Shown in pieces: positions 1 through 64,000 of a DNA stretch of 64,000 nucleotides (its first letter is position 1; each line of letters opens with the position of its first letter). The DNA is from Lacticaseibacillus parakribbianus (lineage in GTDB: Bacteria > Bacillota > Bacilli > Lactobacillales > Lactobacillaceae). The notes beneath the pieces were generated by a model. That model worked only from the letters and a program-made list of their open reading frames with translations, made no database searches and was not told where the DNA came from. The translations under genes and the position numbers were made by a program. The DNA is taken from the NCBI RefSeq assembly GCF_025490915.1, contig NZ_JANQBA010000012.1, positions 16,538 to 80,537 of the forward strand, read 5' to 3'.

Positions 1-1768
1 CGTACATCGCCTGGTACATCGAATCGATGCCGGCGTCGACAACGTCGATTTTGTAGGTGGCCGCGGCCTTGTCGACCTGGATGCCAATCTTGTCCTCGTA
101 CAGCTGGGCGTTGATGAGCGCCTTGGCCATGATTGGGTCGTCTGGACGGTCGATGGTGCCTTCGACAAAGCATTTCTGCAAAAACTTAGTCGGATCCTTG
201 AGTTCACTAGTGCGCTGCCGGATGGCTTCGAGCGGCCAAGACGTGTTGAGCTCCAGCTGCTTGATGGCCTTGGTCGCGCCCCAGGCGTCGTAGCCGAAGA
301 AGACCACGTCCAGGCCATTGTCGTCGACAAAGTCCATCAGCCACTGGTAGACCTGGTCGTCATTGATGAGGCCCTTCGGGTGGCTGGTGATGGTGCAAAA
401 CTCCGGAAACTCGCGGTAAGCGATGCCGTCCTGTTTTTCCTTGGCCGCGATGGACCCGGCGCGCTCCCACGGGATGAAGCTGTGCTGTTCGACGTGCCAG
501 TGCTGCGAGCCGTCATCCCGAAGGTACGGGTAGGTGAACCAGATGGCAGTGTTATCGCTGAACATCGAGTAGTCGAAGCCCACGTAGACGCGACGGCCGC
601 GGATTGAGAAGTCCGGAATCACAGACCGCTCGATGTCGTGAAGCTTCAGGAAGCTGCTGGCCTTCTCTTGGAGCCACATGTTCAGATTTTTGTTTTGAAA
701 CTCGGCTACGGTTCCGTTCGCCAGGGCCTGGTCGCGAGCGTCGGTCAGTCCGCTGATGAGTGTGTTGTACTGATCCTTGAGACCAAGCAACGGGTTAGAC
801 TTCGACCATGTCTCGGGTTTGTAGGTCTCGGACAGTTCGTCCTGCGCCCACACTAGGCAGAGGCGCCGGTCGTTGGAGCGGTCGCTATCGCGCTCCATGA
901 CTTCCTGCATCATCTTTTGGTCGACGTGGAACGGTACTGACGGGTCAGGGTAGCTGGTAGAGATCTGGATGTACTGATGGTTCGGCACCTTGACCTGGCC
1001 GGACGTAATCTTGCTAATACGGTCGCGAGTCTTGACCTCGCCCACCTCGTCAAACACAGCAACGGTGAAATGGTAGCTGTCGTACTGGCCCGACTCGTGT
1101 GGAATCTCGCGCAGCACGTTGTTAACCGTGCGTTGGACGAATTGGTCATTGAGCAGCACAAGACCGGACTGCTTGGCTAAGGCGTCAAACGGTGGAATCT
1201 GAATGATTGCACGCAGCATCGTTTTGATGTAGCCAAACAGCTTATTCGTCTGTTTGAAATTGATGGAGCTGACCAGGAAGTCCTGGTTCGACCGGCCGAG
1301 CGGCTCAATCAGAAAGCTGTAAGACATGTAGATGCCCATCAGGTAGGTCTTGCCCTGGCCGCGGCCGACGCTCAGGTCTGCACGGGTGTACCGCTTCTGG
1401 CCGTCTAGCGTCACCCAGCCAAAAAGCTGACTCAGTGCGAACTTCTGCCACAACATGAGCTTTGACGGTTCGCCTGAGTCGACGTCCGGGCAGATGGCAG
1501 CAAACTTGAGGATGGCTCCCGTCTTCCCTAGGTCGTAGCGAAATGGGAAGTTCTCTTGCTCAGCCTCGGCGCGGCGCAGGTCCTGCACGTGCCGAAAACA
1601 CGCCAGGCGCATCGTGTAGCCGGCCAGAATCTCGCCGTCCAGGACACGAAAGGCGTAGACAGTGCCCGGGTCCTTGTACTTGTCGCGAATGGCGCGGTAG
1701 TCGTGCTTGCGATAGGCGCCGATGACGTCGTGGCTCTGCGTGAGGTCCAGTGGCTCATCATCAATCAT
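1..1768 (-). CDS. terL: Phage terminase large subunit (3' end outside window)
   Basis: Packages prophage DNA into procapsids: an N-terminal ATPase drives translocation and a C-terminal nuclease cuts the genome. The reading frame stays open from the ATG at 1768 to the left edge, about 589 codons, so the C-terminus is missing. A Walker A-like segment SVGRGQGKTYL lies near residue 135 and a Walker B-like VAVFDEVGE near residue 225. The nuclease half begins around VYVGFDYSM, with the acidic residue expected there. It overlaps the small-subunit gene by 8 nt, the usual terS-terL arrangement. The layout resembles the Terminase_1/YmfN-type family. Confidence in the product is high; the exact family is inferred from motifs only. 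Confidence 0.93.
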   Translation of the reverse strand, partial: MIDDEPLDLTQSHDVIGAYRKHDYRAIRDKYKDPGTVYAFRVLDGEILAGYTMRLACFRHVQDLRRAEAEQENFPFRYDLGKTGAILKFAAICPDVDSGEPSKLMLWQKFALSQLFGWVTLDGQKRYTRADLSVGRGQGKTYLMGIYMSYSFLIEPLGRSNQDFLVSSINFKQTNKLFGYIKTMLRAIIQIPPFDALAKQSGLVLLNDQFVQRTVNNVLREIPHESGQYDSYHFTVAVFDEVGEVKTRDRISKITSGQVKVPNHQYIQISTSYPDPSVPFHVDQKMMQEVMERDSDRSNDRRLCLVWAQDELSETYKPETWSKSNPLLGLKDQYNTLISGLTDARDQALANGTVAEFQNKNLNMWLQEKASSFLKLHDIERSVIPDFSIRGRRVYVGFDYSMFSDNTAIWFTYPYLRDDGSQHWHVEQHSFIPWERAGSIAAKEKQDGIAYREFPEFCTITSHPKGLINDDQVYQWLMDFVDDNGLDVVFFGYDAWGATKAIKQLELNTSWPLEAIRQRTSELKDPTKFLQKCFVEGTIDRPDDPIMAKALINAQLYEDKIGIQVDKAAATYKIDVVDAGIDSMYQAMY

Positions 1769-2243
1769 CAGCACCACCACCTAACAGATTCTTGAGGGCC
1801 TTGCCCACGTCCACGTCACCGGATGGCGAAGTGCTGCCGACCAGTTCGGCCAGCTCAGCCCGAGACTTCGGTGATAGCCCGAGCTGAGCGCCAACCGAGG
1901 CCAGCTGCTTGAGAGCGTCGTTGTAAATGGATGTGGCAGGGTTGCGCTTGTAGCCGAGGAAGTCCTTGCCAATCACCTCACCGCGGTTGTTTTGCACTGA
2001 ACGGTAGGCTTCGGTCTGGGCGCCATTCTTTTTGATGCTTTCGTAAGCCTTGCGGTAGATTTCGTACTGTGTGCAGTACATCTCGACCAGGCTTTGGTCA
2101 ATACGGCGGACGTCGTGACCCTGGACCATCAAAAAAGGGACGATGCGGCGCCAGGTGGCAGCAGCAATCCTCCCAAAATATTTCGGCGGGTCTTTCGACA
2201 ATTGGCCGCCGTTTTGAGCGTTAAAGGCTGATTTTCCCATCAT
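1761..2243 (-). CDS. terS: Phage terminase small subunit, P27-like
   Basis: DNA-recognition partner of the terminase, 160 aa. The N-terminus (GKSAFNAQNGGQLSKDPPKYF) is the basic lead seen in P27-family small subunits, followed by a helical core with the TEAYRSV/GEVIGKD segment and a C-terminal tail that starts SPKSRAELAEL. Two adjacent ATG codons follow an AAAGGAGG ribosome site, so the start may be 2243 or 2240. It directly precedes and overlaps the large subunit. An HNH endonuclease lies upstream, a trio typical of cos-type phages that need an HNH protein for terminase cleavage. Confidence 0.9.
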   Translation of the reverse strand: MMGKSAFNAQNGGQLSKDPPKYFGRIAAATWRRIVPFLMVQGHDVRRIDQSLVEMYCTQYEIYRKAYESIKKNGAQTEAYRSVQNNRGEVIGKDFLGYKRNPATSIYNDALKQLASVGAQLGLSPKSRAELAELVGSTSPSGDVDVGKALKNLLGGGADD

Positions 2244-2363
2244 CTTCGCCTCCTTTCGGCCCCGGTGGGTCGAATTGTTTCAGACACGCCGTTTGCGCGT
2301 CCCTGTGACTGTGTGTGCGCTCCTCCTACTCCCGCAAGGGGGCGGGGGGATGAAAAATAATTG

Positions 2364-2867
2364 CTAGAATTTGATGGGTAGCTTGTAAATATCACGAATC
2401 CAAGGCGCGCCGGTCGGCTGATTTCCTTGGCCTGTGCCGTAATACTCTTGCTCCCACTTAGTTTTGGCTCTGTGTGTTGCTGGTGAGCATGTGACTAAGT
2501 TGCTTGGGTCATCCATCAACTCCGGTGCAATCTCTGCGGGAACGATATGATCAACCGTATTGCCTTGCACTATCCGACCTGCAAGCTTGGCATAATGATC
2601 CATGTGCATGTCCCTGTCCATCACCTCACGCCGTAGCGACTGCCATTGGCGTGACCGATAGAACTGATACTGCTTGGACTTGGTAGCGTTGCGATTGCGT
2701 GTGTGTTGGTTGTACTTGCGTTGATAGTTGGTATCATGACCGCGTGCCCAGCGCTCACGAGTAGCTAGATAGTCAGCCTCTTGGTCGATATGCTTAACAC
2801 AATACCAGTGCGGTATCTCACACATTGCATGACAGCCAGTGGCTCGGCATCGTCTAACTCTTGGCAT
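2364..2867 (-). CDS. Phage HNH endonuclease
   Basis: 167-aa HNH nuclease. The N-terminus has paired Cys/His residues (CRATGCHAMCE, CVKH) like a small zinc finger. The HNH core is TVDHIVPAEI, then NLVTCSPATHRAKTKWE with the conserved Asn, His and Lys. In HK97-like cos phages such a protein next to terS/terL works with terminase in DNA cleavage and packaging; that role is inferred from position. The ATG at 2867 sits 8 nt behind a GAGGAG site located inside the end of the preceding gene, so this start is preferred over an in-frame GTG at 2876. Confidence 0.88.
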   Translation of the reverse strand: MPRVRRCRATGCHAMCEIPHWYCVKHIDQEADYLATRERWARGHDTNYQRKYNQHTRNRNATKSKQYQFYRSRQWQSLRREVMDRDMHMDHYAKLAGRIVQGNTVDHIVPAEIAPELMDDPSNLVTCSPATHRAKTKWEQEYYGTGQGNQPTGAPWIRDIYKLPIKF

Positions 2868-2872
2868 GTGTG

Positions 2873-3031
2873 TCACTCCTCATGTAAGACGATTGCCAGC
2901 ACTATCCAGAATACTATCCAAATCATCCATGCAAGCAGCGGCATGAATACTAGCAACCAACCCCATGCAATTAAGCCGAATAGCTTGGCCAGCACGAATA
3001 TGAGCGTCAGAAACAACAAAAAATAGTACAT
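2873..3031 (-). CDS. Small phage membrane protein, 52 aa
   Basis: A 52-residue protein that is almost entirely hydrophobic: two predicted membrane helices (FLLFLTLIFVLAKLFGLIAW and a second Trp/Ile/Val-rich stretch) ending in His-Glu-Glu. The start at 3031 is supported by a GGAGGAAG ribosome site 5-6 nt upstream; a longer in-frame extension to 3220 has no such site and low-quality sequence. Its stop overlaps the HNH gene's translation signals. The function is not recognisable. Small membrane proteins just upstream of the packaging genes are common in temperate Lactobacillus phages. Confidence 0.6.
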   Translation of the reverse strand: MYYFLLFLTLIFVLAKLFGLIAWGWLLVFMPLLAWMIWIVFWIVLAIVLHEE

Positions 3032-3214
3032 GCGTTCTTCCTCCAATATTGAGACAACGTGCTTTAAATAGACAATTCGTTTATTCTGCCTATTGCATCT
3101 GTTCACCTGCTGAAATATAATTAACCCGTCCAACACGATTAGGTGTTGTTCACCCCTGACGTCCAGTTTATTCACACGACGTATGCCCTTGGCCCCCAAC
3201 CGAGGGCTATTTGC

Positions 3215-3244
3215 TTGCATTATTTAATAAGTCTGTGAGATAAT
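3215..3244 (+). promoter_or_regulatory. Promoter of the csbD-like gene
   Basis: TTGCAT at 3215-3220 and GATAAT at 3239-3244 are separated by 18 bp and point to the csbD-like gene 25 bp downstream. This is a vegetative sigma-type promoter by sequence. Its direction opposes the surrounding late-gene transcription, so the gene can be expressed in the lysogen independently of phage induction. Confidence 0.55.
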
Positions 3245-3268
3245 GCTAAGTAAAGGGAGGTAATATCT

Positions 3269-3478
3269 ATGAGCTTAGATGGTAAAATTGATAGCACTAA
3301 GGACAAGATCTCCGGTAAAGCAAAAGAAGTTGAAGGTAAAGTTACTGGTGATAAAGCCCGCGAAGCACAAGGAAAGGCTGAAGGCGTACTTGGCAAAGTA
3401 AAAGAAAAGTTAGACGATGCCAAAGATGCCGTTAAAGATACTGTTGATGATGTGAAAGAAAAACTTGATAAAGATTAG
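3269..3478 (+). CDS. CsbD-family stress protein carried by the prophage
   Basis: 69-aa highly charged protein rich in Lys, Asp and Glu with the CsbD repeat pattern (DKISGKAKEVEGKVTGDKA ... KAEGVLGKVKEKLDDAKD). CsbD proteins are general-stress proteins in Bacillus and are widespread in lactobacilli; their biochemical role is unknown. A GGGAGG site lies 8 nt before the ATG, a promoter lies upstream and a hairpin terminator follows, so it is a self-contained unit. It reads against the phage late genes and its base composition is more AT-rich than its neighbours, which suggests cargo acquired by the phage. Confidence 0.85.
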   Translation: MSLDGKIDSTKDKISGKAKEVEGKVTGDKAREAQGKAEGVLGKVKEKLDDAKDAVKDTVDDVKEKLDKD

Positions 3479-3485
3479 TCTTACG

Positions 3486-3510
3486 GCCGGCATTTGCCGG
3501 CTATTTGTTT
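3486..3510 (+). terminator. Terminator after csbD-like gene
   Basis: Perfect 6-bp stem GCCGGC/GCCGGC with ATTT loop, followed by TATTTGTTTG, 8 bp after the stop codon. Confidence 0.6.
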
Positions 3511-3552
3511 GCAAAAAAATAGCTCCTCACCGTTTGGCGGAGTGCTTGCGTA

Positions 3553-3574
3553 AATAAAAAGACGCCTAAGCGTC
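3553..3574 (-). terminator. Terminator of the coiled-coil secreted protein gene
   Basis: On the minus strand GACGC-TTAG-GCGTC is followed by TTTTTATTTA, 16 bp after the stop of the gene ending at 3590. It faces the csbD terminator, so the two cargo genes are convergent and insulated. Confidence 0.65.
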
Positions 3575-3589
3575 CTTGAGAAATAAAAC

Positions 3590-4120
3590 TTATTGGTTAT
3601 TTTGAACGGCCTGATCAGCTTTAGCGTGTGTCGCCTGAACATCACTCAATGCTTGGTTCATATCGGCATTGTTTTTGTTTTGCGCATCGGAAAGCTTTTG
3701 CTGTGCGTCTGCTAGCTGTTGTTGAAGATCGGAGACTTTCTTGTTGGCTGCATCAACCTCAGCTTGCTTAGCAGCAACTTTCTGGTTGCCTTCATCAATT
3801 TTCTGATTGATTTCGTTAATTTTTTCTTGAATCTCAGTCTGCTTGTCGGCATTAGCCTGAGTGAGTTGGTCCTGTAGGGCCTTAATCTGATCTTGGTAAC
3901 CACTAACGGAAGACTTGGCATTACCAAGGTCAGTCGTCAACTGTGTAATCTGACTGTTCTTACTTTGGACACGACTGGCAAGTGTGTCAATGTCGGTGTT
4001 AATAGCTTCAACATCTACGTGTCCTGCCCAATAATCATCCGCAAAAGTTTTTACGCCAAATCCAGTTCCCAGTAGCGCAATCGCAGTGGCGGAAATTACT
4101 AAGCTCTTTTTTAAATTCAT
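3590..4120 (-). CDS. Secreted coiled-coil protein of unknown function
   Basis: 176 aa. Residues 1-27 form a signal peptide: basic MNLKKS, hydrophobic core VISATAIALLGTGFGV and a likely cut after KTFA. The rest is a long heptad-rich coiled coil from about residue 40 to the end, rich in Gln, Asp, Lys and Asn (for example KALQDQLTQANADKQTEIQE), with no cell-wall sorting motif. The start at 4120 is chosen because AGGAGG lies 11 nt upstream; a 19-codon in-frame extension lacks signals. It is AT-richer than flanking phage genes and ends at its own terminator. It could be a lysogeny-expressed envelope or extracellular factor. No function can be assigned. Confidence 0.7.
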   Translation of the reverse strand: MNLKKSLVISATAIALLGTGFGVKTFADDYWAGHVDVEAINTDIDTLASRVQSKNSQITQLTTDLGNAKSSVSGYQDQIKALQDQLTQANADKQTEIQEKINEINQKIDEGNQKVAAKQAEVDAANKKVSDLQQQLADAQQKLSDAQNKNNADMNQALSDVQATHAKADQAVQNNQ

Positions 4121-4204
4121 GACGGTAGTTCCTCCTATGATTTGATTAGTAAACAGCAACGTGCAAAATATTAACACGTATGACTAGGTTATGCAATGCT
4201 TTGA

Positions 4205-4277
4205 TGCAATCGGCTGGATTTGAACCAGCGACATACGTCGTTTAGGCGATGGCTCTACCATACTGAGCTACGATTGC
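4205..4277 (-). tRNA. tRNA-like gene with degenerate anticodon arm
   Basis: The minus strand folds as a tRNA: acceptor GCAATCG/CGATTGC (7 bp, perfect), D-arm GCTC-AGTATGGTA-GAGC, T-arm GCTGG-TTCAAAT-CCAGC (perfect) and discriminator A. No CCA is encoded. The anticodon arm is irregular: the best pairing CATCG/CGACG has one A-C mismatch and leaves a 6-nt loop CCTAAA. The amino acid cannot be assigned; shifted registers would give UAA or CUA. It may be a phage tRNA with unusual anticodon loop or a decaying copy. Confidence 0.6.
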
Positions 4278-4392
4278 TATACTGTCCGTCATCACGTCCT
4301 CAACGGTATGAGTGGCACGAAGGCCATATGCGTGATGCAGTATTTTTGAGTCGCTCGCTCGCCCAGTTTAGTATGGGGTCATCGCAAGCTCT

Positions 4393-4442
4393 TCCCCGTG
4401 CCGGAATCGGACCGGCAGCCGTGCGTGGCTTCCATATCGGGG
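4393..4442 (-). other. Second tRNA-like fold lacking a D-arm
   Basis: The minus strand contains a perfect T-arm GCCGG-TCCGATT-CCGGC, an anticodon-like hairpin AGCC-ACGCAC-GGCT and a 5-bp closing helix CCCCG/CGGGG. The D-arm region is only about seven nucleotides. This may be a mini-tRNA-like structure or a tRNA remnant. It lies 115 bp from the first tRNA-like gene. Confidence 0.4.
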
Positions 4443-4581
4443 TTACCTGTCCATGGCTTTATCATCACCACAGACCGACATAAACCAAGAAAGAAGGCGT
4501 GCCTCAGGTTCTCGCCTTTGGCACAATACAATAATAACATGCAATTTCAGGGTAGATGTCCAGTCTTTGTCTACTCTTTGT

Positions 4582-5037
4582 TTACCTTTTGTCCACTGTT
4601 TGTCTACTTTTATTAACCAGCAATCCATGACTACCAACAGGCCATATACTGGCAAAAGCGTACAAGGCTTCTTTGAGCGCGATATAGTATCCGGCTTTAC
4701 TATATCCAGAATCCGCAATCAACAGTTCTACGGCAATGGGTCGCTTAATGTAATAGTCTCTCAGTATGTTTCGCCGAGCATCATCTTCGATGCACTCGAT
4801 TGTCTTTTCGCATACTTCTACGTACGTTTCATCATCCAAACGGTTGGTGATCTTTATCTCCATAACGTTGCCGATTGATGATGATCTTGGCATACCGTCA
4901 AGTGATGGCGACTGGATAGAAGCCTTGACCCGTGACCTTTGTTTTCGTCTACGATAGTCTTCTAGCACATTGTCAGCTTCTGCTACAGACGCTTCATAAT
5001 CCCACGGGCTCACAGCACTAGCTGTTGTCTTTCTCAC
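4582..5037 (-). CDS. ArpU/RinA-type late transcription regulator
   Basis: 151 aa counting from the GTG at 5037. The C-terminal half has the ArpU pattern: EDDARRNILRDYYIKR, then ELLIADSGYSKAGYYIALKEA, the Ser-x-x-Tyr helix that resembles a sigma-like DNA-binding unit. ArpU family members activate late (packaging/lysis) genes in phages of Gram-positive bacteria, and this gene sits just upstream of the late region. The start is uncertain: GTG at 5037 follows GGAAAGGAG by 10 nt. The frame also continues upstream to a TTG at 5112, which would add a hydrophobic membrane-like helix; that TTG overlaps the stop of the preceding small gene. Confidence 0.75.
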   Translation of the reverse strand: MRKTTASAVSPWDYEASVAEADNVLEDYRRRKQRSRVKASIQSPSLDGMPRSSSIGNVMEIKITNRLDDETYVEVCEKTIECIEDDARRNILRDYYIKRPIAVELLIADSGYSKAGYYIALKEALYAFASIWPVGSHGLLVNKSRQTVDKR

Positions 5038-5108
5038 TTGCGCACTGCTCCTTTCCCAATTAGCCCAGAACCACACGCCCACCAAGGCTATGAACAGCAT
5101 GACGGCAA

Positions 5109-5222
5109 TCAACGATCATGCCACCAGTTGTAAATTAACCAGATAGCAAACGCGGTGAGGCCGATAATTGTAGTGATGGCCTCCCACCAGAGCTTGATTC
5201 CAAGATAATCATGCAGGCTCAT
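5109..5222 (-). CDS. Small phage membrane protein, 37 aa
   Basis: 37 codons beginning MSLHDYLGIKLWWEA, with one hydrophobic helix (ITTIIGLTAFAIWLIYNWW) and the tail HDR. A GGGGGAG site lies 7 nt before the ATG at 5222. The stop (TGA) overlaps a TTG in the frame of the ArpU-like gene, so translational coupling is possible. The function is unknown; single-pass miniproteins of this sort are frequent in this region of Lactobacillus phages. Confidence 0.5.
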   Translation of the reverse strand: MSLHDYLGIKLWWEAITTIIGLTAFAIWLIYNWWHDR

Positions 5223-5234
5223 TTCGTTCTCCCC

Positions 5235-5534
5235 CTATATGAAAAAGTGCAACACGAACATCATTAGCCAAACGTACAGTGTCGTGAGCATGGCGATTAT
5301 TAGGTCTTCCCAAGTCATTCGACTGTCGTCAGAGAAGTCTTTTCTCTTCGTGATTAGGTAGTTGAAGAATACTAGAAGACCCCATGTACTTATTAACTTC
5401 AGCTTTGGTACTCCGAAAGCGCTGGCCACAAACGTGTTCCAGCCATACATCGAGACCACCGCATCAAGAAGCCCCAGAGGCACAGTGACAAACAGCGCGC
5501 CCAGAATGTGAATTTCATGCCGTTTCTCTATCAT
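5235..5534 (-). CDS. Phage membrane protein, 99 aa
   Basis: 99 aa starting at an ATG (5534) that overlaps the stop of the upstream zinc-ribbon gene (ATGA). Three hydrophobic helices are visible: ILGALFVTVPLGLLDAVVSM, LISTWGLLVFFNYLI and LIIAMLTTLYVWLMMFVLHF, with a charged loop KRKDFSDDSRMTWED between the second and third. No family is recognised. It may be a membrane accessory protein of the middle region. Confidence 0.6.
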   Translation of the reverse strand: MIEKRHEIHILGALFVTVPLGLLDAVVSMYGWNTFVASAFGVPKLKLISTWGLLVFFNYLITKRKDFSDDSRMTWEDLIIAMLTTLYVWLMMFVLHFFI

Positions 5535-5917
5535 TTTCCCGTCCTCAGTCTCCGACCACACATCGGGCAGTAGTTGATTGATATTGTTTCATCGACTTCT
5601 GCATTGTCGTATCCCACTGCCATAATGGTGTGAATAGCCCCACCCGGTGTCGGCTTTGGCGGTATGCCGTTCCAACTGTCGCCGCCAGTCATACCAATGC
5701 GAAGAAAGTTGTCAGACTCACCGCCCCAACCAAACTCATCGTCTGTCGGAATTACCCTGTGTGGTTCGTGGCAGTACGGACACGTCCTATGTGTCTCCGT
5801 CTCACCATCTGAGGCGGCGGCGTAACGACAGATAAGAACATCTGGGTTGGGACAATCCGAACTACATGCCGCTAGGTCTAACACCTCGTCAAACACTTCT
5901 TGCTTAGTTTCTGTCAT
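5531..5917 (-). CDS. Zinc-ribbon phage protein
   Basis: 128 aa with two Cys pairs, CPYC in the middle and CPMC near the C-terminus (NYCPMCGRRLRTGK), that would form a zinc ribbon around a Gly-rich insertion (FGWGGESDNFLRIG). The layout recalls Lar-like restriction-alleviation and related phage zinc-ribbon proteins, but no specific activity can be claimed. The start at 5917 is preferred because GGAGAGG lies 3-4 nt upstream. It overlaps both neighbours by 4 nt, so it is part of a translationally coupled cluster. Confidence 0.65.
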   Translation of the reverse strand: MTETKQEVFDEVLDLAACSSDCPNPDVLICRYAAASDGETETHRTCPYCHEPHRVIPTDDEFGWGGESDNFLRIGMTGGDSWNGIPPKPTPGGAIHTIMAVGYDNAEVDETISINYCPMCGRRLRTGK

Positions 5918-6153
5918 AGTCCTCTCCATTCGTGCAGTTTCTTGAGCTCGTCATAGCTTATCGGTTCATCTTGCGGTGTAGCAGATGCGCCACCCATCGC
6001 TTCCACGATGCGGTCACGGTCGGCTTCGGTGATTTGCGTGAAGTCTCCATCGCGGAATCGCGATTGAACGTCCATCGCCATCTGACAGTCAGAAGTAATC
6101 ACCATGATGTGGTCGGTGTTTACGTAGTCGCCGTTATCCAGCTTAATCAGCAT
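5914..6153 (-). CDS. Hypothetical phage protein, 79 aa
   Basis: 79-aa soluble acidic protein starting MLIKLDNGDYVNTDHI, which looks like a small beta-rich N-terminal unit, followed by a helical segment DRDRIVEAMGG and DELKKLHEWRGL. The ATG at 6153 follows GGAGGTGAC. It overlaps the upstream gene by 11 nt and the downstream gene by 4 nt. No function is recognised. Confidence 0.6.
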   Translation of the reverse strand: MLIKLDNGDYVNTDHIMVITSDCQMAMDVQSRFRDGDFTQITEADRDRIVEAMGGASATPQDEPISYDELKKLHEWRGL

Positions 6154-6400
6154 TGCCAGTCACCTCCACCAGCTTCTTGAACTCGTTAAACGTGTCACGC
6201 CCATAGTCGTTGTGGTAGTGCTCTCCACACAGCTTGCGAGCCTCTTTAAGCGTCCCGGCGGTTCCAACAATCCAGTCGTTGTCAAAACAGGTTTCGCAGA
6301 CTTCCTGGATCTCATCTACCTGGTTCGGGTCGTCATCATCGACCTCCGTCCAGTAATCTCCGCCTATATGGCCATCGACCAGGTACCATCGCTTACTCAT
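6143..6400 (-). CDS. Hypothetical phage protein, 85 aa
   Basis: 85 aa from the ATG at 6400 (GAGAGGTG upstream), beginning MSKRWYLVDGHIGGDYWTEVDDDDPN. It is acidic, with two Cys residues (CETCFDNDW) and an AGTLKEARKLCGEHY helix. No family is recognised. It sits in the overlapping chain of small accessory genes between SSB and the late regulator. Confidence 0.55.
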   Translation of the reverse strand: MSKRWYLVDGHIGGDYWTEVDDDDPNQVDEIQEVCETCFDNDWIVGTAGTLKEARKLCGEHYHNDYGRDTFNEFKKLVEVTGNAD

Positions 6401-6983
6401 CTCGCACCTCTCCATCGTCAGTCACCTCGACAGTGGTTCGTGCAGAATCTGCACAGACCACTTTCTGGCAGTCTCCCAGTCCGTAGTGCTCGATCTCGGC
6501 GAGGGTGAACTTCTGTGCTAGGTCTTGGTCATAAGTAGCATTCACTTTGCCGTCAGAATTGACGAAGAACCACAGTCCCTCTTGTGCGTCAACATGTGGA
6601 ACCTGGACGTTCCACCGCTTCGGCTTCTCGACCACCCAGCCGTTGACGTAGGCGCGCATGAGACGATCTTCCGCTTTGCGGTCATCGTCATACTTGTCAT
6701 GAGAGTTGACGAACCCGACAATTAACTCGGCGGGGTCATCATCAAACTTCGCCTGCTCCAGCATCTCCGCTTCCTCTGCGCTCACCACAACCTTCTCCGG
6801 CGCTTCGACTAGCTCGACGACGTGGCCACCTTCCCGTTTGGCGATGGTCTTGGCAAGTTCCTCGTCTTCTTGATATGATCCGAACACAGCGCGAATGGCG
6901 TCATCGTCTCCATCACCATCTAGCCAGATACCTCTCACCGATAGAAACTCTTGATTATCATTTTCAATCGCCCAAATGCTCAT
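6393..6983 (-). CDS. DUF1642-like phage protein
   Basis: 196 aa. The central and C-terminal part (AELIVGFVNSHDKYDD, RLMRAYVNGWVVEKPKRWNV, GLWFFVNSDGKVNATYDQ, KFTLAEIEHYGLGDC) follows the pattern of DUF1642 proteins of lactobacillus and lactococcus phages, whose function is unknown. The N-terminal 70 residues are very acidic. The ATG at 6983 follows GAGGAGGACG. It overlaps its neighbours on both sides. The family assignment is from pattern memory, without a search. Confidence 0.65.
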   Translation of the reverse strand: MSIWAIENDNQEFLSVRGIWLDGDGDDDAIRAVFGSYQEDEELAKTIAKREGGHVVELVEAPEKVVVSAEEAEMLEQAKFDDDPAELIVGFVNSHDKYDDDRKAEDRLMRAYVNGWVVEKPKRWNVQVPHVDAQEGLWFFVNSDGKVNATYDQDLAQKFTLAEIEHYGLGDCQKVVCADSARTTVEVTDDGEVRDE

Positions 6984-7309
6984 CGCTCGTCCTCCTCAAC
7001 CTTGACCAGCTTCGCGTGATAATCGTCGCCATCGTCCAGCTCGTAGATCACCTTGCCCCAGTCGTCGCTCATCGCGTAGGCCACGCGCTCGGCTTCACTT
7101 GTGCCGCGAATCGCCTGGTTCAGCGGATAGTGGCGTAGCTTAATCACATCGCCGTCAGCATAGTGTGACTTCGCGTTCCACTTGGCAGCGCCTTGTGCCG
7201 CAGCCTCCAGCGCCGCTTCCTTGCTGTCGAACACGCCGATAACGTACTCGGTGTAGTCTGAATACTCTCCTGACGTGTGAACCGGAATATAGATCATCTT
7301 CCCTGTCAT
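6980..7309 (-). CDS. Hypothetical phage protein, 109 aa
   Basis: 109-aa soluble protein (MTGKMIYIPVHTSGEYSDYT...), with a mixed alpha/beta N-terminus, the motif GVFDSKEAALEAAAQGAAKW and an acidic tail. GGGGGGACG precedes the ATG. It follows SSB with a 12-nt gap and overlaps the DUF1642-like gene by 4 nt. No function is recognised. Confidence 0.55.
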   Translation of the reverse strand: MTGKMIYIPVHTSGEYSDYTEYVIGVFDSKEAALEAAAQGAAKWNAKSHYADGDVIKLRHYPLNQAIRGTSEAERVAYAMSDDWGKVIYELDDGDDYHAKLVKVEEDER

Positions 7310-7321
7310 ATCGCGTCCCCC

Positions 7322-7810
7322 CTAGAACGGCAGGTCATCATCACTGATGGCCGCTGCTGCGCCTGCGAACGGGTTGGCCGCTGCCGTGGCGGTTGCCGCC
7401 CACCCCGTCGATTGTGCTGGTGCTGTGGTAGCCGCTACCGGTTGGGCTGACGGCGCCGCTGATGGCTGCGATGCGGGTGCTGCCTGCTGGTTCTTGCTCT
7501 CAAGCAGCGCGAAGTTGTCGACCACGACCTCGGTCACATAGACCTTCTGGCCTTGGTTGTTGTCGTAGTTGCGCGTCTGGATGCGGCCCTCGATTCCGAT
7601 CAGTGAGCCCTTGCGCGTGAAGTTGCTCAAGTTCTCCGCGCTCTTGCGCCAGATCACGCAGTTGATGAAGTCGGCCTCGCGCTCGCCGTTGGCGTTCTTG
7701 AAGCTGCGGTCAACCGCAAGCGTGAATGAGCCAACCGCGGTGCCGCTCTGCGTGTACTTTAGTTCGATGTCGCGGGTCAGGCGACCCGTAAGTGAAACGT
7801 TGTTGATCAT
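7322..7810 (-). CDS. ssb: Phage single-stranded DNA-binding protein
   Basis: 162 aa. The OB fold occupies residues 1-105 ([64 protein letters not shown]). A low-complexity Ala/Pro/Gln linker follows, then the acidic tip DDDLPF that recruits replication and repair proteins. It protects ssDNA made by the phage replication and annealing machinery encoded next to it. The start overlaps the RusA gene by 4 nt. Confidence 0.96.
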
Positions 7811-8193
7811 GCTTGTTCCTCCTTGTTTAGCTCGTAGACTTCCACTCGTGGGTTCACCTTATCGATGTAGAACCGGTCGGTGTACCCCGCGCCGACACGA
7901 TCCCAGTTGTCGTTGTCCAGGAACCCGGCCGCCATCATGCCGTCGAACACAAACTTGTGCTGGAAGGCGATGTTATCTGGATCTGTGCGGTGGTCGTACC
8001 AGTACCAATCGAAGGCTAGCGGGTGTCCCCACTCGAACGTGATGCCATCAAGCATGGCACGCTGCACGAACATCTCGACGGTCGCAGTCGCCTGCTTCTT
8101 GATTTTGGCGCCGCCGAACCGGCTGCCGCGCTCCGACTGGATGTACTGGTTCAGGGTCATCAGCGGCAGCGGGATTACAATCTTGTCTGTCAC
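7807..8193 (-). CDS. rusA: RusA-like Holliday junction resolvase
   Basis: 128 aa. RusA enzymes cut four-way junctions with catalytic Asp residues; here the motif [20 protein letters not shown] carries them, followed by [16 protein letters not shown]. The N-terminus [15 protein letters not shown] is also typical. It would resolve recombination intermediates produced with the DUF1071 annealing protein and SSB. It overlaps both neighbours by 4 nt. Confidence 0.9.
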
Positions 8194-8930
8194 GGCTCAA
8201 TCGACCCCCACTCTTTGAATCCCGTCTTCGTATCGACCCAGTGGCCTTTCTCGACCGTGTAGCCAGGCACGAGGTTGTGGCTGATCGTGTACAGACTGCA
8301 ATCGTCTCGCTCTGCCATGGCCTCGACTGCGGAGTAGTAGTACCGGAAGTGATCACCCTTGATGAACCGTACGCCGTACGGCACCGGGTAGTTGATGCCA
8401 GTCGCCTTCTCCACCTTCGACAAAAACTCCTGGCTGACGTGCTCGCGCAGTCGCACCTGCTTGCGGTTCACGCCGCGCTCGTAGTAGTCTCGCAGCTTCG
8501 GTGTGAATTGCTTGATACGTTCCTCCGCCAATCGGTGCGTCTCAAGGTTCGCCTCGCTGACCGTGCGCTTCTTGCGCGGCTTGGTGCTCTTCCTCACCCT
8601 GGCCAGCGAGTGTCCTGGCATGAAGTGGTCATCGGCCCGCGGGTCGCTTTGATACATGGCGACGTCTTCAGGATCTAGCCCCAATGCCCGAACTGACACG
8701 CATATCTTGCCGTGCAGTTGTGCCATCTGCTGCCGCGTGACACCGCCAAGTACCGTGCCGATGAACGAGTTGCCGCTCGGATATACCTTCTCGACCCGCA
8801 GCTTGAGCTCCTGCGTATCAACCGCCGTGTCTTTGCGATATTCGCGACTAATCGAGCTCTCTAAAAAGCTCCGATGCTGCGGCGGTACCTTCACCACCAG
8901 TCCTGGTTTGAGATCCATTGCTGAAATCAT
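8190..8930 (-). CDS. Hypothetical phage protein, 246 aa
   Basis: 246-aa protein with no recognised family. The N-terminal part is beta-rich (LKPGLVVKVPPQHR, LKLRVEKVYPSGNSFIGTVLGG). The middle is basic (RVRKSTKPRKKRTVSEANLETH) and helical, and the C-terminus has paired Tyr residues (FRYYYSAVEAMAERDD). The ATG at 8930 follows GGAGGAAAG by 6 nt, which makes the start good even though it lies 83 nt inside the upstream gene. Its position between the winged-helix gene and RusA suggests a replication or recombination accessory role; this is inference. Confidence 0.6.
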   Translation of the reverse strand: MISAMDLKPGLVVKVPPQHRSFLESSISREYRKDTAVDTQELKLRVEKVYPSGNSFIGTVLGGVTRQQMAQLHGKICVSVRALGLDPEDVAMYQSDPRADDHFMPGHSLARVRKSTKPRKKRTVSEANLETHRLAEERIKQFTPKLRDYYERGVNRKQVRLREHVSQEFLSKVEKATGINYPVPYGVRFIKGDHFRYYYSAVEAMAERDDCSLYTISHNLVPGYTVEKGHWVDTKTGFKEWGSIEP

Positions 8931-9189
8931 GTAGCTTTCCTCCGTGTTGTTTTGCGAATTCCGCGCCGGCGCTGGTGACGCGCATCATGCGCGGCTTGTT
9001 CGGGATCTTCTCGATTAGACCGAGTTCACCCATCCGGTCGAGATGTTGTGCCGTGGTTGAAGTCGAACTCCAGCCCATGTACTCGCCGATCTCGCGAATC
9101 GTCGGCGCCTGCCAAGAGGCGTGCTGCCAGCACATATAGGCGATGATGTCCGCGTAGCGCTTGCTGCGGTTCTCACTATGCCGTCCCAT
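8848..9189 (-). CDS. LexA-like winged-helix DNA-binding protein without protease domain
   Basis: 113 aa. Residues 8-75 match the LexA DNA-binding wing-helix pattern: YADIIAYMCWQHASWQAPTIREIGEYMGWSSTSTTAQHLDRM, then LGLIEKIPNKPRMMRVT. The S24 peptidase half of LexA is absent. The last 28 residues are read from DNA that also encodes, in another frame, the start and ribosome site of the next gene (83-nt overlap). GGAGGGGG lies upstream of the ATG. It probably acts as a small transcription or replication-control factor. Confidence 0.7.
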   Translation of the reverse strand: MGRHSENRSKRYADIIAYMCWQHASWQAPTIREIGEYMGWSSTSTTAQHLDRMGELGLIEKIPNKPRMMRVTSAGAEFAKQHGGKLHDFSNGSQTRTGGEGTAAASELFRELD

Positions 9190-10135
9190 TCTTCGCCCCC
9201 TCCAGCTGCTTCAACGCCGCCAGACGTGCCTGAATCTCTTCCTGCTGGTCGTCCGTGGTCTGCACGTCAGGAGCTTGGTAGTCAGGCTTTGCCCAGTCTG
9301 GTGTCGTCTCCTGGCGTGCTTGCTTGCCGTAGCGTTGCGGACGCGGGGCGTTGGCCTTGGCCGTCTGCTCGTGGTCCTTAGCCTCAGCCTCAGCCTGCTC
9401 GACAGTCTTGATTCCTTGCTCGCGGTACTGCGTCAGCACACGGTCGAGGTACTTGTCAGCCGCCTTGGCTTTCACGGCGCGGCGGGCGGCGTAGTCGATC
9501 ACCCACATCACCAGCTCATCGCCAAACTCATCGACCCAGTTGGCAAGGTCCTGCTGAGCAACCGCGTTGGGGAACCCCCAGATCTCTTGCCAGCGGTTGA
9601 ACGCCGATTTTTCGTGCACGCGTCCGTCAGACAGACTGTCTTTGGTTTTATTTTCTTTAGTTTTATTTAGTTTAGTTTTATTGCCATCGGTTTCGGTTGG
9701 CATTGCCATAGCTTTGCTATCCTCGCTCGGTGGCATTGCCATGGCATTGCTATCCGGTTTGGTTGGCATTGCCATAGCTTTGCTATCCCACCTCTTTGCA
9801 GCACCTTTTTTGCCAGCTTCGGAGCGCTTCGTTCGTTTTCCGTCCATGTGCGCCATGCGGTCGTTTAGACTCTCGGAGTAGAAACACTCACCGTCATCGG
9901 TGAAGGCAAATAACCCGAAAGACTCAACCACATTTCTTACTTTCTCAGCGTCGGCATGTAGATCAAACCCGATTGCGTTGTAGTCCTTTTTAGCCGTATA
10001 ACTTGGCTCCTCTCGAAGCCGCTCAATGATGCAGAAGTAAATCCCGTAGCCCTCCATGCCGTACTTCATTCGGAGGTTGATAATCTTGTCGTCGTTTCTG
10101 GCGTTGCTGTCATGTGAGAAGTACGAGCTTGCCAT
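9176..10135 (-). CDS. Phage replication initiator (Lin1244/Lin1753-type N-terminus, DnaD-like C-terminus)
   Basis: 319 aa. The N-terminal 95 residues (SSYFSHDSNARNDDKIINLR, KYGMEGYGIYFCIIERLREE) match the Lin1244/Lin1753 domain of phage replication proteins. The C-terminal region (NRWQEIWGFPNAVAQQDLANW ... AADKYLDRVLTQYREQGIKT) is DnaD-like. A linker at about residues 115-150 repeats SKAMAMP/SNAMAMP three times because the DNA carries a 33-bp iteron array, then runs through a Lys/Thr/Asn tract encoded by AT-rich DNA. It would bind the origin within its own gene and load the host helicase. Confidence 0.85.
   Translation of the reverse strand: MASSYFSHDSNARNDDKIINLRMKYGMEGYGIYFCIIERLREEPSYTAKKDYNAIGFDLHADAEKVRNVVESFGLFAFTDDGECFYSESLNDRMAHMDGKRTKRSEAGKKGAAKRWDSKAMAMPTKPDSNAMAMPPSEDSKAMAMPTETDGNKTKLNKTKENKTKDSLSDGRVHEKSAFNRWQEIWGFPNAVAQQDLANWVDEFGDELVMWVIDYAARRAVKAKAADKYLDRVLTQYREQGIKTVEQAEAEAKDHEQTAKANAPRPQRYGKQARQETTPDWAKPDYQAPDVQTTDDQQEEIQARLAALKQLEGAKNGTA
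9641..9682. other. AT-rich tract beside the iterons (possible unwinding element)
   Basis: About 42 bp made almost only of A/T with repeated TTTAGTTT/TTTTATTT units, in a GC-balanced gene, directly adjoining the iteron array. This is the expected position of a DNA-unwinding element; the role is inferred. Confidence 0.45.
9695..9788. repeat. Three-unit 33-bp iteron array, candidate prophage replication origin
   Basis: Three tandem copies start at 9695, 9728 and 9761 with exact 33-bp spacing. Copies 1 and 3 (9695-9722 and 9761-9788) are identical over 28 bp; copy 2 differs at a few positions. Each copy contains two small palindromes (TGGCATTGCCA and ATAGCTTTGCTAT). The array lies within the replication-protein gene next to an AT-rich tract, as in many siphophages where the origin is inside the rep gene. 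Confidence 0.65.
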
Positions 10136-10842
10136 TACACCGCCCCCAATCCATCGAACCGGTTGAAGTCGGCTTTCGTGTTTAGCTTGAGACTGATAAG
10201 CGCGGCCTCGTCGAGTTTTACCGGTTTAATGTGGTAATGGTCGATGAACGCGTCAATCCCCAGATCATGCCGGATGGTGTGGTGAACCCGGCACAGCGGG
10301 AAGAACTTGTATCTGCGATTGTCAATCTCGTTACGGTTACGTCCGCTCCCAATAGGTGGCTCATGGTCAATATCCGCGTGCTTTCCACAGATAACGCACA
10401 TTCGGTGTTTCAAACATTGCATCATCAGCGGGTAGTCGCTTGGGATAGAATCCAGGTGCTTTGTCTGCCATGGAATACCACGTTCAAACCCGAAGTTAAT
10501 CACGTAGGTCAGGAACTCGGTTGCCTTGCTCATGCTGCAATCTGAAAGCGAGAAGTAGTCGCTCCCAGTTTCCGCCATGTAGTAGGCCTTGACCCACGCT
10601 TCCATCTCAAGCGGGTTGTACCCGGTGAAGTCTGCGTAGTCGTTGAGCAGCGCCCACACTTTCCGCCGCTGCTCCGGGCTGATGCTCCGGCCGTCCTCAA
10701 CGTCAATCGACACAGACGGCCGCCTTCCTGCCGCAAGCTGGGCAACCCGCAGCGTATCGACGTCCCGGCCGCCGGTTAGGCTTACTGTGATGGTCGCACC
10801 GCTGATTGCGGTAATCTCGCCGTCAAGCCGCACATTGCTCAC
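10135..10842 (-). CDS. Putative HNHc nuclease (HNHc_6-type) of recombination module
   Basis: 235 aa. The N-terminus is a beta-rich unit, followed by a conserved helical segment (GRSISPEQRRKVWALLNDYADFTG, then AWVKAYYMAETGSDYFSLSD). The C-terminal HNH-like zinc site is MCVICGKHADIDHEPPIG ... CRVHHTIRHDLG with Cys, His and Asn ligands. Such proteins are fixed neighbours of phage annealing proteins and are annotated as putative HNHc nucleases; the substrate is unknown. The GTG at 10842 overlaps the upstream stop; a second GTG three codons later has better spacing. Confidence 0.8.
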   Translation of the reverse strand: MSNVRLDGEITAISGATITVSLTGGRDVDTLRVAQLAAGRRPSVSIDVEDGRSISPEQRRKVWALLNDYADFTGYNPLEMEAWVKAYYMAETGSDYFSLSDCSMSKATEFLTYVINFGFERGIPWQTKHLDSIPSDYPLMMQCLKHRMCVICGKHADIDHEPPIGSGRNRNEIDNRRYKFFPLCRVHHTIRHDLGIDAFIDHYHIKPVKLDEAALISLKLNTKADFNRFDGLGAV

Positions 10843-11612
10843 CCCTCTTGCTTACTTGCCAGCTTAGCCTTTGACTGATTGATAGCCCGCAAGAGAAGAC
10901 CGTATTGATCAGCCGTAAGTTTATCCACCGGAACAACTTCTTCTGACTGAATCCCAACAATCTGTGCGCGGCGCTCAAGCCCGAGAAGTACCTGCTCGTA
11001 TGTGAACCTTTCCGTTCCACTCGCAATCTCGTCTACCATCGTCCGCGCGGCGTTTGCCTGGGTCTCATCAACAATGTTGCGCGCGTCGGCTGCGGCGTTA
11101 GCCGTAGCACTCTCGTCCGCTTCTTGGCTCGGGAAGTCTTCACCGGCGTAGATGTACAAGCCGATGCCGTGAAGCGCCAGGGCTTTGACGAACGCGCGCT
11201 GACGCGTCTTGTTAATCTGCATCATGTCAGGGCGAAGCACCGCAGCATTCTTGAAGTCCATCACGGGCAGTGATTCGGTTTCACTGATTCCGTTGATGGT
11301 AACCGTGCATTCGACCAGCGCTCCTTGAGGGGTAATCAGATATGGTACCTTGCGTCCGGTAAGCTCTCCATTAGGCCCAACCTCGTCGAACATCGTGTAC
11401 TCGCGTGTCGCAGCCGGATCAGCCTTTTTCATCTCCGACCAGCCCCACACCCACGACAGGTAGGAAAGCTTGGCGCTTTTGGTCTCGACCTTCTGGATGT
11501 GGTCAGAAACGTTGAGGTGGCTCAGCATCTCGAACTGGCTTGGCTTCGTGCGTTCCTCTGCCGACCTAAGGACCTTCTTAGCAACATCAAGTTTTTCGGT
11601 TTTGTCATTCAT
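10839..11612 (-). CDS. DUF1071/Sak-type single-strand annealing protein
   Basis: 257 aa. The sequence shows the DUF1071 signature: AKLSYLSWVWGWSEMKKADP, SLPVMDFKNAAVLRP, INKTRQRAFVKALALHGIGL and YIYAGEDFPS. DUF1071 proteins belong to phage annealing proteins related to the Rad52 superfamily and pair with SSB and a nuclease or resolvase. The C-terminal 80 residues are a helical tail. It lies directly downstream of the Gp157-like gene with an ATGA overlap. Confidence 0.85.
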   Translation of the reverse strand: MNDKTEKLDVAKKVLRSAEERTKPSQFEMLSHLNVSDHIQKVETKSAKLSYLSWVWGWSEMKKADPAATREYTMFDEVGPNGELTGRKVPYLITPQGALVECTVTINGISETESLPVMDFKNAAVLRPDMMQINKTRQRAFVKALALHGIGLYIYAGEDFPSQEADESATANAAADARNIVDETQANAARTMVDEIASGTERFTYEQVLLGLERRAQIVGIQSEEVVPVDKLTADQYGLLLRAINQSKAKLASKQEG

Positions 11613-12106
11613 CAGCTCATCCTCAATACGATTCCGCGGGGCTTGAATTCTGCCCCGACAACTTTGTGCCCTGCCGCCAAAGCGCGGCGAATCTTGTCTT
11701 TGTCAGGCCGCAGCTCGGTCTTGAACATATCAGCCTGCAAGTGGTCTCCATCAATGTTGATACCGAGCTGGCCACCGGCGTTTTGAATGTGCAGGTAGGT
11801 GTCGTCAGTTTCGATGGTCTTCAAGTCGTAGGCCCGCATTCGCTCCTTGACGATGGTGAACATCTTGTCCGCTAGGGCCTCATTCTTTGCAGCGCGGCCC
11901 GCCCACTCCTTGATTTTGTTTCGCTGGCCAAGCGCTAACGCTTTGGCATTTTCGCCGATGTGTGCGTAGGCTACCAGTTTGTCTTGAAGCGAACCGTCAA
12001 TCAGTGAATCGACGCTGTCCTGGTAGGCCTGCTCGTCGATGTCCCCGGCCTGGAATTTTGCCGTTAGATCGGCAATTTTAGCCTCGATGTTGTATAATGT
12101 GTCCAT
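11612..12106 (-). CDS. Siphovirus Gp157-like protein
   Basis: 164 aa. The N-terminus is helical (MDTLYNIEAKIADLTAKFQA, ADKMFTIVKERM), and the pattern of an internal loop followed by a short beta C-terminus (DDTYLHIQNAGGQLGIN, KVVGAEFKPRGIVLRMS) is that of Gp157 proteins of siphophages. Gp157 from Streptococcus phages has been linked to phage resistance or replication control, but the mechanism is not settled. The ATG follows GGAAAGGAAAAC. It opens the recombination operon. Confidence 0.85.
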   Translation of the reverse strand: MDTLYNIEAKIADLTAKFQAGDIDEQAYQDSVDSLIDGSLQDKLVAYAHIGENAKALALGQRNKIKEWAGRAAKNEALADKMFTIVKERMRAYDLKTIETDDTYLHIQNAGGQLGINIDGDHLQADMFKTELRPDKDKIRRALAAGHKVVGAEFKPRGIVLRMS

Positions 12107-12144
12107 GAATGTTTTCCTTTCCAGTCATCGGTTGCCTCCGGTGG

Positions 12145-12375
12145 CTATTTTTCGTCCCACGAGATCCACTGGCCGCCGCTGATTGGGTCTAGCGTGAAAC
12201 CGAGCGACGACAGTTCGATAATCTCCTGCGGGCTGACGTCCTTCACAGTCACGCTGGACTGGCCTCTTAATGCTGCGCCGTGGATGGCCGCCATCACGGT
12301 GTCGGCGTGCTGCTTAGCGCGAGCGTCGCGGGTGTAGGACTGAACCTGTTCGATTGTGGTGTCAAATAGTGTCAT
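12145..12375 (-). CDS. Hypothetical phage protein, 76 aa
   Basis: 76-aa soluble protein (MTLFDTTIEQVQSYTRDARA ...) with helices over residues 1-45 and a C-terminal segment EIIELSSLGFTLDPISGG. The ribosome site is CACCTCCTTTC on the plus strand, i.e. a near-full match to the 16S 3' end, shared as an inverted repeat with the divergent gene at 12429. No function is recognised. Confidence 0.6.
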   Translation of the reverse strand: MTLFDTTIEQVQSYTRDARAKQHADTVMAAIHGAALRGQSSVTVKDVSPQEIIELSSLGFTLDPISGGQWISWDEK

Positions 12376-12380
12376 GGTCT

Positions 12381-12422
12381 CACCTCCTTTCGTGTGAGAT
12401 AATTCACCTCGGAAAGGAGGTG
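12381..12422. promoter_or_regulatory. Divergent translation/promoter region bounded by an 11-bp inverted repeat
   Basis: CACCTCCTTTC (12381-12391) and GAAAGGAGGTG (12412-12422) are perfect inverted repeats; they are the Shine-Dalgarno sequences of the two divergent genes. In the 20-bp spacer TGAGATAAT (12395-12403) is an extended -10 for the plus-strand gene. Transcripts from it would have a very short leader with an almost perfect anti-16S match. Confidence 0.5.
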
Positions 12423-12428
12423 ATTGAT

Positions 12429-12998
12429 ATGGAAACGTCAGATTGGGTCCAGACCATCACTAGCGTTGTTGCAGTGATCATTGCCTTAGGGTCTCTGTGG
12501 TGGTCGGTAAAGATTCAACACGATGCGAACCGTCCGTATGTTATTGCCAAACTAGAGCCAATCCGTATTCATGGGTACACATTTGTCTACCTAGTTATCG
12601 AAAACTATGGCAACACCGGCGCAGACATTCGTGGGTTCAAAGCATCAAAAAACGTGGTGGCGTATGACGAAGCGCCATACAACAACAATCCTTTTGAGAA
12701 CGTCCATCAGATGCTCATCGCTCCGGGACAAACGATGAAGGCGGGCGTTGCTGTGAATACTCACAATCCGAACAGGAACAGTAAGATTTCGGAGTTTGAT
12801 TTGTCGTTCGAGTGGAGAGCTGTGGGCGGTAATAAGTGGAGTAAATCAACTTTTCATTTAGATTTGGAAGCCGCTCTCGATATGCAAGTGTTGTATGCTG
12901 CTCCTGATACAACGGGACGCGATGTTGCGAAAGAGGTAAGCAAGCTAACCAAGATAGTTGCGGAAGTGTTCAGAGAGTCAACCATCAACCACCTTTAA
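12429..12998 (+). CDS. Membrane-anchored accessory protein, opposite strand to phage operon
   Basis: 189 aa from the ATG at 12429; the ORF can be extended upstream but only this start follows GGAAAGGAGGTGATT. One N-terminal membrane helix (QTITSVVAVIIALGSLWWSV), then a soluble beta-rich domain of about 160 residues (PYVIAKLEPIRIHGYTFVYL, IENYGNTGADIRGF), predicted on the cytoplasmic or outer face depending on topology. It is inserted on the opposite strand within the replication operon and has its own promoter, features of a phage moron. A superinfection-exclusion or defence role is possible but unproven. It is convergent with a 55-aa minus-strand gene and overlaps its end. Confidence 0.75.
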   Translation: METSDWVQTITSVVAVIIALGSLWWSVKIQHDANRPYVIAKLEPIRIHGYTFVYLVIENYGNTGADIRGFKASKNVVAYDEAPYNNNPFENVHQMLIAPGQTMKAGVAVNTHNPNRNSKISEFDLSFEWRAVGGNKWSKSTFHLDLEAALDMQVLYAAPDTTGRDVAKEVSKLTKIVAEVFRESTINHL

Positions 12999-13145
12999 TT
13001 TGGCAAACTCATCCAAGTTAATGTTTTCTAGAAGCATCTTCGCCAGTTGGAGATCGTTCGTGTGTCCCAAAATGACTCGAACGATTTCTTTTTGCGTCTC
13101 GCGGATTTCAGCTGGTTCCATGATCGAATTTTGTGTCGCGTACAA
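12978..13145 (-). CDS. Small phage protein, 55 aa
   Basis: 55 codons starting at TTG (13145), with GGGGAGG 8 nt upstream. Sequence features: LYATQNSIMEPAEIRETQKE, IVRVILGHTND and LAKMLLENINLDEFAKL, mostly helical and soluble. The codon pattern is coherent and it continues the phage operon. Its last codons overlap the 3' end of the convergent gene at 12429-12998. The function is unknown. Confidence 0.5.
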   Translation of the reverse strand: MYATQNSIMEPAEIRETQKEIVRVILGHTNDLQLAKMLLENINLDEFAKLKVVDG

Positions 13146-13160
13146 TCGGCTCACCTCCCC

Positions 13161-13463
13161 TCAAAATTGTGCGTCGTAGTCGTGGTCAATCTTCTCCCCG
13201 ACCGGGTCAGGTTCCGGCTTCGGTTCTGGCGGGCCTTGACGAAGAATCACGCTGGCATCGAACGGATAGTCAGATACAATGCGATAGCTAACTTGGTCTT
13301 TCCGCTTCGGTTTTACGTGCCGGATTGGTTCTCCAACAGCCACTGCGAATGGCGCAAGTAGTTCGTTGGCCTTCGTGTTCGACCTATCGAAGTACGTCAC
13401 GCTGACCCGCGCGCCTTTCCGCATCGCTTCCACGACGGCACGCTCCAGTGATGTGATTTCCAT
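13161..13463 (-). CDS. Hypothetical phage protein, 100 aa
   Basis: 100 aa from the ATG at 13463 (GAGGAGG 7 nt upstream); a longer frame upstream is out-of-phase translation of other genes. Begins MEITSLERAVVEAMRKGARVSVTYFDRSNTK, then LLAPFAVAVGEPIRHVKPKRKD and YRIVSDYPFDASVI. The C-terminus is Pro/Glu/Lys-rich. The N-terminal helix-beta pattern suggests a small nucleic-acid or protein-binding fold. No family is recognised. Confidence 0.6.
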   Translation of the reverse strand: MEITSLERAVVEAMRKGARVSVTYFDRSNTKANELLAPFAVAVGEPIRHVKPKRKDQVSYRIVSDYPFDASVILRQGPPEPKPEPDPVGEKIDHDYDAQF

Positions 13464-13618
13464 CAGTCCGCCTCCTCTTCCGTGTTGTCCACCGCGTGCA
13501 GGTCGCCGGTGATGTCCAGCAACCAGTGCGGCATTGGCTTGTCTTCCAGGAACTCGGCGATGGCGCATAGGGCCGCCAGAACGGCGCCTAGGATGGCGCC
13601 GAATTGCAAGTAGATCAT
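13463..13618 (-). CDS. Small phage protein with membrane-like N-terminus, 51 aa
   Basis: 51 aa. The N-terminal 25 residues are hydrophobic (MIYLQFGAILGAVLAALCAIAEFL), followed by an acidic tail (DITGDLHAVDNTEEEAD). It is coupled to the next gene (stop TGA shares a base with ATG) and to the DUF771 gene upstream. A single-pass miniprotein of unknown role. Confidence 0.5.
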   Translation of the reverse strand: MIYLQFGAILGAVLAALCAIAEFLEDKPMPHWLLDITGDLHAVDNTEEEAD

Positions 13619-13923
13619 GATTGTGCCTCCTTTGCGATGCTGCGGAACTCCGTCCGCATGAACTCCGAGAACGCCAGCGGCTCGAACCGCCAGCCGATGC
13701 GCCCGCCGTAGTTGAAGGCGAAACCGTCGAGTTCACGCTGGAACCTTGGCTTGTCGAGAACGTGTGTGGATAGCCACGTCTGCGTCAGGCCGTAGCGGTC
13801 GAGCACGTCGGCAGCCGACCACCAGCGGCGGTAATCAGGCTCGTGCTGGAGACGTTCAGCCACGGCCTTGTCGACCGCTTGCTGAATCAGTTCTGGCGGA
13901 ACTGAGATTGTGATTGGTGGCAT
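13615..13923 (-). CDS. DUF771-like excisionase-type phage protein
   Basis: 102 aa. After an N-terminal helix (PPELIQQAVDKAVAERLQHE), WWSAADVLDRYGLTQTWLSTHVLD and the C-terminal IGWRFEPLAFSEFMRTEF give the winged, helix-turn-helix-like pattern of DUF771 proteins, common in the early operons of temperate Gram-positive phages. Its exact function is not established; DNA binding or excision control is plausible. GAAAGGAGG precedes the ATG. Confidence 0.7.
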   Translation of the reverse strand: MPPITISVPPELIQQAVDKAVAERLQHEPDYRRWWSAADVLDRYGLTQTWLSTHVLDKPRFQRELDGFAFNYGGRIGWRFEPLAFSEFMRTEFRSIAKEAQS

Positions 13924-13988
13924 GGATCAGGCCTCCTTTCGTTTGAACCTCGCTTGGCGGATAATGTGTCCGGGAAGGAGGTGTGAAA

Positions 13989-14354
13989 ATGAACATTGAT
14001 GAATTCGATAAAGTTGCCGTCACTATCATGAAGGCTGTGTATTCCCACCCTCAGTCAGAGCCGGGCTTCACTCAGGTCGAAAAAATTTTTACGGCAGTCA
14101 AGCCAACGCCATACGAAGTGGTCTGGGGCTATCTAAAAACTCTAGATGCCGACGGTTGGCTCAAACTTGACGGCGATTGGAGCGATGGCAAAGGCTTTTC
14201 TGACGACCTGGTCACCGCATCGCCAACTACAAAAGGCCGTACCTTTGCCGGACGTCACGAGCGATTACAGCGAGCTTTCGTTGTAAAACATTTTGTGGCG
14301 CCATTCATTACAGGCGTCGTAACTGCCGTCGTGGCATATCTACTTTCCAGATAA
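13989..14354 (+). CDS. Winged-helix protein with C-terminal membrane anchor
   Basis: 121 aa from the ATG at 13989; AAGGAGG lies about 7 nt upstream, and an in-frame GTG at 13983 overlaps that site. Residues 1-70 look like a winged helix (FDKVAVTIMKAVYSHPQSEP, VEKIFTAVKPTPYEVVWGYL, DADGWLKLDGDW), and residues 100-118 form one membrane helix (HFVAPFITGVVTAVVAYLLS), a tail-anchored layout. It stands on the opposite strand to its operon with a GATAAT box upstream, like the gene at 12429. Possible membrane-associated regulator or exclusion factor; unproven. Confidence 0.7.
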   Translation: MNIDEFDKVAVTIMKAVYSHPQSEPGFTQVEKIFTAVKPTPYEVVWGYLKTLDADGWLKLDGDWSDGKGFSDDLVTASPTTKGRTFAGRHERLQRAFVVKHFVAPFITGVVTAVVAYLLSR

Positions 14355-14489
14355 GAAGTAAATCGCAATGCCATACGCGACTCCCGTAAGAACAGACAGC
14401 GCGATTGGTAGTACCCACTCGTGATTGATGTTGAAGTTGTCCGCCGCCTCTGTCAGGCGACCTTTTAGCTTGCGTAAGTGTCTCATCAT
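14340..14489 (-). CDS. Small phage membrane protein, 49 aa
   Basis: 49 codons: a basic N-terminus (MMRHLRKLKGRLTEAADNF) and one membrane helix (WVLPIALSVLTGVAYGIAIY) ending FLSGK. Its end overlaps by 15 nt the end of the convergent gene at 13989-14354. Tandem ATG codons at 14489 and 14486. No clear function; possibly membrane partner of other phage proteins. Confidence 0.45.
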   Translation of the reverse strand: MMRHLRKLKGRLTEAADNFNINHEWVLPIALSVLTGVAYGIAIYFLSGK

Positions 14490-14490
14490 T

Positions 14491-14634
14491 CTAGTAGTAC
14501 CGGATAAGTGTTGCGTAGAGTTCCGCGATGGCTGCCACCATTGCGGGCTCTTTTTTTAGCTCTGGGTCGCGCAGTGTTTCGACGATATAGTTCGCGACTT
14601 CCTGGTTGACGTCGACCTCTTTTGTTTTTGACAT
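14491..14634 (-). CDS. Small phage protein, 47 aa
   Basis: 47 aa starting MSKTKEVDVNQEVANYIVET, fully helical and soluble, ending ELYATLIRYY. The ATG at 14634 follows GGAGGTCTAG; longer in-frame starts lack signals. It overlaps nothing but starts 2 nt after the stop of the Rha gene, so it is co-transcribed. The function is unknown. Confidence 0.5.
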   Translation of the reverse strand: MSKTKEVDVNQEVANYIVETLRDPELKKEPAMVAAIAELYATLIRYY

Positions 14635-14636
14635 GG

Positions 14637-15383
14637 CTAGACCTCCTGAAGCTTCCCGATTCTGAGGGCCTCTGCTTTGATTGCCACGACGCCCTTGTCG
14701 AAGTACAGCCAATTCGGGGTTTCCTTTGGGCCGTGTTGCGACTTGTCAGCCGCCCAGCGGCCGTACTCGTTTTGGCCCGGCTGTTCTGCCTTAAGCCCCA
14801 GTGCATTGCTGATGCGCCCGACCATCGCTCCAGATGAGATGCCTAACTTCCTGGCGACTTCCCCGGCGGTGTACTCAGCCTGTTTCATGACCGGGATCAG
14901 GCACTCACCGGTGATGATTTCAGCGGCGCGGGACAGCATCTGTTCGCGTGCTGACTCGGACGTAGTTTTGTTGGCGATTCGATACAACGCGTTAGCCTGG
15001 GCCGTCTTGGCGCGGCTGATTGCCAGCTCAGCTTGGAGCACTGGGTCAAGCTTCTTGGCCGGCACCTTCTTGAGCGTGGTTTCCATCGCGTTGAAGGCGT
15101 CGATGTACTGGAGCTTGAAGCTATCGGCCTTCTTACCAGTGAACCCGAACGCGATGAAAGTGAAACCGTCGCGGTTCATGTAGTAGAGCTTCTGGTCACG
15201 GTTCCGGCCGTCCTTGTATGTGCCCTCGGCGAACATCTTCTTGTAATCGGCGGAATTTTCCGCCGATTGAATCTTGGTCTCAATGGCCTCCAGTACATCC
15301 TTGTGCTGCTTGCCGAATGTCTCGGCTACTTGCAGGCTGGTGGTGACCGCCCGCTTGTCGTGCATGATGACTAAGTCGTTCAT
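14637..15383 (-). CDS. rha: Rha-family phage regulatory protein with KilA-C-like tail
   Basis: 248 aa. Residues 1-105 match the Rha domain (DLVIMHDKRAVTTSLQVAET, KQHKDVLEAIE, YYMNRDGFTFIAFGFTGKKA). The C-terminal part (EYTAGEVARKLGISSGAMVG, NALGLKAEQPGQNEYGRW) is the antirepressor-like ANT/KilA-C type DNA-binding domain. Rha proteins interfere with lambdoid phage growth in hosts lacking IHF; here it probably modulates lysogeny or early transcription. Its first 28 nt are duplicated at 16058-16085. GAAAGGAG precedes the ATG. Confidence 0.88.
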   Translation of the reverse strand: MNDLVIMHDKRAVTTSLQVAETFGKQHKDVLEAIETKIQSAENSADYKKMFAEGTYKDGRNRDQKLYYMNRDGFTFIAFGFTGKKADSFKLQYIDAFNAMETTLKKVPAKKLDPVLQAELAISRAKTAQANALYRIANKTTSESAREQMLSRAAEIITGECLIPVMKQAEYTAGEVARKLGISSGAMVGRISNALGLKAEQPGQNEYGRWAADKSQHGPKETPNWLYFDKGVVAIKAEALRIGKLQEV

Positions 15384-15385
15384 TG

Positions 15386-15586
15386 CTAATTCTCCTTTCT
15401 AAAGTCGTCCATGCTGACCCCTAGCACGTCAGCAATTCGTGCAACGGTGGCATACGTTGGGTCAGTACTCGACCCATCCTTTAACCGGTACAACGATCCA
15501 CGTCCCAGGCCAGTCACCTTCCAAAGCTGGTAGAAGCTGAAGCCTCTCGCTGCCATTAATGAACGCAGTTTTTCGTTATCGAACAT
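15386..15586 (-). CDS. Small XRE-type regulator
   Basis: 66 aa, a single helix-turn-helix: LRSLMAARGFSFYQLWKVTG, LGRGSLYRLKDGSSTDPTYA, TVARIADVLGVSMDDF. XRE proteins of this length act as Cro-like repressors or small switches. GGGGGAGAAAGG precedes the ATG. It is divergent from the YjzC-like gene, with an ATGGTTCACCAT palindrome in the shared upstream region that may be its operator. Confidence 0.8.
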   Translation of the reverse strand: MFDNEKLRSLMAARGFSFYQLWKVTGLGRGSLYRLKDGSSTDPTYATVARIADVLGVSMDDFRKEN

Positions 15587-15605
15587 CCTTTCTCCCCCTA
15601 CATAT

Positions 15606-15645
15606 ATGGTTCACCATTGAGCAATACCCACATGAGGTATATAAT
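15606..15645 (+). promoter_or_regulatory. Promoter of the YjzC-like gene with palindromic operator
   Basis: TTGAGC (15617-15622) and TATAAT (15640-15645) have a 17-bp spacer. The palindrome ATGGT-TC-ACCAT (15606-15617) abuts the -35 box. It also lies upstream of the divergent XRE gene, so one regulator could control both directions. Confidence 0.6.
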
Positions 15646-15722
15646 TAGCGTATCGGGTTTCCTTCAGTTCTTTCCGGGGCGTGAGTGGCAAACCTGAAAT
15701 ACTAACTTTTGGAGTGAGCTAA

Positions 15723-15893
15723 ATGTCAGAACCAATTAAGCCAGGAACCGACAATCAATCTGCGGGTTCCTATCACGAAGTGGGCCCCCGTGGTGGCAAT
15801 GTTTCTGGTGGTCGCGTGGTTCATATCGACCATGGCGACCGCCTTCCGCCAACCCAAAAACCGGGGAACGGGTGGAGCAAAGGAACTAGGTAA
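15723..15893 (+). CDS. YjzC-like small protein carried by prophage
   Basis: 56 aa: MSEPIKPGTDNQSAGSYHEV, then GPRGGNVSGGRVVHIDHGDR and LPPTQKPGNGWSK. The Gly-rich core and the LPPT-x-x-x-GxGW ending follow YjzC-family small proteins of Bacillales and Lactobacillales; their function is unknown. GGAGTGAG lies 7 nt before the ATG. With a near-consensus promoter, a 70-nt leader and a terminator immediately after the stop it forms an independent unit on the strand opposite to the early operon, a classic moron layout. Confidence 0.7.
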   Translation: MSEPIKPGTDNQSAGSYHEVGPRGGNVSGGRVVHIDHGDRLPPTQKPGNGWSKGTR

Positions 15894-15895
15894 GT

Positions 15896-16039
15896 CTACC
15901 GGCCGTCTTTGGACGGCTTTTTGATTACCATCTTGCGATCAGAAAAGATGAAGCATTTGCCAAACAGGTTTAACTGTATCCACGCTTCAGCAATCAGTTC
16001 GCCGCGATCGTTTACATACTTGGTTAAGTAGTGGTGCAT
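15896..16039 (-). CDS. Small phage protein, 47 aa
   Basis: 47 aa: MHHYLTKYVNDRGELIAEAW, IQLNLFGKCFIFSDRKMVIK and a basic tail. Small proteins with this HYLTKY-x-NDRGELIAEAWIQLN pattern recur in early regions of Lactobacillus phages. The ATG at 16039 lies 7 nt after a run of nine G on the coding strand, which acts as its ribosome site. One added G would put an upstream ATG (16085) in frame. The function is unknown. Confidence 0.55.
   Translation of the reverse strand: MHHYLTKYVNDRGELIAEAWIQLNLFGKCFIFSDRKMVIKKPSKDGR
15902..15922 (+). terminator. Terminator after the YjzC-like gene
   Basis: GCCGTC-TTTG-GACGGC followed by TTTTTG, 8 bp beyond the stop. It overlaps the end of the convergent gene at 15896-16039. 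Confidence 0.7.
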
Positions 16040-16057
16040 CTCGATGCCCCCCCCCTT

Positions 16058-16085
16058 TCGTGCATGATGACTAAGTCGTTCATTG
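16058..16085. repeat. 28-bp duplication of the start of the Rha gene
   Basis: Identical to 15358-15385, the first codons of rha (MNDLVIMH) plus its start region. It lies between the Cro-like gene and the 47-aa gene, followed by a C9 tract (16047-16055). This indicates past recombination or a truncated rha copy. Confidence 0.75.
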
Positions 16086-16319
16086 TTAGGCCTCCCGCTT
16101 GGTGTTAGTTTCCGGTTTAACCGGAGCGTCGGGTAAAAAAATAAGATCTTCATAGCCGACACCCGTAACCTGCTTAATTCGTTCCAGAACCTTGATGTCT
16201 GGATAGGTCTTGCCTCGTTCGTAGTTGCGCACCGTGGTGTCGGTGACGCCGATACGTTTAGCAAACTCGGACTGGGTCAGCCCAACATTAACTCGTGCGG
16301 CTTTCAGTGTGATGCTCAT
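16086..16319 (-). CDS. Cro-like XRE repressor
   Basis: 77 aa from the ATG at 16319 (GAAAGGAGGTGAG upstream). HTH: SITLKAARVNVGLTQSEFAK, RIGVTDTTVRNYERGKTYPD. It is divergent from the CI-type gene with overlapping operators, the standard genetic switch. It would repress CI and commit to the lytic programme. The C-terminal 20 residues (FLPDAPVKPETNTK) are disordered. Confidence 0.85.
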   Translation of the reverse strand: MSITLKAARVNVGLTQSEFAKRIGVTDTTVRNYERGKTYPDIKVLERIKQVTGVGYEDLIFLPDAPVKPETNTKREA

Positions 16320-16347
16320 TGGCTCACCTCCTTTCTCAACACAAACA

Positions 16348-16444
16348 ATCATAATCCGGTTAGACCGGAAATGCAAGAAGTTTTTCGACTTAACCGGAAA
16401 TATTTTCTGCTTTTCCTTGTATTTTTCCGGTACTGGTATATAGT
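16348..16444. promoter_or_regulatory. Divergent cI/cro switch: two promoters with TCCGGT-type operators
   Basis: Minus-strand promoter for the Cro-like gene: TTGCAT (16376-16371), 17 bp, TATGAT (16353-16348). Plus-strand promoter for the CI gene: TTGTAT (16417-16422), 16 bp, TATAGT (16439-16444). TCCGGT-TAG-ACCGGA (16355-16369) is a perfect inverted repeat exactly inside the Cro promoter spacer. Further half-sites are ACCGGA (16393-16398) and TCCGGT (16426-16431), the last one inside the CI promoter spacer. Confidence 0.75.
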
Positions 16445-16466
16445 TACCTATAAAGAGGTGTCCAAT

Positions 16467-17135
16467 ATGTCAGACTTAGGAAATAAAGCAATCTTCGGCA
16501 AGAACCTAACCGAAATGATGAATCAGAGGAAAATGTCGGTGACTGACTTGGCTTCTGCCCTTGGCTTCAGCACCTCAACCGTGTGGGACTGGGCGAACGG
16601 AAAGACCTACCCACGTATTGATAAGATTGAAATGATGGCCAATTATTTTGGCGTTAAGAAGTCAGCACTGGTTGAGCACCACGATAACGGTGTTCCTCTA
16701 CCAATCCACACCTACCCATACATCCCCGCCGCCATCTCTGCTGGTACGCCAACCGAGGTTGAAGCCATCACCCCAGACCAGCTGGAACAGGTCGCCATTC
16801 CAGACGCGGTCATGGGCAAGTGGGCCGGTCACACCGACGTCACGCTCATGCGAGCCAATGGCGATAGCATGAACCGCGTGATTCCGAACGGATCGCTGAT
16901 CGGCGTACGCGGCGTTGACGACCCGGCAGACCTCAAGGACGGTGACATCGTGGTCTTCGACTGTGATGGTGAGTATGCCGTCAAGCGGTTCTTCAATGAC
17001 CGCACGGGCCGCGCGTACATCTTCCAGCCCGACTCAAGTAAGCCTGGGTTCGCACCGATTGTTCGCCGGTACGACGATCCAGACCTCACAAACATCGTCG
17101 GCAAGGTCGTCCTCTACGTGGTCGAACTCGCCTAG
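16467..17135 (+). CDS. CI-type phage repressor with S24 self-cleavage domain
   Basis: 222 aa from the ATG at 16467 (AGAGGTG upstream). N-terminal HTH (residues 10-65: NLTEMMNQRKMSVTDLASAL, GFSTSTVWDWANGKTYPRID). C-terminal LexA/S24 peptidase: cleavage site Ala92-Gly93, nucleophile Ser134 in NGDSMNRVIP and base Lys173 in YAVKRFF. RecA-stimulated autocleavage would trigger induction after DNA damage. It maintains lysogeny by binding the operators upstream. Its stop codon is the first base of the structured RNA element described next. Confidence 0.93.
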   Translation: MSDLGNKAIFGKNLTEMMNQRKMSVTDLASALGFSTSTVWDWANGKTYPRIDKIEMMANYFGVKKSALVEHHDNGVPLPIHTYPYIPAAISAGTPTEVEAITPDQLEQVAIPDAVMGKWAGHTDVTLMRANGDSMNRVIPNGSLIGVRGVDDPADLKDGDIVVFDCDGEYAVKRFFNDRTGRAYIFQPDSSKPGFAPIVRRYDDPDLTNIVGKVVLYVVELA

Positions 17136-17201
17136 CCCACTCCAGCGGCAGGCCCGTGCAAGCCGGGCCGTGTGGCTTACGTCCAGCCCGGATCGACGTA
17201 A
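17135..17201 (+). ncRNA. Structured RNA element, copy 1
   Basis: Predicted fold: P1 GCCCAC (17135-17140) with GTGtGGC (17170-17176); hairpin P2 GGCCCG-TGCAAGC-CGGGCC (17151-17169); hairpin P3 TTACGTC-CAGCCCGGATC-GACGTAA (17177-17201). A second copy at 17608-17675 keeps the single-stranded parts and changes both sides of the helices. It starts at the CI stop and ends 27 bp before the next gene. The family is unknown to me. Confidence 0.6.
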
Positions 17202-17228
17202 AAAGCTGTGGAGTTAGGGGAACATAGT

Positions 17229-17600
17229 ATGAAAGTAACAAAGCTGATTGTGGGTATTCTTCAGATTGTCTTGTCCTTGTTTATTCTGCTTCAGTCTTGT
17301 GCAGTTGGGCTTGGCCACGCCGTCGAAAACAAGACGTCAGATGCTGGCGGCTCAGCGGGCGTATTCGTCGCCATTCTGTTTTTGGCCGCCGGCATCACCT
17401 ACATCGCTACACGCAAAATGGTGAAGCTTGGCGGTGACATTGCTGGTCTCGTTCTGATGGCAATCGCATGGATTTTCGGCATCTCAAACGCTGCCGACTA
17501 CTCTGATCTCGCTATCTGGGGCTGGCTGTCCTTGATCATCGGTGTTGGCTTCTTCGTCTGGCACCTACTGGCAAACCGAAAGGCAGCAAAGGCTGAGTAG
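17229..17600 (+). CDS. Four-helix phage membrane protein in lysogeny module
   Basis: 123 aa from the ATG at 17229; a GGGG stretch 8-11 nt upstream serves as ribosome site. Four membrane helices: KLIVGILQIVLSLFILLQ, AGVFVAILFLAAGITYI, GDIAGLVLMAIAWIFGI, LAIWGWLSLIIGVGFFVW. Similar membrane genes follow the repressor in many Lactobacillus temperate phages; superinfection immunity or exclusion is a reasonable guess, not shown. It is flanked on both sides by copies of the structured RNA element. Confidence 0.7.
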   Translation: MKVTKLIVGILQIVLSLFILLQSCAVGLGHAVENKTSDAGGSAGVFVAILFLAAGITYIATRKMVKLGGDIAGLVLMAIAWIFGISNAADYSDLAIWGWLSLIIGVGFFVWHLLANRKAAKAE

Positions 17601-17607
17601 CTGCTAG

Positions 17608-17675
17608 AAGCCTTCTCTAGCGGCGGACGTGTGCGAGCCACGTCGAAGGCTTATGTCCAGCCCGGATTGACGTTA
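17608..17675 (+). ncRNA. Structured RNA element, copy 2
   Basis: P1 AAGCCTT (17608-17614) with AAGGCTT (17646-17652); P2 GACGTG-TGCGAGC-CACGTC (17626-17644); P3 TTATGTC-CAGCCCGGATT-GACGTTA (17651-17675, one mismatch, one G-U). Compared with copy 1 the stems P1 and P2 are almost entirely replaced by other complementary bases, while the loops TGCRAGC, CAGCCCGGATY and the TCYAGCGGC joiner are kept. Confidence 0.6.
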
Positions 17676-17683
17676 GGCAAAAT

Positions 17684-17703
17684 AAAAAGCCCTCGGTGAG
17701 GGC
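17684..17703 (-). terminator. Minus-strand terminator hairpin before the HEPN-like gene
   Basis: GCCCTC-GGT-GAGGGC (17689-17703); on the minus strand it is followed by TTTTTATTTT. No minus-strand gene ends here, so it may block antisense readthrough. On the plus strand the hairpin also abuts the ribosome site GGGAGG of the next gene. Confidence 0.5.
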
Positions 17704-17715
17704 GGGAGGAAATGC

Positions 17716-18555
17716 ATGATAGAGTATGAAACTATTTGCCCAGAGTGCCTGACTCAAAGCCGAAACTCCAGCAGCGGGCGCATCCAGATTTCCCTAATGA
17801 TGGGGAGTATAACGGATGCCGACTTTGTTGAGGCTAAGTGTCAAAACGGCCACACGATAAACATTTTCCCGCGTGAAGGTAAGTACAACTTCATCTTAGC
17901 TCACGCCTTTAGAGCTTTTCAGTCCAACCAGTTCTACGAAGCCGCTGCATCGGGCTATGCGGCACTTGAAGACTTCATGAAAGTGTATATTCAGGCAAGC
18001 ACTTGGGTAGCAATGAATCAGCCTGAAGATGTGAAGAAGCTCTACGAGGATGTTAGCTCGAACAAACTGCTGATGGGCAACTCTACGCGAATCATTGGAG
18101 CCTATGCCTATCTCTATCAGACGAATACTGGCACCGTTATTACCCCGAGTGAGTTTGAAAAGATGTCGCACATCAGAGACGACATAATTCACGCCGTCAA
18201 ACTACCGAAGAGGAATGATGTTGAAAAGCTGCTAGTGTCAATCTACAAGCACCTCGCGATTGCGTCGATCAGGTGGACTCATTCACCCAAAAAGGGTAAC
18301 CCGCTGCTACAACAATGGATTCCCGACTACAAAATGCAGCTAGCAATTGCATCATTGAAAACATCCGGTATGGCTTCCAAAGATGTACAGGGGAGCATCA
18401 ACCAACTTAGTCAGTCGACCACTCTCTTCTTACCCGAGACGCTCTTTTTCGACAACGTCGATGCGCGTAATTCCGAGATTGAAGCCATTTCTACTGGATA
18501 TAAGGACGCTACTGTCATTGCCAAAATGATTCCAGACCTACAAGCATATGCTTAG
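17716..18555 (+). CDS. Zinc-ribbon/HEPN-like accessory protein
   Basis: 279 aa. The N-terminus has a zinc site: Cys8, Cys11, Cys42 and His46 (ICPEC ... KCQNGH). The centre is helical and includes SHIRDDIIHAVKLPKR; Arg154-x4-His159 fits the R-x4-6-H motif of HEPN-domain RNases, followed by the usual closing helix (DVEKLLVSIYKHLAIA). HEPN proteins occur in abortive-infection and toxin systems and in RNA surveillance. Its location in the lysogeny block between the repressor and integrase is where temperate phages keep anti-phage cargo. GGGAGGAAATGC precedes the ATG. The function is inferred from motif and context. Confidence 0.65.
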   Translation: MIEYETICPECLTQSRNSSSGRIQISLMMGSITDADFVEAKCQNGHTINIFPREGKYNFILAHAFRAFQSNQFYEAAASGYAALEDFMKVYIQASTWVAMNQPEDVKKLYEDVSSNKLLMGNSTRIIGAYAYLYQTNTGTVITPSEFEKMSHIRDDIIHAVKLPKRNDVEKLLVSIYKHLAIASIRWTHSPKKGNPLLQQWIPDYKMQLAIASLKTSGMASKDVQGSINQLSQSTTLFLPETLFFDNVDARNSEIEAISTGYKDATVIAKMIPDLQAYA

Positions 18556-18717
18556 AACCCTCTCGAGTTCATCAAAACTAATTTCTTCACCGACTTCAAG
18601 CCCTCCATCCAGCGGAAGGAGATCAGAACCTGTTGAAATTGTCTCAATAAGCGCTTCGCGTGGCAGTTTGCTCAGATAATCGAGCAGCTGGCCAACATTA
18701 CGGATTTTTTCGTTCAT
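18538..18717 (-). CDS. Small acidic phage protein, 59 aa
   Basis: 59 aa starting MNEKIRNVGQLLDYLSKLPR, then EALIETISTGSDLLPLDGGL and EVGEEISFDELERVL. GGAAAGGTGA precedes the ATG at 18717. It is convergent to the zinc/HEPN-like gene and overlaps its last 18 nt. The N-terminal 'LLDYLSKLP' pattern occurs in small phage proteins of unknown role. It might be an antitoxin-like partner, but only proximity suggests it. Confidence 0.5.
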   Translation of the reverse strand: MNEKIRNVGQLLDYLSKLPREALIETISTGSDLLPLDGGLEVGEEISFDELERVLSICL

Positions 18718-18766
18718 GATGATTCACCTTTCCTAGAATTAGTTGAAATTATATCACCATCATAAC

Positions 18767-18810
18767 ACAAAAACGCCGTCCACTCACCCGGCAAGATGAC
18801 TGTGGACGGC
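18767..18810 (-). terminator. Minus-strand terminator upstream of integrase
   Basis: Perfect 9-bp repeats GCCGTCCAC (18775-18783) and GTGGACGGC (18802-18810) with an 18-nt loop, followed on the minus strand by GTTTTTGTG. It would stop leftward transcription from the host side or from the integrase antisense strand. Confidence 0.6.
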
Positions 18811-18870
18811 AAGCAAACAACACTATCAGTGCGCTCTTTGCGTACTCCAGTATAGCACATGGAGGAAATC

Positions 18871-20028
18871 ATGGCATCAATCGAAAAACGTGGTAAGACG
18901 TACGGCTACCGCATTCGCTACAAGACCGTGGACGGCGTGTGGCGTGAAAAGTCTAAGGGCGGGTTCCGCACGAAGAAACTGGCAGAAGCAGCTGCGGCGG
19001 AAGTCGAGCACGACAAGCGCTCTGGTGCTGACCTGTCCGATGTGACGCTGCTTGCCTACTATGATCGGTGGCTTGCCACCTTCAAGGCTGGTAAGCACTC
19101 ACAAATTACCGAGGCCAGGTACGCTACTATCCGCAAAGCACTGGCGGAGTATTTCGGCAGCGACCAGCCGCTTAAAGAGATAACGCGCACGGCGTGGCAG
19201 ACCTTCATCAACACCTATGCCGCAGGGACCGTCGTGCCGCGCAACGCCAAGCAACCTAAGCCACGGTCGCGTGATACCGTGTCCAAGCTGAACGGCTACA
19301 TCAAGGCTATGTGTGATGATGCTATCGCTGACCGTATTCTGACTGCGAACTTTGCAGCCCGGGTGGTCAACCCTGGCGCCGCCGCCAAAGCAAGTGACTT
19401 GAAGTTCCTTGAGCTTGACGAGTTCTCCGCTCTGCTCGCCTACTGCCGCGAGCACGCCAAGCTGTCGAGTATGTACTTGTATTGCATTGCTGCTGCCATT
19501 CTCACCGGGTGTCGAGCCTCCGAGCTGATTGCGCTCCAGTGGGCCGACGTAGATCTAGACGCTCGCATCATCCACGTCACGAAGTCATGGGATTACGTGT
19601 ACGGCACGGGATTCAAGCCCACTAAGACCCCTTCTGGCGTGCGAGACATCGACATACCGGGTGAGCTGGCGGTGATGCTCCAGAAGCTCCACGGCGAGCA
19701 GGCAGCGGCCAACCTGCGTACCGGCTACCGCGACGAGCTAGACATGGTCTTCCGCAACAATCGCCACCAAGTGCCGAGCGACTACGCGCTGAACCACGGA
19801 CTCAAGCGTGTGGAGGACAAGCTCGGCTTCCCGTCGCCTGTCACCTTCCACGGGCTCCGGCACACCCACGTGAGCTACCTGCTCGCCAAGGGCGTTGACA
19901 TCGCCTATATCTCCAGACGGCTCGGTCACTCGGATATCACGATCACGCTTCGGGTGTACCAGCATTTGTTGAAGGCCCACGAGCAGGAACAAGCACAAGC
20001 GGCGGTAAAAGCACTGTCTGCGCTGTGA
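18871..20028 (+). CDS. int: Tyrosine-type phage integrase
   Basis: 385 aa from the ATG at 18871 (GGAGGA 6 nt upstream, itself inside a longer in-frame ATG). N-terminal arm-binding domain (SIEKRGKTYGYRIRYKTVDG), SAM-like core-binding domain (residues 60-160), and catalytic domain with Arg in LTGCRASELIALQW, HGLRHTHVSY, LGHSDITIT and the Tyr nucleophile in RVYQHL. It catalyses insertion and excision of the prophage. It ends at the prophage right edge. Confidence 0.95.
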   Translation: MASIEKRGKTYGYRIRYKTVDGVWREKSKGGFRTKKLAEAAAAEVEHDKRSGADLSDVTLLAYYDRWLATFKAGKHSQITEARYATIRKALAEYFGSDQPLKEITRTAWQTFINTYAAGTVVPRNAKQPKPRSRDTVSKLNGYIKAMCDDAIADRILTANFAARVVNPGAAAKASDLKFLELDEFSALLAYCREHAKLSSMYLYCIAAAILTGCRASELIALQWADVDLDARIIHVTKSWDYVYGTGFKPTKTPSGVRDIDIPGELAVMLQKLHGEQAAANLRTGYRDELDMVFRNNRHQVPSDYALNHGLKRVEDKLGFPSPVTFHGLRHTHVSYLLAKGVDIAYISRRLGHSDITITLRVYQHLLKAHEQEQAQAAVKALSAL

Positions 20029-20030
20029 GT

Positions 20031-20098
20031 TTGTGGGAATTTTGTGGGAGAATAGGTCAGAAAAGCCGGTACAGCGGCACCATTTAATCCTGTACTCT
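20031..20098 (+). other. Probable attachment-site region of the prophage
   Basis: Directly behind the integrase stop, TTGTGGGA occurs twice (20031-20038 and 20042-20049, 11 bp apart), as expected for arm-type integrase sites. AATCCTGTACTCTCC at 20084-20098 resembles the T-arm/acceptor 3' end of a serine-type tRNA and could be the core; this is tentative because the other end of the prophage is not in the window. Confidence 0.35.
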
Positions 20099-20132
20099 CC
20101 TTCTAAGCACGTCACGCTTAACTGCATCGCGT

Positions 20133-20161
20133 AAAAGGTCGAGAAATCGGCCTTTTTGTTT
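20133..20161 (+). terminator. Terminator after integrase
   Basis: AAAAGGTCG-AGAAAT-CGGCCTTTT (one G-U pair), then TGTTTTG. It lies about 100 bp after the integrase stop. Confidence 0.65.
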
Positions 20162-20386
20162 TGCCCGGGCAGCTTGGTTGGCTATGTTTAATGCTTTCTT
20201 GTTGCCAAGAATGTTGCCAGGCAATCTGGCCGCCTGCCACCCACGCGGCGTGGCCACAAAACAAAAACGTTTGACGCTGTACCCATTATGCCCCAACGGG
20301 TACGGCGTTTCAGTCTGGCAACGAAGCAATTCACGATTACGGTTAGGGTCACTTTTGGTTCCAGCATCGAGGCCGACCATCAAAAA
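20162..20386. other. Stretch without a recognised gene between prophage and the structured minus-strand unit
   Basis: I see no convincing protein gene here. A minus-strand frame runs through it without a good ribosome site and has no recognised domain. GTACCC...GGGTAC (about 20279-20303) can form a hairpin. Codon patterns are not coherent on either strand. Confidence 0.4.
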
Positions 20387-20414
20387 GCCGCCGCAACCCA
20401 AGCGTTGCGGCGGC
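20382..20414 (-). terminator. Terminator of the minus-strand unit beside the prophage
   Basis: Perfect 11-bp stem GCCGCCGCAAC/GTTGCGGCGGC (20387-20397, 20404-20414), 6-nt loop, minus-strand TTTTTG after it. Confidence 0.75.
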
Positions 20415-20775
20415 CACGCCGAAGCCACCGGACGCGGTGAATCCGGTGGCCTTGGCCTGATTCGGTTACGATGCTGGCTTCGTCTTACCAAAGTGGCTCA
20501 CCATCGCTCTCGCCGGGGCCGCAGCTACCTCGCGTTGCGAGTAGGTCCCAGCTTGGTGCGAGCGGTGGGTTGGTGAAATCCTTTACCCTGGTATCTCCTC
20601 CTAAGTTGAAGGAGTTGCACTAAAACTCTTGAGTTTGAAAGCCGCGTGGCGCTACACTGCGGCTTGGCATGGGTGGGGTACTAGAGGCGCTTGCGCTCCG
20701 GATCGTTCCCCTATGCGGCAGAGGTGCCAGCGCTGCGGCCGCAGCGCCATCCCCGCACGTGACTGATCATTCGAG
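20387..20775 (-). ncRNA. Candidate structured non-coding RNA, uncharacterised
   Basis: A minus-strand unit with a possible promoter (TTGACG 20807-20802, 17 bp, TAAGCT 20784-20779) and a strong terminator at its end. Inside are many perfect hairpins: an 18-bp palindrome GCGCTGCGGCCGCAGCGC, GCCGC...GCGGC, AAACTC/GAGTTT, CTCCT/AGGAG and GCCACCGG/CCGGTGGC. No ORF has a proper start and ribosome site except a very short one ending near 20480. Size (about 390 nt) suits a large ncRNA; I could not match it to RNase P, tmRNA, 6S or SRP RNA. Confidence 0.4.
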
Positions 20776-20855
20776 TGTAGCTTAACACCGGACCAATTAG
20801 CCGTCAAGCAATTTGACTCGCCGCTTTGAAGACACAGCAGGCACAGCGATGGGCC

Positions 20856-20886
20856 ACGCAAAAAGGCCGCCGCGGCGGCCTTTTTT
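20856..20886. terminator. Bidirectional terminator after DUF960 gene
   Basis: 16-bp perfect palindrome GGCCGCCGCGGCGGCC flanked by AAAAA and TTTTTT; ends the minus-strand transcript of the gene at 20893. Confidence 0.75.
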
Positions 20887-20892
20887 CGGCAA

Positions 20893-21207
20893 TTAGTGCT
20901 CACCGGCCTCGGCCGGCAGCAGAATGGTTTGGCGCTGGCCGTCGTCGTAGGCCATCACGGTTTTGGGTAGCCGGGTCTGGTAGTCGAACGGCAGGTCAAC
21001 GGCGATCTGGGTGTCGTCGCCTTCCTGGGAGAAGGCGACGGTCAGCTTGCCCTTGGTGTTCAGCAGGTCAAAGCGCAGCAGGTGGCCCAGCGGCACGACG
21101 CCGCTGAGGTTTTGATCGATGATCAGCCAGATGCTGTCGATGATCTCGCCTGGTACCTGCGAGATCACGCCAAACGTGGCAAAGCGACTGTGTTCAGGTG
21201 AAAACAT
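20893..21207 (-). CDS. DUF960 family protein
   Basis: 104 aa. Pattern of DUF960: RFATFGVISQVPGEIIDSIW, LIIDQNLSGVVPLGHLLRFD, then an acidic beta segment and a hydrophobic end (MAYDDGQRQTILLPAE). DUF960 proteins are small cytoplasmic proteins of Firmicutes of unknown function. It is followed by a terminator and preceded by the YbaK gene with a 13-nt gap, so the two are probably co-transcribed. Confidence 0.8.
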   Translation of the reverse strand: MFSPEHSRFATFGVISQVPGEIIDSIWLIIDQNLSGVVPLGHLLRFDLLNTKGKLTVAFSQEGDDTQIAVDLPFDYQTRLPKTVMAYDDGQRQTILLPAEAGEH

Positions 21208-21220
21208 GTGGGGACCCCCT

Positions 21221-21733
21221 TCATTCGGCCTGTTCGGTCAGTGCGGTGATGTCTTGAAACTCGGCCTGGACCAGCTTGGCCAGGTCCTTGGGCGCGACGC
21301 CCACGGAGCGGCCGATTTTGCCGGCCGACACCAGAATTTCGCTTTCCTCAAGCGCTTCGGTGCCGATGAAAATCGGGTAGCGGTACCGGGCGTGGATGCC
21401 GATCGGCGTGTTGGCACCGTGCTCGTAGCCGGTCGTTTGAACCAGATCGCGCAGCGGCACCATGCCGACCTTCTTGTTGCCGGACACGGCCGCGAGCTTC
21501 TTGTAGTCGATGTGGCGATCCAGCGGCACCACCCCCACCACCGGGCCGGTTTTGTTACCGGTCAGGACCAGGGTCTTGTAGATGCGGTGCTCGGGAACGC
21601 CGATGTGATCGACCGACAGCTGCGCCACGTCGCCTTGCTCATGGGTGGGAAACTCGTACGGCACGTAGGCGACCTTCGCCTTGTCCAGCATTTTCTCCAC
21701 CAGCGTCTTATCGTCTCGCTTCTTCTTGCTCAT
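21221..21733 (-). CDS. ybaK: YbaK/EbsC-type Cys-tRNA(Pro)/aminoacyl-tRNA deacylase
   Basis: 170 aa from the ATG at 21733 (GGGGAGGC upstream); a longer frame overlaps the terminator of apt. Domain of the YbaK/ProX editing family: KVAYVPYEFPTHEQGDVAQL, YKTLVLTGNKTGPVVGVVPL, DYKKLAAVSGNKKVGMVPLR, GANTPIGIHARY. It removes cysteine mischarged on tRNA-Pro by ProRS. ProRS itself (52406-54115) contains a related insertion domain. Confidence 0.92.
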   Translation of the reverse strand: MSKKKRDDKTLVEKMLDKAKVAYVPYEFPTHEQGDVAQLSVDHIGVPEHRIYKTLVLTGNKTGPVVGVVPLDRHIDYKKLAAVSGNKKVGMVPLRDLVQTTGYEHGANTPIGIHARYRYPIFIGTEALEESEILVSAGKIGRSVGVAPKDLAKLVQAEFQDITALTEQAE

Positions 21734-21794
21734 GTCTGCCTCCCCTTCTATCATCGCACTTGGCCGCGGCCACTGCAATGTTTGGCCCTGACGC

Positions 21795-21824
21795 AAAAAC
21801 CGGCAGGGCCAAACCCCGCCGGTT
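21795..21824 (-). terminator. Terminator of apt
   Basis: AACCGGC (21798-21804) pairs with GCCGGTT (21818-21824); minus-strand tail GTTTTTGCG. It lies just beyond the apt stop at 21829. Confidence 0.65.
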
Positions 21825-21828
21825 GAAC

Positions 21829-22356
21829 TTATTTGCCTTGGTAGGTGGTCAGGGTGAACATGTCGTAGTCCTTGATCTTGTCGCGGCCGTGCAGGTCGGA
21901 CAGCTCGACCAAAAACGCGGTGCCGACCACCACGCCGCCGAGCTTTTCAACCAGCTCGATGGTCGCGGCGATCGTGCCGCCGGTGGCCAGCAGGTCGTCG
22001 CAGACCAAAACGCGCTGGCCCGGGCGAATCGCGTCTTGGTGCAGGTACAAGGTGGCCTGGCCGTACTCCAGGTCGTAGCTGGCGCTGACGGTCGGCCGCG
22101 GCAGCTTGCCCTTCTTCCGCGCCGGGGCGAAGCCGACGCCCAGCTTGTAGGCGACCGGGCAGCCGACGATGAAGCCACGCGCCTCGGGCCCGACGATCAT
22201 CTCGACGTTCTTGTCCTTGGCGTAGGCGACGATTTCGTCGGTGGCGGCGGCGTAGGCCTCGCCATCGGCCATCAAAGGCGAGATGTCGCGGAACACGATG
22301 CCGGGCTCCGGAAAGTCCGGAACGCTTGCGATGTAGTCTTTAAAATTGATTGCCAT
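21829..22356 (-). CDS. apt: Adenine phosphoribosyltransferase
   Basis: 175 aa. Converts adenine and PRPP to AMP in purine salvage. The PRPP loop [20 protein letters not shown] is intact; N-terminal [20 protein letters not shown] and [20 protein letters not shown] are diagnostic. It follows recJ by 15 nt, a conserved pairing in lactobacilli, and ends at its own terminator. Confidence 0.97.
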
Positions 22357-22371
22357 GTTGTTGCTCCATTC

Positions 22372-24648
22372 CTAATGATTCGTCAATCGTGCTTCAAGCT
22401 CGCGCCGGTCTGCGGTTTGCAACTCATGCGCCAGCGCCAAAAAAGTGGCCCGAGCCTGGTAGGCCGCGGCGTCTTGCAGCGGCTTTTTGGCCGGATGCTC
22501 GGCCAGGTCGATAAACGCACCCTTTATTGTAACAAACCCGAGTTCAAAAAACACCTGCACCGCCAAGATTGCCTGGCCGACCGCGACGTGAACCGCCTTG
22601 GCCAAGGCCGGCAGGTGGTGCTTGTCAAACTGCGGGTGAGCGGCCAGGTAGCGCAGCACGGCGGCACACTCGCTGCGCGTCGGCAAGGCGACCAGCTCCG
22701 CCGGTGCGGCGTAAAACATCACCCGCACCGGCAGGCTCAGCTTGGCCAGCGCGGCGTCCAGCTGGGCCGCGTCACTGGGCAGATCCACCAGCACCGCGTC
22801 GGCGGTGCCTGCGGCCAGGTCCTGGGCCAGCACGGTCGGGCCGCCGAACTGAAACTGGCGGGTGAATTTGGCCTGCCGCTTGGCGTCAAAAAACACGTAG
22901 GTCAAGGCCGGCCGAAACTGGGCGGCGCTGATGTCTGGTCCCCGCCAGTCGATGACGGCCGGCGCCTGCAGCTGCCAGTCGCACAGCCGCAGTTGCAGGC
23001 TGGTGTTGCCCTGCCAAGTGTTGGCGTCCAGCCGCACCGCCAGCTTCACCTGCGTCGCCTGGCTCAAGGCCTGCGCCTGATCGCCGTAACCGAAGGCCAC
23101 CACGGCGGCGCCGTCGGCCACGAAGCGCAGATGCGCGTTGGTCTGACCCATGGTTTTGATCCGGTCGATCAGGTCCGGGCGCAAGGAGAAGGTCGGCTCC
23201 GGGTTGCCGTTGCCAAACGGCGCGAGCTGGCGCATGGCCCGGTAGTGGTCAAGCGTCAGGTCGGCCGTGGTCAGCCGCGCGGCGATGGCAAGCGGCGGCT
23301 TGGGCTGATCCTTCAAGCTGGTCGCCGCCGCCTGTTCCATCGCGGCCTGGAGCTTGGGCAGGTTGGCCACCGGCACCGTCAACCCGCAGGCCATGCCATG
23401 GCCACCAAAGGCGGTCATGGCGGCGCGTTCGGCGTTCAGCGCGTTGAACAGGTGGAAGGCTGGCACCGAGCGGCCGGAGCCCTTGGCGCTTTGACCATCC
23501 GCCGCGATATTCAAGACCAAGGTCGGCTTGCCGGTCGCCTCGACCACCTTGCTGGCGACGATGCCAAGCACCCCTTCGTGCCAGCCGGCGTGGGCCAGAA
23601 TCAGGGTGCGACGGCCTTGGTTTTCCGGCGTCTGCGCCATTTCCAGGGCGACCTTGCTGATGTCTTGCACCAGCGCCTGACGCTTGGCGTTCAGGTCGTT
23701 GATGTTTTGGGCCAGCGCCTGGGCCTCCGCGTCGTCGAAGGTGGTCAAAAGCGTGACCCCGGGATTGGCGTCACCGAGCCGCCCCAGCGCGTTCAGGCGT
23801 GGCCCGATGCCAAAGCCGATGCTGGTTTCGTCCACCGTCGCCGGGTCGATTTTGGCCGCGGCGAGCAGCGCGGCGATGCCGACCCGCGGCTGGGTGCGAA
23901 TCATGGCCAGGCCCATCTGCACGATGATGCGGTTCTCGTCGGTCAGGTCGACTAGATCGGCCACCGTACCCATCGCCGCCAGGTCAATGCTTTCAACCGG
24001 GGCGGCGCCGAGCAGCGCCGAGGCGACCTTAAAGGCCACCCCGGCCCCGCTCAGGCCGCCGAAGGGGTAGTGACCCTCTGGGTGGCGCGGATGCACCACC
24101 GCCACCGCCTGGGGTAAAACGGCCGGCAGCTCGTGGTGGTCGGTCACCACCACGTCCATCCCGGCGGCCTGGGCGGCATCGATCACCGCCGCCCCGCCAA
24201 CCCCGTTGTCGACGGTGATCACCAGCTGGGTGCCGGCGCTTTGCAGGTAGCGGTACACCGCGGCGTTGGGGCCGTAACCGTCGGTGAAGCGGTCCGGAAT
24301 GAACACCGTGGGTTCGGCCCCCATGCTCTGCAGCGTCTCCAGCATGATGCTGGAGGCGGTCAGCCCGTCGACGTCGTAGTCCCCGTAAATGGTGATTTTC
24401 TCCTGATTCTCGATAGCCTGCTGAATCCGCGCGACCGCCTTGTCCATGTCGTGAAGCAGGAAGGGATCGTGCAGCCGCGCCATGTCCGGGTTGATGAACG
24501 CCTCGTAGGCCTCCGGGGTCGTGATCTTGCGTTGTATCAACAGCCGCGCCAAAAACGGCGGCACCTTCAGGTTGGTCGCCACCTCCGTTATCGCGTCGCT
24601 TTCTGGTTGTGCCTCAAGTTGCCAATCGTACCGTGGGCTCACATGCAT
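22372..24648 (-). CDS. recJ: Single-stranded-DNA-specific exonuclease RecJ
   Basis: 758 aa. 5'-3' ssDNA exonuclease of recombination and mismatch repair. DHH motifs: YGDYDVDGLTASSIML, ITVDNGVGG, VVTDHHELPAVLP, ATMGTVADLVDL region, then the OB-like DHHA1 part and the Gram-positive C-terminal extension (residues 550-758) that is alanine-rich. AGGAC lies ahead of the ATG. It reads into apt. Confidence 0.95.
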   Translation of the reverse strand: MHVSPRYDWQLEAQPESDAITEVATNLKVPPFLARLLIQRKITTPEAYEAFINPDMARLHDPFLLHDMDKAVARIQQAIENQEKITIYGDYDVDGLTASSIMLETLQSMGAEPTVFIPDRFTDGYGPNAAVYRYLQSAGTQLVITVDNGVGGAAVIDAAQAAGMDVVVTDHHELPAVLPQAVAVVHPRHPEGHYPFGGLSGAGVAFKVASALLGAAPVESIDLAAMGTVADLVDLTDENRIIVQMGLAMIRTQPRVGIAALLAAAKIDPATVDETSIGFGIGPRLNALGRLGDANPGVTLLTTFDDAEAQALAQNINDLNAKRQALVQDISKVALEMAQTPENQGRRTLILAHAGWHEGVLGIVASKVVEATGKPTLVLNIAADGQSAKGSGRSVPAFHLFNALNAERAAMTAFGGHGMACGLTVPVANLPKLQAAMEQAAATSLKDQPKPPLAIAARLTTADLTLDHYRAMRQLAPFGNGNPEPTFSLRPDLIDRIKTMGQTNAHLRFVADGAAVVAFGYGDQAQALSQATQVKLAVRLDANTWQGNTSLQLRLCDWQLQAPAVIDWRGPDISAAQFRPALTYVFFDAKRQAKFTRQFQFGGPTVLAQDLAAGTADAVLVDLPSDAAQLDAALAKLSLPVRVMFYAAPAELVALPTRSECAAVLRYLAAHPQFDKHHLPALAKAVHVAVGQAILAVQVFFELGFVTIKGAFIDLAEHPAKKPLQDAAAYQARATFLALAHELQTADRRELEARLTNH

Positions 24649-24774
24649 CGTCCTTTCTAACCGAACTAGTATAACAAAAAACGGCGCGGATATCCGCTGA
24701 AGGTGTTACAATAATGTTGTAAGATTTTTCAGCCCTACTCCAATCAGCGACTGATGCAGATAGGAGAGATTGAC

Positions 24775-25101
24775 ATGGCAGCAACTGCTGAAGCATTAAA
24801 GATTGCCGAAGACGCAATCAACAACCAAGGGTTCGTCACCGAAAAGGAGCTTGCAGACCTGAAGGACCGCGATTACGCGCGTGATCTGGCCGCAACGCTC
24901 ACCAAGTCCCGGGAAAAGAAGCAGGAGGAAGGCTACATCTACGCCGAGCCCTTCGACTTCGCCGGCGGTGACATTGAAAACATCGTGTGGAACATGGACG
25001 TCATCAAGACCCGCGACGCCGCCAAGCAAAAGCTGGCCGACGACATGGGCCTGACGATGCCAACCGCCACCCTGTCAGACGTCGACAAAGTCGAGTTCTG
25101 A
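24775..25101 (+). CDS. Hypothetical protein, 108 aa
   Basis: 108 aa from the ATG at 24775 (AGGAGAG 8 nt upstream). Helical and acidic: EALKIAEDAINNQGFVTEKE, LADLKDRDYARDLAATLTKS, YAEPFDFAGGDIENIVWNMD. No membrane segment and no recognised family. It has its own terminator and an upstream region with TACAAT, so it is a single-gene unit divergent from recJ. The function is unknown. Confidence 0.65.
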   Translation: MAATAEALKIAEDAINNQGFVTEKELADLKDRDYARDLAATLTKSREKKQEEGYIYAEPFDFAGGDIENIVWNMDVIKTRDAAKQKLADDMGLTMPTATLSDVDKVEF

Positions 25102-25115
25102 CCTCAGTCAACCGG

Positions 25116-25143
25116 ACCCGGGCCGCTGCCCGGGTCTTTTTTT
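25116..25143 (+). terminator. Terminator after the 108-aa gene
   Basis: Perfect 8-bp stem GACCCGGG/CCCGGGTC with CCGCTG loop, then TTTTTTT. Confidence 0.85.
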
Positions 25144-25179
25144 ACCCAATCGGCGCTTCCCGCCAGAAAGCAGGTTCCC

Positions 25180-25638
25180 ATGACCCCAGACACATTCTTC
25201 GCCCAGGCCAAGCAGGCCGGGGCCATCACCCCAGACGCAACGCTTGATTCCGCCTACCAGTTCGGCGCCGACCCCCAAACCGCCACCGCGCTGGCAACGC
25301 TGGTGCTCAGCGGTCAAAAAACGGCGACCACCAGCGGCTTTGCGCTGTATCGGCTGAACCACGAGCCGCTGCCGGCAACCGGGGAGCTCGACATCATCCT
25401 GGACGGCGCCGGTGAGCCGGTCGCGCTGACCGTGACCACCGCCGTCACGGTCCAAGCCTACGCCCAAGTCGGGGCCGCTCACGCCGCGGCGGAAGGCGAA
25501 GGCGACGGCAGTCTGGCTTACTGGCGCCGGGTTCACGATGCCTTTTTCACCGCCGAGTACCAGGCGGCCGGCCTGTCCTTCGATCCGGCCACCGCACTAG
25601 TGGTGCTCGAGCACTTTCGCGTCATCTACCGCGGCTGA
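25180..25638 (+). CDS. ASCH-domain protein
   Basis: 152 aa. ASCH fold of PUA-like RNA-binding proteins: TLVLSGQKTATTSGFALYRL, LDIILDGAGEPVALTVTTAV, the conserved acidic YAQVGAAHAAAEGEGDGS then LAYWRRVHDAFFTAEYQ. ASCH proteins are linked to RNA or nucleotide processing; the exact substrate is unknown here. Low-key ribosome site. It lies between two terminators. Confidence 0.9.
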   Translation: MTPDTFFAQAKQAGAITPDATLDSAYQFGADPQTATALATLVLSGQKTATTSGFALYRLNHEPLPATGELDIILDGAGEPVALTVTTAVTVQAYAQVGAAHAAAEGEGDGSLAYWRRVHDAFFTAEYQAAGLSFDPATALVVLEHFRVIYRG

Positions 25639-25654
25639 ACCAGCCGCAACGCCA

Positions 25655-25704
25655 AAGCGGTCGCCCCACGCTCCTATGCCAAGAGCGTGAGACGACCGCT
25701 TTTT
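25655..25704. terminator. Terminator after the ASCH gene
   Basis: Long imperfect stem AAGCGGTCG ... CGACCGCTT with an inner hairpin ACGCTC/GAGCGT; TTTTT follows on the plus strand. Confidence 0.75.
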
Positions 25705-25750
25705 GTGTTGCGCCACCTGGGTGCCGGCCGGCGGTAGGACCCGCTTTTGC

Positions 25751-28318
25751 CTAGGCGCGGCTTGACTCATCCCGTAGCAGCGCCACCACCAGCGCGTCCG
25801 GAATCACCCGGGCCGAATCGCCAATCTGCTCGCCGCGGTCCAGCCGCTTGGCCAGCGCCAGCTTGTGCTGATGAACCACGGTGTCGGCGAAGGTTCGCGC
25901 CCAGCGCCCGTTGGCCCGCTCAGCCGGCGGTAGCTGCAAGTAGCGCTGCGACGCGACGGCCTTGAGCAGCTCGCAATTGACCTGCCACTGTTGGCCGACG
26001 ACGGCGACCACGATGTCGCCGATCTCATCTGGGGTGTAGTCGGCGAATTCGATGGTCAAGGGAATCCGCGACCGCAGCCCCGGGTTCGCATCGAGAAAAT
26101 GCGCCATCTCCTTGGTGTAACCGGCGAAGATCGCGACGAACTGGTCGCGCTGGTTCTCAAGCGCCGTGATGAACGTCTCCACCACCTGCTTACCGAAGTC
26201 GTTGCCAGACTGGCCCTCAAGCGTCAGCTGGTAGGCCTCATCGACGAACAGGACCCCGCCGAGGGCGTCGCGAATCACCTTTTGCGTCTTGGCCTCGGAC
26301 TGACCGATGTAGCCGGCGACCAGGTCCGGACGCGAGACTTCCACCACCGTGGCGCGTGGCAGGATGCCAAGGTTGTAAAACAGCTTGGCGATCAGCCGCG
26401 CCACGGTCGTCTTCCCGGTCCCGGGATTACCGGCAAAAACCATGTGGTAAGTCGGCTTGGCCGCGTCCCCGAGGGTGTCGGCCAAAGCCGCATTGACCTT
26501 GACCTGCTGGACCAGATCGTGAACGAAGGCCTTGACCTCAGTCAGGCCGATCATGCCGTCCAGCTGGGCCAACAGCTGCTCGGTGCTGTCGGCCTTGTCG
26601 CCGTCGTCGCCGCCGGTCAGCTCGCCGATATCCGCGTCGGTGATCGCATCGAACACATCCGGGTGGTTCTTCGCGGCGATGCGAATCAGCTCCTCGTTTT
26701 GGTTGCGGACCCACCGCGCGTTGTCGTGGCTGACGTCGGCCTGGTAGGCCCTGACAATCGCCTTTTCGTACAGGTCTTGGTTCAACTGGAACCCCTTGCT
26801 TTGCAGCTCCTGAGTCCCAATCTGGGCGATCTCGGCCGGTGCGTAGTCCTCGAAGTTGAAGGTGTTGGGGGCCCGGCTGGCCAGGCCAGGGTTCATGCTC
26901 AGAAAATCATTCATCTCCTTGGTGTAGCCGGCGAAGATGATCATTAAGTCGTCGCGGTGATCCTCCATGTACTTGAGAATCGTGTCGACCGCCTCTTGCC
27001 CCCAGTTGGTGCCGCCTTCTTGGTACAGGCTGTAGGCCTCATCGACGAACAAGACCCCCCCTCGGGCCTCCTCGAGCTTCTGTTGGGTGTTCAGGGCCGT
27101 CCCCCCGACGACGTTGGCGACGAGGTCCTTGCGGCTGACCTCGACGTAGTGATCGGTCGGCAGCACCCCCTCCTCGTACATCGCCCGGCCGACCAGCCGG
27201 GCCACCGTCGTCTTGCCGGTGCCGGGGTTCCCCAGAAAAAGCGAGTGCAGCGACTGGGACACCGATTCAAACCCCTGTTCCTCACGCCGTTTGGAAAACT
27301 GCGCGAGGTTCACGAATTGGGCGACCTCGGCCTTCACCTGTTCAAGCCCAATCATCGCGTTGAGCACATCGATGGCGCGAGGGGCGTCGTCGGTGGCCGC
27401 GGCCTGGCCGGAGGCCGTGTCCTGGTCGCCTTGCGCTGAGTCGGCGGCCCGGTCATCCCCGTTCGCATCGGCAGTCTGGTCCGCTCCGCCTTCGTCGCCG
27501 GCTTGGGCCGCCTCCCCGCCTTCTGCCTGCATCTGGCCCCACTCGGCGCCGGGGACGCTGGCCTCAGCCGTCGCGTCGGGATAGACGATGATCCGGTGGT
27601 CGTCATCAACGTTGGTGGCCTGAACCGTCAACGCGCTGTCCGTGACGTCGATGTTGGCGACGCCTTCCTCGATGTTTAGATCCTCGATGGTGGCCGCGCT
27701 CCCGCTCAAGAACCTCAGTGTCCAGCGATCTGAGGCAGCCGGAATCAAGTAGAGACTCGAGGCCTGAAGCTCGGCGTGGTTCTGAAGGTAACTGAACCCG
27801 CTGAGTTGTGTCTCGGCGATTTCAATCTGTGATTGTATAATCGCGACACCGTGAACGTCGCACTGGGTCAGTGTGACATGCGAAGCTTCCTCAACATAGA
27901 TACCAAATTCCTCATCCTCAGCGTGTTCGATTTCACACGCCGTCAGGCTGAACGTCGCACCAGTGCCGTGCAGTGTTGGGTAATTATACCGAAGCCCAAT
28001 CACAACGCAACGTGACAGCGTAACCGCACCCATGGCGGCAAAAATTGCGCCGGCCTCCTCACCGAAGCTTTCGAGCTGCAAGTTTTCAAGCGTCAGCTGC
28101 CCGTTTTGCTGCACGACCATCTGGGCCCGGATGATCACCTCCCCCGGCGCCTCGCCCAGCCCTTTGACCGTCAAGGAACGCGAGCCAATGTCGTAGCCGT
28201 TCGCCAGGTTGTACTCCCCGGGCTCCACGCAGACCACATCCCCTGCCTGGGCCGTGTTGAAGGCCTCCTCCAGCGATTTTTTGCCAAAACCGCGGCCGAC
28301 CGTGATTGCTCTTCTCAT
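25751..28318 (-). CDS. Beta-helix plus tandem AAA+ ATPase (CbbX/EccA-like)
   Basis: 855 aa in three parts. Residues 1-240 form a right-handed parallel beta-helix like pectin-lyase folds (LTVKGLGEAPGEVIIRA, LTLENLQLESFG, VTLSRCVVIGL, VTLTQCDVHGVAI). A very acidic low-complexity linker follows (about 245-300). Then come two AAA+ modules of the CbbX/SpoVK/EccA clade: Walker A GNPGTGKTTVARLVG near 360 and GNPGTGKTTVARLIA near 624, Walker B GGVLFVDEAYSL and GGVLFVDEAYQL. CbbX/EccA ATPases remodel or recruit secreted substrates. It overlaps no other gene but is 11 nt from the membrane protein upstream. Whether it assists a type VII-like or other surface system is not seen here. Confidence 0.9.
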   Translation of the reverse strand: MRRAITVGRGFGKKSLEEAFNTAQAGDVVCVEPGEYNLANGYDIGSRSLTVKGLGEAPGEVIIRAQMVVQQNGQLTLENLQLESFGEEAGAIFAAMGAVTLSRCVVIGLRYNYPTLHGTGATFSLTACEIEHAEDEEFGIYVEEASHVTLTQCDVHGVAIIQSQIEIAETQLSGFSYLQNHAELQASSLYLIPAASDRWTLRFLSGSAATIEDLNIEEGVANIDVTDSALTVQATNVDDDHRIIVYPDATAEASVPGAEWGQMQAEGGEAAQAGDEGGADQTADANGDDRAADSAQGDQDTASGQAAATDDAPRAIDVLNAMIGLEQVKAEVAQFVNLAQFSKRREEQGFESVSQSLHSLFLGNPGTGKTTVARLVGRAMYEEGVLPTDHYVEVSRKDLVANVVGGTALNTQQKLEEARGGVLFVDEAYSLYQEGGTNWGQEAVDTILKYMEDHRDDLMIIFAGYTKEMNDFLSMNPGLASRAPNTFNFEDYAPAEIAQIGTQELQSKGFQLNQDLYEKAIVRAYQADVSHDNARWVRNQNEELIRIAAKNHPDVFDAITDADIGELTGGDDGDKADSTEQLLAQLDGMIGLTEVKAFVHDLVQQVKVNAALADTLGDAAKPTYHMVFAGNPGTGKTTVARLIAKLFYNLGILPRATVVEVSRPDLVAGYIGQSEAKTQKVIRDALGGVLFVDEAYQLTLEGQSGNDFGKQVVETFITALENQRDQFVAIFAGYTKEMAHFLDANPGLRSRIPLTIEFADYTPDEIGDIVVAVVGQQWQVNCELLKAVASQRYLQLPPAERANGRWARTFADTVVHQHKLALAKRLDRGEQIGDSARVIPDALVVALLRDESSRA

Positions 28319-28329
28319 CGTGTCCCCTC

Positions 28330-29025
28330 CTAATTATTGAGCTTCTTGGCGACAATCAGCATGTAGATGAGCCCGATCGGCCCGATCACGATGCTGAGCG
28401 GAAACTTGATCAAGAAAAAGACAAAGTACAGCCCAAACCGCAGCAGCTCCGAGCTAGTGTCGGCGGCCGGCTCCCCTTGGCCGTGGCCGAAGAAGGCGTC
28501 GGTCACGACGAAGCGATTGGCGTGCATCGCCCGACCGATTTCCTGCAGCACAGTGGTCGCAAACGGGTACAGCAAGACGGTGAGGACGGTGAACCACACC
28601 GGCACCCGGACGTACCACAGCCAGACGGCCCCCAGAATTGCATACACGTAGCGCGTGACCCAAAACAAGACCGGCTGCATAGTAAACAACCGCACCAAGA
28701 CGTTGTCGGACTTGGTCGCCGGCCTGATTGCGCCGCTCTTGGGCGCAATGCCTTTTTTTCTGGCGTCGGCCGCTTCGAAGGCCTTCAAGATGGCCTGCGT
28801 GTCGGCGTTGCGCTTGGCCTCTCGTCGTTCGGCCTCCGCCGCCTGTTCGACCGCCTGCGCGGTCACCGTCGCGGCCATCGCCTCGCGGTTCTTGACCGCG
28901 GCCGCGGTGGCGGCATCGACCCCGAACTTGGGGTGTGAGCCGCGCTTTGGCGGCTGATCTGCGGCGGCTTGCTTGGTGGCTGACAGCGGCGCGGCATCCA
29001 CGCCAAACTTTGGTTTACTCGACAT
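28330..29025 (-). CDS. Membrane protein with repeated PKFGVDAA motif
   Basis: 231 aa. Residues 5-12 and 32-39 repeat PKFGVDAA. An alanine/charged coiled-coil region follows (about 40-95), then four or so hydrophobic helices from residue 108 (LFTMQPVLFWVTRYVYAILG, VWFTVLTVLLYPFATTVLQE, LLRFGLYFVFFLIKFPLSIV, IGPIGLIYMLIVAKK). The first half is cytoplasmic by composition. It is co-transcribed with the tandem AAA+ gene 11 nt downstream; the repeated peptide could be a docking motif for the ATPase, which is inference. No family is recognised. Confidence 0.75.
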   Translation of the reverse strand: MSSKPKFGVDAAPLSATKQAAADQPPKRGSHPKFGVDAATAAAVKNREAMAATVTAQAVEQAAEAERREAKRNADTQAILKAFEAADARKKGIAPKSGAIRPATKSDNVLVRLFTMQPVLFWVTRYVYAILGAVWLWYVRVPVWFTVLTVLLYPFATTVLQEIGRAMHANRFVVTDAFFGHGQGEPAADTSSELLRFGLYFVFFLIKFPLSIVIGPIGLIYMLIVAKKLNN

Positions 29026-29452
29026 AAGCGTTCCTCCCGTTGTGAAAAATGGCGTAAAAAATAGCCAACCCCTGACCAGGCCTCACAAAATCGGAATCGC
29101 GTTACAAATATGCAACTCCGATGGTGATGAACCTGTTCAACTGATTAGCTAATCATTTTTTGAATATAAAATGAGTCGTTATAACGAGGTTAATGCTACC
29201 CCAAACGCAAGAAAAACTCAAGTGGGTTTCGATGGGGCGAGCAAGACCTTACCGCCTATGTCAGCGCGACTGAAACCACGGCCAAAGTCCCCGCCGTTGC
29301 CGCCATGGCTGTCGATGCAACTATGGACAAACCGAGGCAACCAATTCGTTAATCTCCTCACCGGCCATGTCAGCCATTTTTGCGGATTGACTGCGAACCA
29401 AGCTGACCAAATCCAGCACAGGGTCACCGACTGACACTCACCTGGCCTCACG
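29026..29452. other. Region without intact gene; possible remnant and operator palindrome
   Basis: Upstream of the AAA+ operon. TGATTAGCTAATCA (29142-29155) is a perfect 14-bp palindrome. One plus-strand frame reads FRWGEQDLTAYVSATETTAK (about 29,225-29,290) before a stop at about 29,348 and looks like a decayed gene piece, with no intact start. Further rightward nothing can be supported until the terminator at 29453. Confidence 0.35.
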
Positions 29453-29483
29453 ATCGCCCATCCCCCATTGGATGGGCGATTTT
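29453..29483 (+). terminator. Plus-strand terminator in the intergenic region
   Basis: Perfect stem ATCGCCCATCC/GGATGGGCGAT with 6-nt loop, followed by TTTTG. It implies that a plus-strand transcript (the decayed gene or an RNA) once ended here. Confidence 0.7.
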
Positions 29484-29619
29484 GCTAACCCCACATCTCT
29501 TAACCGCTTTGCGACAAGCTAGCACCGCTTCAAATGCAAGCCCTCAAAACCTGCGGCTCCGCCGCCTCGGCGCTTCGCGCCGTAAGAATCCCAGGTGATC
29601 TAGGAAAGGGGTGAAGCAC

Positions 29620-29682
29620 ATGCTCGACTTGATGTCCGTATTGGGAAGCATCTGGGGTAACAGCACCGGCACCCACAACTAA
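29620..29682 (+). CDS. 20-codon putative signalling peptide
   Basis: MLDLMSVLGSIWGNSTGTHN, preceded by GGAAAGGGGTGAAGC and followed by an intrinsic terminator 10 bp after its stop. Single-cistron peptide gene directly upstream of an Rgg-like regulator, same direction. Rgg-associated short hydrophobic peptides have this size and position, with a hydrophobic N-terminal half and a C-terminal part that could be the pheromone. It is too short for normal gene calling; coding status rests on the ribosome site, terminator and context. Confidence 0.5.
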   Translation: MLDLMSVLGSIWGNSTGTHN

Positions 29683-29692
29683 CTTTTCACAT

Positions 29693-29720
29693 AGCTCGCC
29701 TATATGGCGGGCTTCTTTTT
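29693..29720 (+). terminator. Terminator after the peptide gene
   Basis: AGCTCGCC-TATAT-GGCGGGCT (8 bp, one G-U) then TTCTTTTT. It separates the peptide transcript from the regulator gene 50 bp downstream. Confidence 0.7.
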
Positions 29721-29769
29721 CTCTGAACCAGGCGGTATCATAATTACATCGAAGCGAGGAGGCACGGGT

Positions 29770-31545
29770 ATGAATGGACAGGAACTGGGCGCCATTTTCA
29801 GACGATTCCGCATAAATCACGGCGTCACCACCAAGCAGGCAGCCGGCGCTAACGGATCTGCGGCCACAATATCGCGCTTTGAGCGTAGCGAAAGTGACAT
29901 TTCAACCGAAACAGCAGCCACTCTGATGTACAACATTGGCATGGGATCGAGGGAGCTCGATGACCTCATCATTACCCCCGGCTATCACTTCCCCGACCCA
30001 CGCGATTACGTGGTTAAAGACGATTCGGAAGGCCTGCTCAGAGAAATCGAGTCCTACACCAAGGCCCACCCAGGTTTCAATGGATCTAGGGCGATGCGGC
30101 TCATCCTCTCGCTTATCAGCACCACTAACGAAGCCTTTCTCACTAAGCCCATTGAGCAAGCTGCTGCGGATGTTCTAGCATACCCGGCTCAAGCAGATAT
30201 GCTTGAACTCACAGTCTTGCTTTACGTTCTACCCCGCGCCAGCGTTGAACTAATCGCGCTGATTTGGCGACGCTTGATGGCCTTGCCGTTAGCACAGATT
30301 GTCTGGGTTCAGCCGTTCATCTGTTACACTGCACTCTTTGGCGTATTGCGGGGTGATGTTCCTCTGCGTGATGAAATCAAAGCCAAACTGTCAGCACACA
30401 TCAGCGACTCAAAAACTGAAGCCAGCTACCGCGCTGAGTACCCCATTTCAGAAATCACTTTAGCGCTAGCTAATGGGCAAGACGTTGAGCCCTACCTCGC
30501 TGCCTTGGAGGTGCTAGGCGCTGAATTACTCGCGAAATGGCTCCGCAAGACGATTACCCGCCAGGAAGCGGGAGTGATCCACAACGCTCAACTAGTCGAC
30601 AACGCCAAGCTGGCGTTGCAGATTCGACCCAATGAGAGCCTACTTTCAGGTTCAACCTTAAGTAAGATTAGAAAGCAGCACGGTCAAACAATCGACAGCC
30701 TCAACATCTCCTGGTCAAAAGCCGCACAGTCGCGTTTTGAAAACGGAAAGACACAGCCCGGCTTTCTCAAAACGTTACAATTATTCGAGGCGCTCTACAT
30801 TCCCCTTACGCTTCTCAATCGTGGCGGCGACTTGGTGAGTTCCTATCGCCGCGCCTATAATCAAGTCACCGGCCTCGCCCGCGAGGCCAAGGCCAAGCAC
30901 CACACCCGCAAGATGTTGCTGAAAGTCGTTGACGATTTCATTAAAGCAAATCAGGGCACGCCAGCTGGCCTGCTGCACCTTCAAGAGCGCTCCCTCATCA
31001 GCTCCCTGGTTGGGATGGCGACCGAGCTTTTTCCGTACGACGATCCACTTAACCGCGGCTTAACAGCCGAAGAATCAGCTGACGTGGTCGCCTACTACGC
31101 AAGCCAAACTGATATCTGTATCGGTGATCTGGGGCTTTCACTTCACGCGCTGGAGATTCTCGACCAAGAATATCTGCCACCAATGACCGAAGCTATATTC
31201 ACGCATCTCCGACCAGAATCCAAAGCCTGGGAATTATGTGTGGAAGAAGCAGACACATTCATGTGCGGCCCCGTCTACTTTCAAAACCGAAGTCTCATTA
31301 CGCGTGTCGCCAAATACTTCAAGAACACCAGCTCATTCGCGGAATATAACTGGAATGTGCAGGCTGCCGTCACGCAAACCGAGCTTATGGCAAAAGCATT
31401 CCGGCAGAACACACCAGAGACCAGGACTGCCGTTGCCGCATTCAATAAGGCGCGGGCGCTGATTATGCCACAGCCTGCTAACGCCTTTGAGCCGGCAAAT
31501 TGGATGTTGTTTGCGCTGGATAAAGACTATGGGCACTTCAAGTAG
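29770..31545 (+). CDS. Double-length Rgg/MutR-like regulator
   Basis: 591 aa from the ATG at 29770 (GAGGAGG 8 nt upstream). A first XRE-type HTH at residues 5-60 (ELGAIFRRFRINHGVTTKQA, NGSAATISRFERSESDISTE) is followed by a helical repeat domain to about 285. A second HTH begins near residue 293 (SGSTLSKIRKQHGQTIDSLN, ISWSKAAQSRFENGKTQPGF) followed by a second helical domain. Ordinary Rgg proteins are about 290 aa, so this looks like two Rgg monomers in one chain. Rgg proteins bind peptide pheromones through the helical C-terminal domain and control transcription. A 20-aa peptide gene lies just upstream. Confidence 0.85.
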   Translation: MNGQELGAIFRRFRINHGVTTKQAAGANGSAATISRFERSESDISTETAATLMYNIGMGSRELDDLIITPGYHFPDPRDYVVKDDSEGLLREIESYTKAHPGFNGSRAMRLILSLISTTNEAFLTKPIEQAAADVLAYPAQADMLELTVLLYVLPRASVELIALIWRRLMALPLAQIVWVQPFICYTALFGVLRGDVPLRDEIKAKLSAHISDSKTEASYRAEYPISEITLALANGQDVEPYLAALEVLGAELLAKWLRKTITRQEAGVIHNAQLVDNAKLALQIRPNESLLSGSTLSKIRKQHGQTIDSLNISWSKAAQSRFENGKTQPGFLKTLQLFEALYIPLTLLNRGGDLVSSYRRAYNQVTGLAREAKAKHHTRKMLLKVVDDFIKANQGTPAGLLHLQERSLISSLVGMATELFPYDDPLNRGLTAEESADVVAYYASQTDICIGDLGLSLHALEILDQEYLPPMTEAIFTHLRPESKAWELCVEEADTFMCGPVYFQNRSLITRVAKYFKNTSSFAEYNWNVQAAVTQTELMAKAFRQNTPETRTAVAAFNKARALIMPQPANAFEPANWMLFALDKDYGHFK

Positions 31546-31918
31546 CCGCATTGCCGCTTCAAACGGCTTTTAATCCAACCGCGCCCGCGATTTTGAAGCC
31601 GCCCTCATCGCGTCCAGCAGCCCTTGTGCTTCGCTATTGGTCAGCTGCCGCCCGATAATCGCCGACACGCCAAACACGCCGCCTGCCTCCTCACAAGCAG
31701 ACGGCTCTTTTGTTGCCTCGGCGAGGCGAAACGTCACCGAGATTACCGCTTACGCGATCACGACAAGACGGAAGCTATCCTCACTATTCTGACAAGGCGT
31801 TTTGAGGAAGCGAGATTTGATTTTTATGAGCAAGCATAGGCAATTAAGTTATAAAGCCCATAAATATTTAGGCGAAACAGACTTCACAATGTTCTTCGAA
31901 AAATCGCGATAGTGTATC
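31546..31918. other. Accessory region with two probable gene remnants
   Basis: On the minus strand 31571-31690 a frame reads AACEEAGGVFGVSAIIGRQL ... SEAQGLLDAMRAASKSRARLD then stop, like the C-terminus of a lost gene without start. On the plus strand about 31755-31839 RDHDKTEAILTILTRRFEEA ... FYEQA then stop looks like another C-terminal fragment. No intact gene fits. GCCG...CGGC with TTTT lies at 31546-31573, possibly the terminator of the Rgg-like gene. Confidence 0.4.
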
Positions 31919-31942
31919 AAAAAAGCCCTGGTATCAAGGGCT
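31919..31942 (-). terminator. Terminator of lepA
   Basis: AGCCCT ... AGGGCT stem, 7-nt loop, minus-strand TTTTTTG. Confidence 0.75.
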
Positions 31943-31989
31943 CGACGTATATTTAACTCTTCCCGATTTAAGTTTCGCTTGTTCAATTC

Positions 31990-33828
31990 CTATTTGCCTT
32001 TAGTATCCTCACTATTCATCTTCAGAATACTCATGAACGCCTCTTGCGGCACCTCGACGGAGCCGACCGCCTTCATGCGCTTCTTGCCGGCTTTTTGCTT
32101 CTCCAGCAGCTTGCGCTTGCGGGTGATATCGCCGCCGTAGCACTTGGCCAAGACGTTCTTGCGGTAAGCCTTGACGGTGCTGCGAGCGATGATCTTGTTG
32201 CCGATGGCGGCCTGGATTGGAATCTCGAACTGCTGGCGCGGAATGGTTTCCTTCAGCTTGGCCACGATGGCGCGGCCGCGGTCGAAGGCGAAGTCCTTGT
32301 GAACAATCGTGCTCAGCGCATCGACCGCGTCGCCGTTGAGCAGGATGTCCATTTTGACCAGGTCGGACTCGCGGTAGCCGGTGATCTCGTAGTCCAAGCT
32401 CGCGTAACCCTTGGTCGAGCTTTTGAGGTCATCGAAAAAGTCGTAGATAATCTCGGACAGCGGCAGGTTGTAAATCACGTTGACGCGGTACTTGTCGAGG
32501 TAATCCATGGTGACGAACTCGCCGCGCTTGCGCTGGGCGATTTCCATCACCGGTCCCACGTAATCGTTGGGCACCATGATGCTGGCCTTGACGTAAGGTT
32601 CGGCAATGCTGCGAATCTCGCTGGGCTCCGGCAGCTCGGCCGGGTTGTCGATGGTAATGGTGCTGCCATCGGTCAGCTTGACCTGGTAATCCACGGAAGG
32701 CGCGGTCATGATCAGGTCCAGGTTGAACTCACGCTCGAGCCGCTCCTGCACCACGTCCATGTGCAACAGCCCCAAGAAGCCGCAGCGGAAGCCAAAGCCG
32801 AGGGCCTGGGAGGTTTCCGGGGTGAATTCCAGCGCCGCATCGTTGAGCTGCAGCTTCTCCAGCGCCTCGCGCAAGTCGTTGAAACGGGCGTTGTCGACCG
32901 GGAACAGGCCGGAGTAGACCATCGGCGTGATTTTACGAAACCCATCGAGCGCCTTGGTCGCCGGCCGGGCGGCCAGGGTCACGGTGTCGCCGACGCGGGT
33001 GTCTTGGATGGTCTTGATGCTGGCGGTGATGTAGCCGACGTCGCCGACCATCAGAAAGTCCCGCGGCACGGCCTTGGGCGACATCACGCCGACCTCGGTC
33101 ACGTCGAAGGTCTTGCCGTTGCTCATCAGCTGAATGGTGTCGCCGGGCCGCACCATCCCTTGCTTGATTCGCACGGCCAGTACGACGCCGCGGTAGGAAT
33201 CGTAGACGGAATCGAAAATCAGGGCCTCAAGCGGCGCATCCAAGTCGCCGCTTGGCGCCGGGATGTCCGAGACGATTCGCTCCAGCACCTCCGGGATACC
33301 CAGGCCAGTTTTGGCGCTGGTCAAAATCGCCTCGGAGGCGTCCAGGCCGATCATCTCCTCGATTTCTTCCTTCACCACGTCGGGATGGGCGCTTGGCAGA
33401 TCCACCTTGTTGATGATCGGCACGATCTCCAGGTCATCGTCCAGCGCCAGGTAGACGTTGGCCAGCGTCTGGGCCTCGACCCCCTGCGCCGCATCGACCA
33501 GCAGCAGTGCCCCTTCACAGGCGGCGAGGCTGCGGCTGACCTCGTAGGAGAAGTCGACGTGGCCCGGGGTGTCGATCAGGTGAAAAATGTAGGTCTCGCC
33601 GTTTTGGGCCTGGTAGTGAAGCTCCACCGCGTTGAGCTTGATGGTGATGCCACGCTCGCGCTCAAGCGGCATGTCGTCCAGCACCTGCGCCTGCATGTCG
33701 CGCTTGGCAATCGTGTCGGTCAGCTCCAAGATGCGGTCGGCCAAGGTCGACTTGCCGTGATCGATGTGGGCCACAATCGAGAAGTTGCGGATGTGCTGCT
33801 GGCGGTTCAATAACTCTGCTTTATCCAA
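31990..33828 (-). CDS. lepA: Elongation factor 4 (back-translocase)
   Basis: 612 aa, full length, starting at TTG (33828) [15 protein letters not shown]. GTPase motifs [61 protein letters not shown]; LepA-specific C-terminal domain ([20 protein letters not shown]). It remodels stalled ribosomes. Preceded by a long intergenic segment with a GC-rich hairpin. Confidence 0.97.
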
Positions 33829-34078
33829 TGGGTTGCCTCTTTCTGAAAGTCACTGCCTCTAGTATACCCGAACTGCGCCCGAATGCGCCACTGCCGTTGC
33901 CGCATTGACCCAGCGCGATCGCCCGCTCGCCGCCTGCCGCGATGGCTCCTGGAGACGCGGCCATTCCCAGCCGGCTGGGGGCAAGCGCTGATTGGTCACA
34001 CAACCTGACCCCAGAGGCCACCCTCGCCGACGCGAAGGCGGCCCGCCCCCACCGGGACGGGCCGCCAAGCGGTCAACT
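33829..34078. other. Intergenic region between lepA and dnaJ
   Basis: No gene seen. GGCGGCCCG...CGGGCCGCC can form a strong hairpin at about 34,038-34,069, with only a short T tract on the minus strand, perhaps a weak dnaJ terminator. Confidence 0.45.
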
Positions 34079-35230
34079 TTACTTTTTGAACGCGTCTCGC
34101 ACCTTGTCGAAAAGCGACCCTTCGTGCGGGGTGACATCCTCGCCGCTGGCAGCGGCGAAGGCCATCAGCGCGTCTTTTTGCTTCTGGTTCAGGGATTTTG
34201 GCGTCTTGACCGTCACCGTGACGATCTGGTCGCCGGTGCCGGCGCCTTGCAGGCGCGGTGCCCCCTTGCCCCGCAGGCGGAACTTGCTGTCCGTCTGGGT
34301 GCCGGCCGGAATCTTGAGCTCAACCGGACCGTGAACCGTGTCGACCTTAATGGCATCCCCAAGCGCCGCCTGGGCGAAGCTGATCGACAGCTTCAGGTAG
34401 ATGGTCGCGCCGTCGCGCTGGTACTTCGAACTTTCGGCCACGCGGAACACGATGAACAAATCACCGTAAGGCCCCCCGTTTTGACCGGCCTCACCGGCCT
34501 CGCGCAGGCGCATCTGCTGGCCGTCCTCGACGCCGGCTGGGACGGTCACATCGATGGTGTGCCGCTCCTTTTGGTGGCCGGTGCCGTGGCAGTCCACGCA
34601 CTTGTCCTTGATTTCCTTGCCGGTGCCGTGGCAGACGTCGCAGACTTCACGGCTCATCATGGCCCCAAGCGGCGTGTTGCGCTGCACCTGGATGTAGCCG
34701 GAGCCGTGGCACTTGCTGCAGGTCACGGGACTGGTGCCGGGCTTGGCGCCGGAGCCGCCACAGGTGTGACAGACCGCATCGCGATCATAGGAAATCTTGG
34801 TGGTTTTGCCGAAAATCGCCTCGGTGAACGTCAGGTCCATGCGGTACTGCAGGTCGGCGCCTTGGCGCGGCGCGTTAGGCGCCTGGCCGCCGCCGGCCCC
34901 ACCGAAGAACTGGCTGAAGATGTCGTCGAAGCCGCCGAAGCCCTGGCTGGAGAAGCCCTGACCGCCGAAGCCTTGGCCACCGAACCCTTGGCCACCGCCG
35001 AAGCCCTGGGGACCGTCGGCCGAGCCGTACTGATCGAAGGCCGCTCGCTTTTGGGGATCGGACAGGACCTGGTAGGCCTCGTTAATCTCCTTGAATTTCT
35101 GTTCCGCACCGGGCTCGTGGTTGATGTCCGGGTGGTACTTCTTCGACAACTGGCGAAAGGCCCGCTTGATGGTCGCGTCGTCCGCATCGCGGCTGACGCC
35201 CAGAATGTCGTAATAATCTTTCTCTGCCAT
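34079..35230 (-). CDS. dnaJ: Chaperone DnaJ
   Basis: 383 aa. J domain with HPD ([17 protein letters not shown]), Gly/Phe-rich region with repeated GQGFGG units, four CxxCxGxG zinc repeats ([49 protein letters not shown]) and the C-terminal substrate domains. Co-chaperone of DnaK. It is separated from dnaK by a terminator and so likely has some independent expression. Confidence 0.98.
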
Positions 35231-35302
35231 ATTGTCTCCTTTGAGCGGCGCGTGGCGAAGCCGACGCGCGGAAAGTCCTTTCAGGATAGCACAATCTCAA
35301 TC

Positions 35303-35334
35303 AAAAAGCCAAAGCCGCCTGGGCTTCGGCTTTT
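35303..35334 (-). terminator. Terminator between dnaK and dnaJ
   Basis: GCCAAAGCC/GGCTTCGGC (one mismatch), GCCTG loop, minus-strand TTTTTG. It would limit readthrough from dnaK into dnaJ. Confidence 0.6.
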
Positions 35335-35352
35335 CAACGGGACCTACTGGGC

Positions 35353-37212
35353 TTACTTCTTGTCGACGTCCTTGTACTCGCCGTCGATGGTGTCGTCTGA
35401 GTCACCCTTCTTGTCGTCTTTTGCCTGCGTCGCATCGCCAGTCGGGTTGCCTTGGGCACCGGCCGCCTGCTGCGCCTTTTGGGCTTCTTCGTACATCTTG
35501 ACGGTCATGTCTTGGACAATCTTGTTCAGGTCGTCGCGCTTGGCCTTCATGTCTTCGATGTTGTTTTCTTGCTGAGCCTTCTTCAGGGCTTCCTTGGCGT
35601 CTTCAGCCTTCTTAATCTCGTCGTCGGAGACCTTACCCTTGAGTTCCTTCAGGGTCTTATCCGTCTGGAAGAGCAGCTGGTCGACGTCATTTTTGAGGTC
35701 GACTTCTTCCTTGCGCTTAGAGTCGGCTTCCTCGTTCTCCTTGGCTTCCTTCATCATGCGATCGATTTCGTCATCGGACAGGCCTGACGAGCTCTTGATC
35801 GTAATGTTTTGGGACTTGCCGGTGCCGAGGTCCTTGGCGGAAACCTGCACGATGCCGTTCTTGTCGATGTCGAACTTGACTTCGATCTGAGGAACGCCAC
35901 GTGGGGCAGCCGGGATGTCGGTGAGCTGGAAGCGGCCCAGGGTCTTGTTATCCGCGGCCATCGGGCGTTCACCCTGCAGCACGTGGATGTCAACGGCCGG
36001 CTGGTTGTCGGCGGCCGTCGAGAAGACCTGGCTCTTGGAGGTTGGAATCGTCGTGTTGCGGTCGATCAGCTTGGTGAAGACCCCACCCATGGTTTCAATC
36101 CCCAAAGACAGTGGGGTCACATCGAGCAGCACCACGTCCTTGACGTCACCGGAGATGACCCCGCCTTGGATGGCAGCGCCGAGCGCAACGGCCTCGTCTG
36201 GGTTGATGCTGTGGTCCGGTTCCTTGCCGGTCCAGGACTTGACGGCGTCTTGAACGGCCGGAATGCGGGTGGAGCCACCGTTCAAAATCACCTTGTCCAG
36301 GTCGGCGGCGGTCAGGCCGGCATCGCGCAGGGCGTTGTCAACCGGCACCTTGGTCTTTTGAACCAGGTCTTCAGTCATCTGGTCGAACTGGGCACGCGTC
36401 AGCGTCCGCTCCAGGTGCAGCGGGCCGTTGGCGCCGGCGGAGATGAATGGCAAAGAAATCTGCGTGGAGGAAACGCCGGACAGGTCCTTTTTGGCCTTTT
36501 CGGCGGCGTCCTTCAGGCGCTGCATCGCCATCTTGTCCTTGGCCAGGTCGATGCCGTTTTCCGCCTTGAACTCGCTGACCAGCCAGTCGATGATCTTGTT
36601 ATCGAAGTCATCGCCGCCCAGCTGCGTGTCGCCGTTGGTCGACAGCACTTCGAACACGCCGTCGCCCAACTGCAGGATGGAGACATCGAAGGTCCCACCG
36701 CCGAGGTCGTAAACCAGGACTTTTTCTTCCTTATCGGTCTTGTCCAGGCCGTAAGCCAGACTCGAGGCGGTCGGTTCGTTGACGATCCGCGACACGTTCA
36801 GGCCGGCAATCTTGCCGGCGTCCTTGGTCGCCTGACGCTGGGAGTCGTTGAAGTAGGCCGGCACGGTGATGACCGCATCCGTCACTTCTTCGCCCAGGTA
36901 ATCCTCGGCGAACTTCTTGATGTACTGAAGAATCATCCCGGAAATTTCCTGCGGGGTGTATTCCTTGTCGCCGACCTTGACCTTGTAGCCGGCCTCGCCC
37001 ATGTGACGCTTGATGGAGATGATGGTGTCTGGGTTTGTGATGGCCTGGCGCTTGGCGACCTCACCGACTTGAATCTCGCCGTCCTTGAACGCGACGACGG
37101 AAGGCGTGGTGCGGTTGCCTTCTGGGTTGGTAATGATCTTCGGCTCGCCGCCTTCAAGCACGGCGACGGCGGAGTTGGTGGTCCCTAAGTCAATCCCGAT
37201 AACTTTACTCAT
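35353..37212 (-). CDS. dnaK: Chaperone DnaK (Hsp70)
   Basis: 619 aa. Hsp70 signatures [55 protein letters not shown]; substrate domain and helical lid with [21 protein letters not shown]-terminal acidic [16 protein letters not shown]. The core of the hrcA-grpE-dnaK-dnaJ heat-shock cluster, controlled by HrcA at CIRCE. Confidence 0.98.
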
Positions 37213-37248
37213 AGTAGTATCCCTTCTCTTTACGATTTAGATTCAGTG

Positions 37249-37830
37249 TTAATTGGCCACGACGACCATGGCCGGCCGCAGCACGCGGTCCTTGAGCATG
37301 TAGCCCTTCTGCAGGACCTGGACGACGGTGTCTTTGGGGTGATCGGCAGAAGCCGGCACGGTTTGAACGGCCTGGTGCAGCGTTGGGTCGAACTTCGCCG
37401 TGGCGTCGATTTCGGTCACCGCGTTGTCCTTCAGCGCCGTTTCGAGGTGGCTGTACACCATCTCGACGCCCTTCTTCAGCGACTGTGCGGAATCCGCATC
37501 CACCGGCGTCTGCAAGGCGCGTTCGAGGTTGTCGAGCACCGGCAAAACTGCGGCGGCGAGCTTTTGGCCGTCGTACTTCAGCAGCTGGGCCCGCTCCTTT
37601 TTGAAGCGGTTGTTCATGTTGCTGATCTCGGCGGCGGCTCGCAGGTACTTGTCTTCGAGCTCGTCGCGCTCCTTTTGAAGTGCCGGCACGTCGATGGCGT
37701 CTTCTTTCACCTGGGCGTCTAGATCTGCGGCCATTTCGGCGGCGATTTCGTCCTTCAAGGACTGCTTCGGCGCCGCGTCGGGCTGGGCCTGCTTTTCATC
37801 AGGCTGCGTCTCTTTCTCCTTTTTCGTCAT
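37249..37830 (-). CDS. grpE: Nucleotide exchange factor GrpE
   Basis: 193 aa from the ATG at 37830 (AAGGAGG 8 nt upstream; in-frame upstream codon lacks signals). Disordered charged N-terminus, long dimeric coiled coil (ISNMNNRFKKERAQLLKYDG), C-terminal beta domain (GYMLKDRVLRPAMVVVAN). Releases ADP from DnaK. It is 13 nt downstream of hrcA. Confidence 0.97.
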   Translation of the reverse strand: MTKKEKETQPDEKQAQPDAAPKQSLKDEIAAEMAADLDAQVKEDAIDVPALQKERDELEDKYLRAAAEISNMNNRFKKERAQLLKYDGQKLAAAVLPVLDNLERALQTPVDADSAQSLKKGVEMVYSHLETALKDNAVTEIDATAKFDPTLHQAVQTVPASADHPKDTVVQVLQKGYMLKDRVLRPAMVVVAN

Positions 37831-37843
37831 GGGAGCCTCCTTG

Positions 37844-38887
37844 TCATTGATCAAAATGCGTGTAGTAGTTGGTCAACCGCTTGGCCAGCTCCTCACGAAA
37901 GGCTGACAGCAGACCAATCATCTTGGAATACGGCATCTGCGTCGGCCCAATCAAGGCGATCATGCCGGTGCCGTGCTCGCCGACGCTGTACTTGGCCGTG
38001 ATGACGCTCAGGTTGGCCAAGACGTCCGGCGTCAGCTCGGCCCCCAGGCGAACCTGCAGGTCGGCCGCGGTGTTTGGGTTGAGCAGCCGGTTGATGTCGC
38101 CTTGCTCCGAGTCGATCATGCCCAAAAGCTGCTTGAGCTGCCCGGCATCCGCATCGCCGACGTAATCCATCAGGTTCAGTCGACCACCGACAAAGAAGCG
38201 CTCGGCCGCCGCCTTTTGCAAGACATTGCCGAAAATGTCCAGGAAGCCATCGGCGGAGGTCATGTACTTGAACAGCACCGCCGGCACATCGGTTTGCAAC
38301 TTTTGAGCAACTGCCCCGAGCGGCAGGCCGACCAGCTGATCGTTGATGATGCGGATCGCCTTTTCGACCTCGTCGGGATCAACCTCCGGCGGCAGCGTGA
38401 ACAACTGGTTCTCCACGTTGCCGTTGCTGGTGACAAGAATCGCCATCACCTGGTGGTTGCCCAGCGGCACCAGCCGAAAGCCCGTCAGGCGAATGTTCGT
38501 CACCTCGGGGCCAAGGCTGATGGCGGTGTAGCTGGTCAGATTGGACAGGATGCGGGCGCTTTGGGCCACAATCTCGTCAATCTTGTAAAAGTGGCCGCCG
38601 AACCCCTGCTGAATCGCAGCGATTTCGTTGGGCGTCGCTTGCGCCGGCTCCACCAGGTTGTCCAGGTAATAGCGGTAGCCCTTCGTCGAGGGGACGCGGC
38701 CGGAACTGCTGTGCGTCTTTGTAATCAATCCCTGCTCTTCCAAGGCCGCCATGTCGTTGCGGATCGTCGCCGAGCTGACGTGAATCGGTAATTCCGTCAT
38801 CAAGGTTTTCGAACCCACAGGCTGACCACTTTCCGTGAATAGCCGAATGATTTCCTTTAAGACGAGCAGTTGGCGTTTCGTCAACAT
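37844..38887 (-). CDS. hrcA: Heat-inducible transcription repressor HrcA
   Basis: 347 aa from the ATG at 38887 (AGAGGTGG upstream). N-terminal winged helix ([40 protein letters not shown]), GAF-like and inserted domains with [18 protein letters not shown] near the end (here [19 protein letters not shown]). Represses the operon by binding CIRCE, which lies just ahead of its start. Confidence 0.97.
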
Positions 38888-38901
38888 ATTGCCACCTCTT
38901 T

Positions 38902-38928
38902 TTAGCACTGCAAAGCAATGAGTGCTAA
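38902..38928. promoter_or_regulatory. CIRCE operator of the heat-shock operon
   Basis: TTAGCACTG-N9-GAGTGCTAA, matching consensus TTAGCACTC-N9-GAGTGCTAA except one position. HrcA binds here and GroEL helps fold HrcA (known family behaviour). It lies between the promoter and hrcA. Confidence 0.95.
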
Positions 38929-38938
38929 CACAATTACT

Positions 38939-38967
38939 AATATAGCAACCGCCCTTAGCAAAGTCAA
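38939..38967 (-). promoter_or_regulatory. Promoter of hrcA-grpE-dnaK
   Basis: Minus strand: TTGACT (38967-38962), 17 bp, TATATT (38944-38939), 10 bp upstream of CIRCE. Confidence 0.85.
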
Positions 38968-39003
38968 CCCCGGGTTGCTAAATCAGCCCTGCGCCCGAGT
39001 CGC

Positions 39004-40149
39004 TCACACCAGTGGCTCGTCCAACAAGAACTGCTGGAACACCTCATTGCCCAAAAACATACCCTGGTTGGTCAGGCTCAGGCGCCCGGCGACCTCCTTG
39101 AGCAGCTGCTGTTCCTTGAGCCGGTCGATCAGATCCCCGTAGACGTCTTCAATCTGCAGGTGGTAGCGAGCCGCGAAGCGCTTGCGGCTGACCCCCGCCC
39201 GAGTGCGGAGACCCAGGAACATTTCCTCTTCAATCTGCTCTTCAAGCGGCACCAAGTGGTGTTCAATCACCGGCACCTTGTTGGCCTCAAGCGGCGCCAG
39301 GTACTGCTGAATCGGGCCGAAGTTGTGGTAGCGGTCGCGGCCCAGGTAGCCGAACGCGCCGGCGCCAAAGCCGAAGTACTTGTCGTTTTGCCAGTACAGC
39401 AGGTTGTGTTCGCACTGGTAGCCGGGCTTGGCGAAGTTGGAGATCTCGTATTGCTCGCGGCCGTTGGCCCGCATCAGGTCGATGGCGTCTTGGTACATGT
39501 CGGCCTCGACGTCTTGGCTGGGCAGCTGCAGCCGCCCCTTGCGCATCAGGTTGTAAAAAATCGTCTTCTTCTCAAGAATCAGCGAGTAGGTCGAGTAGTG
39601 CGGCAGATCAAGCGCCAGCGCCTCGTGGAGGCTGTGCAGGAAGTTCTCGCGGCTTTGGCCGGGCAGCCGGAAGATCAGGTCGATGGACAGGTTGTCAAAG
39701 CCGACCTGCCGGGCGTTTTCAATCGCCCGATAAACATCTTGGGCCTTGTGGGTGCGGCCGATGCGCTTGAGAATCTGATCATCAAAGGACTGCACCCCGA
39801 TCGACAGACGGTTGACCCCGTGGTCGCGCATCACCTGTAGCTTGTCCAGCGTCAGCAGGTCGTTGGGGTTGGCCTCAACGGTGAACTCTCCCTGCGTGAA
39901 GTGCAACACCTCACGCACCCCGGTGAGCAGCCGGTCCAGCTGCTGGGCCGAAAGCGCCGTCGGGGTGCCACCACCGATGTACACGGTTTGAATCACGTCT
40001 TTCGCGTGAGCGGCCATCACCAGCCGCATCTCCCGCAGCAGCATGTCCAAGTAAGTGTCGACCGGCTGGCCCTCGATGAACACCTTGTTGAAGTCGCAGT
40101 AGTAGCAGATGTGGTCGCAAAACGGGATGTGAATGTACGCGCCGGCCAT
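39004..40149 (-). CDS. hemW: HemW-type radical SAM heme chaperone
   Basis: 381 aa. Radical SAM cluster motif CDHICYYCDFNKV, then VYIGGGTPTALSAQQLDRLL, FTVEANPNDLLTLDKLQVMR, GVNRLSIGVQSFDDQILKRI, and the C-terminal HemW domain (QNDKYFGFGAGAFGYLGRDR). HemN-like family; HemW is a heme chaperone, not a coproporphyrinogen oxidase. It overlaps ribF by 1 nt. Confidence 0.93.
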   Translation of the reverse strand: MAGAYIHIPFCDHICYYCDFNKVFIEGQPVDTYLDMLLREMRLVMAAHAKDVIQTVYIGGGTPTALSAQQLDRLLTGVREVLHFTQGEFTVEANPNDLLTLDKLQVMRDHGVNRLSIGVQSFDDQILKRIGRTHKAQDVYRAIENARQVGFDNLSIDLIFRLPGQSRENFLHSLHEALALDLPHYSTYSLILEKKTIFYNLMRKGRLQLPSQDVEADMYQDAIDLMRANGREQYEISNFAKPGYQCEHNLLYWQNDKYFGFGAGAFGYLGRDRYHNFGPIQQYLAPLEANKVPVIEHHLVPLEEQIEEEMFLGLRTRAGVSRKRFAARYHLQIEDVYGDLIDRLKEQQLLKEVAGRLSLTNQGMFLGNEVFQQFLLDEPLV

Positions 40150-41096
40150 CAGTTCCCAAGCTCCTTGAGGTAAGCCTCGGATTCCGCCTGGTCGTGCTGC
40201 AGCTGCGCGATCAGCCCGGCGGCCCCATCAAACTTGACCTCGCCGCGCAGGTAGTGCAGCCACTCGACTTGGGTGGCCGCACCGTAGATGTCAGTATTGA
40301 AGTCAAACAGGTTGATTTCAAGCGTCACCGGTCGCCCGGCGCCGAAGGTCACGTTGCGTCCCACCGAGGCCATCCCCGGCACCCAGGCGCCGCGGACCAG
40401 CACCCGCACCACGTAGATGCCGATGCCCGGCAGGCGTTCGGCCGCCGGTGTGTCAATGTTGGCGGTCGGAAAACCAAGCGTCCGCCCCCGCGCCTCGCCG
40501 TGAACAACCGGCCCCGAGGTGCGGTAGGCGTAGCCCAACAGGCCGTTGGCCAAGTCGACATCGCCGGCGTCAAGCGCCTTTCGGATGCGCGTCGATGAGA
40601 TTTTCTGCCCGTCCTGCAGCGCCTCGGGCACCGTCACCACAGCGAAGCGTGCGGCCGCATACGTCGGCAGCGTGGCCATGTTGGCCACCGCTCGCTTGCC
40701 GTAGGTGTAATCGAACCCGGCCACGACCACCGCGGCGTTGAGCCCCACCAGATACTGATCGACAAAGGCCTGCGGAGCAAGCGCCGCGAACTCGGGCGTG
40801 AAGTGGACAAAGTACAGCAGATCCACCCCGCAGTCGGCCATCAAGGCCTCCTTGCGCGGTCGTGGCGACAGGTAGCGAACGCTTGCGGCCGGCACCCCGC
40901 GGTAAATCACCGCAGGGTGAACATCAAAGGTCATCACGGCCAAGGCCAGGCCGCGGCGATCGGCCTCCTGCCTGGCCCGGCGCAGCACCGCCTGGTGACC
41001 CAGGTGAACCCCATCGAAGAAGCCCAAGGCCAGCACCACCGGCTTCTTTGGCCGTAGCGCCGCATCAAGCGGCGGTAAAATATCAAAGACTTTCAT
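40149..41096 (-). CDS. ribF: Bifunctional riboflavin kinase/FAD synthetase
   Basis: 315 aa. FAD synthetase: VLALGFFDGVHLGHQAVLRR. Kinase: GRTLGFPTANIDTPAAERLPG, VRVLVRGAWVPGMASVGRNVT. Makes FMN and FAD. The first codons overlap the end of truB by 14 nt, and the gene is one transcription unit with truB and hemW. Confidence 0.96.
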   Translation of the reverse strand: MKVFDILPPLDAALRPKKPVVLALGFFDGVHLGHQAVLRRARQEADRRGLALAVMTFDVHPAVIYRGVPAASVRYLSPRPRKEALMADCGVDLLYFVHFTPEFAALAPQAFVDQYLVGLNAAVVVAGFDYTYGKRAVANMATLPTYAAARFAVVTVPEALQDGQKISSTRIRKALDAGDVDLANGLLGYAYRTSGPVVHGEARGRTLGFPTANIDTPAAERLPGIGIYVVRVLVRGAWVPGMASVGRNVTFGAGRPVTLEINLFDFNTDIYGAATQVEWLHYLRGEVKFDGAAGLIAQLQHDQAESEAYLKELGN

Positions 41097-42012
41097 TCAT
41101 CGTATCCCCGTTCATCCAAACATTGGCCAAAAACATCACATCCGGGCGGTACAACTCGCCGACCCGGTGGTAAATCGCCTTGAGCGTGGCGCCTTGCATC
41201 AGGGCCAGCTGCGGCGCGGTTTGGCTCAGCAAAAGGGCCTTGCCGTTTTGCACGTCGCCCCACTGCGCCGCCGTCAGGCTGACGCGCGGCACCGTGGGAT
41301 AGGCGTACTCGATTGGCCGCAGGTGAGCCTGGGCCGCCTCAGGGGCAGTCTCTCGCGATAGCGCCCGCAGATCAAGCGTCTGCGCCAGCGTGAAGCCGCC
41401 GCTTTGAGTGCGGGTGAGCTGGCTCATCACCGCCGGCAGCCCCAGCGCCTGACCGACATCCACAGCAAGCGTGCGAATGTAGGTCCCCTTGCTGACCGTG
41501 GCCGTGAAGGTGAAGCTGACGGTGCCGGCCGCTTCGTCGAACACCGGGGCCGCGGTTCGGGTGAACGCGTAGACATGGGCCGCTCGCCGCGGCCGCTCGA
41601 CTTGCTCGCCGTGTCGCGCGTAGTCGTATAGCCGCCGCCCGTTGACCTTGACCGCCGAGTACATCGGCGGAATCTGCACAATATCTCCGGTCAGGCTCGC
41701 CATGGCCGCATCGATGGCGGCTACGTCAAGCGGTGCGACCAGGCGCTGCCGCGCAATCTCGGCCCCGTCGAGGTCCTCGGTTTCGGTTGCGACCCCAAGC
41801 AATACTTCGCCGGTGTAGGTCTTGCCCAGTGCCATCAGCGCCGGGACCGCCTTGGTCGCCGCCCCAAGCGCAATCGGCAACACGCCATCGACGCTCGGGT
41901 CCAGGGTACCGGAGTGGCCGATCCGCCTCATCTGTAGCAGGTACCGCAGCTTGCTGACCACGTCTGCAGAGGTCATGCCGCTGGGTTTGTATACTGGCAA
42001 AATACCGTCCAT
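41083..42012 (-). CDS. truB: tRNA pseudouridine(55) synthase
   Basis: 309 aa from the ATG at 42012 (GGGAGC 8 nt upstream). Catalytic Asp in RIGHSGTLDPSVDGVLPIAL, KTYTGEVLLGVATETEDLDG, and MYSAVKVNGRRLYDYARHGE. Forms pseudouridine 55 in the tRNA T-loop. Preceded by a 230-nt GC-rich gap. Confidence 0.97.
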   Translation of the reverse strand: MDGILPVYKPSGMTSADVVSKLRYLLQMRRIGHSGTLDPSVDGVLPIALGAATKAVPALMALGKTYTGEVLLGVATETEDLDGAEIARQRLVAPLDVAAIDAAMASLTGDIVQIPPMYSAVKVNGRRLYDYARHGEQVERPRRAAHVYAFTRTAAPVFDEAAGTVSFTFTATVSKGTYIRTLAVDVGQALGLPAVMSQLTRTQSGGFTLAQTLDLRALSRETAPEAAQAHLRPIEYAYPTVPRVSLTAAQWGDVQNGKALLLSQTAPQLALMQGATLKAIYHRVGELYRPDVMFLANVWMNGDTMNESL

Positions 42013-42215
42013 ATCATTGCTCCCATCCGGGTCGCCGTGCGACCGCATTCAGTCTATTATACCGTGCCGCGGCCAACGGGCCAAGGGTGCCTGGACTGCC
42101 AGTCCGGCGAGCGGCCGCTGGGCCATGACGGCGTTCGACCGCTGGACGAAGACGGTGTTCGGCCGCCAGAACGCGCGGCCGCCGGCTTTTGCCACCCCCC
42201 GCTTCGCCAGGCCAG

Positions 42216-42244
42216 CAAAAAAAGCCGCACAGCGGCGGCTTTTT
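42216..42244. terminator. Terminator of rbfA
   Basis: AGCCGC...GCGGCT stem with minus-strand T tract (TTTTTTTG) and T5 on the plus strand, bidirectional. Confidence 0.75.
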
Positions 42245-42249
42245 CGTGG

Positions 42250-42594
42250 TTAATCCTTGTGCATTTCGTTGAGCAGCTGATCGATACGCGCCCCGTACTG
42301 AACCGAGGTGTCTTGGACGAAGGTGATCGTCGGCACCTTGAACAGCTTGATGCGCTGCCCGACCTCGCGGCGAATCAGCCCCTGGGCCTTATCCAGGCCG
42401 GCTTGGGTCTCCGCGACGTGCTTGGCGTCGTCTTGCAGGACGCTGTAGTAAACGGTGGCCTCCTGCAAATCGCCGGTCATGCGAACCCCGGTGATGGTGA
42501 CCCCTTGCACCCGCGGATCGTTGACATCCTTGAGCAAAATGTCGTCGATTTCCCGCTGAATCTGCGTTTCAACGCGCCCGATTCGATGTTTCAT
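42250..42594 (-). CDS. rbfA: Ribosome-binding factor A
   Basis: 114 aa, KH-like fold: HRIGRVETQIQREIDDILLK, VNDPRVQGVTITGVRMTGDL, FVQDTSVQYGARIDQLLNEM. Acts in 30S maturation and cold adaptation. Last gene of the rimP-nusA-infB operon. Confidence 0.96.
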   Translation of the reverse strand: MKHRIGRVETQIQREIDDILLKDVNDPRVQGVTITGVRMTGDLQEATVYYSVLQDDAKHVAETQAGLDKAQGLIRREVGQRIKLFKVPTITFVQDTSVQYGARIDQLLNEMHKD

Positions 42595-42634
42595 GTTGCT
42601 ACCTCCGCGGCGATGCGGCCGTTGGCTGCACCGC

Positions 42635-45400
42635 TTACTTGACTGGCACTTCTTCCATCGTGTAGGCCTCGATCTGATCGTCGACCTTGATGTCGTTGTA
42701 GTTCTCGATGGTCAAGCCGAGCTCAAAGCCCATGGTGACCTTCTTGACGTCATCCTTGAAGCGACGTAGCGAGCCGAGCTTGCCTTCGTGAATTACGATG
42801 CCGTCGCGGATCAGGCGAACGCCGGCGTCGCGGGTGATGTACCCGGAGTCGACGAACGCACCGGCCACCGTGCCGATTTTCGACACGTTGATGGTTTCGC
42901 GAACCGTCAGGGAGCCGATGACCTTCTCTTCGAAGGTCGGTTCAAGCATCCCCTTCATCGCGGATTCGATCTCCTCGATGGCCTTGTAAATGACCCGGTG
43001 CAGGCGAATGTCCACGTCGTCGGCGTCGGCCTGTTGCTTGGCCTGAGGCGTCGGCCGAACGTTGAAGCCGATGATGATCGCGTTGGACGCACTGGCCAGG
43101 GTGACGTCGGATTCGTTGATGGCCCCGACGGCCTGGTGAATGATGTTGACGCGAACGCCTTCGACCTCGATCTTGTTGAGCGAGCCGGCCAGTGCCTCGA
43201 CGGAGCCTTGCACGTCACCCTTGATGATGACGTCGACTTCCTTGAGTTGGCCTTCCTTCATGGTCTCAAACAGGTTATCAAGCGTCACGCGGTGCGTTTC
43301 CTGACGAACCTTGTCAAGCGCCCGCTTCGCGCGTTCCTCACCGGCAGCCCGGGCGCTCTTTTCATCGTCGAAGACCACGAACTTATCGGCGGATTGCGGC
43401 ACGTCGTTGAGCCCAGTGATTTCAACCGGCATCGCCGGCACGGCTTCCTTGACGCGACGGCCACGATCGTTGGTCATGACCCGGATGCGCCCGAAGGTGT
43501 TGCCGACCACGACCGGATCGCCGACGTGCAGCGTCCCTTGCTGAACCAGCACGGTGGTGACAGGGCCGCGGCCCTTGTCCAGCTTGGCTTCGATGACCGT
43601 GCCAATCGCTTTTTGCTGTGGGTTGGCCTTGAGCTCCAAGACGTCGGCTTCCAGCAGAATCATTTCGAGCAGCTCGTCGATGTTCTTGCCGAACTTCGCC
43701 GAAATCTGAACGAAAATGGTGTCGCCGCCCCAGTCTTCTGGGATCAGGCCGTACTCGGTGAGCTGTTCCATCACGTGGTTCGGGTTGGCGCCTGGCTTAT
43801 CGATCTTGTTGACCGCCACGATGATCGGCGCATTGGCCGCCTTGGCGTGGTTGATCGCCTCGATGGTCTGCGGCATCACGCCGTCGTCGGCCGCAACCAC
43901 CAGCACGATGATGTCGGTGATGTCGGCCCCCCGCGCCCGCATGTTGGTGAAGGCCGCGTGCCCTGGGGTGTCCAGGAAGGTGATCAGGCGATCGTTCAAG
44001 CGCACCTGGTAGGCCCCGATGTGCTGGGTGATCCCGCCGGCTTCGCCTTCGGTCACGTGGGTGTGACGCAGCTTATCCAACAGCGTCGTCTTCCCGTGGT
44101 CGACGTGGCCCATGATGGTCACAACCGGCGGCCGCGGTGCCTGGTGGTCCTTGTTGTCGGCCTCGGCCTCGAACAGCGTGTCGATGTCGGCGATGTCTTC
44201 GACGACCTTCTCTTCAGCCTCGATGCCGTAGTCGGTCGCGATCAGCTCGATGGCGTCCTTGTCCAGGCTCTGGTTTTGGTTCACCATTACGCCGAGCATG
44301 AAGAGCTTCTTGATGATTTCGGCTGGTTCGCGGTGCAAAATCTTACCCAGGTCCTGGGCGTTCATTCCGACCGTGTAGATCAGTTTTTCTGGCAATGGCC
44401 GCTCCTTACGTTGTGGCATTTCCTTCTTCGGCTGTGCCTGAGCACGACGCTTGTTCTTCTTGTTGCGCCGCTTGTTGAAGGAGTTACCGCGATTGTCGTT
44501 AGATTGCTGTTGACGTCCTTGGAACTGTGGCCGGCTGTGCTCGGCCCGAGCCGCCGGCTTGGCCGGCTGGCTGGTCTGGGCAGCCTGAGCGCGTGGCGCC
44601 TCGGCCGGCTTGGCGACCGGACGCGGTGCCGGCTTCTCGGCAGACTTTTCAGCCTGCTTTTCGGCCTTTTGCTCCTCGCGCCGGCGCCGGGAGTCCTTCA
44701 GTTGCTGAATGAACTTCTCGTCGTTGCCGGCAACCGGCCGCGGATTCGAGTTGGCCTGGGTCGCCCGGCCGGCGCGTGGCCGAGGGCTTGGCGCCCCGTT
44801 GTTGGCGAAACGATCGTTGCGGCGATCGTTGCGCTGGCCGCCTTGGCCCTGGTTCGGCCGCTGACTCTGCTGGCCGCGGTTTTGGTTGCTGCCGCTTTCG
44901 TTGCGACCCTGACCGTTGCGGTTGTCGCGCGGCTGGCCACCGCGGTTTTGACCGCCGCGATTGCCTTGACCTTGGCCGCCTTGGCCCTGCTGGCCGTTTT
45001 GACCGCGGCCCTGACCGCCACCCATCCGCTGACCACGTGCCGGGGCGTTCTTCGGCCGGCGAATGGCCGACTTCGAAATCTTGGTCTTGCCATCGGCGGT
45101 TTTTTGAACCGTGTGGTGGGTCCCAGGCGCCGGCTTCTCGGTTTCGGCCGGCTTGGCCGCCGGTTGCGCCGGGGCAACCTGAGCGGCGGCTGGCTTGGTT
45201 GTAGCAGGCTTGGCCGCGGGTTGGGCCGCCTGCGCCTTGGTTGCGGGGGTCAGACCCGACTTGATGGTCGCCTCTTGCGCCGCGTCGATGGTGGCCATGT
45301 GCGACGAGAAGACAATGCCCTTCGCCTTGGCGGCATCGAGCACCTGCTTGCTTGTGACGTTCAATTCTTTGGCAAATTCATAAACGCGTTTTTTGCCCAT
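42635..45400 (-). CDS. infB: Translation initiation factor IF-2
   Basis: 921 aa. N-terminal IF2_N ([20 protein letters not shown]), a long Gln/Gly/Asn/Arg low-complexity segment (about 130-240), a second IF2_N, then G domain [63 protein letters not shown], and domains II-IV. Delivers initiator tRNA. The disordered middle is longer than in E. coli but within the range for high-GC lactobacilli. Confidence 0.98.
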
Positions 45401-45421
45401 TTCTTCACGCTCCCTTGTTTT

Positions 45422-45721
45422 TTAGGTGAGCAGCTTTAATAGCTTTTTTGCAAAGCCGGTATCGCAAACCGCGATCAGACTCCGCTTAGCGCCGATCGCG
45501 TGCGACAGCTGGCCAGTGGTCAGGCTGTCGACAAGTGGAATCTCGTAAAAGCTACTTTTGTCTGTAAATTTCTTGTGAGTGTTGGCGCTGGCATCGCTGG
45601 CAACCAGGATCAGCTTGGCGCTTTGGTCCCGAATGGCCCCCAGCACGAAGCTCTCCCCGGTCACGAGGCGGTCGGCCCGTTTGGCCAGGCCCAGCAGATT
45701 CAAGGCTTGCTCTTGGGTCAT
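45422..45721 (-). CDS. ylxQ: YlxQ-like L7Ae-family ribosomal protein
   Basis: 99 aa. L7Ae fold: ALNLLGLAKRADRLVTGESF, VLGAIRDQSAKLILVASDAS, LTTGQLSHAIGAKRSLIAVC. Probable RNA (K-turn) binder associated with translation. Overlaps ylxR by 4 nt. Confidence 0.92.
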   Translation of the reverse strand: MTQEQALNLLGLAKRADRLVTGESFVLGAIRDQSAKLILVASDASANTHKKFTDKSSFYEIPLVDSLTTGQLSHAIGAKRSLIAVCDTGFAKKLLKLLT

Positions 45722-46017
45722 TGCTTGTCGCCGAAGAGTTCAAGCCGCGCCTTTTGGTGATCGACATAGGCGAAGAGTTCGTCGTAAAATTCCGGTGCCA
45801 CCTTGATGCCAAAGGCCTTTTCGATGACCTGCTTCTTCTTAGCGGCCTTCACGGCTTCCGGATCCAGGGCAACGTAGGCCCCGCGTCCTTGCGCCTTGCC
45901 GGTCGGGTCGATGGCGACGGTGTCGTCGGCGTTTTTCACGATCCGCACCAGAGATTTCTTGGGGAACATCTCGCCGGTCAACAGGTCCTTGCGAAGCGGG
46001 ATCTTGCGAGTTTTCAT
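45718..46017 (-). CDS. ylxR: YlxR family RNA-binding protein
   Basis: 99 aa. Usual YlxR fold motif KKSLVRIVKNADDTVAIDPTG, KAQGRGAYVALDPEAVKAAK. Conserved between nusA and infB in Firmicutes. May link RNase P or translation to transcription. Confidence 0.9.
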   Translation of the reverse strand: MKTRKIPLRKDLLTGEMFPKKSLVRIVKNADDTVAIDPTGKAQGRGAYVALDPEAVKAAKKKQVIEKAFGIKVAPEFYDELFAYVDHQKARLELFGDKQ

Positions 46018-46029
46018 AGCGTCCTCCTA

Positions 46030-47241
46030 CTACTCGGCATCCGCCGTGTCGGTCTCGGCCGAATCGGCGTCAGCCGCCGCTTCAGCGTCGGTGTCCGCTT
46101 CGGCGTCTTCTGCCGGCGTCGCCGCTGCGGCATCGTCTTCGGCCGCGGCGTCTTGCGCTTCGACGGCCTCATCGGCCTCTTCAAGCTCCTCGTCGTCGAC
46201 GAATTCGACTTCGGATTCCGGCTTGATGTCAATCTTGTAGCCGGTGAGCTTGGCGGCCAGCCGGGCGTTTTGCCCCTTCTTACCGATGGCCAAGGACAGC
46301 TGGTAGTCCGGCACGATGACCGTGCAGGAGCGGTCGTTGTCCTCGTCGTTGAACTGAACGGCGATCACTTGCGCCGGGTTCAAGGCGTTGGCGATGTAAT
46401 CCACCGGGTCCTCTTCCCACTGCACAACGTCCATGTTTTCACCGGACAGCTCGTTGACGACGGCCTGCACCCGGCTCCCCTTGGGCCCGACGGTGGTGCC
46501 GACCGGGTCGACGGAAGGGTTGGTCGACCGCACCGCAATCTTGGTGCGATCGCCGGCCTCACGGGCAATCCCCGCGATTTCGACGACGCCCTGGAAAATC
46601 TCCGGGACTTCCTGTTCGAACAGGCGCTTCACCAGGCCGGGGTTGGTACGGGAGACGAAGACCTGAGGGCCCTTGCTGGTGTTTTCGACCTTGGAGACGA
46701 AAACCTTGATGCGGTCGTGGGCCTCGTAGTGCTCGTTGGGCATCTGATCTTGCTTGCCCAAGACGGCCTCGATCTTGCCGAGGTTGACGTAGATGAACTT
46801 GTTGTCGCGTCGCTCCACCTGGCCGGTCATGATTTCGTCTTCGTACTGGGAGTACTCGTCAAAAATAATGCTGCGTTCGGCTTCACGCACCCGCTGCATG
46901 ATCACCTGCTTGGCGGTTTGGGCCGCGATGCGGCCGAAGTCACGCGGCGTGACCTCGAAGCGAATCTCGTCGCCGACCTCGTAGGCGCGGTTGATTTCAA
47001 GCGCGTCCTTCAGGCCCACTTCAAGGCGGGAGTCAAAGACCTGCTCCGTCACTTCCTTGACGGCGTAAACGTGAATATCGCCCTTCTTGGGGTCGAAGTT
47101 GACCTCGACGTTTTGGGCCTGGTTGTAGTTGCGCTTGTACGCAGAAACCAGGGCCGCCTCAAGCGCCTCGATCACGACCTCTTTTTTGACGCCCTTCTCT
47201 TGCTCAAGCGCATCGAGGGCTTCGATCATTTCCTTAGACAT
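46030..47241 (-). CDS. nusA: Transcription elongation/termination factor NusA
   Basis: 403 aa. N-terminal RNAP-binding region, S1 domain (EDEIMTGQVERRDNKFIYVN), two KH domains (RTKIAVRSTNPSVDPVGTTV, GPKGSRVQAVVNELSGENMD). C-terminus ends in a 60-residue acidic low-complexity tail (residues about 345-403). Firmicute NusA lacks the E. coli acidic repeats, so the tail is lineage specific. Confidence 0.97.
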   Translation of the reverse strand: MSKEMIEALDALEQEKGVKKEVVIEALEAALVSAYKRNYNQAQNVEVNFDPKKGDIHVYAVKEVTEQVFDSRLEVGLKDALEINRAYEVGDEIRFEVTPRDFGRIAAQTAKQVIMQRVREAERSIIFDEYSQYEDEIMTGQVERRDNKFIYVNLGKIEAVLGKQDQMPNEHYEAHDRIKVFVSKVENTSKGPQVFVSRTNPGLVKRLFEQEVPEIFQGVVEIAGIAREAGDRTKIAVRSTNPSVDPVGTTVGPKGSRVQAVVNELSGENMDVVQWEEDPVDYIANALNPAQVIAVQFNDEDNDRSCTVIVPDYQLSLAIGKKGQNARLAAKLTGYKIDIKPESEVEFVDDEELEEADEAVEAQDAAAEDDAAAATPAEDAEADTDAEAAADADSAETDTADAE

Positions 47242-47277
47242 GTTGTTCCTTCCTTTACAGCGCGTTCGCGCGATTTG

Positions 47278-47751
47278 CTAGAATTCAATCGCCAGGCGGG
47301 CGTTGGCGATGTTTGGTCGCGCAAAGACCTGCGTGTGCTTGCGTCCCTTGTCCTTGAGCTCAAGGGTCAGGGAGTCTTCGGTCAACGCCTTGAGCGTGCC
47401 TTCGAACACCTTCTTGCCGTTGAGCTTGGTGAACAGCGAAATGTGAATGTAGTCATTCACCGCGTTTTGGTAATCCACTTCGGTTTTGAGTGGCCGCTCG
47501 GCGCCGGGACTTGAGACCTCCAGGAAGTAGGCCTGCGGAATCGGGTCGGGCTCTGTTTGGTCGAGTTTTTCAGACAGGGCCTCGGAGACCATGACGCACT
47601 CGTTGAGCGTGATGCCCCCCGGCTTGTCGATGTACACGCGCAGGTACCAGCTGCCGCCTTCCTTCACGAATTCAAGGTCGGCGAGCGAAAATTGGTGTTC
47701 GGCTAGGATCGGATCAACGATTGCAGTGACTGCTTCAACAACCGTGCTCAA
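47278..47751 (-). CDS. rimP: Ribosome maturation factor RimP
   Basis: 157 aa from a TTG at 47751 (AAAGGGGGA 5 nt upstream); the longer frame reaching 47826 crosses a terminator hairpin. [24 protein letters not shown] start ([20 protein letters not shown]), [40 protein letters not shown]. Needed for 30S maturation. First gene of the operon. Confidence 0.95.
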
Positions 47752-47800
47752 GCTTTTTCCCCCTTTCACCCCAAGCGACTGGTCACCCGGGGACCTCCAA

Positions 47801-47828
47801 TAAAAAGAGTGAGCATTTCTGCTCACTC
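47801..47828 (-). terminator. Intrinsic terminator in the rimP leader
   Basis: Perfect 9-bp stem GAGTGAGCA/TGCTCACTC, 4-nt loop, minus-strand TTTTTATT. It sits between a promoter-like sequence (47885-47857) and rimP, about 50 bp before the start, so either polC terminator or attenuator of the rimP-nusA-infB operon. Confidence 0.8.
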
Positions 47829-47856
47829 CCTTCCGAGGATTTAATTCACTACTAAT

Positions 47857-47885
47857 AATGTATCACGAACCCCGCCAAAACGCAA
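47857..47885 (-). promoter_or_regulatory. Promoter of the rimP-nusA-infB operon
   Basis: Minus strand: TTGCGT (47885-47880), 17 bp, TACATT (47862-47857) with extended TG. It would start transcription upstream of the terminator-like hairpin at 47801-47828. Confidence 0.5.
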
Positions 47886-47933
47886 CGGTGAATGTCAAGT
47901 TATTCGCCCTGACACCACCTCGGGGCGACTGGG

Positions 47934-50900
47934 CTAAAACAGGCTGTCAAACAGGGACAGCTGGTTCTCGTCGGGCATCGCGTCCAGCACGTGGTTCTCC
48001 GTCATGTAGTCGATCAAGGTCTTGGAGACCTTGCCGCGGTTGGCGAGGTCCTCCTTGGACAGGAACGGCTTCTCCTCTCGGGCGGAGACAATCTGCTTAG
48101 CGACGTTATCGCCCAGCCCCGGCACCGCGCGGAACGGCGCCAGCAGCGTGTGGTCGTCGACGATGGTGAAGTCGTGGGCGTCGGACTTTTCCACGTCCAC
48201 CATCTTGATCTTGAAGCCGCGCTCGAGGCACTCGTTGGCGATTTCGAGAATCGTCAAGAGGCTCTTCTCCTTGGCCGAGGCGTCGTTGCCAAGGTCTGTG
48301 ATCGCCTTCATCGCGGCCTTGACCGCGTCCTTGCCGTGACTCATGGCGGCCAGATCGAAGTCCTCGGCTCGCACCGAGAAGTAGGCCGCGTAGTACACCA
48401 GCGGCAGGTAAACCTTGAACCACGCAATGCGCAGTCCCATCAGGTCGTATGCCGCGGCGTGGGCCTTTGGGAACATGTACTTGATTTTCAGGCACGAGTC
48501 GATGTACCAGTCCGGCACGTTCTCGTTGTCGCGCATCGCCTGCTGCCAGTCGTCGGAAATCCCGCGGCCCTTTCTGACGTGCTCCATGATGTTGAAGGCC
48601 ATGGATTCGTCCATGCCCCAGTGAATCAGGTCCATCATGATGTTGTCACGGCAGCCGATCACTTCCTTGATGGTGACGACGCCTTGCTGAATCAGCTCCT
48701 CGGCGTTGCCCAGCCACACGTCGGTGCCGTGGGACAGGCCGGAAATCTGAAGCAGCTCGGAGAACTTGGCCGGGTGGGTCTCCTCAAGCATCCCCCGCAC
48801 GAAGCGGGTCCCAAACTCCGGCACCCCGAGGGTCCCGGTTTTGGAAAAAATCTGCTCGGGCGTCACGTTCAAGATGTCGGGGCTTGAAAACAGCGACATC
48901 ACGCCGGGGTCGTCCATCGGAATCGACTTTGGATCGATGCCGGACAGGTCCTGGAGCATGCGGATCATGGTCGGGTCATCGTGGCCCAGCACATCCATCT
49001 TCAAGATGTTGTCGTGGATCGAGTGGAAATCAAAGTGGGTGGTCATCCACGCGGCGTTTTGGTCGTCGGCCGGGTACTGAATCGGCGAGAAGTCGTAGAT
49101 GTCCTTGTCGGCCGGCACGATTAGGATGCCGGCCGGGTGCTGGCCGGTGGTTCGCTTGACGCCGGTCGCCCCCTTGGCCAGCCGGTCGATTTCGGCACCG
49201 CGCAGCATCTGGCCGGTGTCACGCTCGTAGGCCTTGACGTAGCCATAAGCGGTTTTATCCGCCACGGTGCCGATGGTGCCGGCGCGAAAGGCGTGGTCCT
49301 CGCCGAACAGCACCTTGATGTAGTTGTGGGCCACCGGCTGGTAGTCACCGGAGAAGTTCAGATCGATATCCGGCACCTTGTCGCCGTGGAAGCCCAGGAA
49401 GGTTTCGAAGGGAATATCTTGGCCGTCCTTGACCATTTCGGTGCCGCAATCCGGGCAGTTCTTGTCCGGCAGGTCAAAGCCCGAGCCGTACTCGCCCTTG
49501 GTGAAGAACTCGCTGTGCTGGCACTGGGGGCAGCGATAGTGCGGCGGCAGCGGGTTGATCTCGGTGATGCCAGACATCGTCGCGGCCAAACTTGAGCCGA
49601 CGGACCCCCGGGAGCCAACCAGGTAGCCGTCCTTGTTGGACTTGAGCACCAGTTGCTGGGCGATGTTGTAGATCACCGAGAAACCGTTGCCGATGATGCT
49701 TTTCATCTCCTTGTCCAGCCGCTTTTGCACGATTTCCGGCAGCGGATCGCCGTACAGGCGGTGGGCGGTTCGCATCACGTCGTTGGTCAGGTTCTCCTCG
49801 ACGCCGGGAATTTCAGGCGTGTAGAGCTTGTCCTTAACCGGGGTGATGTCACCGTCGACCCAATCGGCGACCAGGTGGGTGTTGTCGACCACCAGCTTGT
49901 GGGCGACGTCTTGACCCAGCCAGGCAAAATCGTCCAGCATCTCCTGGGTGGAGCGGAAGTGAACGTCCGGTAGGCTGTGGCGGTTCAGCGGGTTGGCCCC
50001 GCCTTGGCTGTGAATCAGGATCTTGCGGTAGATCGCATCGGTTTTGTCCAGGTAATGGGCATCGCCGGTCGCCACCACCGGAATGTCGAGCTCGGCGCCG
50101 ATCTGGATGATTTTGGTGATGATATCCTTGAGGTGGGCCTCGCCTTGAATCAGCTCGGCCTCCCGCAGCGGCAGATAGTTGGCCAGCGGCTGGACCTCCA
50201 GGTAGTCGTAGAACCGGGCCCGTTCAAGCGCCTCGGCGTAACCCTTTTGCATCATCGCGGTGAACACGTCGCCGCTTGCGCAGGCCGAGCCGACAATCAG
50301 GCCCTCCCGCAGCTTCTGCAGGCGGCTGCGCGGCACTCGCGGCATCCGGTAGTAGGTTTCGACGTTGCTCATCGACACCAGCTTGAACAGATTCTTGAGC
50401 CCCGCCTGGGTTTTGGCCAAGATCACGGCGTGGCTGGGCCGGCTTTGCTGCCAGGCGTTGCCGGCCCCGACGCGGTCGTTGAGCTGATCCAGCCGCGTCA
50501 TGCCGTAAGTTTCGGCCGCCTCTTTCTCCAAGGCGTACATCAGGTAGCCGGTGGCCTCCGCGTCGGCGTTGGCCCGGTGGTGGTGCTCCAGCGAAATCTT
50601 GTAGGCGCGGGTCAGCGTGTCCAGTTTGTGGTTCTTGCGCTCCGGGTGCAGCATGCGCGACAGCTCCAGGGTGTCGATCACCGGGTTTTGAATCTTGTCC
50701 TCGTTGAGCCGTTGGTAGGCCGCATTCAAAAACCCGACGTCGAAGGTGACGTTGTGGCCGCACATGATGCTGCCGTCGCAAAAATCGCGGAACAGGTGAA
50801 GCACCGCTTCCTCGGTTTTGGAGCCACGCACCATGTCATCGGTGATGTTGGTCAGGTTGATGGTGGTTTCAGACAGCGCAAAGCCCGGGTCGATCATCTG

Positions 50901-52265
50901 CTCGAATTCATCGATCACCTTGCCGTCTTGCATCTTCACGGCGGCCAGCTCGATGATCTTATCGTACACCGCCGACAGCCCCGTGGTTTCGATGTCAAAC
51001 ACCACGTAGGTCTCGGTGGCCAGATCGCGCGGCGCCGTGGCCTGGTAGGCGACCGGGGTGCCGTCGTCGACTAGGTTCACCTCGACGCCGTAGATCATCT
51101 TGAGCCCCGCCTTGGCCGCGGCGCTGTGGGCCTCGGGGAAGGCCTGCAGCCCGGCGTGGTCGGTGACGGCGATGGCGGTGTGACCCCAGGCCGCCGCGCG
51201 TTTAACGTAGTCCGAGATCGGCGTCATGCCGTCCATTTGGGACATATTGGTGTGCAGGTGAAGCTCGACGCGCTTGTCGCCCGTCGCCGTGTCCTGGGGC
51301 TTGTCTTTTTGAACCTCTTGGATGTCTTGGGCGTTGACGGTCAGTTCGCGGGAGTAGTTGTCTTCCTGGACGCTGCCGCGAATGCGCAGCCACATGCCTT
51401 CTTGGATGCGGCCGAACACCGCCTCGTCCTCGGCGCCGTTGCTGAACTTCTTGACCAGAAAACTCGAGGTGTAATCGGTCACCTTGAGCATCAAAAGCGA
51501 CCGCTTGGAGCGCAACTGCCGCACCTCAACGTCGAACACGTACCCTTCGATCAGGACGCTGCGCTCTTCCTGGCTGATGGTGACCATCTGCTGCGGCTCA
51601 TCGCTCGGACGCAGGCCCCGGCCCAGCTGAACCGGGCCCTCCGGTGCCGCCGCCTCCTGCTTCTCTCGGGCCTGCACCACGGCGGCGGCCCGCTTGGCCA
51701 GATCCGCGGCCTCTTGCGCCTTTTGCGCCTGAAACGCGGCCAACTTCGCCTCGGTCTGGGCCGAGTCGACCACCGCGGTCAGGCGCAGGCCGCCAAAGCC
51801 GAGGTCGCGGTAGGTTTCCTCGAGCTTCCCCAGCCCCTGTTCAATCATCATCTGCTGCACCGGCTGGTTCTCGGCAACCAACGTGACCCGGCCGTCTCGC
51901 AGCTCGGGGGTCTGCTTGGCACACTGCTCGTTGACGATACTCGAGGTGATCTGCGCGTGGGCGATCACGAAGGGCCAGTAGGCGGCGATCAGATCCTGAG
52001 TCAGCTCGGGTTGTGCGACCACCACCTTCAGCTCGGTGGTCGCAATCGCCTGAAAGGCCGCGGTCAGATGGGCCTCAAGCTGCGAAAACACCGCAAAGGG
52101 CAGCAGCTGCTCAAAGCCAAGGGTGAAGGCGTAGCGCCTGGTCTTTTGGTGAACCACCACCTGCTCCACCCAGCCCGAGCCAAAGCCCGGGTAGTTTGCG
52201 ATGTCTGCCGGCAGCTTGATTTGCGCCAGCAGCTTGCCGAACATTTCTTGTTTCGATAAGGCCAA
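47934..52265 (-). CDS. polC: DNA polymerase III PolC-type alpha subunit
   Basis: 1443 aa. PolC (Gram-positive replicase) with N-terminal OB region, DEDDh exonuclease ([35 protein letters not shown]), PHP domain ([20 protein letters not shown]), polymerase core ([28 protein letters not shown]), and C-terminal helix-hairpin-helix. TTG at 52265 is favoured: GGAG lies 8 nt upstream; a GTG at 52274 abuts it. Confidence 0.97.
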
Positions 52266-52372
52266 AAGTGCCACTCCTTTTTACTTGTGCCGCGCAAAAT
52301 CGCGCCGATTTTGCGTCATCATCTCATCCTAACCCACCCCATTCGGCGTGGCAACCCCTGCCGCAGGCCAAC

Positions 52373-52399
52373 AAAAAAGCACCGCCACGAAGGCGGTGC
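52373..52399 (-). terminator. Terminator of proS
   Basis: Perfect 8-bp stem GCACCGCC/GGCGGTGC, ACGAA loop, minus-strand TTTTTTG. Confidence 0.85.
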
Positions 52400-52405
52400 G
52401 TCGGC

Positions 52406-55445
<3,040 letters not shown>

Positions 55446-55456
55446 TCAGCCACCTC

Positions 55457-56245
55457 CTAAACGATGCCGAACAGATGCAGCATCGGCAGCACCAACAGCA
55501 GGCTGTCGAAGCGATCGAGAATGCCGCCGTGGCCCGGCAGAATTTTGCCCGAGTCCTTCACGCCGTAGTAGCGCTTGAGCGCGGACTCCACCAAGTCGCC
55601 GAGGCTGCCGATCACGCTCAGGAAAAGCGCGATGCCCATCATCGGCCAAAACGGGTAGAACTGCGGGAAAAACTGCAGGTAAATCGCCGCAAAAATCAGC
55701 GCGACGACATTGCCGCCGAGCGACCCTTCCCAGGTCTTGTTGGGGCTAATCGCCGGCCACAACTTGTGCTTGCCGAACGCCCGGCCGCAAAAATACGCGC
55801 CGGAGTCGGTCAGCCACACCACCAAAAGCGCAAACATCAGCGTGTCGAGCCCGGCATCGTTGCGAACCGTGATCAGGTTGTGGAACCCAGTGCCGATGTA
55901 AAACAGCGAGATGGTCGCGATGCCGGCGTCGTCGTAGGTCGTCTTGTTCTTGCTGGCGACGGTGTGAAGCAGCAGCAGCACGACGACCACGTAAATCAGA
56001 TCCAGCCGCGTGATGTTTTGGGGCAGCCAGGCGAAAAGGTGATCGGGCAAGGTGACCAGAAGCACCCCGAGGCCGGCCAGCAGGAAGTCGAACGACATGA
56101 TAATGCGCTTGCGCATGATGAAGATCTCGGACATGCCGACCACGGCCAGGGCCGAAGCGGCGATTTCAAGCCACCAGCCGCCTTCGTACAGAATCGGAAT
56201 GAAGATGGCCAAGGCGACCACCGCCGTGATGATGCGTTGTCTCAT
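55457..56245 (-). CDS. cdsA: Phosphatidate cytidylyltransferase
   Basis: 262 aa, eight membrane segments. CDS signature LTDSGAYFCGRAFGKHKLWP and SPNKTWEGSLGGNVVALIF. Makes CDP-diacylglycerol for phospholipids. It lies between rseP and uppS. Confidence 0.97.
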   Translation of the reverse strand: MRQRIITAVVALAIFIPILYEGGWWLEIAASALAVVGMSEIFIMRKRIIMSFDFLLAGLGVLLVTLPDHLFAWLPQNITRLDLIYVVVVLLLLHTVASKNKTTYDDAGIATISLFYIGTGFHNLITVRNDAGLDTLMFALLVVWLTDSGAYFCGRAFGKHKLWPAISPNKTWEGSLGGNVVALIFAAIYLQFFPQFYPFWPMMGIALFLSVIGSLGDLVESALKRYYGVKDSGKILPGHGGILDRFDSLLLVLPMLHLFGIV

Positions 56246-56257
56246 AGGTATTGCCTC

Positions 56258-57013
56258 CTAACGATTCGAATCGATGCCGCCGAAGCGCCGGTCGCGCGAC
56301 TGGTACTCGGCGATGGCCGACTCGAGGGCGGCCGGCGAGAAGTCCGGCCAATAAGCCGGCGTGAACACCAACTCGCTGTATGCCAGCTGCCACAGCAGGA
56401 AGTTGGACAGCCGCTCCTCGCCGCTGGTGCGAATCAAAAGATCTGGGTCTGCACGGTCGCCGAGGCGCCGGGTCATCAGGTGAGCCGCAATGGTGTCGGC
56501 GTCGATAGCGGCCGGGTCCAAGGTCCCAGCCGCCGCGGCCGTTGCGATGGCGCGGGTCGCCTCAATCAGCTCGTCGCGGCCGCCGTAGTTCAGGGCGAAA
56601 TTCAGAATCATGCCGGTGTTGGCGGCGCTGTCCGCCTCGGCCTGGGCGGCAGCCTGGCGGGTTTTGGCCGGTAGCGCGTCCAGCTCGCCCATCACCTGCA
56701 CCCGCACGTTTTCTTCGATTAGCTCCGGCATGAAGACATTGAAGAAGTCGACCGGCAGGCTCATCAGGTAGTTGACCTCCGAGTCCGGCCGCTTCCAGTT
56801 CTCGGTGGAAAAAGCGTACAGCGTCAGCACCTTGATGCCCAGCCGGCTGGCGGCCTTGGTGATCACCTTGACGTTTTCCATGCCCTGCTTGTGGCCGGCA
56901 ATGCGGGGCAAAAAGCGCTTCTTCGCCCAGCGACCGTTGCCGTCCATGATGATGGCCACATGGGCCGGAATTCGCGCCGGGTCCAGCGCCGTGGTTTGTT
57001 TATCCCCGAACAC
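56258..57013 (-). CDS. uppS: Undecaprenyl diphosphate synthase
   Basis: 251 aa. HVAIIMDGNGRWAKKRFLPR, ITKAASRLGIKVLTLYAFST, TSGEERLSNFLLWQLAYSEL. Makes the C55 lipid carrier of peptidoglycan. Conserved uppS-cdsA-rseP-proS order. MFGDKQTTALDPARIPAHVA is the N-terminus. Confidence 0.97.
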   Translation of the reverse strand: MFGDKQTTALDPARIPAHVAIIMDGNGRWAKKRFLPRIAGHKQGMENVKVITKAASRLGIKVLTLYAFSTENWKRPDSEVNYLMSLPVDFFNVFMPELIEENVRVQVMGELDALPAKTRQAAAQAEADSAANTGMILNFALNYGGRDELIEATRAIATAAAAGTLDPAAIDADTIAAHLMTRRLGDRADPDLLIRTSGEERLSNFLLWQLAYSELVFTPAYWPDFSPAALESAIAEYQSRDRRFGGIDSNR

Positions 57014-57153
57014 AAAATGCCTCCTCTTGACACCGGGCCGCGCCCGGTCATTCTAGACGATTGTATCAGACCGCACCCCGGGCAACAACCGCGGCCGGCC
57101 GCTTCCCGCAAGATTTGCCCGAATGCCGCGACTAAATTGGCCCGACTGCGACA

Positions 57154-57181
57154 AGAAAAGGCCGGCGAGGCATCGCCGACC
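57154..57181 (-). terminator. Terminator of frr
   Basis: GGCCGGCGA/TCGCCGACC stem (one G-U), 4-nt loop, minus-strand TTTTC. Confidence 0.7.
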
Positions 57182-57202
57182 TTTGCGGGAATCGATTCGG
57201 GG

Positions 57203-57760
57203 TTAACCCTCTTTGATCTCTTGTTCCTTCTCCGCCGCAATCGCGTCGATGCGCTTGGTTGCGTCGTCCGTCACCTTTTGCACGTCTTTTTCCGTGCGGT
57301 GCAGGTCGTCTTCCGTGATAGCGGAGGCCTTCTCCTGCTTTTTGGCCTTGTCCAGGGCATCGCGGCGGATGTTTCTGATGGCAATCTTGGCCTCTTCGGC
57401 GTACTTGCCGACTTCCTTGGCAATTTCCTGGCGGCGCTCACCGGTGAGCTGCGGCACGACCAGGCGAATCGCGTTGCCGTCGTTGGTCGGGTTGATGCCA
57501 AGATCGGAGGCGTTCAGGGCCGAGTCAATCGCCTTGAGGGCCGTCTTGTCGTACGGGCTGACCATCAGGACGCGGGGTTCCGGAATCGTAATCGCCGCCA
57601 CCTGGTTGAGCGGTGTCATCACCCCGTAATACTCGACTTCGATGCGGTTGAGCAGGCTCGCGTTGGCGCGGCCGGCCCGGATGTTCCCAAGTTCACGCGC
57701 AAAGGCGGCCTCGGTTTTTTGCATCAGCTGCTTGGCGTTGTCAATAATCTCATTGGCCAT
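57203..57760 (-). CDS. frr: Ribosome recycling factor
   Basis: 185 aa. [40 protein letters not shown], and long helices of RRF. Splits post-termination ribosomes with EF-G. It is 3 nt from pyrH, coupled. Confidence 0.97.
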
Positions 57761-57763
57761 CTG

Positions 57764-58483
57764 TTATTCTCTCCCTTTGATGGTCGTCCCGATGTTTTCG
57801 CCTTCGACGACCCGCTTAATGTTGTCTGGTTCGTTCAAGTTAAACACGACTAACGGAATGTCGTTGTCCATGGATAAGGTGCTGGCGGTGGAGTCCATCA
57901 CGTGCAGGTTCTTGTTGATGATGTCCAGGTGGCTGAGCTCCTCAAACTTCACGGCCGAGCTGTCCTTGTTCGGGTCGGCGGAGTAGACCCCGTCGACGCC
58001 GTTTTTGGCCATCAAGATCACGTCGGCGCCGATTTCGGCCGCCCGCAACGCGCTGGTGGTGTCGGTGCTGAAGTATGGGTTGCCGGTGCCGCCGGCAAAA
58101 ATCACCACGCGGCCCTTCTCCAGGTGCCGCACGGCCTTGCGCCGAATGTACGGCTCGGCGATCTGGCGCATCTCGATGGAGGTCTGCACCCGCGTCGGCA
58201 CTCCGAGGCTTTCGAGGTTGTCTTGCAGCGCCAGGCCGTTCATCACGGTCGCCAGCATCCCCATGTAGTCGGCCTGGGCGCGTTCCATGCCCATTTCGGC
58301 GCCGGTTTCGCCGCGCCAGATGTTGCCGCCGCCGCAGACGATCGCAATCTGGACGCCGAGGTCATGCACGGTCTTGATCTGCTCGGCGATTTTTCGGATC
58401 ACCGGCGGCTTGATGCCGAAGCCTTCCTTGCCGGCCAGGGCCTCGCCGCTGACCTTCAGTACGATTCGCTTGTATTTCACCAT
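57764..58483 (-). CDS. pyrH: UMP kinase
   Basis: 239 aa from the ATG at 58483 (GGAAGGAAAC upstream; a GTG two codons earlier is too close). [40 protein letters not shown]. Makes UDP. Cotranscribed with frr. Confidence 0.97.
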
Positions 58484-58633
58484 GTTCACGTTTCCTTCCG
58501 TTAGTTGCTGTCAATAGTTTATCACAAAGCCGGCGCCGACACGAGGCGAAACTCCCGTGCCGCCAGGACCGTGTGCCCACGACCGCGGCCTTGCGACCAC
58601 CGCAAGCCGCTGGCGCCAAGCCCCCGTGGCCGC

Positions 58634-58656
58634 AAAAAAAGCGTGCCGCAGCACGC
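58634..58656 (-). terminator. Terminator of tsf
   Basis: GCGTGC-CGCA-GCACGC stem, minus-strand TTTTTTTG. Confidence 0.85.
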
Positions 58657-58668
58657 TTCATGCGAGTC

Positions 58669-59541
58669 TTACTTGACCTGACCCATCACTTCGTCAACGA
58701 AGTCGTCTTGCTTCTTTTCGATGCCTTCGCCGACTTCGAAGCGAACGAAGCCCTTGACGGTGCCGTTCTTGCTCTTGGCGTATTCGGCCACGGTCTTGTC
58801 GGAATCCTTGACGAATTCCTGGTCGACCAGGGAGATTTCGCTCAGCCACTTGTTGACACGGCCCTCAACGATGCGTGGCACGATCTTTTCAGGTTTGCCT
58901 TCGGCCTTGGTCTCCTCGGTGAAGACCGCGGTTTCGTGTTCGAGTTCGGCGGCCGGCACCTGGGTGCGGTCGAGGTACTTCGGGTTGATCGCGGCGACGT
59001 GCATCGCGATGTCACGCGCGGTTTCCTCGTCGGCCCCGTCAACCGTTACCAAAGCGGCGATCTGGCCGCCGTTGTGCAGGTAGGCGCCGAAGTTTTCGCT
59101 GGCGGTTTTTTCAACCAGCTGGAAGCGACGGAGGCTAATCTTCTCACCGATTACGGCGGTCAGGGCCTTGGCGGCAGCGTCGATGGCAACCCCGTCGAGT
59201 TCGAGGGCCAAGGCCGCGTCGAGGTCGGCTGGCTTGTTGGCCACGATGGCGGCGCCGACCTGCTTGACGAAGTCCTTGAACTTGTCGTTGGCCGCAACGT
59301 AGTCGGTTTCGGAGTTCACTTCGATCACCGCGGCGGTGTTGCCGGCGATGGCGATGTCGGCCAGGCCCTCGGCGGCGACGTTGCCCGCCTTCTTGGCAGC
59401 CTTGGCCAGGCCCTTTTCGCGCAGGACGTCGATGGCCTTGTCCATGTCACCGTCGGCGGCCACCAAGGCCTTCTTGGCGTCCATCATGCCGACCTGGGTG
59501 CGATCGCGTAATTCCTTCACTTGTGCAGCAGTAATTGCCAT
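58669..59541 (-). CDS. tsf: Elongation factor Ts
   Basis: 290 aa. [40 protein letters not shown], and core [19 protein letters not shown]. Nucleotide exchange for EF-Tu. Separated from rpsB by a terminator hairpin. Confidence 0.97.
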
Positions 59542-59574
59542 GTTAGTCGTTCCTCCTAGTGTGTGCTTGTTTTC

Positions 59575-59624
59575 AAAAAAAGCCGCCGATTGTCTTGCAA
59601 AAGATATGCGAAACGGTCGGCGGC
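59575..59624 (-). terminator. Terminator/attenuator between rpsB and tsf
   Basis: GCCGCCGA/TCGGCGGC stem with a long loop, minus-strand TTTTTTTG. It may reduce readthrough from rpsB to tsf. Confidence 0.6.
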
Positions 59625-59638
59625 CATGTTATAGCGTA

Positions 59639-60430
59639 TTATTCGGCATCCTGGTTGTCGCCTTCAACGGCTTCAACGATGTCTTCGATGGAATCGACCT
59701 TGGCGTCGCCTGCGGCTTGCTCAACCGGTGCAGCGTCTTCTTGGTCTTCGCCCTGGTTGCCTTCAACGATCGCATCGGCCATCTTTGCCGTGATCAGGCG
59801 AACGGCGCGAATCGCATCGTCGTTCGACGGGATGATGACATCGATGTCGTCTGGGTCGGTGTTGGTATCGACCATCGCAACGATCGGGATGTTCAGCTTT
59901 TGTGCTTCCTGAACCGCAATCTTTTCCTTGCGTGGGTCAACGATGAACAGCACGTCTGGAATGCGTGGCATGTCTTCGATCCCGCCGAGGAACTTGGTCA
60001 GCTTCTCTTGCTGCTTCTTGAGCAGGGAAACTTCCTTCTTCGGCAGCTTGTCGAAGGTGCCGTCTTCGGCCATCTTCTTGATGTCCTTGAGGCGCTTGAT
60101 CCGGGTCTGGATGGTGTTCCAGTTGGTCAGCGTGCCGCCGAGCCAGCGGTGGTTGACGTAGAACTGGCCGGCGCGGGTCGCTTCTTCGGCAATCGCGTCT
60201 TGGGCCTGCTTCTTGGTCCCGACGAACAGGAACACGCCACCGTCAGCGGCCTCTTCCTTGACGAAGTTGTAGGCGTCGTCAACCATCTTAACGGTCTTTT
60301 GCAGATCGATGATGTAGATGCCGTTGCGTTCCGTGAAGATGAATGGCTTCATCTTCGGGTTCCAGCGACGGGTCTGGTGACCGAAGTGGACACCGGCTTC
60401 AAGCAGTTGCTTCATGCTTAATACAGACAT
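59639..60430 (-). CDS. rpsB: 30S ribosomal protein S2
   Basis: 263 aa from the ATG at 60430 (GGAGGA upstream); longer frame enters the leader. [60 protein letters not shown]. Acidic C-terminal extension. Confidence 0.98.
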
Positions 60431-60576
60431 GTGTAGTCCTCCAATATGGTTTTTTCCTCTTCCAACGCTCACCTCGCAGGCAGACTGCAACGCAGCACCG
60501 CGCCTTCGATCACGCCGGAATGTGAGTTGTGTTTTCACACTTGGTCAAGTATACAAAAGGCCGGCCGGTTTGACAA
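60431..60576 (-). promoter_or_regulatory. rpsB promoter and structured leader
   Basis: Promoter TTGTCA (60576-60571), 17 bp, TATACT (60553-60548). The roughly 110-nt leader can pair CCAA/TTGG, GTGT/ACAC, CTCAC/GTGAG and CTGC/GCAG, a candidate S2 autoregulatory RNA as known for ribosomal leaders. Confidence 0.6.
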
Positions 60577-60592
60577 GCATTATCGCTTGACA

Positions 60593-60856
60593 TCACCAAG
60601 AAATATCGTGTGCGGCCAAGAAGGCCTCCTTGGCCGCGCGGCTTTGGTGCTTGAAGTGCCACTCCGCCGACAAGGCGTCGTGCTTGGTCGCAAAGGCCGC
60701 CGCGTAAAGCAGCCGCACCGGCCGCCGCCGCATGGTGTACTTGGCGCCCTTGCCGGCGTTGTGGGTGGCGACGCGCTGGCCGACGTCATCGGTGAAGCCG
60801 CCGTAGAAGGTCCCATCCGCGCAAAGCAGGACATAAAAATAGTAGGGTTTAGCCAT
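60593..60856 (-). CDS. GIY-YIG nuclease-like protein
   Basis: 87 aa. [60 protein letters not shown]. Short UPF0213/YhbQ type; the GIY-YIG motif is diverged (FYV...YGG). It overlaps trmN6 by 8 nt. Confidence 0.88.
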
Positions 60857-61580
60857 AAAGCAGTCGGGTCACCTCCGCGCCGTAGTGACCGTCGGGGCCG
60901 TAAACCGTCAGCGGCGGCAGGATGCGCATGCCATCGGGCTTGCCGGCCTTGATGCCCTCGATCAAGACCATGTTGGCCTCACGCTCGGCCTTGGGATGCA
61001 CGAACCGCACCCGCTTGGGCGCAAGGCCGGCCGCCACCATCGTGGACAACAGCTCCGCCAACCGGTCCGGCCGGTGAACAAAAAAGGCCTTACCCTGGTA
61101 CTTCAGCAGCCCGGCGGTCACCTCACACACGGTCTTGAAGTCGGTGGTCAGCTCGTGGCGGGCCAGCGCCAAGTGCTGGTTGGGATTTTGGACGCTTCCG
61201 GGTTGCACTTTGAAGTACGGCGGGTTGCAGGTGACCACGTCGACCGAATCGTTGGCCACCACCCGGCTTGCGTCCTTGAGGTCCAGCCGATGCACGTCGA
61301 CGTGCTCAAACCCGTTCAGGGCCACCGAACGTTGGGCCATGTCGGCCAGGCGCGGCTGCAGCTCGATCAAGGTCACCTGCCCCTTTGTGCGTGGCGCCAC
61401 GAACAGCCCCACCGCGCCGTTGCCGGCCGCCAGATCCACCACCCGCGACGTTTTTTTGACCTCGGCGAAGGCGGCCAAAAGCACCGCGTCCAGCGAAAAC
61501 GCAAACACCGTCTTGGATTGAATGAGGCGCACGCCTTGGCTTTGGAGCTGGTCGATGCGCTCGTCGTCTAGTAAGTCCAT
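60849..61580 (-). CDS. TrmN6-type methyltransferase (YabB-like)
   Basis: 243 aa from the ATG at 61580 (GGGGGAGAAC upstream). Motif [21 protein letters not shown], catalytic-like [14 protein letters not shown] (NPPY). Family of tRNA(Val) m6A37 methyltransferases; the substrate is inferred. Paired with the GIY-YIG gene as in Bacillus yabB-yazA. Confidence 0.9.
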
Positions 61581-61641
61581 GTTCTCCCCCCTGCTGTTGC
61601 CTCTTATCATACCATCTGGCGCTAGGCGACGCACGGGCGTG

Positions 61642-61650
61642 TGGTATAAT
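61642..61650 (+). promoter_or_regulatory. Extended -10 promoter of plsC
   Basis: TGGTATAAT (extended -10, consensus TATAAT), 35 bp before the ATG of the acyltransferase; the -35 is weak. Confidence 0.6.
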
Positions 61651-61684
61651 GATGCCAGCAAAAATCCACAAAGGAAGTGGCCAG

Positions 61685-62338
61685 ATGTTTTACCGATTCA
61701 TCCGCGTCGTCGCCCGGTTTTTGATCTTCATCATCAACGGCAACACGCACTACGAGAATAAAGCGGCGCTGCCCAAGGGGCCGTACGTGCTGGTGGGGCC
61801 GCACCGCACCTGGTGGGACCCCATCTTTTTTGCCGTGGCCGGCTCGCCGCGGCGCTACGGCTTCATGGCCAAGGAGGAGCTGTTTCACAACCCCATCCTG
61901 CGCTGGATTCTGGTCCACGCCAATGCCTTTGGCGTCAACCGCGCCAACCCCGGCCCGAGCGTGATCAAGACGCCGGTCAAGATGATCAAAAACCAGGACC
62001 TGTCGATCATCGTCTTTCCCTCCGGCACGCGCTACTCCAACCAGCTCAAGGGCGGGGCGATTTTGATCGCCAAGCTCGCCCGGGTGCCGCTGGTGCCGGC
62101 CGTCTACCAGGGCCCGGTTCGCTTCTCGCAGCTGTTCTTGCGCAAGCGCGTCACCGTTCGCTTCGGCGAGCCGATCGCCGTGCCCGGCGGCCGGCTGACC
62201 GAAGACCAGACGCAGGCCATCGGCGATCAGATGCAGGCGGCCTTTGACGCGATCGACCACGCGATTGACCCGAACTTCACCTACGTGCCGGACCAAAAGA
62301 AGTACGAGCTGGAGAAAAAGGCGGGCAAACTCAAGTGA
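61685..62338 (+). CDS. plsC: 1-acyl-sn-glycerol-3-phosphate acyltransferase
   Basis: 217 aa from the ATG at 61685 (AAGGAAG upstream). Acyltransferase motif VGPHRTWWDPIFFAVAG (HxxxxD), FPSGTRYSNQLKGGAILIAK, VPLVPAVYQGP. N-terminal membrane helix. Makes phosphatidic acid. It ends 23 bp before the permease, likely co-transcribed. Confidence 0.93.
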   Translation: MFYRFIRVVARFLIFIINGNTHYENKAALPKGPYVLVGPHRTWWDPIFFAVAGSPRRYGFMAKEELFHNPILRWILVHANAFGVNRANPGPSVIKTPVKMIKNQDLSIIVFPSGTRYSNQLKGGAILIAKLARVPLVPAVYQGPVRFSQLFLRKRVTVRFGEPIAVPGGRLTEDQTQAIGDQMQAAFDAIDHAIDPNFTYVPDQKKYELEKKAGKLK

Positions 62339-62361
62339 CGCCGCCCAGAAAGGACCACCCC

Positions 62362-63744
62362 ATGACGTTTTGGCAACGACTGACCGTTAAGCCCGACTTG
62401 GACCGAACGCTTTCGGCCGACCACCAGCTGGCGCGAACGCTGACCACCCGCGACCTGATCGCCTTGGGCATCGGCGCCGTCATCGGCACCGGCATCTTCA
62501 TCCTGCCCGGCACGGTCGCGGCGACCACCAGCGGCCCCGGCATCACGCTGGCCTTCGTGCTGGCCGCCGTCGTCTGCAGCCTGGCCGCGATGTGCTACGC
62601 GGAGTTCGCCTCCGCCCTGCCGGTGGCCGGCTCCGCCTACGCTTACGGCAACATCGTGTTCGGCCAGGTGTTCGGCTGGATCATCGGCTGGGCGCTGATT
62701 CTCGAGTACATGCTGGCGGTGGCCGCGGTTTCCACCAGCTTTGCCGCCTACTTCCAAAGCCTGCTCAGCGGGTTTCACCTCGCCTTGCCCCACGCCTTAG
62801 CCGGGGCCTTCGACCCGGCCCACGGCACCTACGTCAACCTGATCGCCGTGGTGGTGGTGCTGATCATCGGCTTCATGCTGTCGCGCGGCATGTCGACCTC
62901 GATGAAGGTCAACCGGGCGATGGTGGTGGTGAAGCTTGCGATCATCGCCTTGTTCGTGGTCGTCGGCGCCTTTTACATCCGGCCGCTGAACTGGCAGCCC
63001 TACCTGCCCTTCGGCTACAAGGGCGTGCTGGCCGGCGCGTCGTTGGTGTTTTTCGCCTACCTCGGCTTCGACGCCGTGTCGGCCTCGGCGCCGGAAGTGC
63101 GCGACCCGCAAAAAACGCTGCCGCGCGGCATCATCGGCACTCTGATTATCGCCACTTTGCTGTACGTCGCCGTGGCGGTGGTGTTGACCGGCATCGTCTC
63201 TTACACCAGGCTTGACGTCGCCGACCCGGTTTCCTTTGCGCTGACTGTGATTCACCAACCGCAGCTGGGCGGCATCATCGCAGTCGGCGCCTTGGCTGGT
63301 ATGTTCACGATGATGGTCACCATGATCTACTCGTCCAGTCGCCTGGTCTACGCCATCGGCCGCGACGGCCTGCTGCCGGCCTGGTTCGGCCGAGTTCGCC
63401 AGCAGCTGCCGGAAAACGCGCTGTGGACCGTCACGCTGATCATCGCGGTGATGGGCGGCCTGGTGCCTTTGACCCAGCTGGTCAACCTGGTCAACATCGG
63501 GACGCTGATCGCCTTTGCCTTCGTGTCTTTGGGCATCATTCCGCTCAGGCGCCACGAGCGCATCGACAACCCCGGCTTCAAGGTGCCGGGCTACCCGGTG
63601 GTGCCGATTGTCTCGTTTTTGTTTTGCCTGCTTTTGATGAGTCAGCTGAGCCGCGAGACCTGGCTGATGAGCCTGGTGTGGTTCGGGCTCGGCCTGGTCG
63701 TGTACTTCGCCTATGGCTTCCGGCATGCGACCGCACATCATTAA
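62362..63744 (+). CDS. APC-family amino acid permease
   Basis: 460 aa from the ATG at 62362 (GAAAGGA upstream). N-terminal RTLTTRDLIALGIGAVIGTG, then twelve hydrophobic segments; conserved FFAYLGFDAVSASAPEVRDP typical of cationic amino acid transporters (YfnA-like). Substrate uncertain. It shares the plsC transcript. Confidence 0.93.
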   Translation: MTFWQRLTVKPDLDRTLSADHQLARTLTTRDLIALGIGAVIGTGIFILPGTVAATTSGPGITLAFVLAAVVCSLAAMCYAEFASALPVAGSAYAYGNIVFGQVFGWIIGWALILEYMLAVAAVSTSFAAYFQSLLSGFHLALPHALAGAFDPAHGTYVNLIAVVVVLIIGFMLSRGMSTSMKVNRAMVVVKLAIIALFVVVGAFYIRPLNWQPYLPFGYKGVLAGASLVFFAYLGFDAVSASAPEVRDPQKTLPRGIIGTLIIATLLYVAVAVVLTGIVSYTRLDVADPVSFALTVIHQPQLGGIIAVGALAGMFTMMVTMIYSSSRLVYAIGRDGLLPAWFGRVRQQLPENALWTVTLIIAVMGGLVPLTQLVNLVNIGTLIAFAFVSLGIIPLRRHERIDNPGFKVPGYPVVPIVSFLFCLLLMSQLSRETWLMSLVWFGLGLVVYFAYGFRHATAHH

Positions 63745-63757
63745 CCAAGACCGTTGC

Positions 63758-63783
63758 AAGCGCCTGGTGCCAGGCGCTTTTTT
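63758..63783 (+). terminator. Terminator after the permease gene
   Basis: Perfect 9-bp stem AAGCGCCTG/CAGGCGCTT, GTGC loop, T6. Confidence 0.85.
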
Positions 63784-64000
63784 GGTTGACCAAAGCTGCC
63801 GAAGCGCATGTCTGACGGCGTGAGCTTAAAAATTGACGGCCACAATGGCAGGGCTTACACTGGTTTTGGATGATTATTCGTAAGCACCCAATAATCGACC
63901 GTCTTGCAAACTGAGAAGGGCCGCAATCCTATTTTTGGATTGCGACCCTTCATTGCTTACGCGGTTTCGCTAGTTGCTGGCTTTAGATGCTGATTCCAAG
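63784..64000. other. Right end of window, no gene supported
   Basis: A hairpin GCAATCC/GGATTGC with flanking AAGGG/CCCTT (about 63916-63950) could end a gene entering from the right on the minus strand; a short minus-strand frame closing near 63970 may be its C-terminus. Not enough sequence to call it. Confidence 0.3.

Follow-up and report, generated by a model that had tools for sequence, protein, structure and literature searches.

Two separable RNA motifs between genes of Lacticaseibacillus phages, with covariation in one helix

The window, a 64,000-nucleotide stretch of the Lacticaseibacillus parakribbianus genome, contains a phage lysogeny module on the plus strand. A CI-type repressor gene (HTH and Peptidase_S24 domains; 16467..17135) is followed by genes for a 123-aa protein of PHROG_9418 (17229..17600) and a 279-aa protein of PHROG_19381 (17716..18555), both families of unknown function, and the module ends with a phage integrase (18859..20028). 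The 123-aa protein is hydrophobic as read from its sequence, and relatives of this membrane gene were found in phages and prophages. Two plus-strand copies of a structured RNA flank it at the positions given by an earlier sequence-only reading, each made up of the motifs here called M1 and M2 (M2 being the hairpin earlier labelled P3).

M1 copy 1 (17133..17177; 57.3 bits, E 2.3e-14 with model R1, in which its own sequence is included) begins on the CI stop codon TAG (17133-17135), as that reading had placed it. Its P1 helix (5' strand 17133-17140, 3' strand 17170-17177) is imperfect (the 3' strand contains an additional T) and encloses the joiner TCCAGCGGC plus A (17141-17150) and the P2 helix (17151-17156/17164-17169) with its loop TGCAAGC (17157-17163). 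M2 copy 1 (17178..17211; 37.1 bits, E 3.7e-7 with model R2, own sequence again in the model) is a hairpin, ACGTC..CGACGT, with the tail AAAAAGCTG, and the ribosome-binding site of the membrane gene follows. The second copy lies behind this gene: M1 copy 2 (17608..17652; R1 63.6 bits, E 2.4e-16, own sequence in the model) starts 7 nt after the stop codon, with P1 at 17608-17615/17645-17652, the joiner TCTAGCGGC plus G at 17616-17625, P2 at 17626-17631/17639-17644 and the loop TGCGAGC at 17632-17638. M2 copy 2 (17652..17685; R2 25.1 bits, E 4.5e-4, own sequence in the model) has a degenerate tail (TTAGGC), followed by a short hairpin and then by the next start codon at 17716. This last hairpin, GCCCTCGGTGAGGGC at 17689-17703, stands directly before the ribosome-binding site of the 279-aa protein gene and, taken on the minus strand, resembles a terminator.

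Within the window, a 24-mer of P3 with its tail occurs at these two sites only (at most 3 mismatches; 0 expected in shuffles), and a three-block pattern likewise has two sites in the host genome; near-identical matches to the latter were present in 0 of 300 other family genomes examined. A blastn search with 16800-17720 gave no match among plasmids and a single phage record, R3.3, where the match covers the membrane gene.

The sequence-only reading had described P1, P2 and P3 as a single element, and here our results differ: the composite is rejected, each part being found without the other. A GTCCA...GAC hairpin with TAAA behind it stands before the membrane gene in 12 of 14 IMG/VR relatives, and a search of these 14 loci with R1 found P1-P2 in none of them, while a relative from the genus (L054) carries P1-P2 behind the membrane gene without that P3. 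Because the IMG/VR loci and L054 carry one part alone, we divided the element into M1 (P1-P2) and M2 (P3). P1-P2 without an adjoining P3 is seen in L054, L157 and L163, and P3 without an adjoining P1-P2 in L036-L049, L203, L205 and L206. The three-block pattern including P3 matched 33 stretches in viral contigs, with no paired member by eye.

M1 thus defined comprises P1 and P2 in 45 nt, with a 10-nt joiner TCYAGCGGCN, a P2 of 6 bp and the loop TGCRAGC. The pattern TCYAGCGGC-N6-GTGCRAGCC retrieved 30 genome stretches and 8 viral stretches. Six of the genome matches are from Lacticaseibacillus and all six have a 6-bp P2, whereas in the other 24 P2 is at most 5 bp; all eight viral stretches have a 6-bp P2, and they represent seven distinct sequences, two of which (L087 and L093) belong to the Lacticaseibacillus group by their flanks. 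A looser pattern gave 78 matches (L057-L155) over which P2 length is bimodal: 6 bp in 14, 0-1 bp in 54 and 2-5 bp in 10, the 14 including all eight viral records and all six Lacticaseibacillus stretches. This bimodality is evidence that was not picked by pairing. Other P2 statistics lean towards pairing, as the seed members had been required to have a 6-bp P2 and the later ones came from a model in which P2 raises the score, and the invariance of the joiner, the loop and the pair G24-C32 is partly fixed by the search patterns. From a wider-gap pattern with 30 stretches, matches with P2 shorter than 6 bp were taken as chance and L102 was added.

Two alignments were made. The first holds 11 members with a 6-bp P2 and leaves out near copies, the variant L102, and L063, L066 and L084, whose P2 of 4-5 bp was taken as chance. 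The second holds 31 matches from 32 chosen sources, fitted to the model and nearly gapless; it is without L184 (partial), without a degenerate copy near L160, and without the sub-threshold M1-like stretches adjacent to M2 in L202 and L209. The degenerate M1-like hairpin (L160:1201-1245) has the loop TGCAACT and an altered joiner, and stands ahead of a small membrane gene, a canonical M1 following after about 300 nt; a similar stretch is present in L064 on the minus strand.

Paired changes between the two copies had been read as selection for structure. Two copies alone could not prove covariation, and with 31 distinct members the interpretation stands for P2, which passes a phylogeny-aware test; for P1 none of the eight pairs is significant. 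Four of 861 column pairs reached significance, all in P2. The test was run with our own script in the manner of R-scape, on the 45 consensus columns with insert columns omitted; for the null, the substitutions of each tree branch were re-dealt over columns in 300 simulated alignments. P2 is paired in 96.2% of cells and P1 in 70.9%. The 11 members align without gaps, with a covariation score of 0.712 against 0.19 for shuffled and at most 0.224 for slid controls. One helix pair, G24-C32, is G-C in 31 of 31 members, partly fixed by the search pattern. A joiner-loop contact between columns 15 and 29 (G.A in 27, A.G in 2 and A.A in 2 of 31) is suggestive and is not significant in the phylogeny-aware test.

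Folded singly, the sequences do not stand out (z between -1.15 and +0.18 for four stretches; -0.92 and -0.78 for the M1 copies), so that the argument depends on comparison. Energies were calculated by nearest-neighbour folding, which allows no pseudoknots, for the 27 gap-free rows of the 31-member alignment, four rows with gaps being left out and insert columns omitted. P2 is in the best fold of only 5 of the 27; in 14, many of them near copies, the best fold instead pairs the joiner's invariant GGC with the GCC at the loop end. In some members these two exclusive pairings are near-equal in energy: -16.0 versus -15.6 in copy 2, -14.4 versus -14.1 in L163, and -18.0 versus -18.4 in L180. Since P2 is so seldom the best fold, we read this as a sign either of two states of the RNA or of a P2 fold that is held in place by a tertiary contact or by a partner. 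In canonical members one base separates the joiner from the 6-bp helix, a spacing compatible with a classical H-type pseudoknot. Candidate joiner-loop contacts would be C17-G26 with G16-C27, or C14-G30 with G13-C31. C17-G26 is kept in 31 of 31 members and G16-C27 in 28 of 31, an A16 in L172 and L200 breaking one candidate contact; C14-G30 is kept in 30 of 30 with letters, and G13-C31 in 26 plus 2 with G-U. As these contacts are almost invariant, in part through the search patterns, covariation cannot test them. Where M1 and M2 stand in tandem (window 17170-17205; L065, L168, L202, L209), the 3' strand of M1 ends in GGCT, which by eye could alternatively pair with AGCT in the M2 tail.

M2 is a hairpin, GTCCA..GAC, with the tail TTAAAAGCTG. 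Its alignment of 21 sequences was collected with a pattern that holds GTCCA, GAC and mostly TAAA, so that the invariant GTC/GAC core is fixed by the collecting pattern and only outer pairs vary; the outer pair changes together (CG, AU, UG, UA). The R2 search gave 45 matches, of which the 30 with loci were read: the GTCCA..GAC core is present in 30 of 30, R2 having been trained on it, and a start codon lies 45-53 nt downstream in 23. Twenty-four proteins encoded close behind M2 fall into 14 blastp families; many of these proteins begin with a segment that is hydrophobic or lipoprotein-like by sequence reading, others (L223, L224 and L227) do not.

Both motifs are widespread in the genus. R1 detected M1 in 18 of 30 Lacticaseibacillus genomes (E 0.1), five of which had supplied model sequences, and R2 detected M2 in 23 of 30 (E 0.01). 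M1 is rare outside the genus: it was found in 6 of 121 family genomes, in 2 of the 40 genera of the family, and in 2 of 299 phylum genomes, with the genome of the window among them. The model matched 9 of 9 virus records, which were chosen because M1 is in them, and M1 also occurs in viral records outside the Lacticaseibacillus group, including metagenome viruses. Relatives with the same fold are present in other prophages and P2 covaries above its phylogenetic background, so the sequence-only reading survives the refutation test set with it. A string for one subtype of M1 is contained in 31 named-phage records: 29 are from phages of Lactobacillus or Lacticaseibacillus, among them some double deposits, and the remaining 2 are Porphyromonas records. 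An M2 string is contained in 53 phage records. Of these, 39 belong to Lactobacillus or Lacticaseibacillus and others, for example, to Streptococcus; another M2 string is in 7 plasmid records.

With respect to genes, the position of M1 is regular. In 17 of 28 loci it follows the upstream stop codon at a distance of -4 to 12 nt, and in 20 of 28 if three ORFs (L168, L180, L182) are added; in the other 11 loci, counted without the added ORFs, the upstream stop is further away or uncalled. Where an upstream gene was called, it shares the direction of M1 (27 of 27 loci), as does the downstream gene in 26 of 28, though the loci are not independent, L159-L161 being near copies. On the downstream side, M1 or M2 often precedes a start codon by 20-53 nt.

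The genes themselves are varied. M1 lies behind CI in the window, L157, L163 and L172, and behind lysogeny-module genes and before int in L166, L173, L177 and L178. In the tail operon L164 it stands between Phage_TTP_1 (major tail protein) and Phage_TAC_3 (assembly chaperone), and the Lacticaseibacillus-type record L087 has one M1 in its lysogeny module and another ahead of a gene resembling the L179 tail chaperone. In the metagenome virus L088, M1 shares a region with Sak4-like and replication initiation genes, and in the metagenome virus L092 with a Sak4-like gene (the one type tested there). In L102 it lies 20 nt behind an anti-restriction gene. L175 and L210 carry M2, a small lipoprotein-like gene and then M1 before a PPIase (PrsA-like) gene; in these two (G277 contig 1) the M2-gene-M1 unit stands between a HIT-like-looking gene and the PPIase gene. 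Such M2-gene-M1 brackets enclose unrelated cargo genes.

That the first reading could not match the element to a known family agrees with our searches: no Rfam 15 family was matched at the gathering cut-off in the window or in 13 loci with M1, apart from a tRNA at window position 4205 and two tRNAs in the 13 loci. The tRNA gene of the window (4205-4277, minus strand; Rfam 48.3 bits) has, according to ARAGORN, an anticodon of two bases only. The sub-threshold Rfam matches were to flpD, twister-sister and sR39, all far below their cut-offs, and the twister-sister and flpD identities were rejected on this ground. Among the literature matches listed, no paper treats the M1 or M2 motifs by its title and the start of its abstract. 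Structured RNAs close behind stop codons in operons are familiar as REP-type intercistronic stabilisers; M1 resembles these in being structured and in its location, and differs in having conserved unpaired sequence and, in canonical members, a 6-bp helix of fixed length. GOLLD RNA, whose name refers to lakes and Lactobacillales, shares a link to phages, but is a giant RNA compared with the 45-nt M1. We would class M1 and M2 with a known kind, presumably cis-acting structured phage RNA, in a new form.

What might the two motifs do? An immunity sRNA, one of the roles suggested from the sequence, is not favoured, since other M1 copies belong to a tail operon, neighbour replication genes or precede a PPIase gene; the other two, an mRNA stability or processing element and a protein-binding site, stay as candidates. 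With neighbours so varied, control of one pathway is a poorer fit than a general part in mRNA metabolism. What the loci have in common is where the motifs lie, between co-directional cistrons and close to stop and start codons, rather than any gene, and this suggests a role in cis. We tentatively prefer a reading in which M1 and M2 are cis-acting barrier and leader elements between the cistrons of a shared phage message, while recognising that this falls well short of a firm assignment. Both would act as RNA in cis. M1, with its predicted fold just behind a stop codon, would form a compact barrier to exonucleases and perhaps to ribosomes, whereas M2, just upstream of a ribosome-binding site, would be a 5' leader, shielding the following gene or tuning it, so that the output would be the stability or translation of single cistrons.

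The strongest rival, owing to the two competing pairings, is that M1 (and M2) is a binding site for a protein or small ligand that switches the next gene, the two pairings being its two states. The near-equal energies in some members are consistent with this, as are the G-C at pair 24-32 in every member although it is a helix pair (with the reservation about the search pattern given above) and the frequent distance of 20-53 nt to a start codon. The neighbouring genes are of many unrelated kinds, however, unlike a riboswitch regulon, and we consider a switch doubtful.

Other explanations are less likely than such a switch. That M1 is a small self-cleaving ribozyme separating cistrons would agree with its compactness, its conserved unpaired stretches and its occurrence between phage genes. 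Copy 1 also gives a weak match to twister-sister (RF02681; 17.3 bits, E 0.69), in an alignment that includes the GUGCAAGCC loop, and M1 shares with that ribozyme a G-C-closed hairpin with the loop UGCAAGC. The score is far below the gathering cut-off of 34, and M1 is without the 3' strand of the internal loop, since P2 meets P1 with at most one unpaired base; a ribozyme is thus decidedly unlikely.

We regard as very unlikely the suggestion, made by analogy, that the elements could be nascent-RNA antiterminators riding on RNA polymerase like the put sites of phage HK022. In PMC9378689, putL and putR are described as two similar copies, each of about 70 nt and with two stem-loops, located downstream of early promoters. 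By this description M1 plus M2 is alike in being a phage sequence of about 70 nt with two stem-loops, present in two copies in the window, and the elements do lie inside phage operons. They differ from the put sites as described there in that M1 and M2 are separable and occur apart, and in that they stand behind the CI stop and behind the next gene rather than downstream of early promoters; in phage A2, M2 is about 700 nt behind the annotated cI promoter.

The M2-gene-M1 brackets around unrelated cargo would be expected if the elements were DNA sites, that is, recombination or cassette boundaries for swapping lysogeny-module genes. Against this, the strand is fixed relative to the genes, the spacing to stop and start codons is repeated, a helix covaries while its stems are variable, and M1 is also found in a tail operon and near replication genes, so we give this reading very little credence. 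Least probable of all are ordinary intrinsic terminators: the A2 record does label the M2 hairpin as 'terminator' of cI, but in copy 1 the stem is followed by AAAAAGCTG, and the explanation was rejected after a scan of 16300-18900 gave no plus-strand site resembling a terminator (a G+C-rich stem with a U-run).

The preferred reading of barrier and leader elements can be extended to a bolder proposal, which we think improbable as a whole: M1 may found a class of very small phage RNAs, folded as pseudoknots, by which a bacterial exonuclease (either RNase J or a 3' exonuclease) is halted at the boundary between cistrons. The class would be common to phages of lactic acid bacteria and metagenome phages, M2 would be a bacterial-virus counterpart of coremin, and together they would cut operons into separately lasting messages. 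Coremin, an Xrn1-resistant RNA of plant viruses, has according to PMC10520033 a GUC/GAC stem, a GUUAAA spacer and a loop of the form YGAD or YGNNAD. A GUC/GAC stem and then a GUUAAA-like spacer can also be read in most of the 21 M2 rows, a likeness that the collecting pattern, with GTCCA, GAC and mostly TAAA, would itself favour. The longer loop of M2 breaks the YGAD/YGNNAD rule given there, and the host is bacterial. The second loop base of M2 is A in 21 of 21 rows, where the pattern fixed it, and also in the 30 loci read.

The motifs, which match no Rfam family, mark where lysogeny-module genes begin and end and offer a sequence handle for finding such genes. The small RNA fold, strict in its geometry, is a target for structure determination, and the motifs allow a direct test of how phages set gene-by-gene output from one operon. 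Both already carry other labels in the record of a well-known phage of L. casei, A2, where M2 is called a terminator and a putative xis is drawn through M1. The order in A2 is cI - M2 - ORF22 - M1 - int, and in both A2 and Lrm1 M2 is behind CI and M1 before int. The annotated cI 'terminator' of A2 coincides with the M2 hairpin (L231:1773-1802), and the putative xis ORF (L231:2356-2586) overlaps the end of ORF22 and M1; the conserved RNA may have led to this ORF being annotated in error, although it is a member of PHROG_32683.
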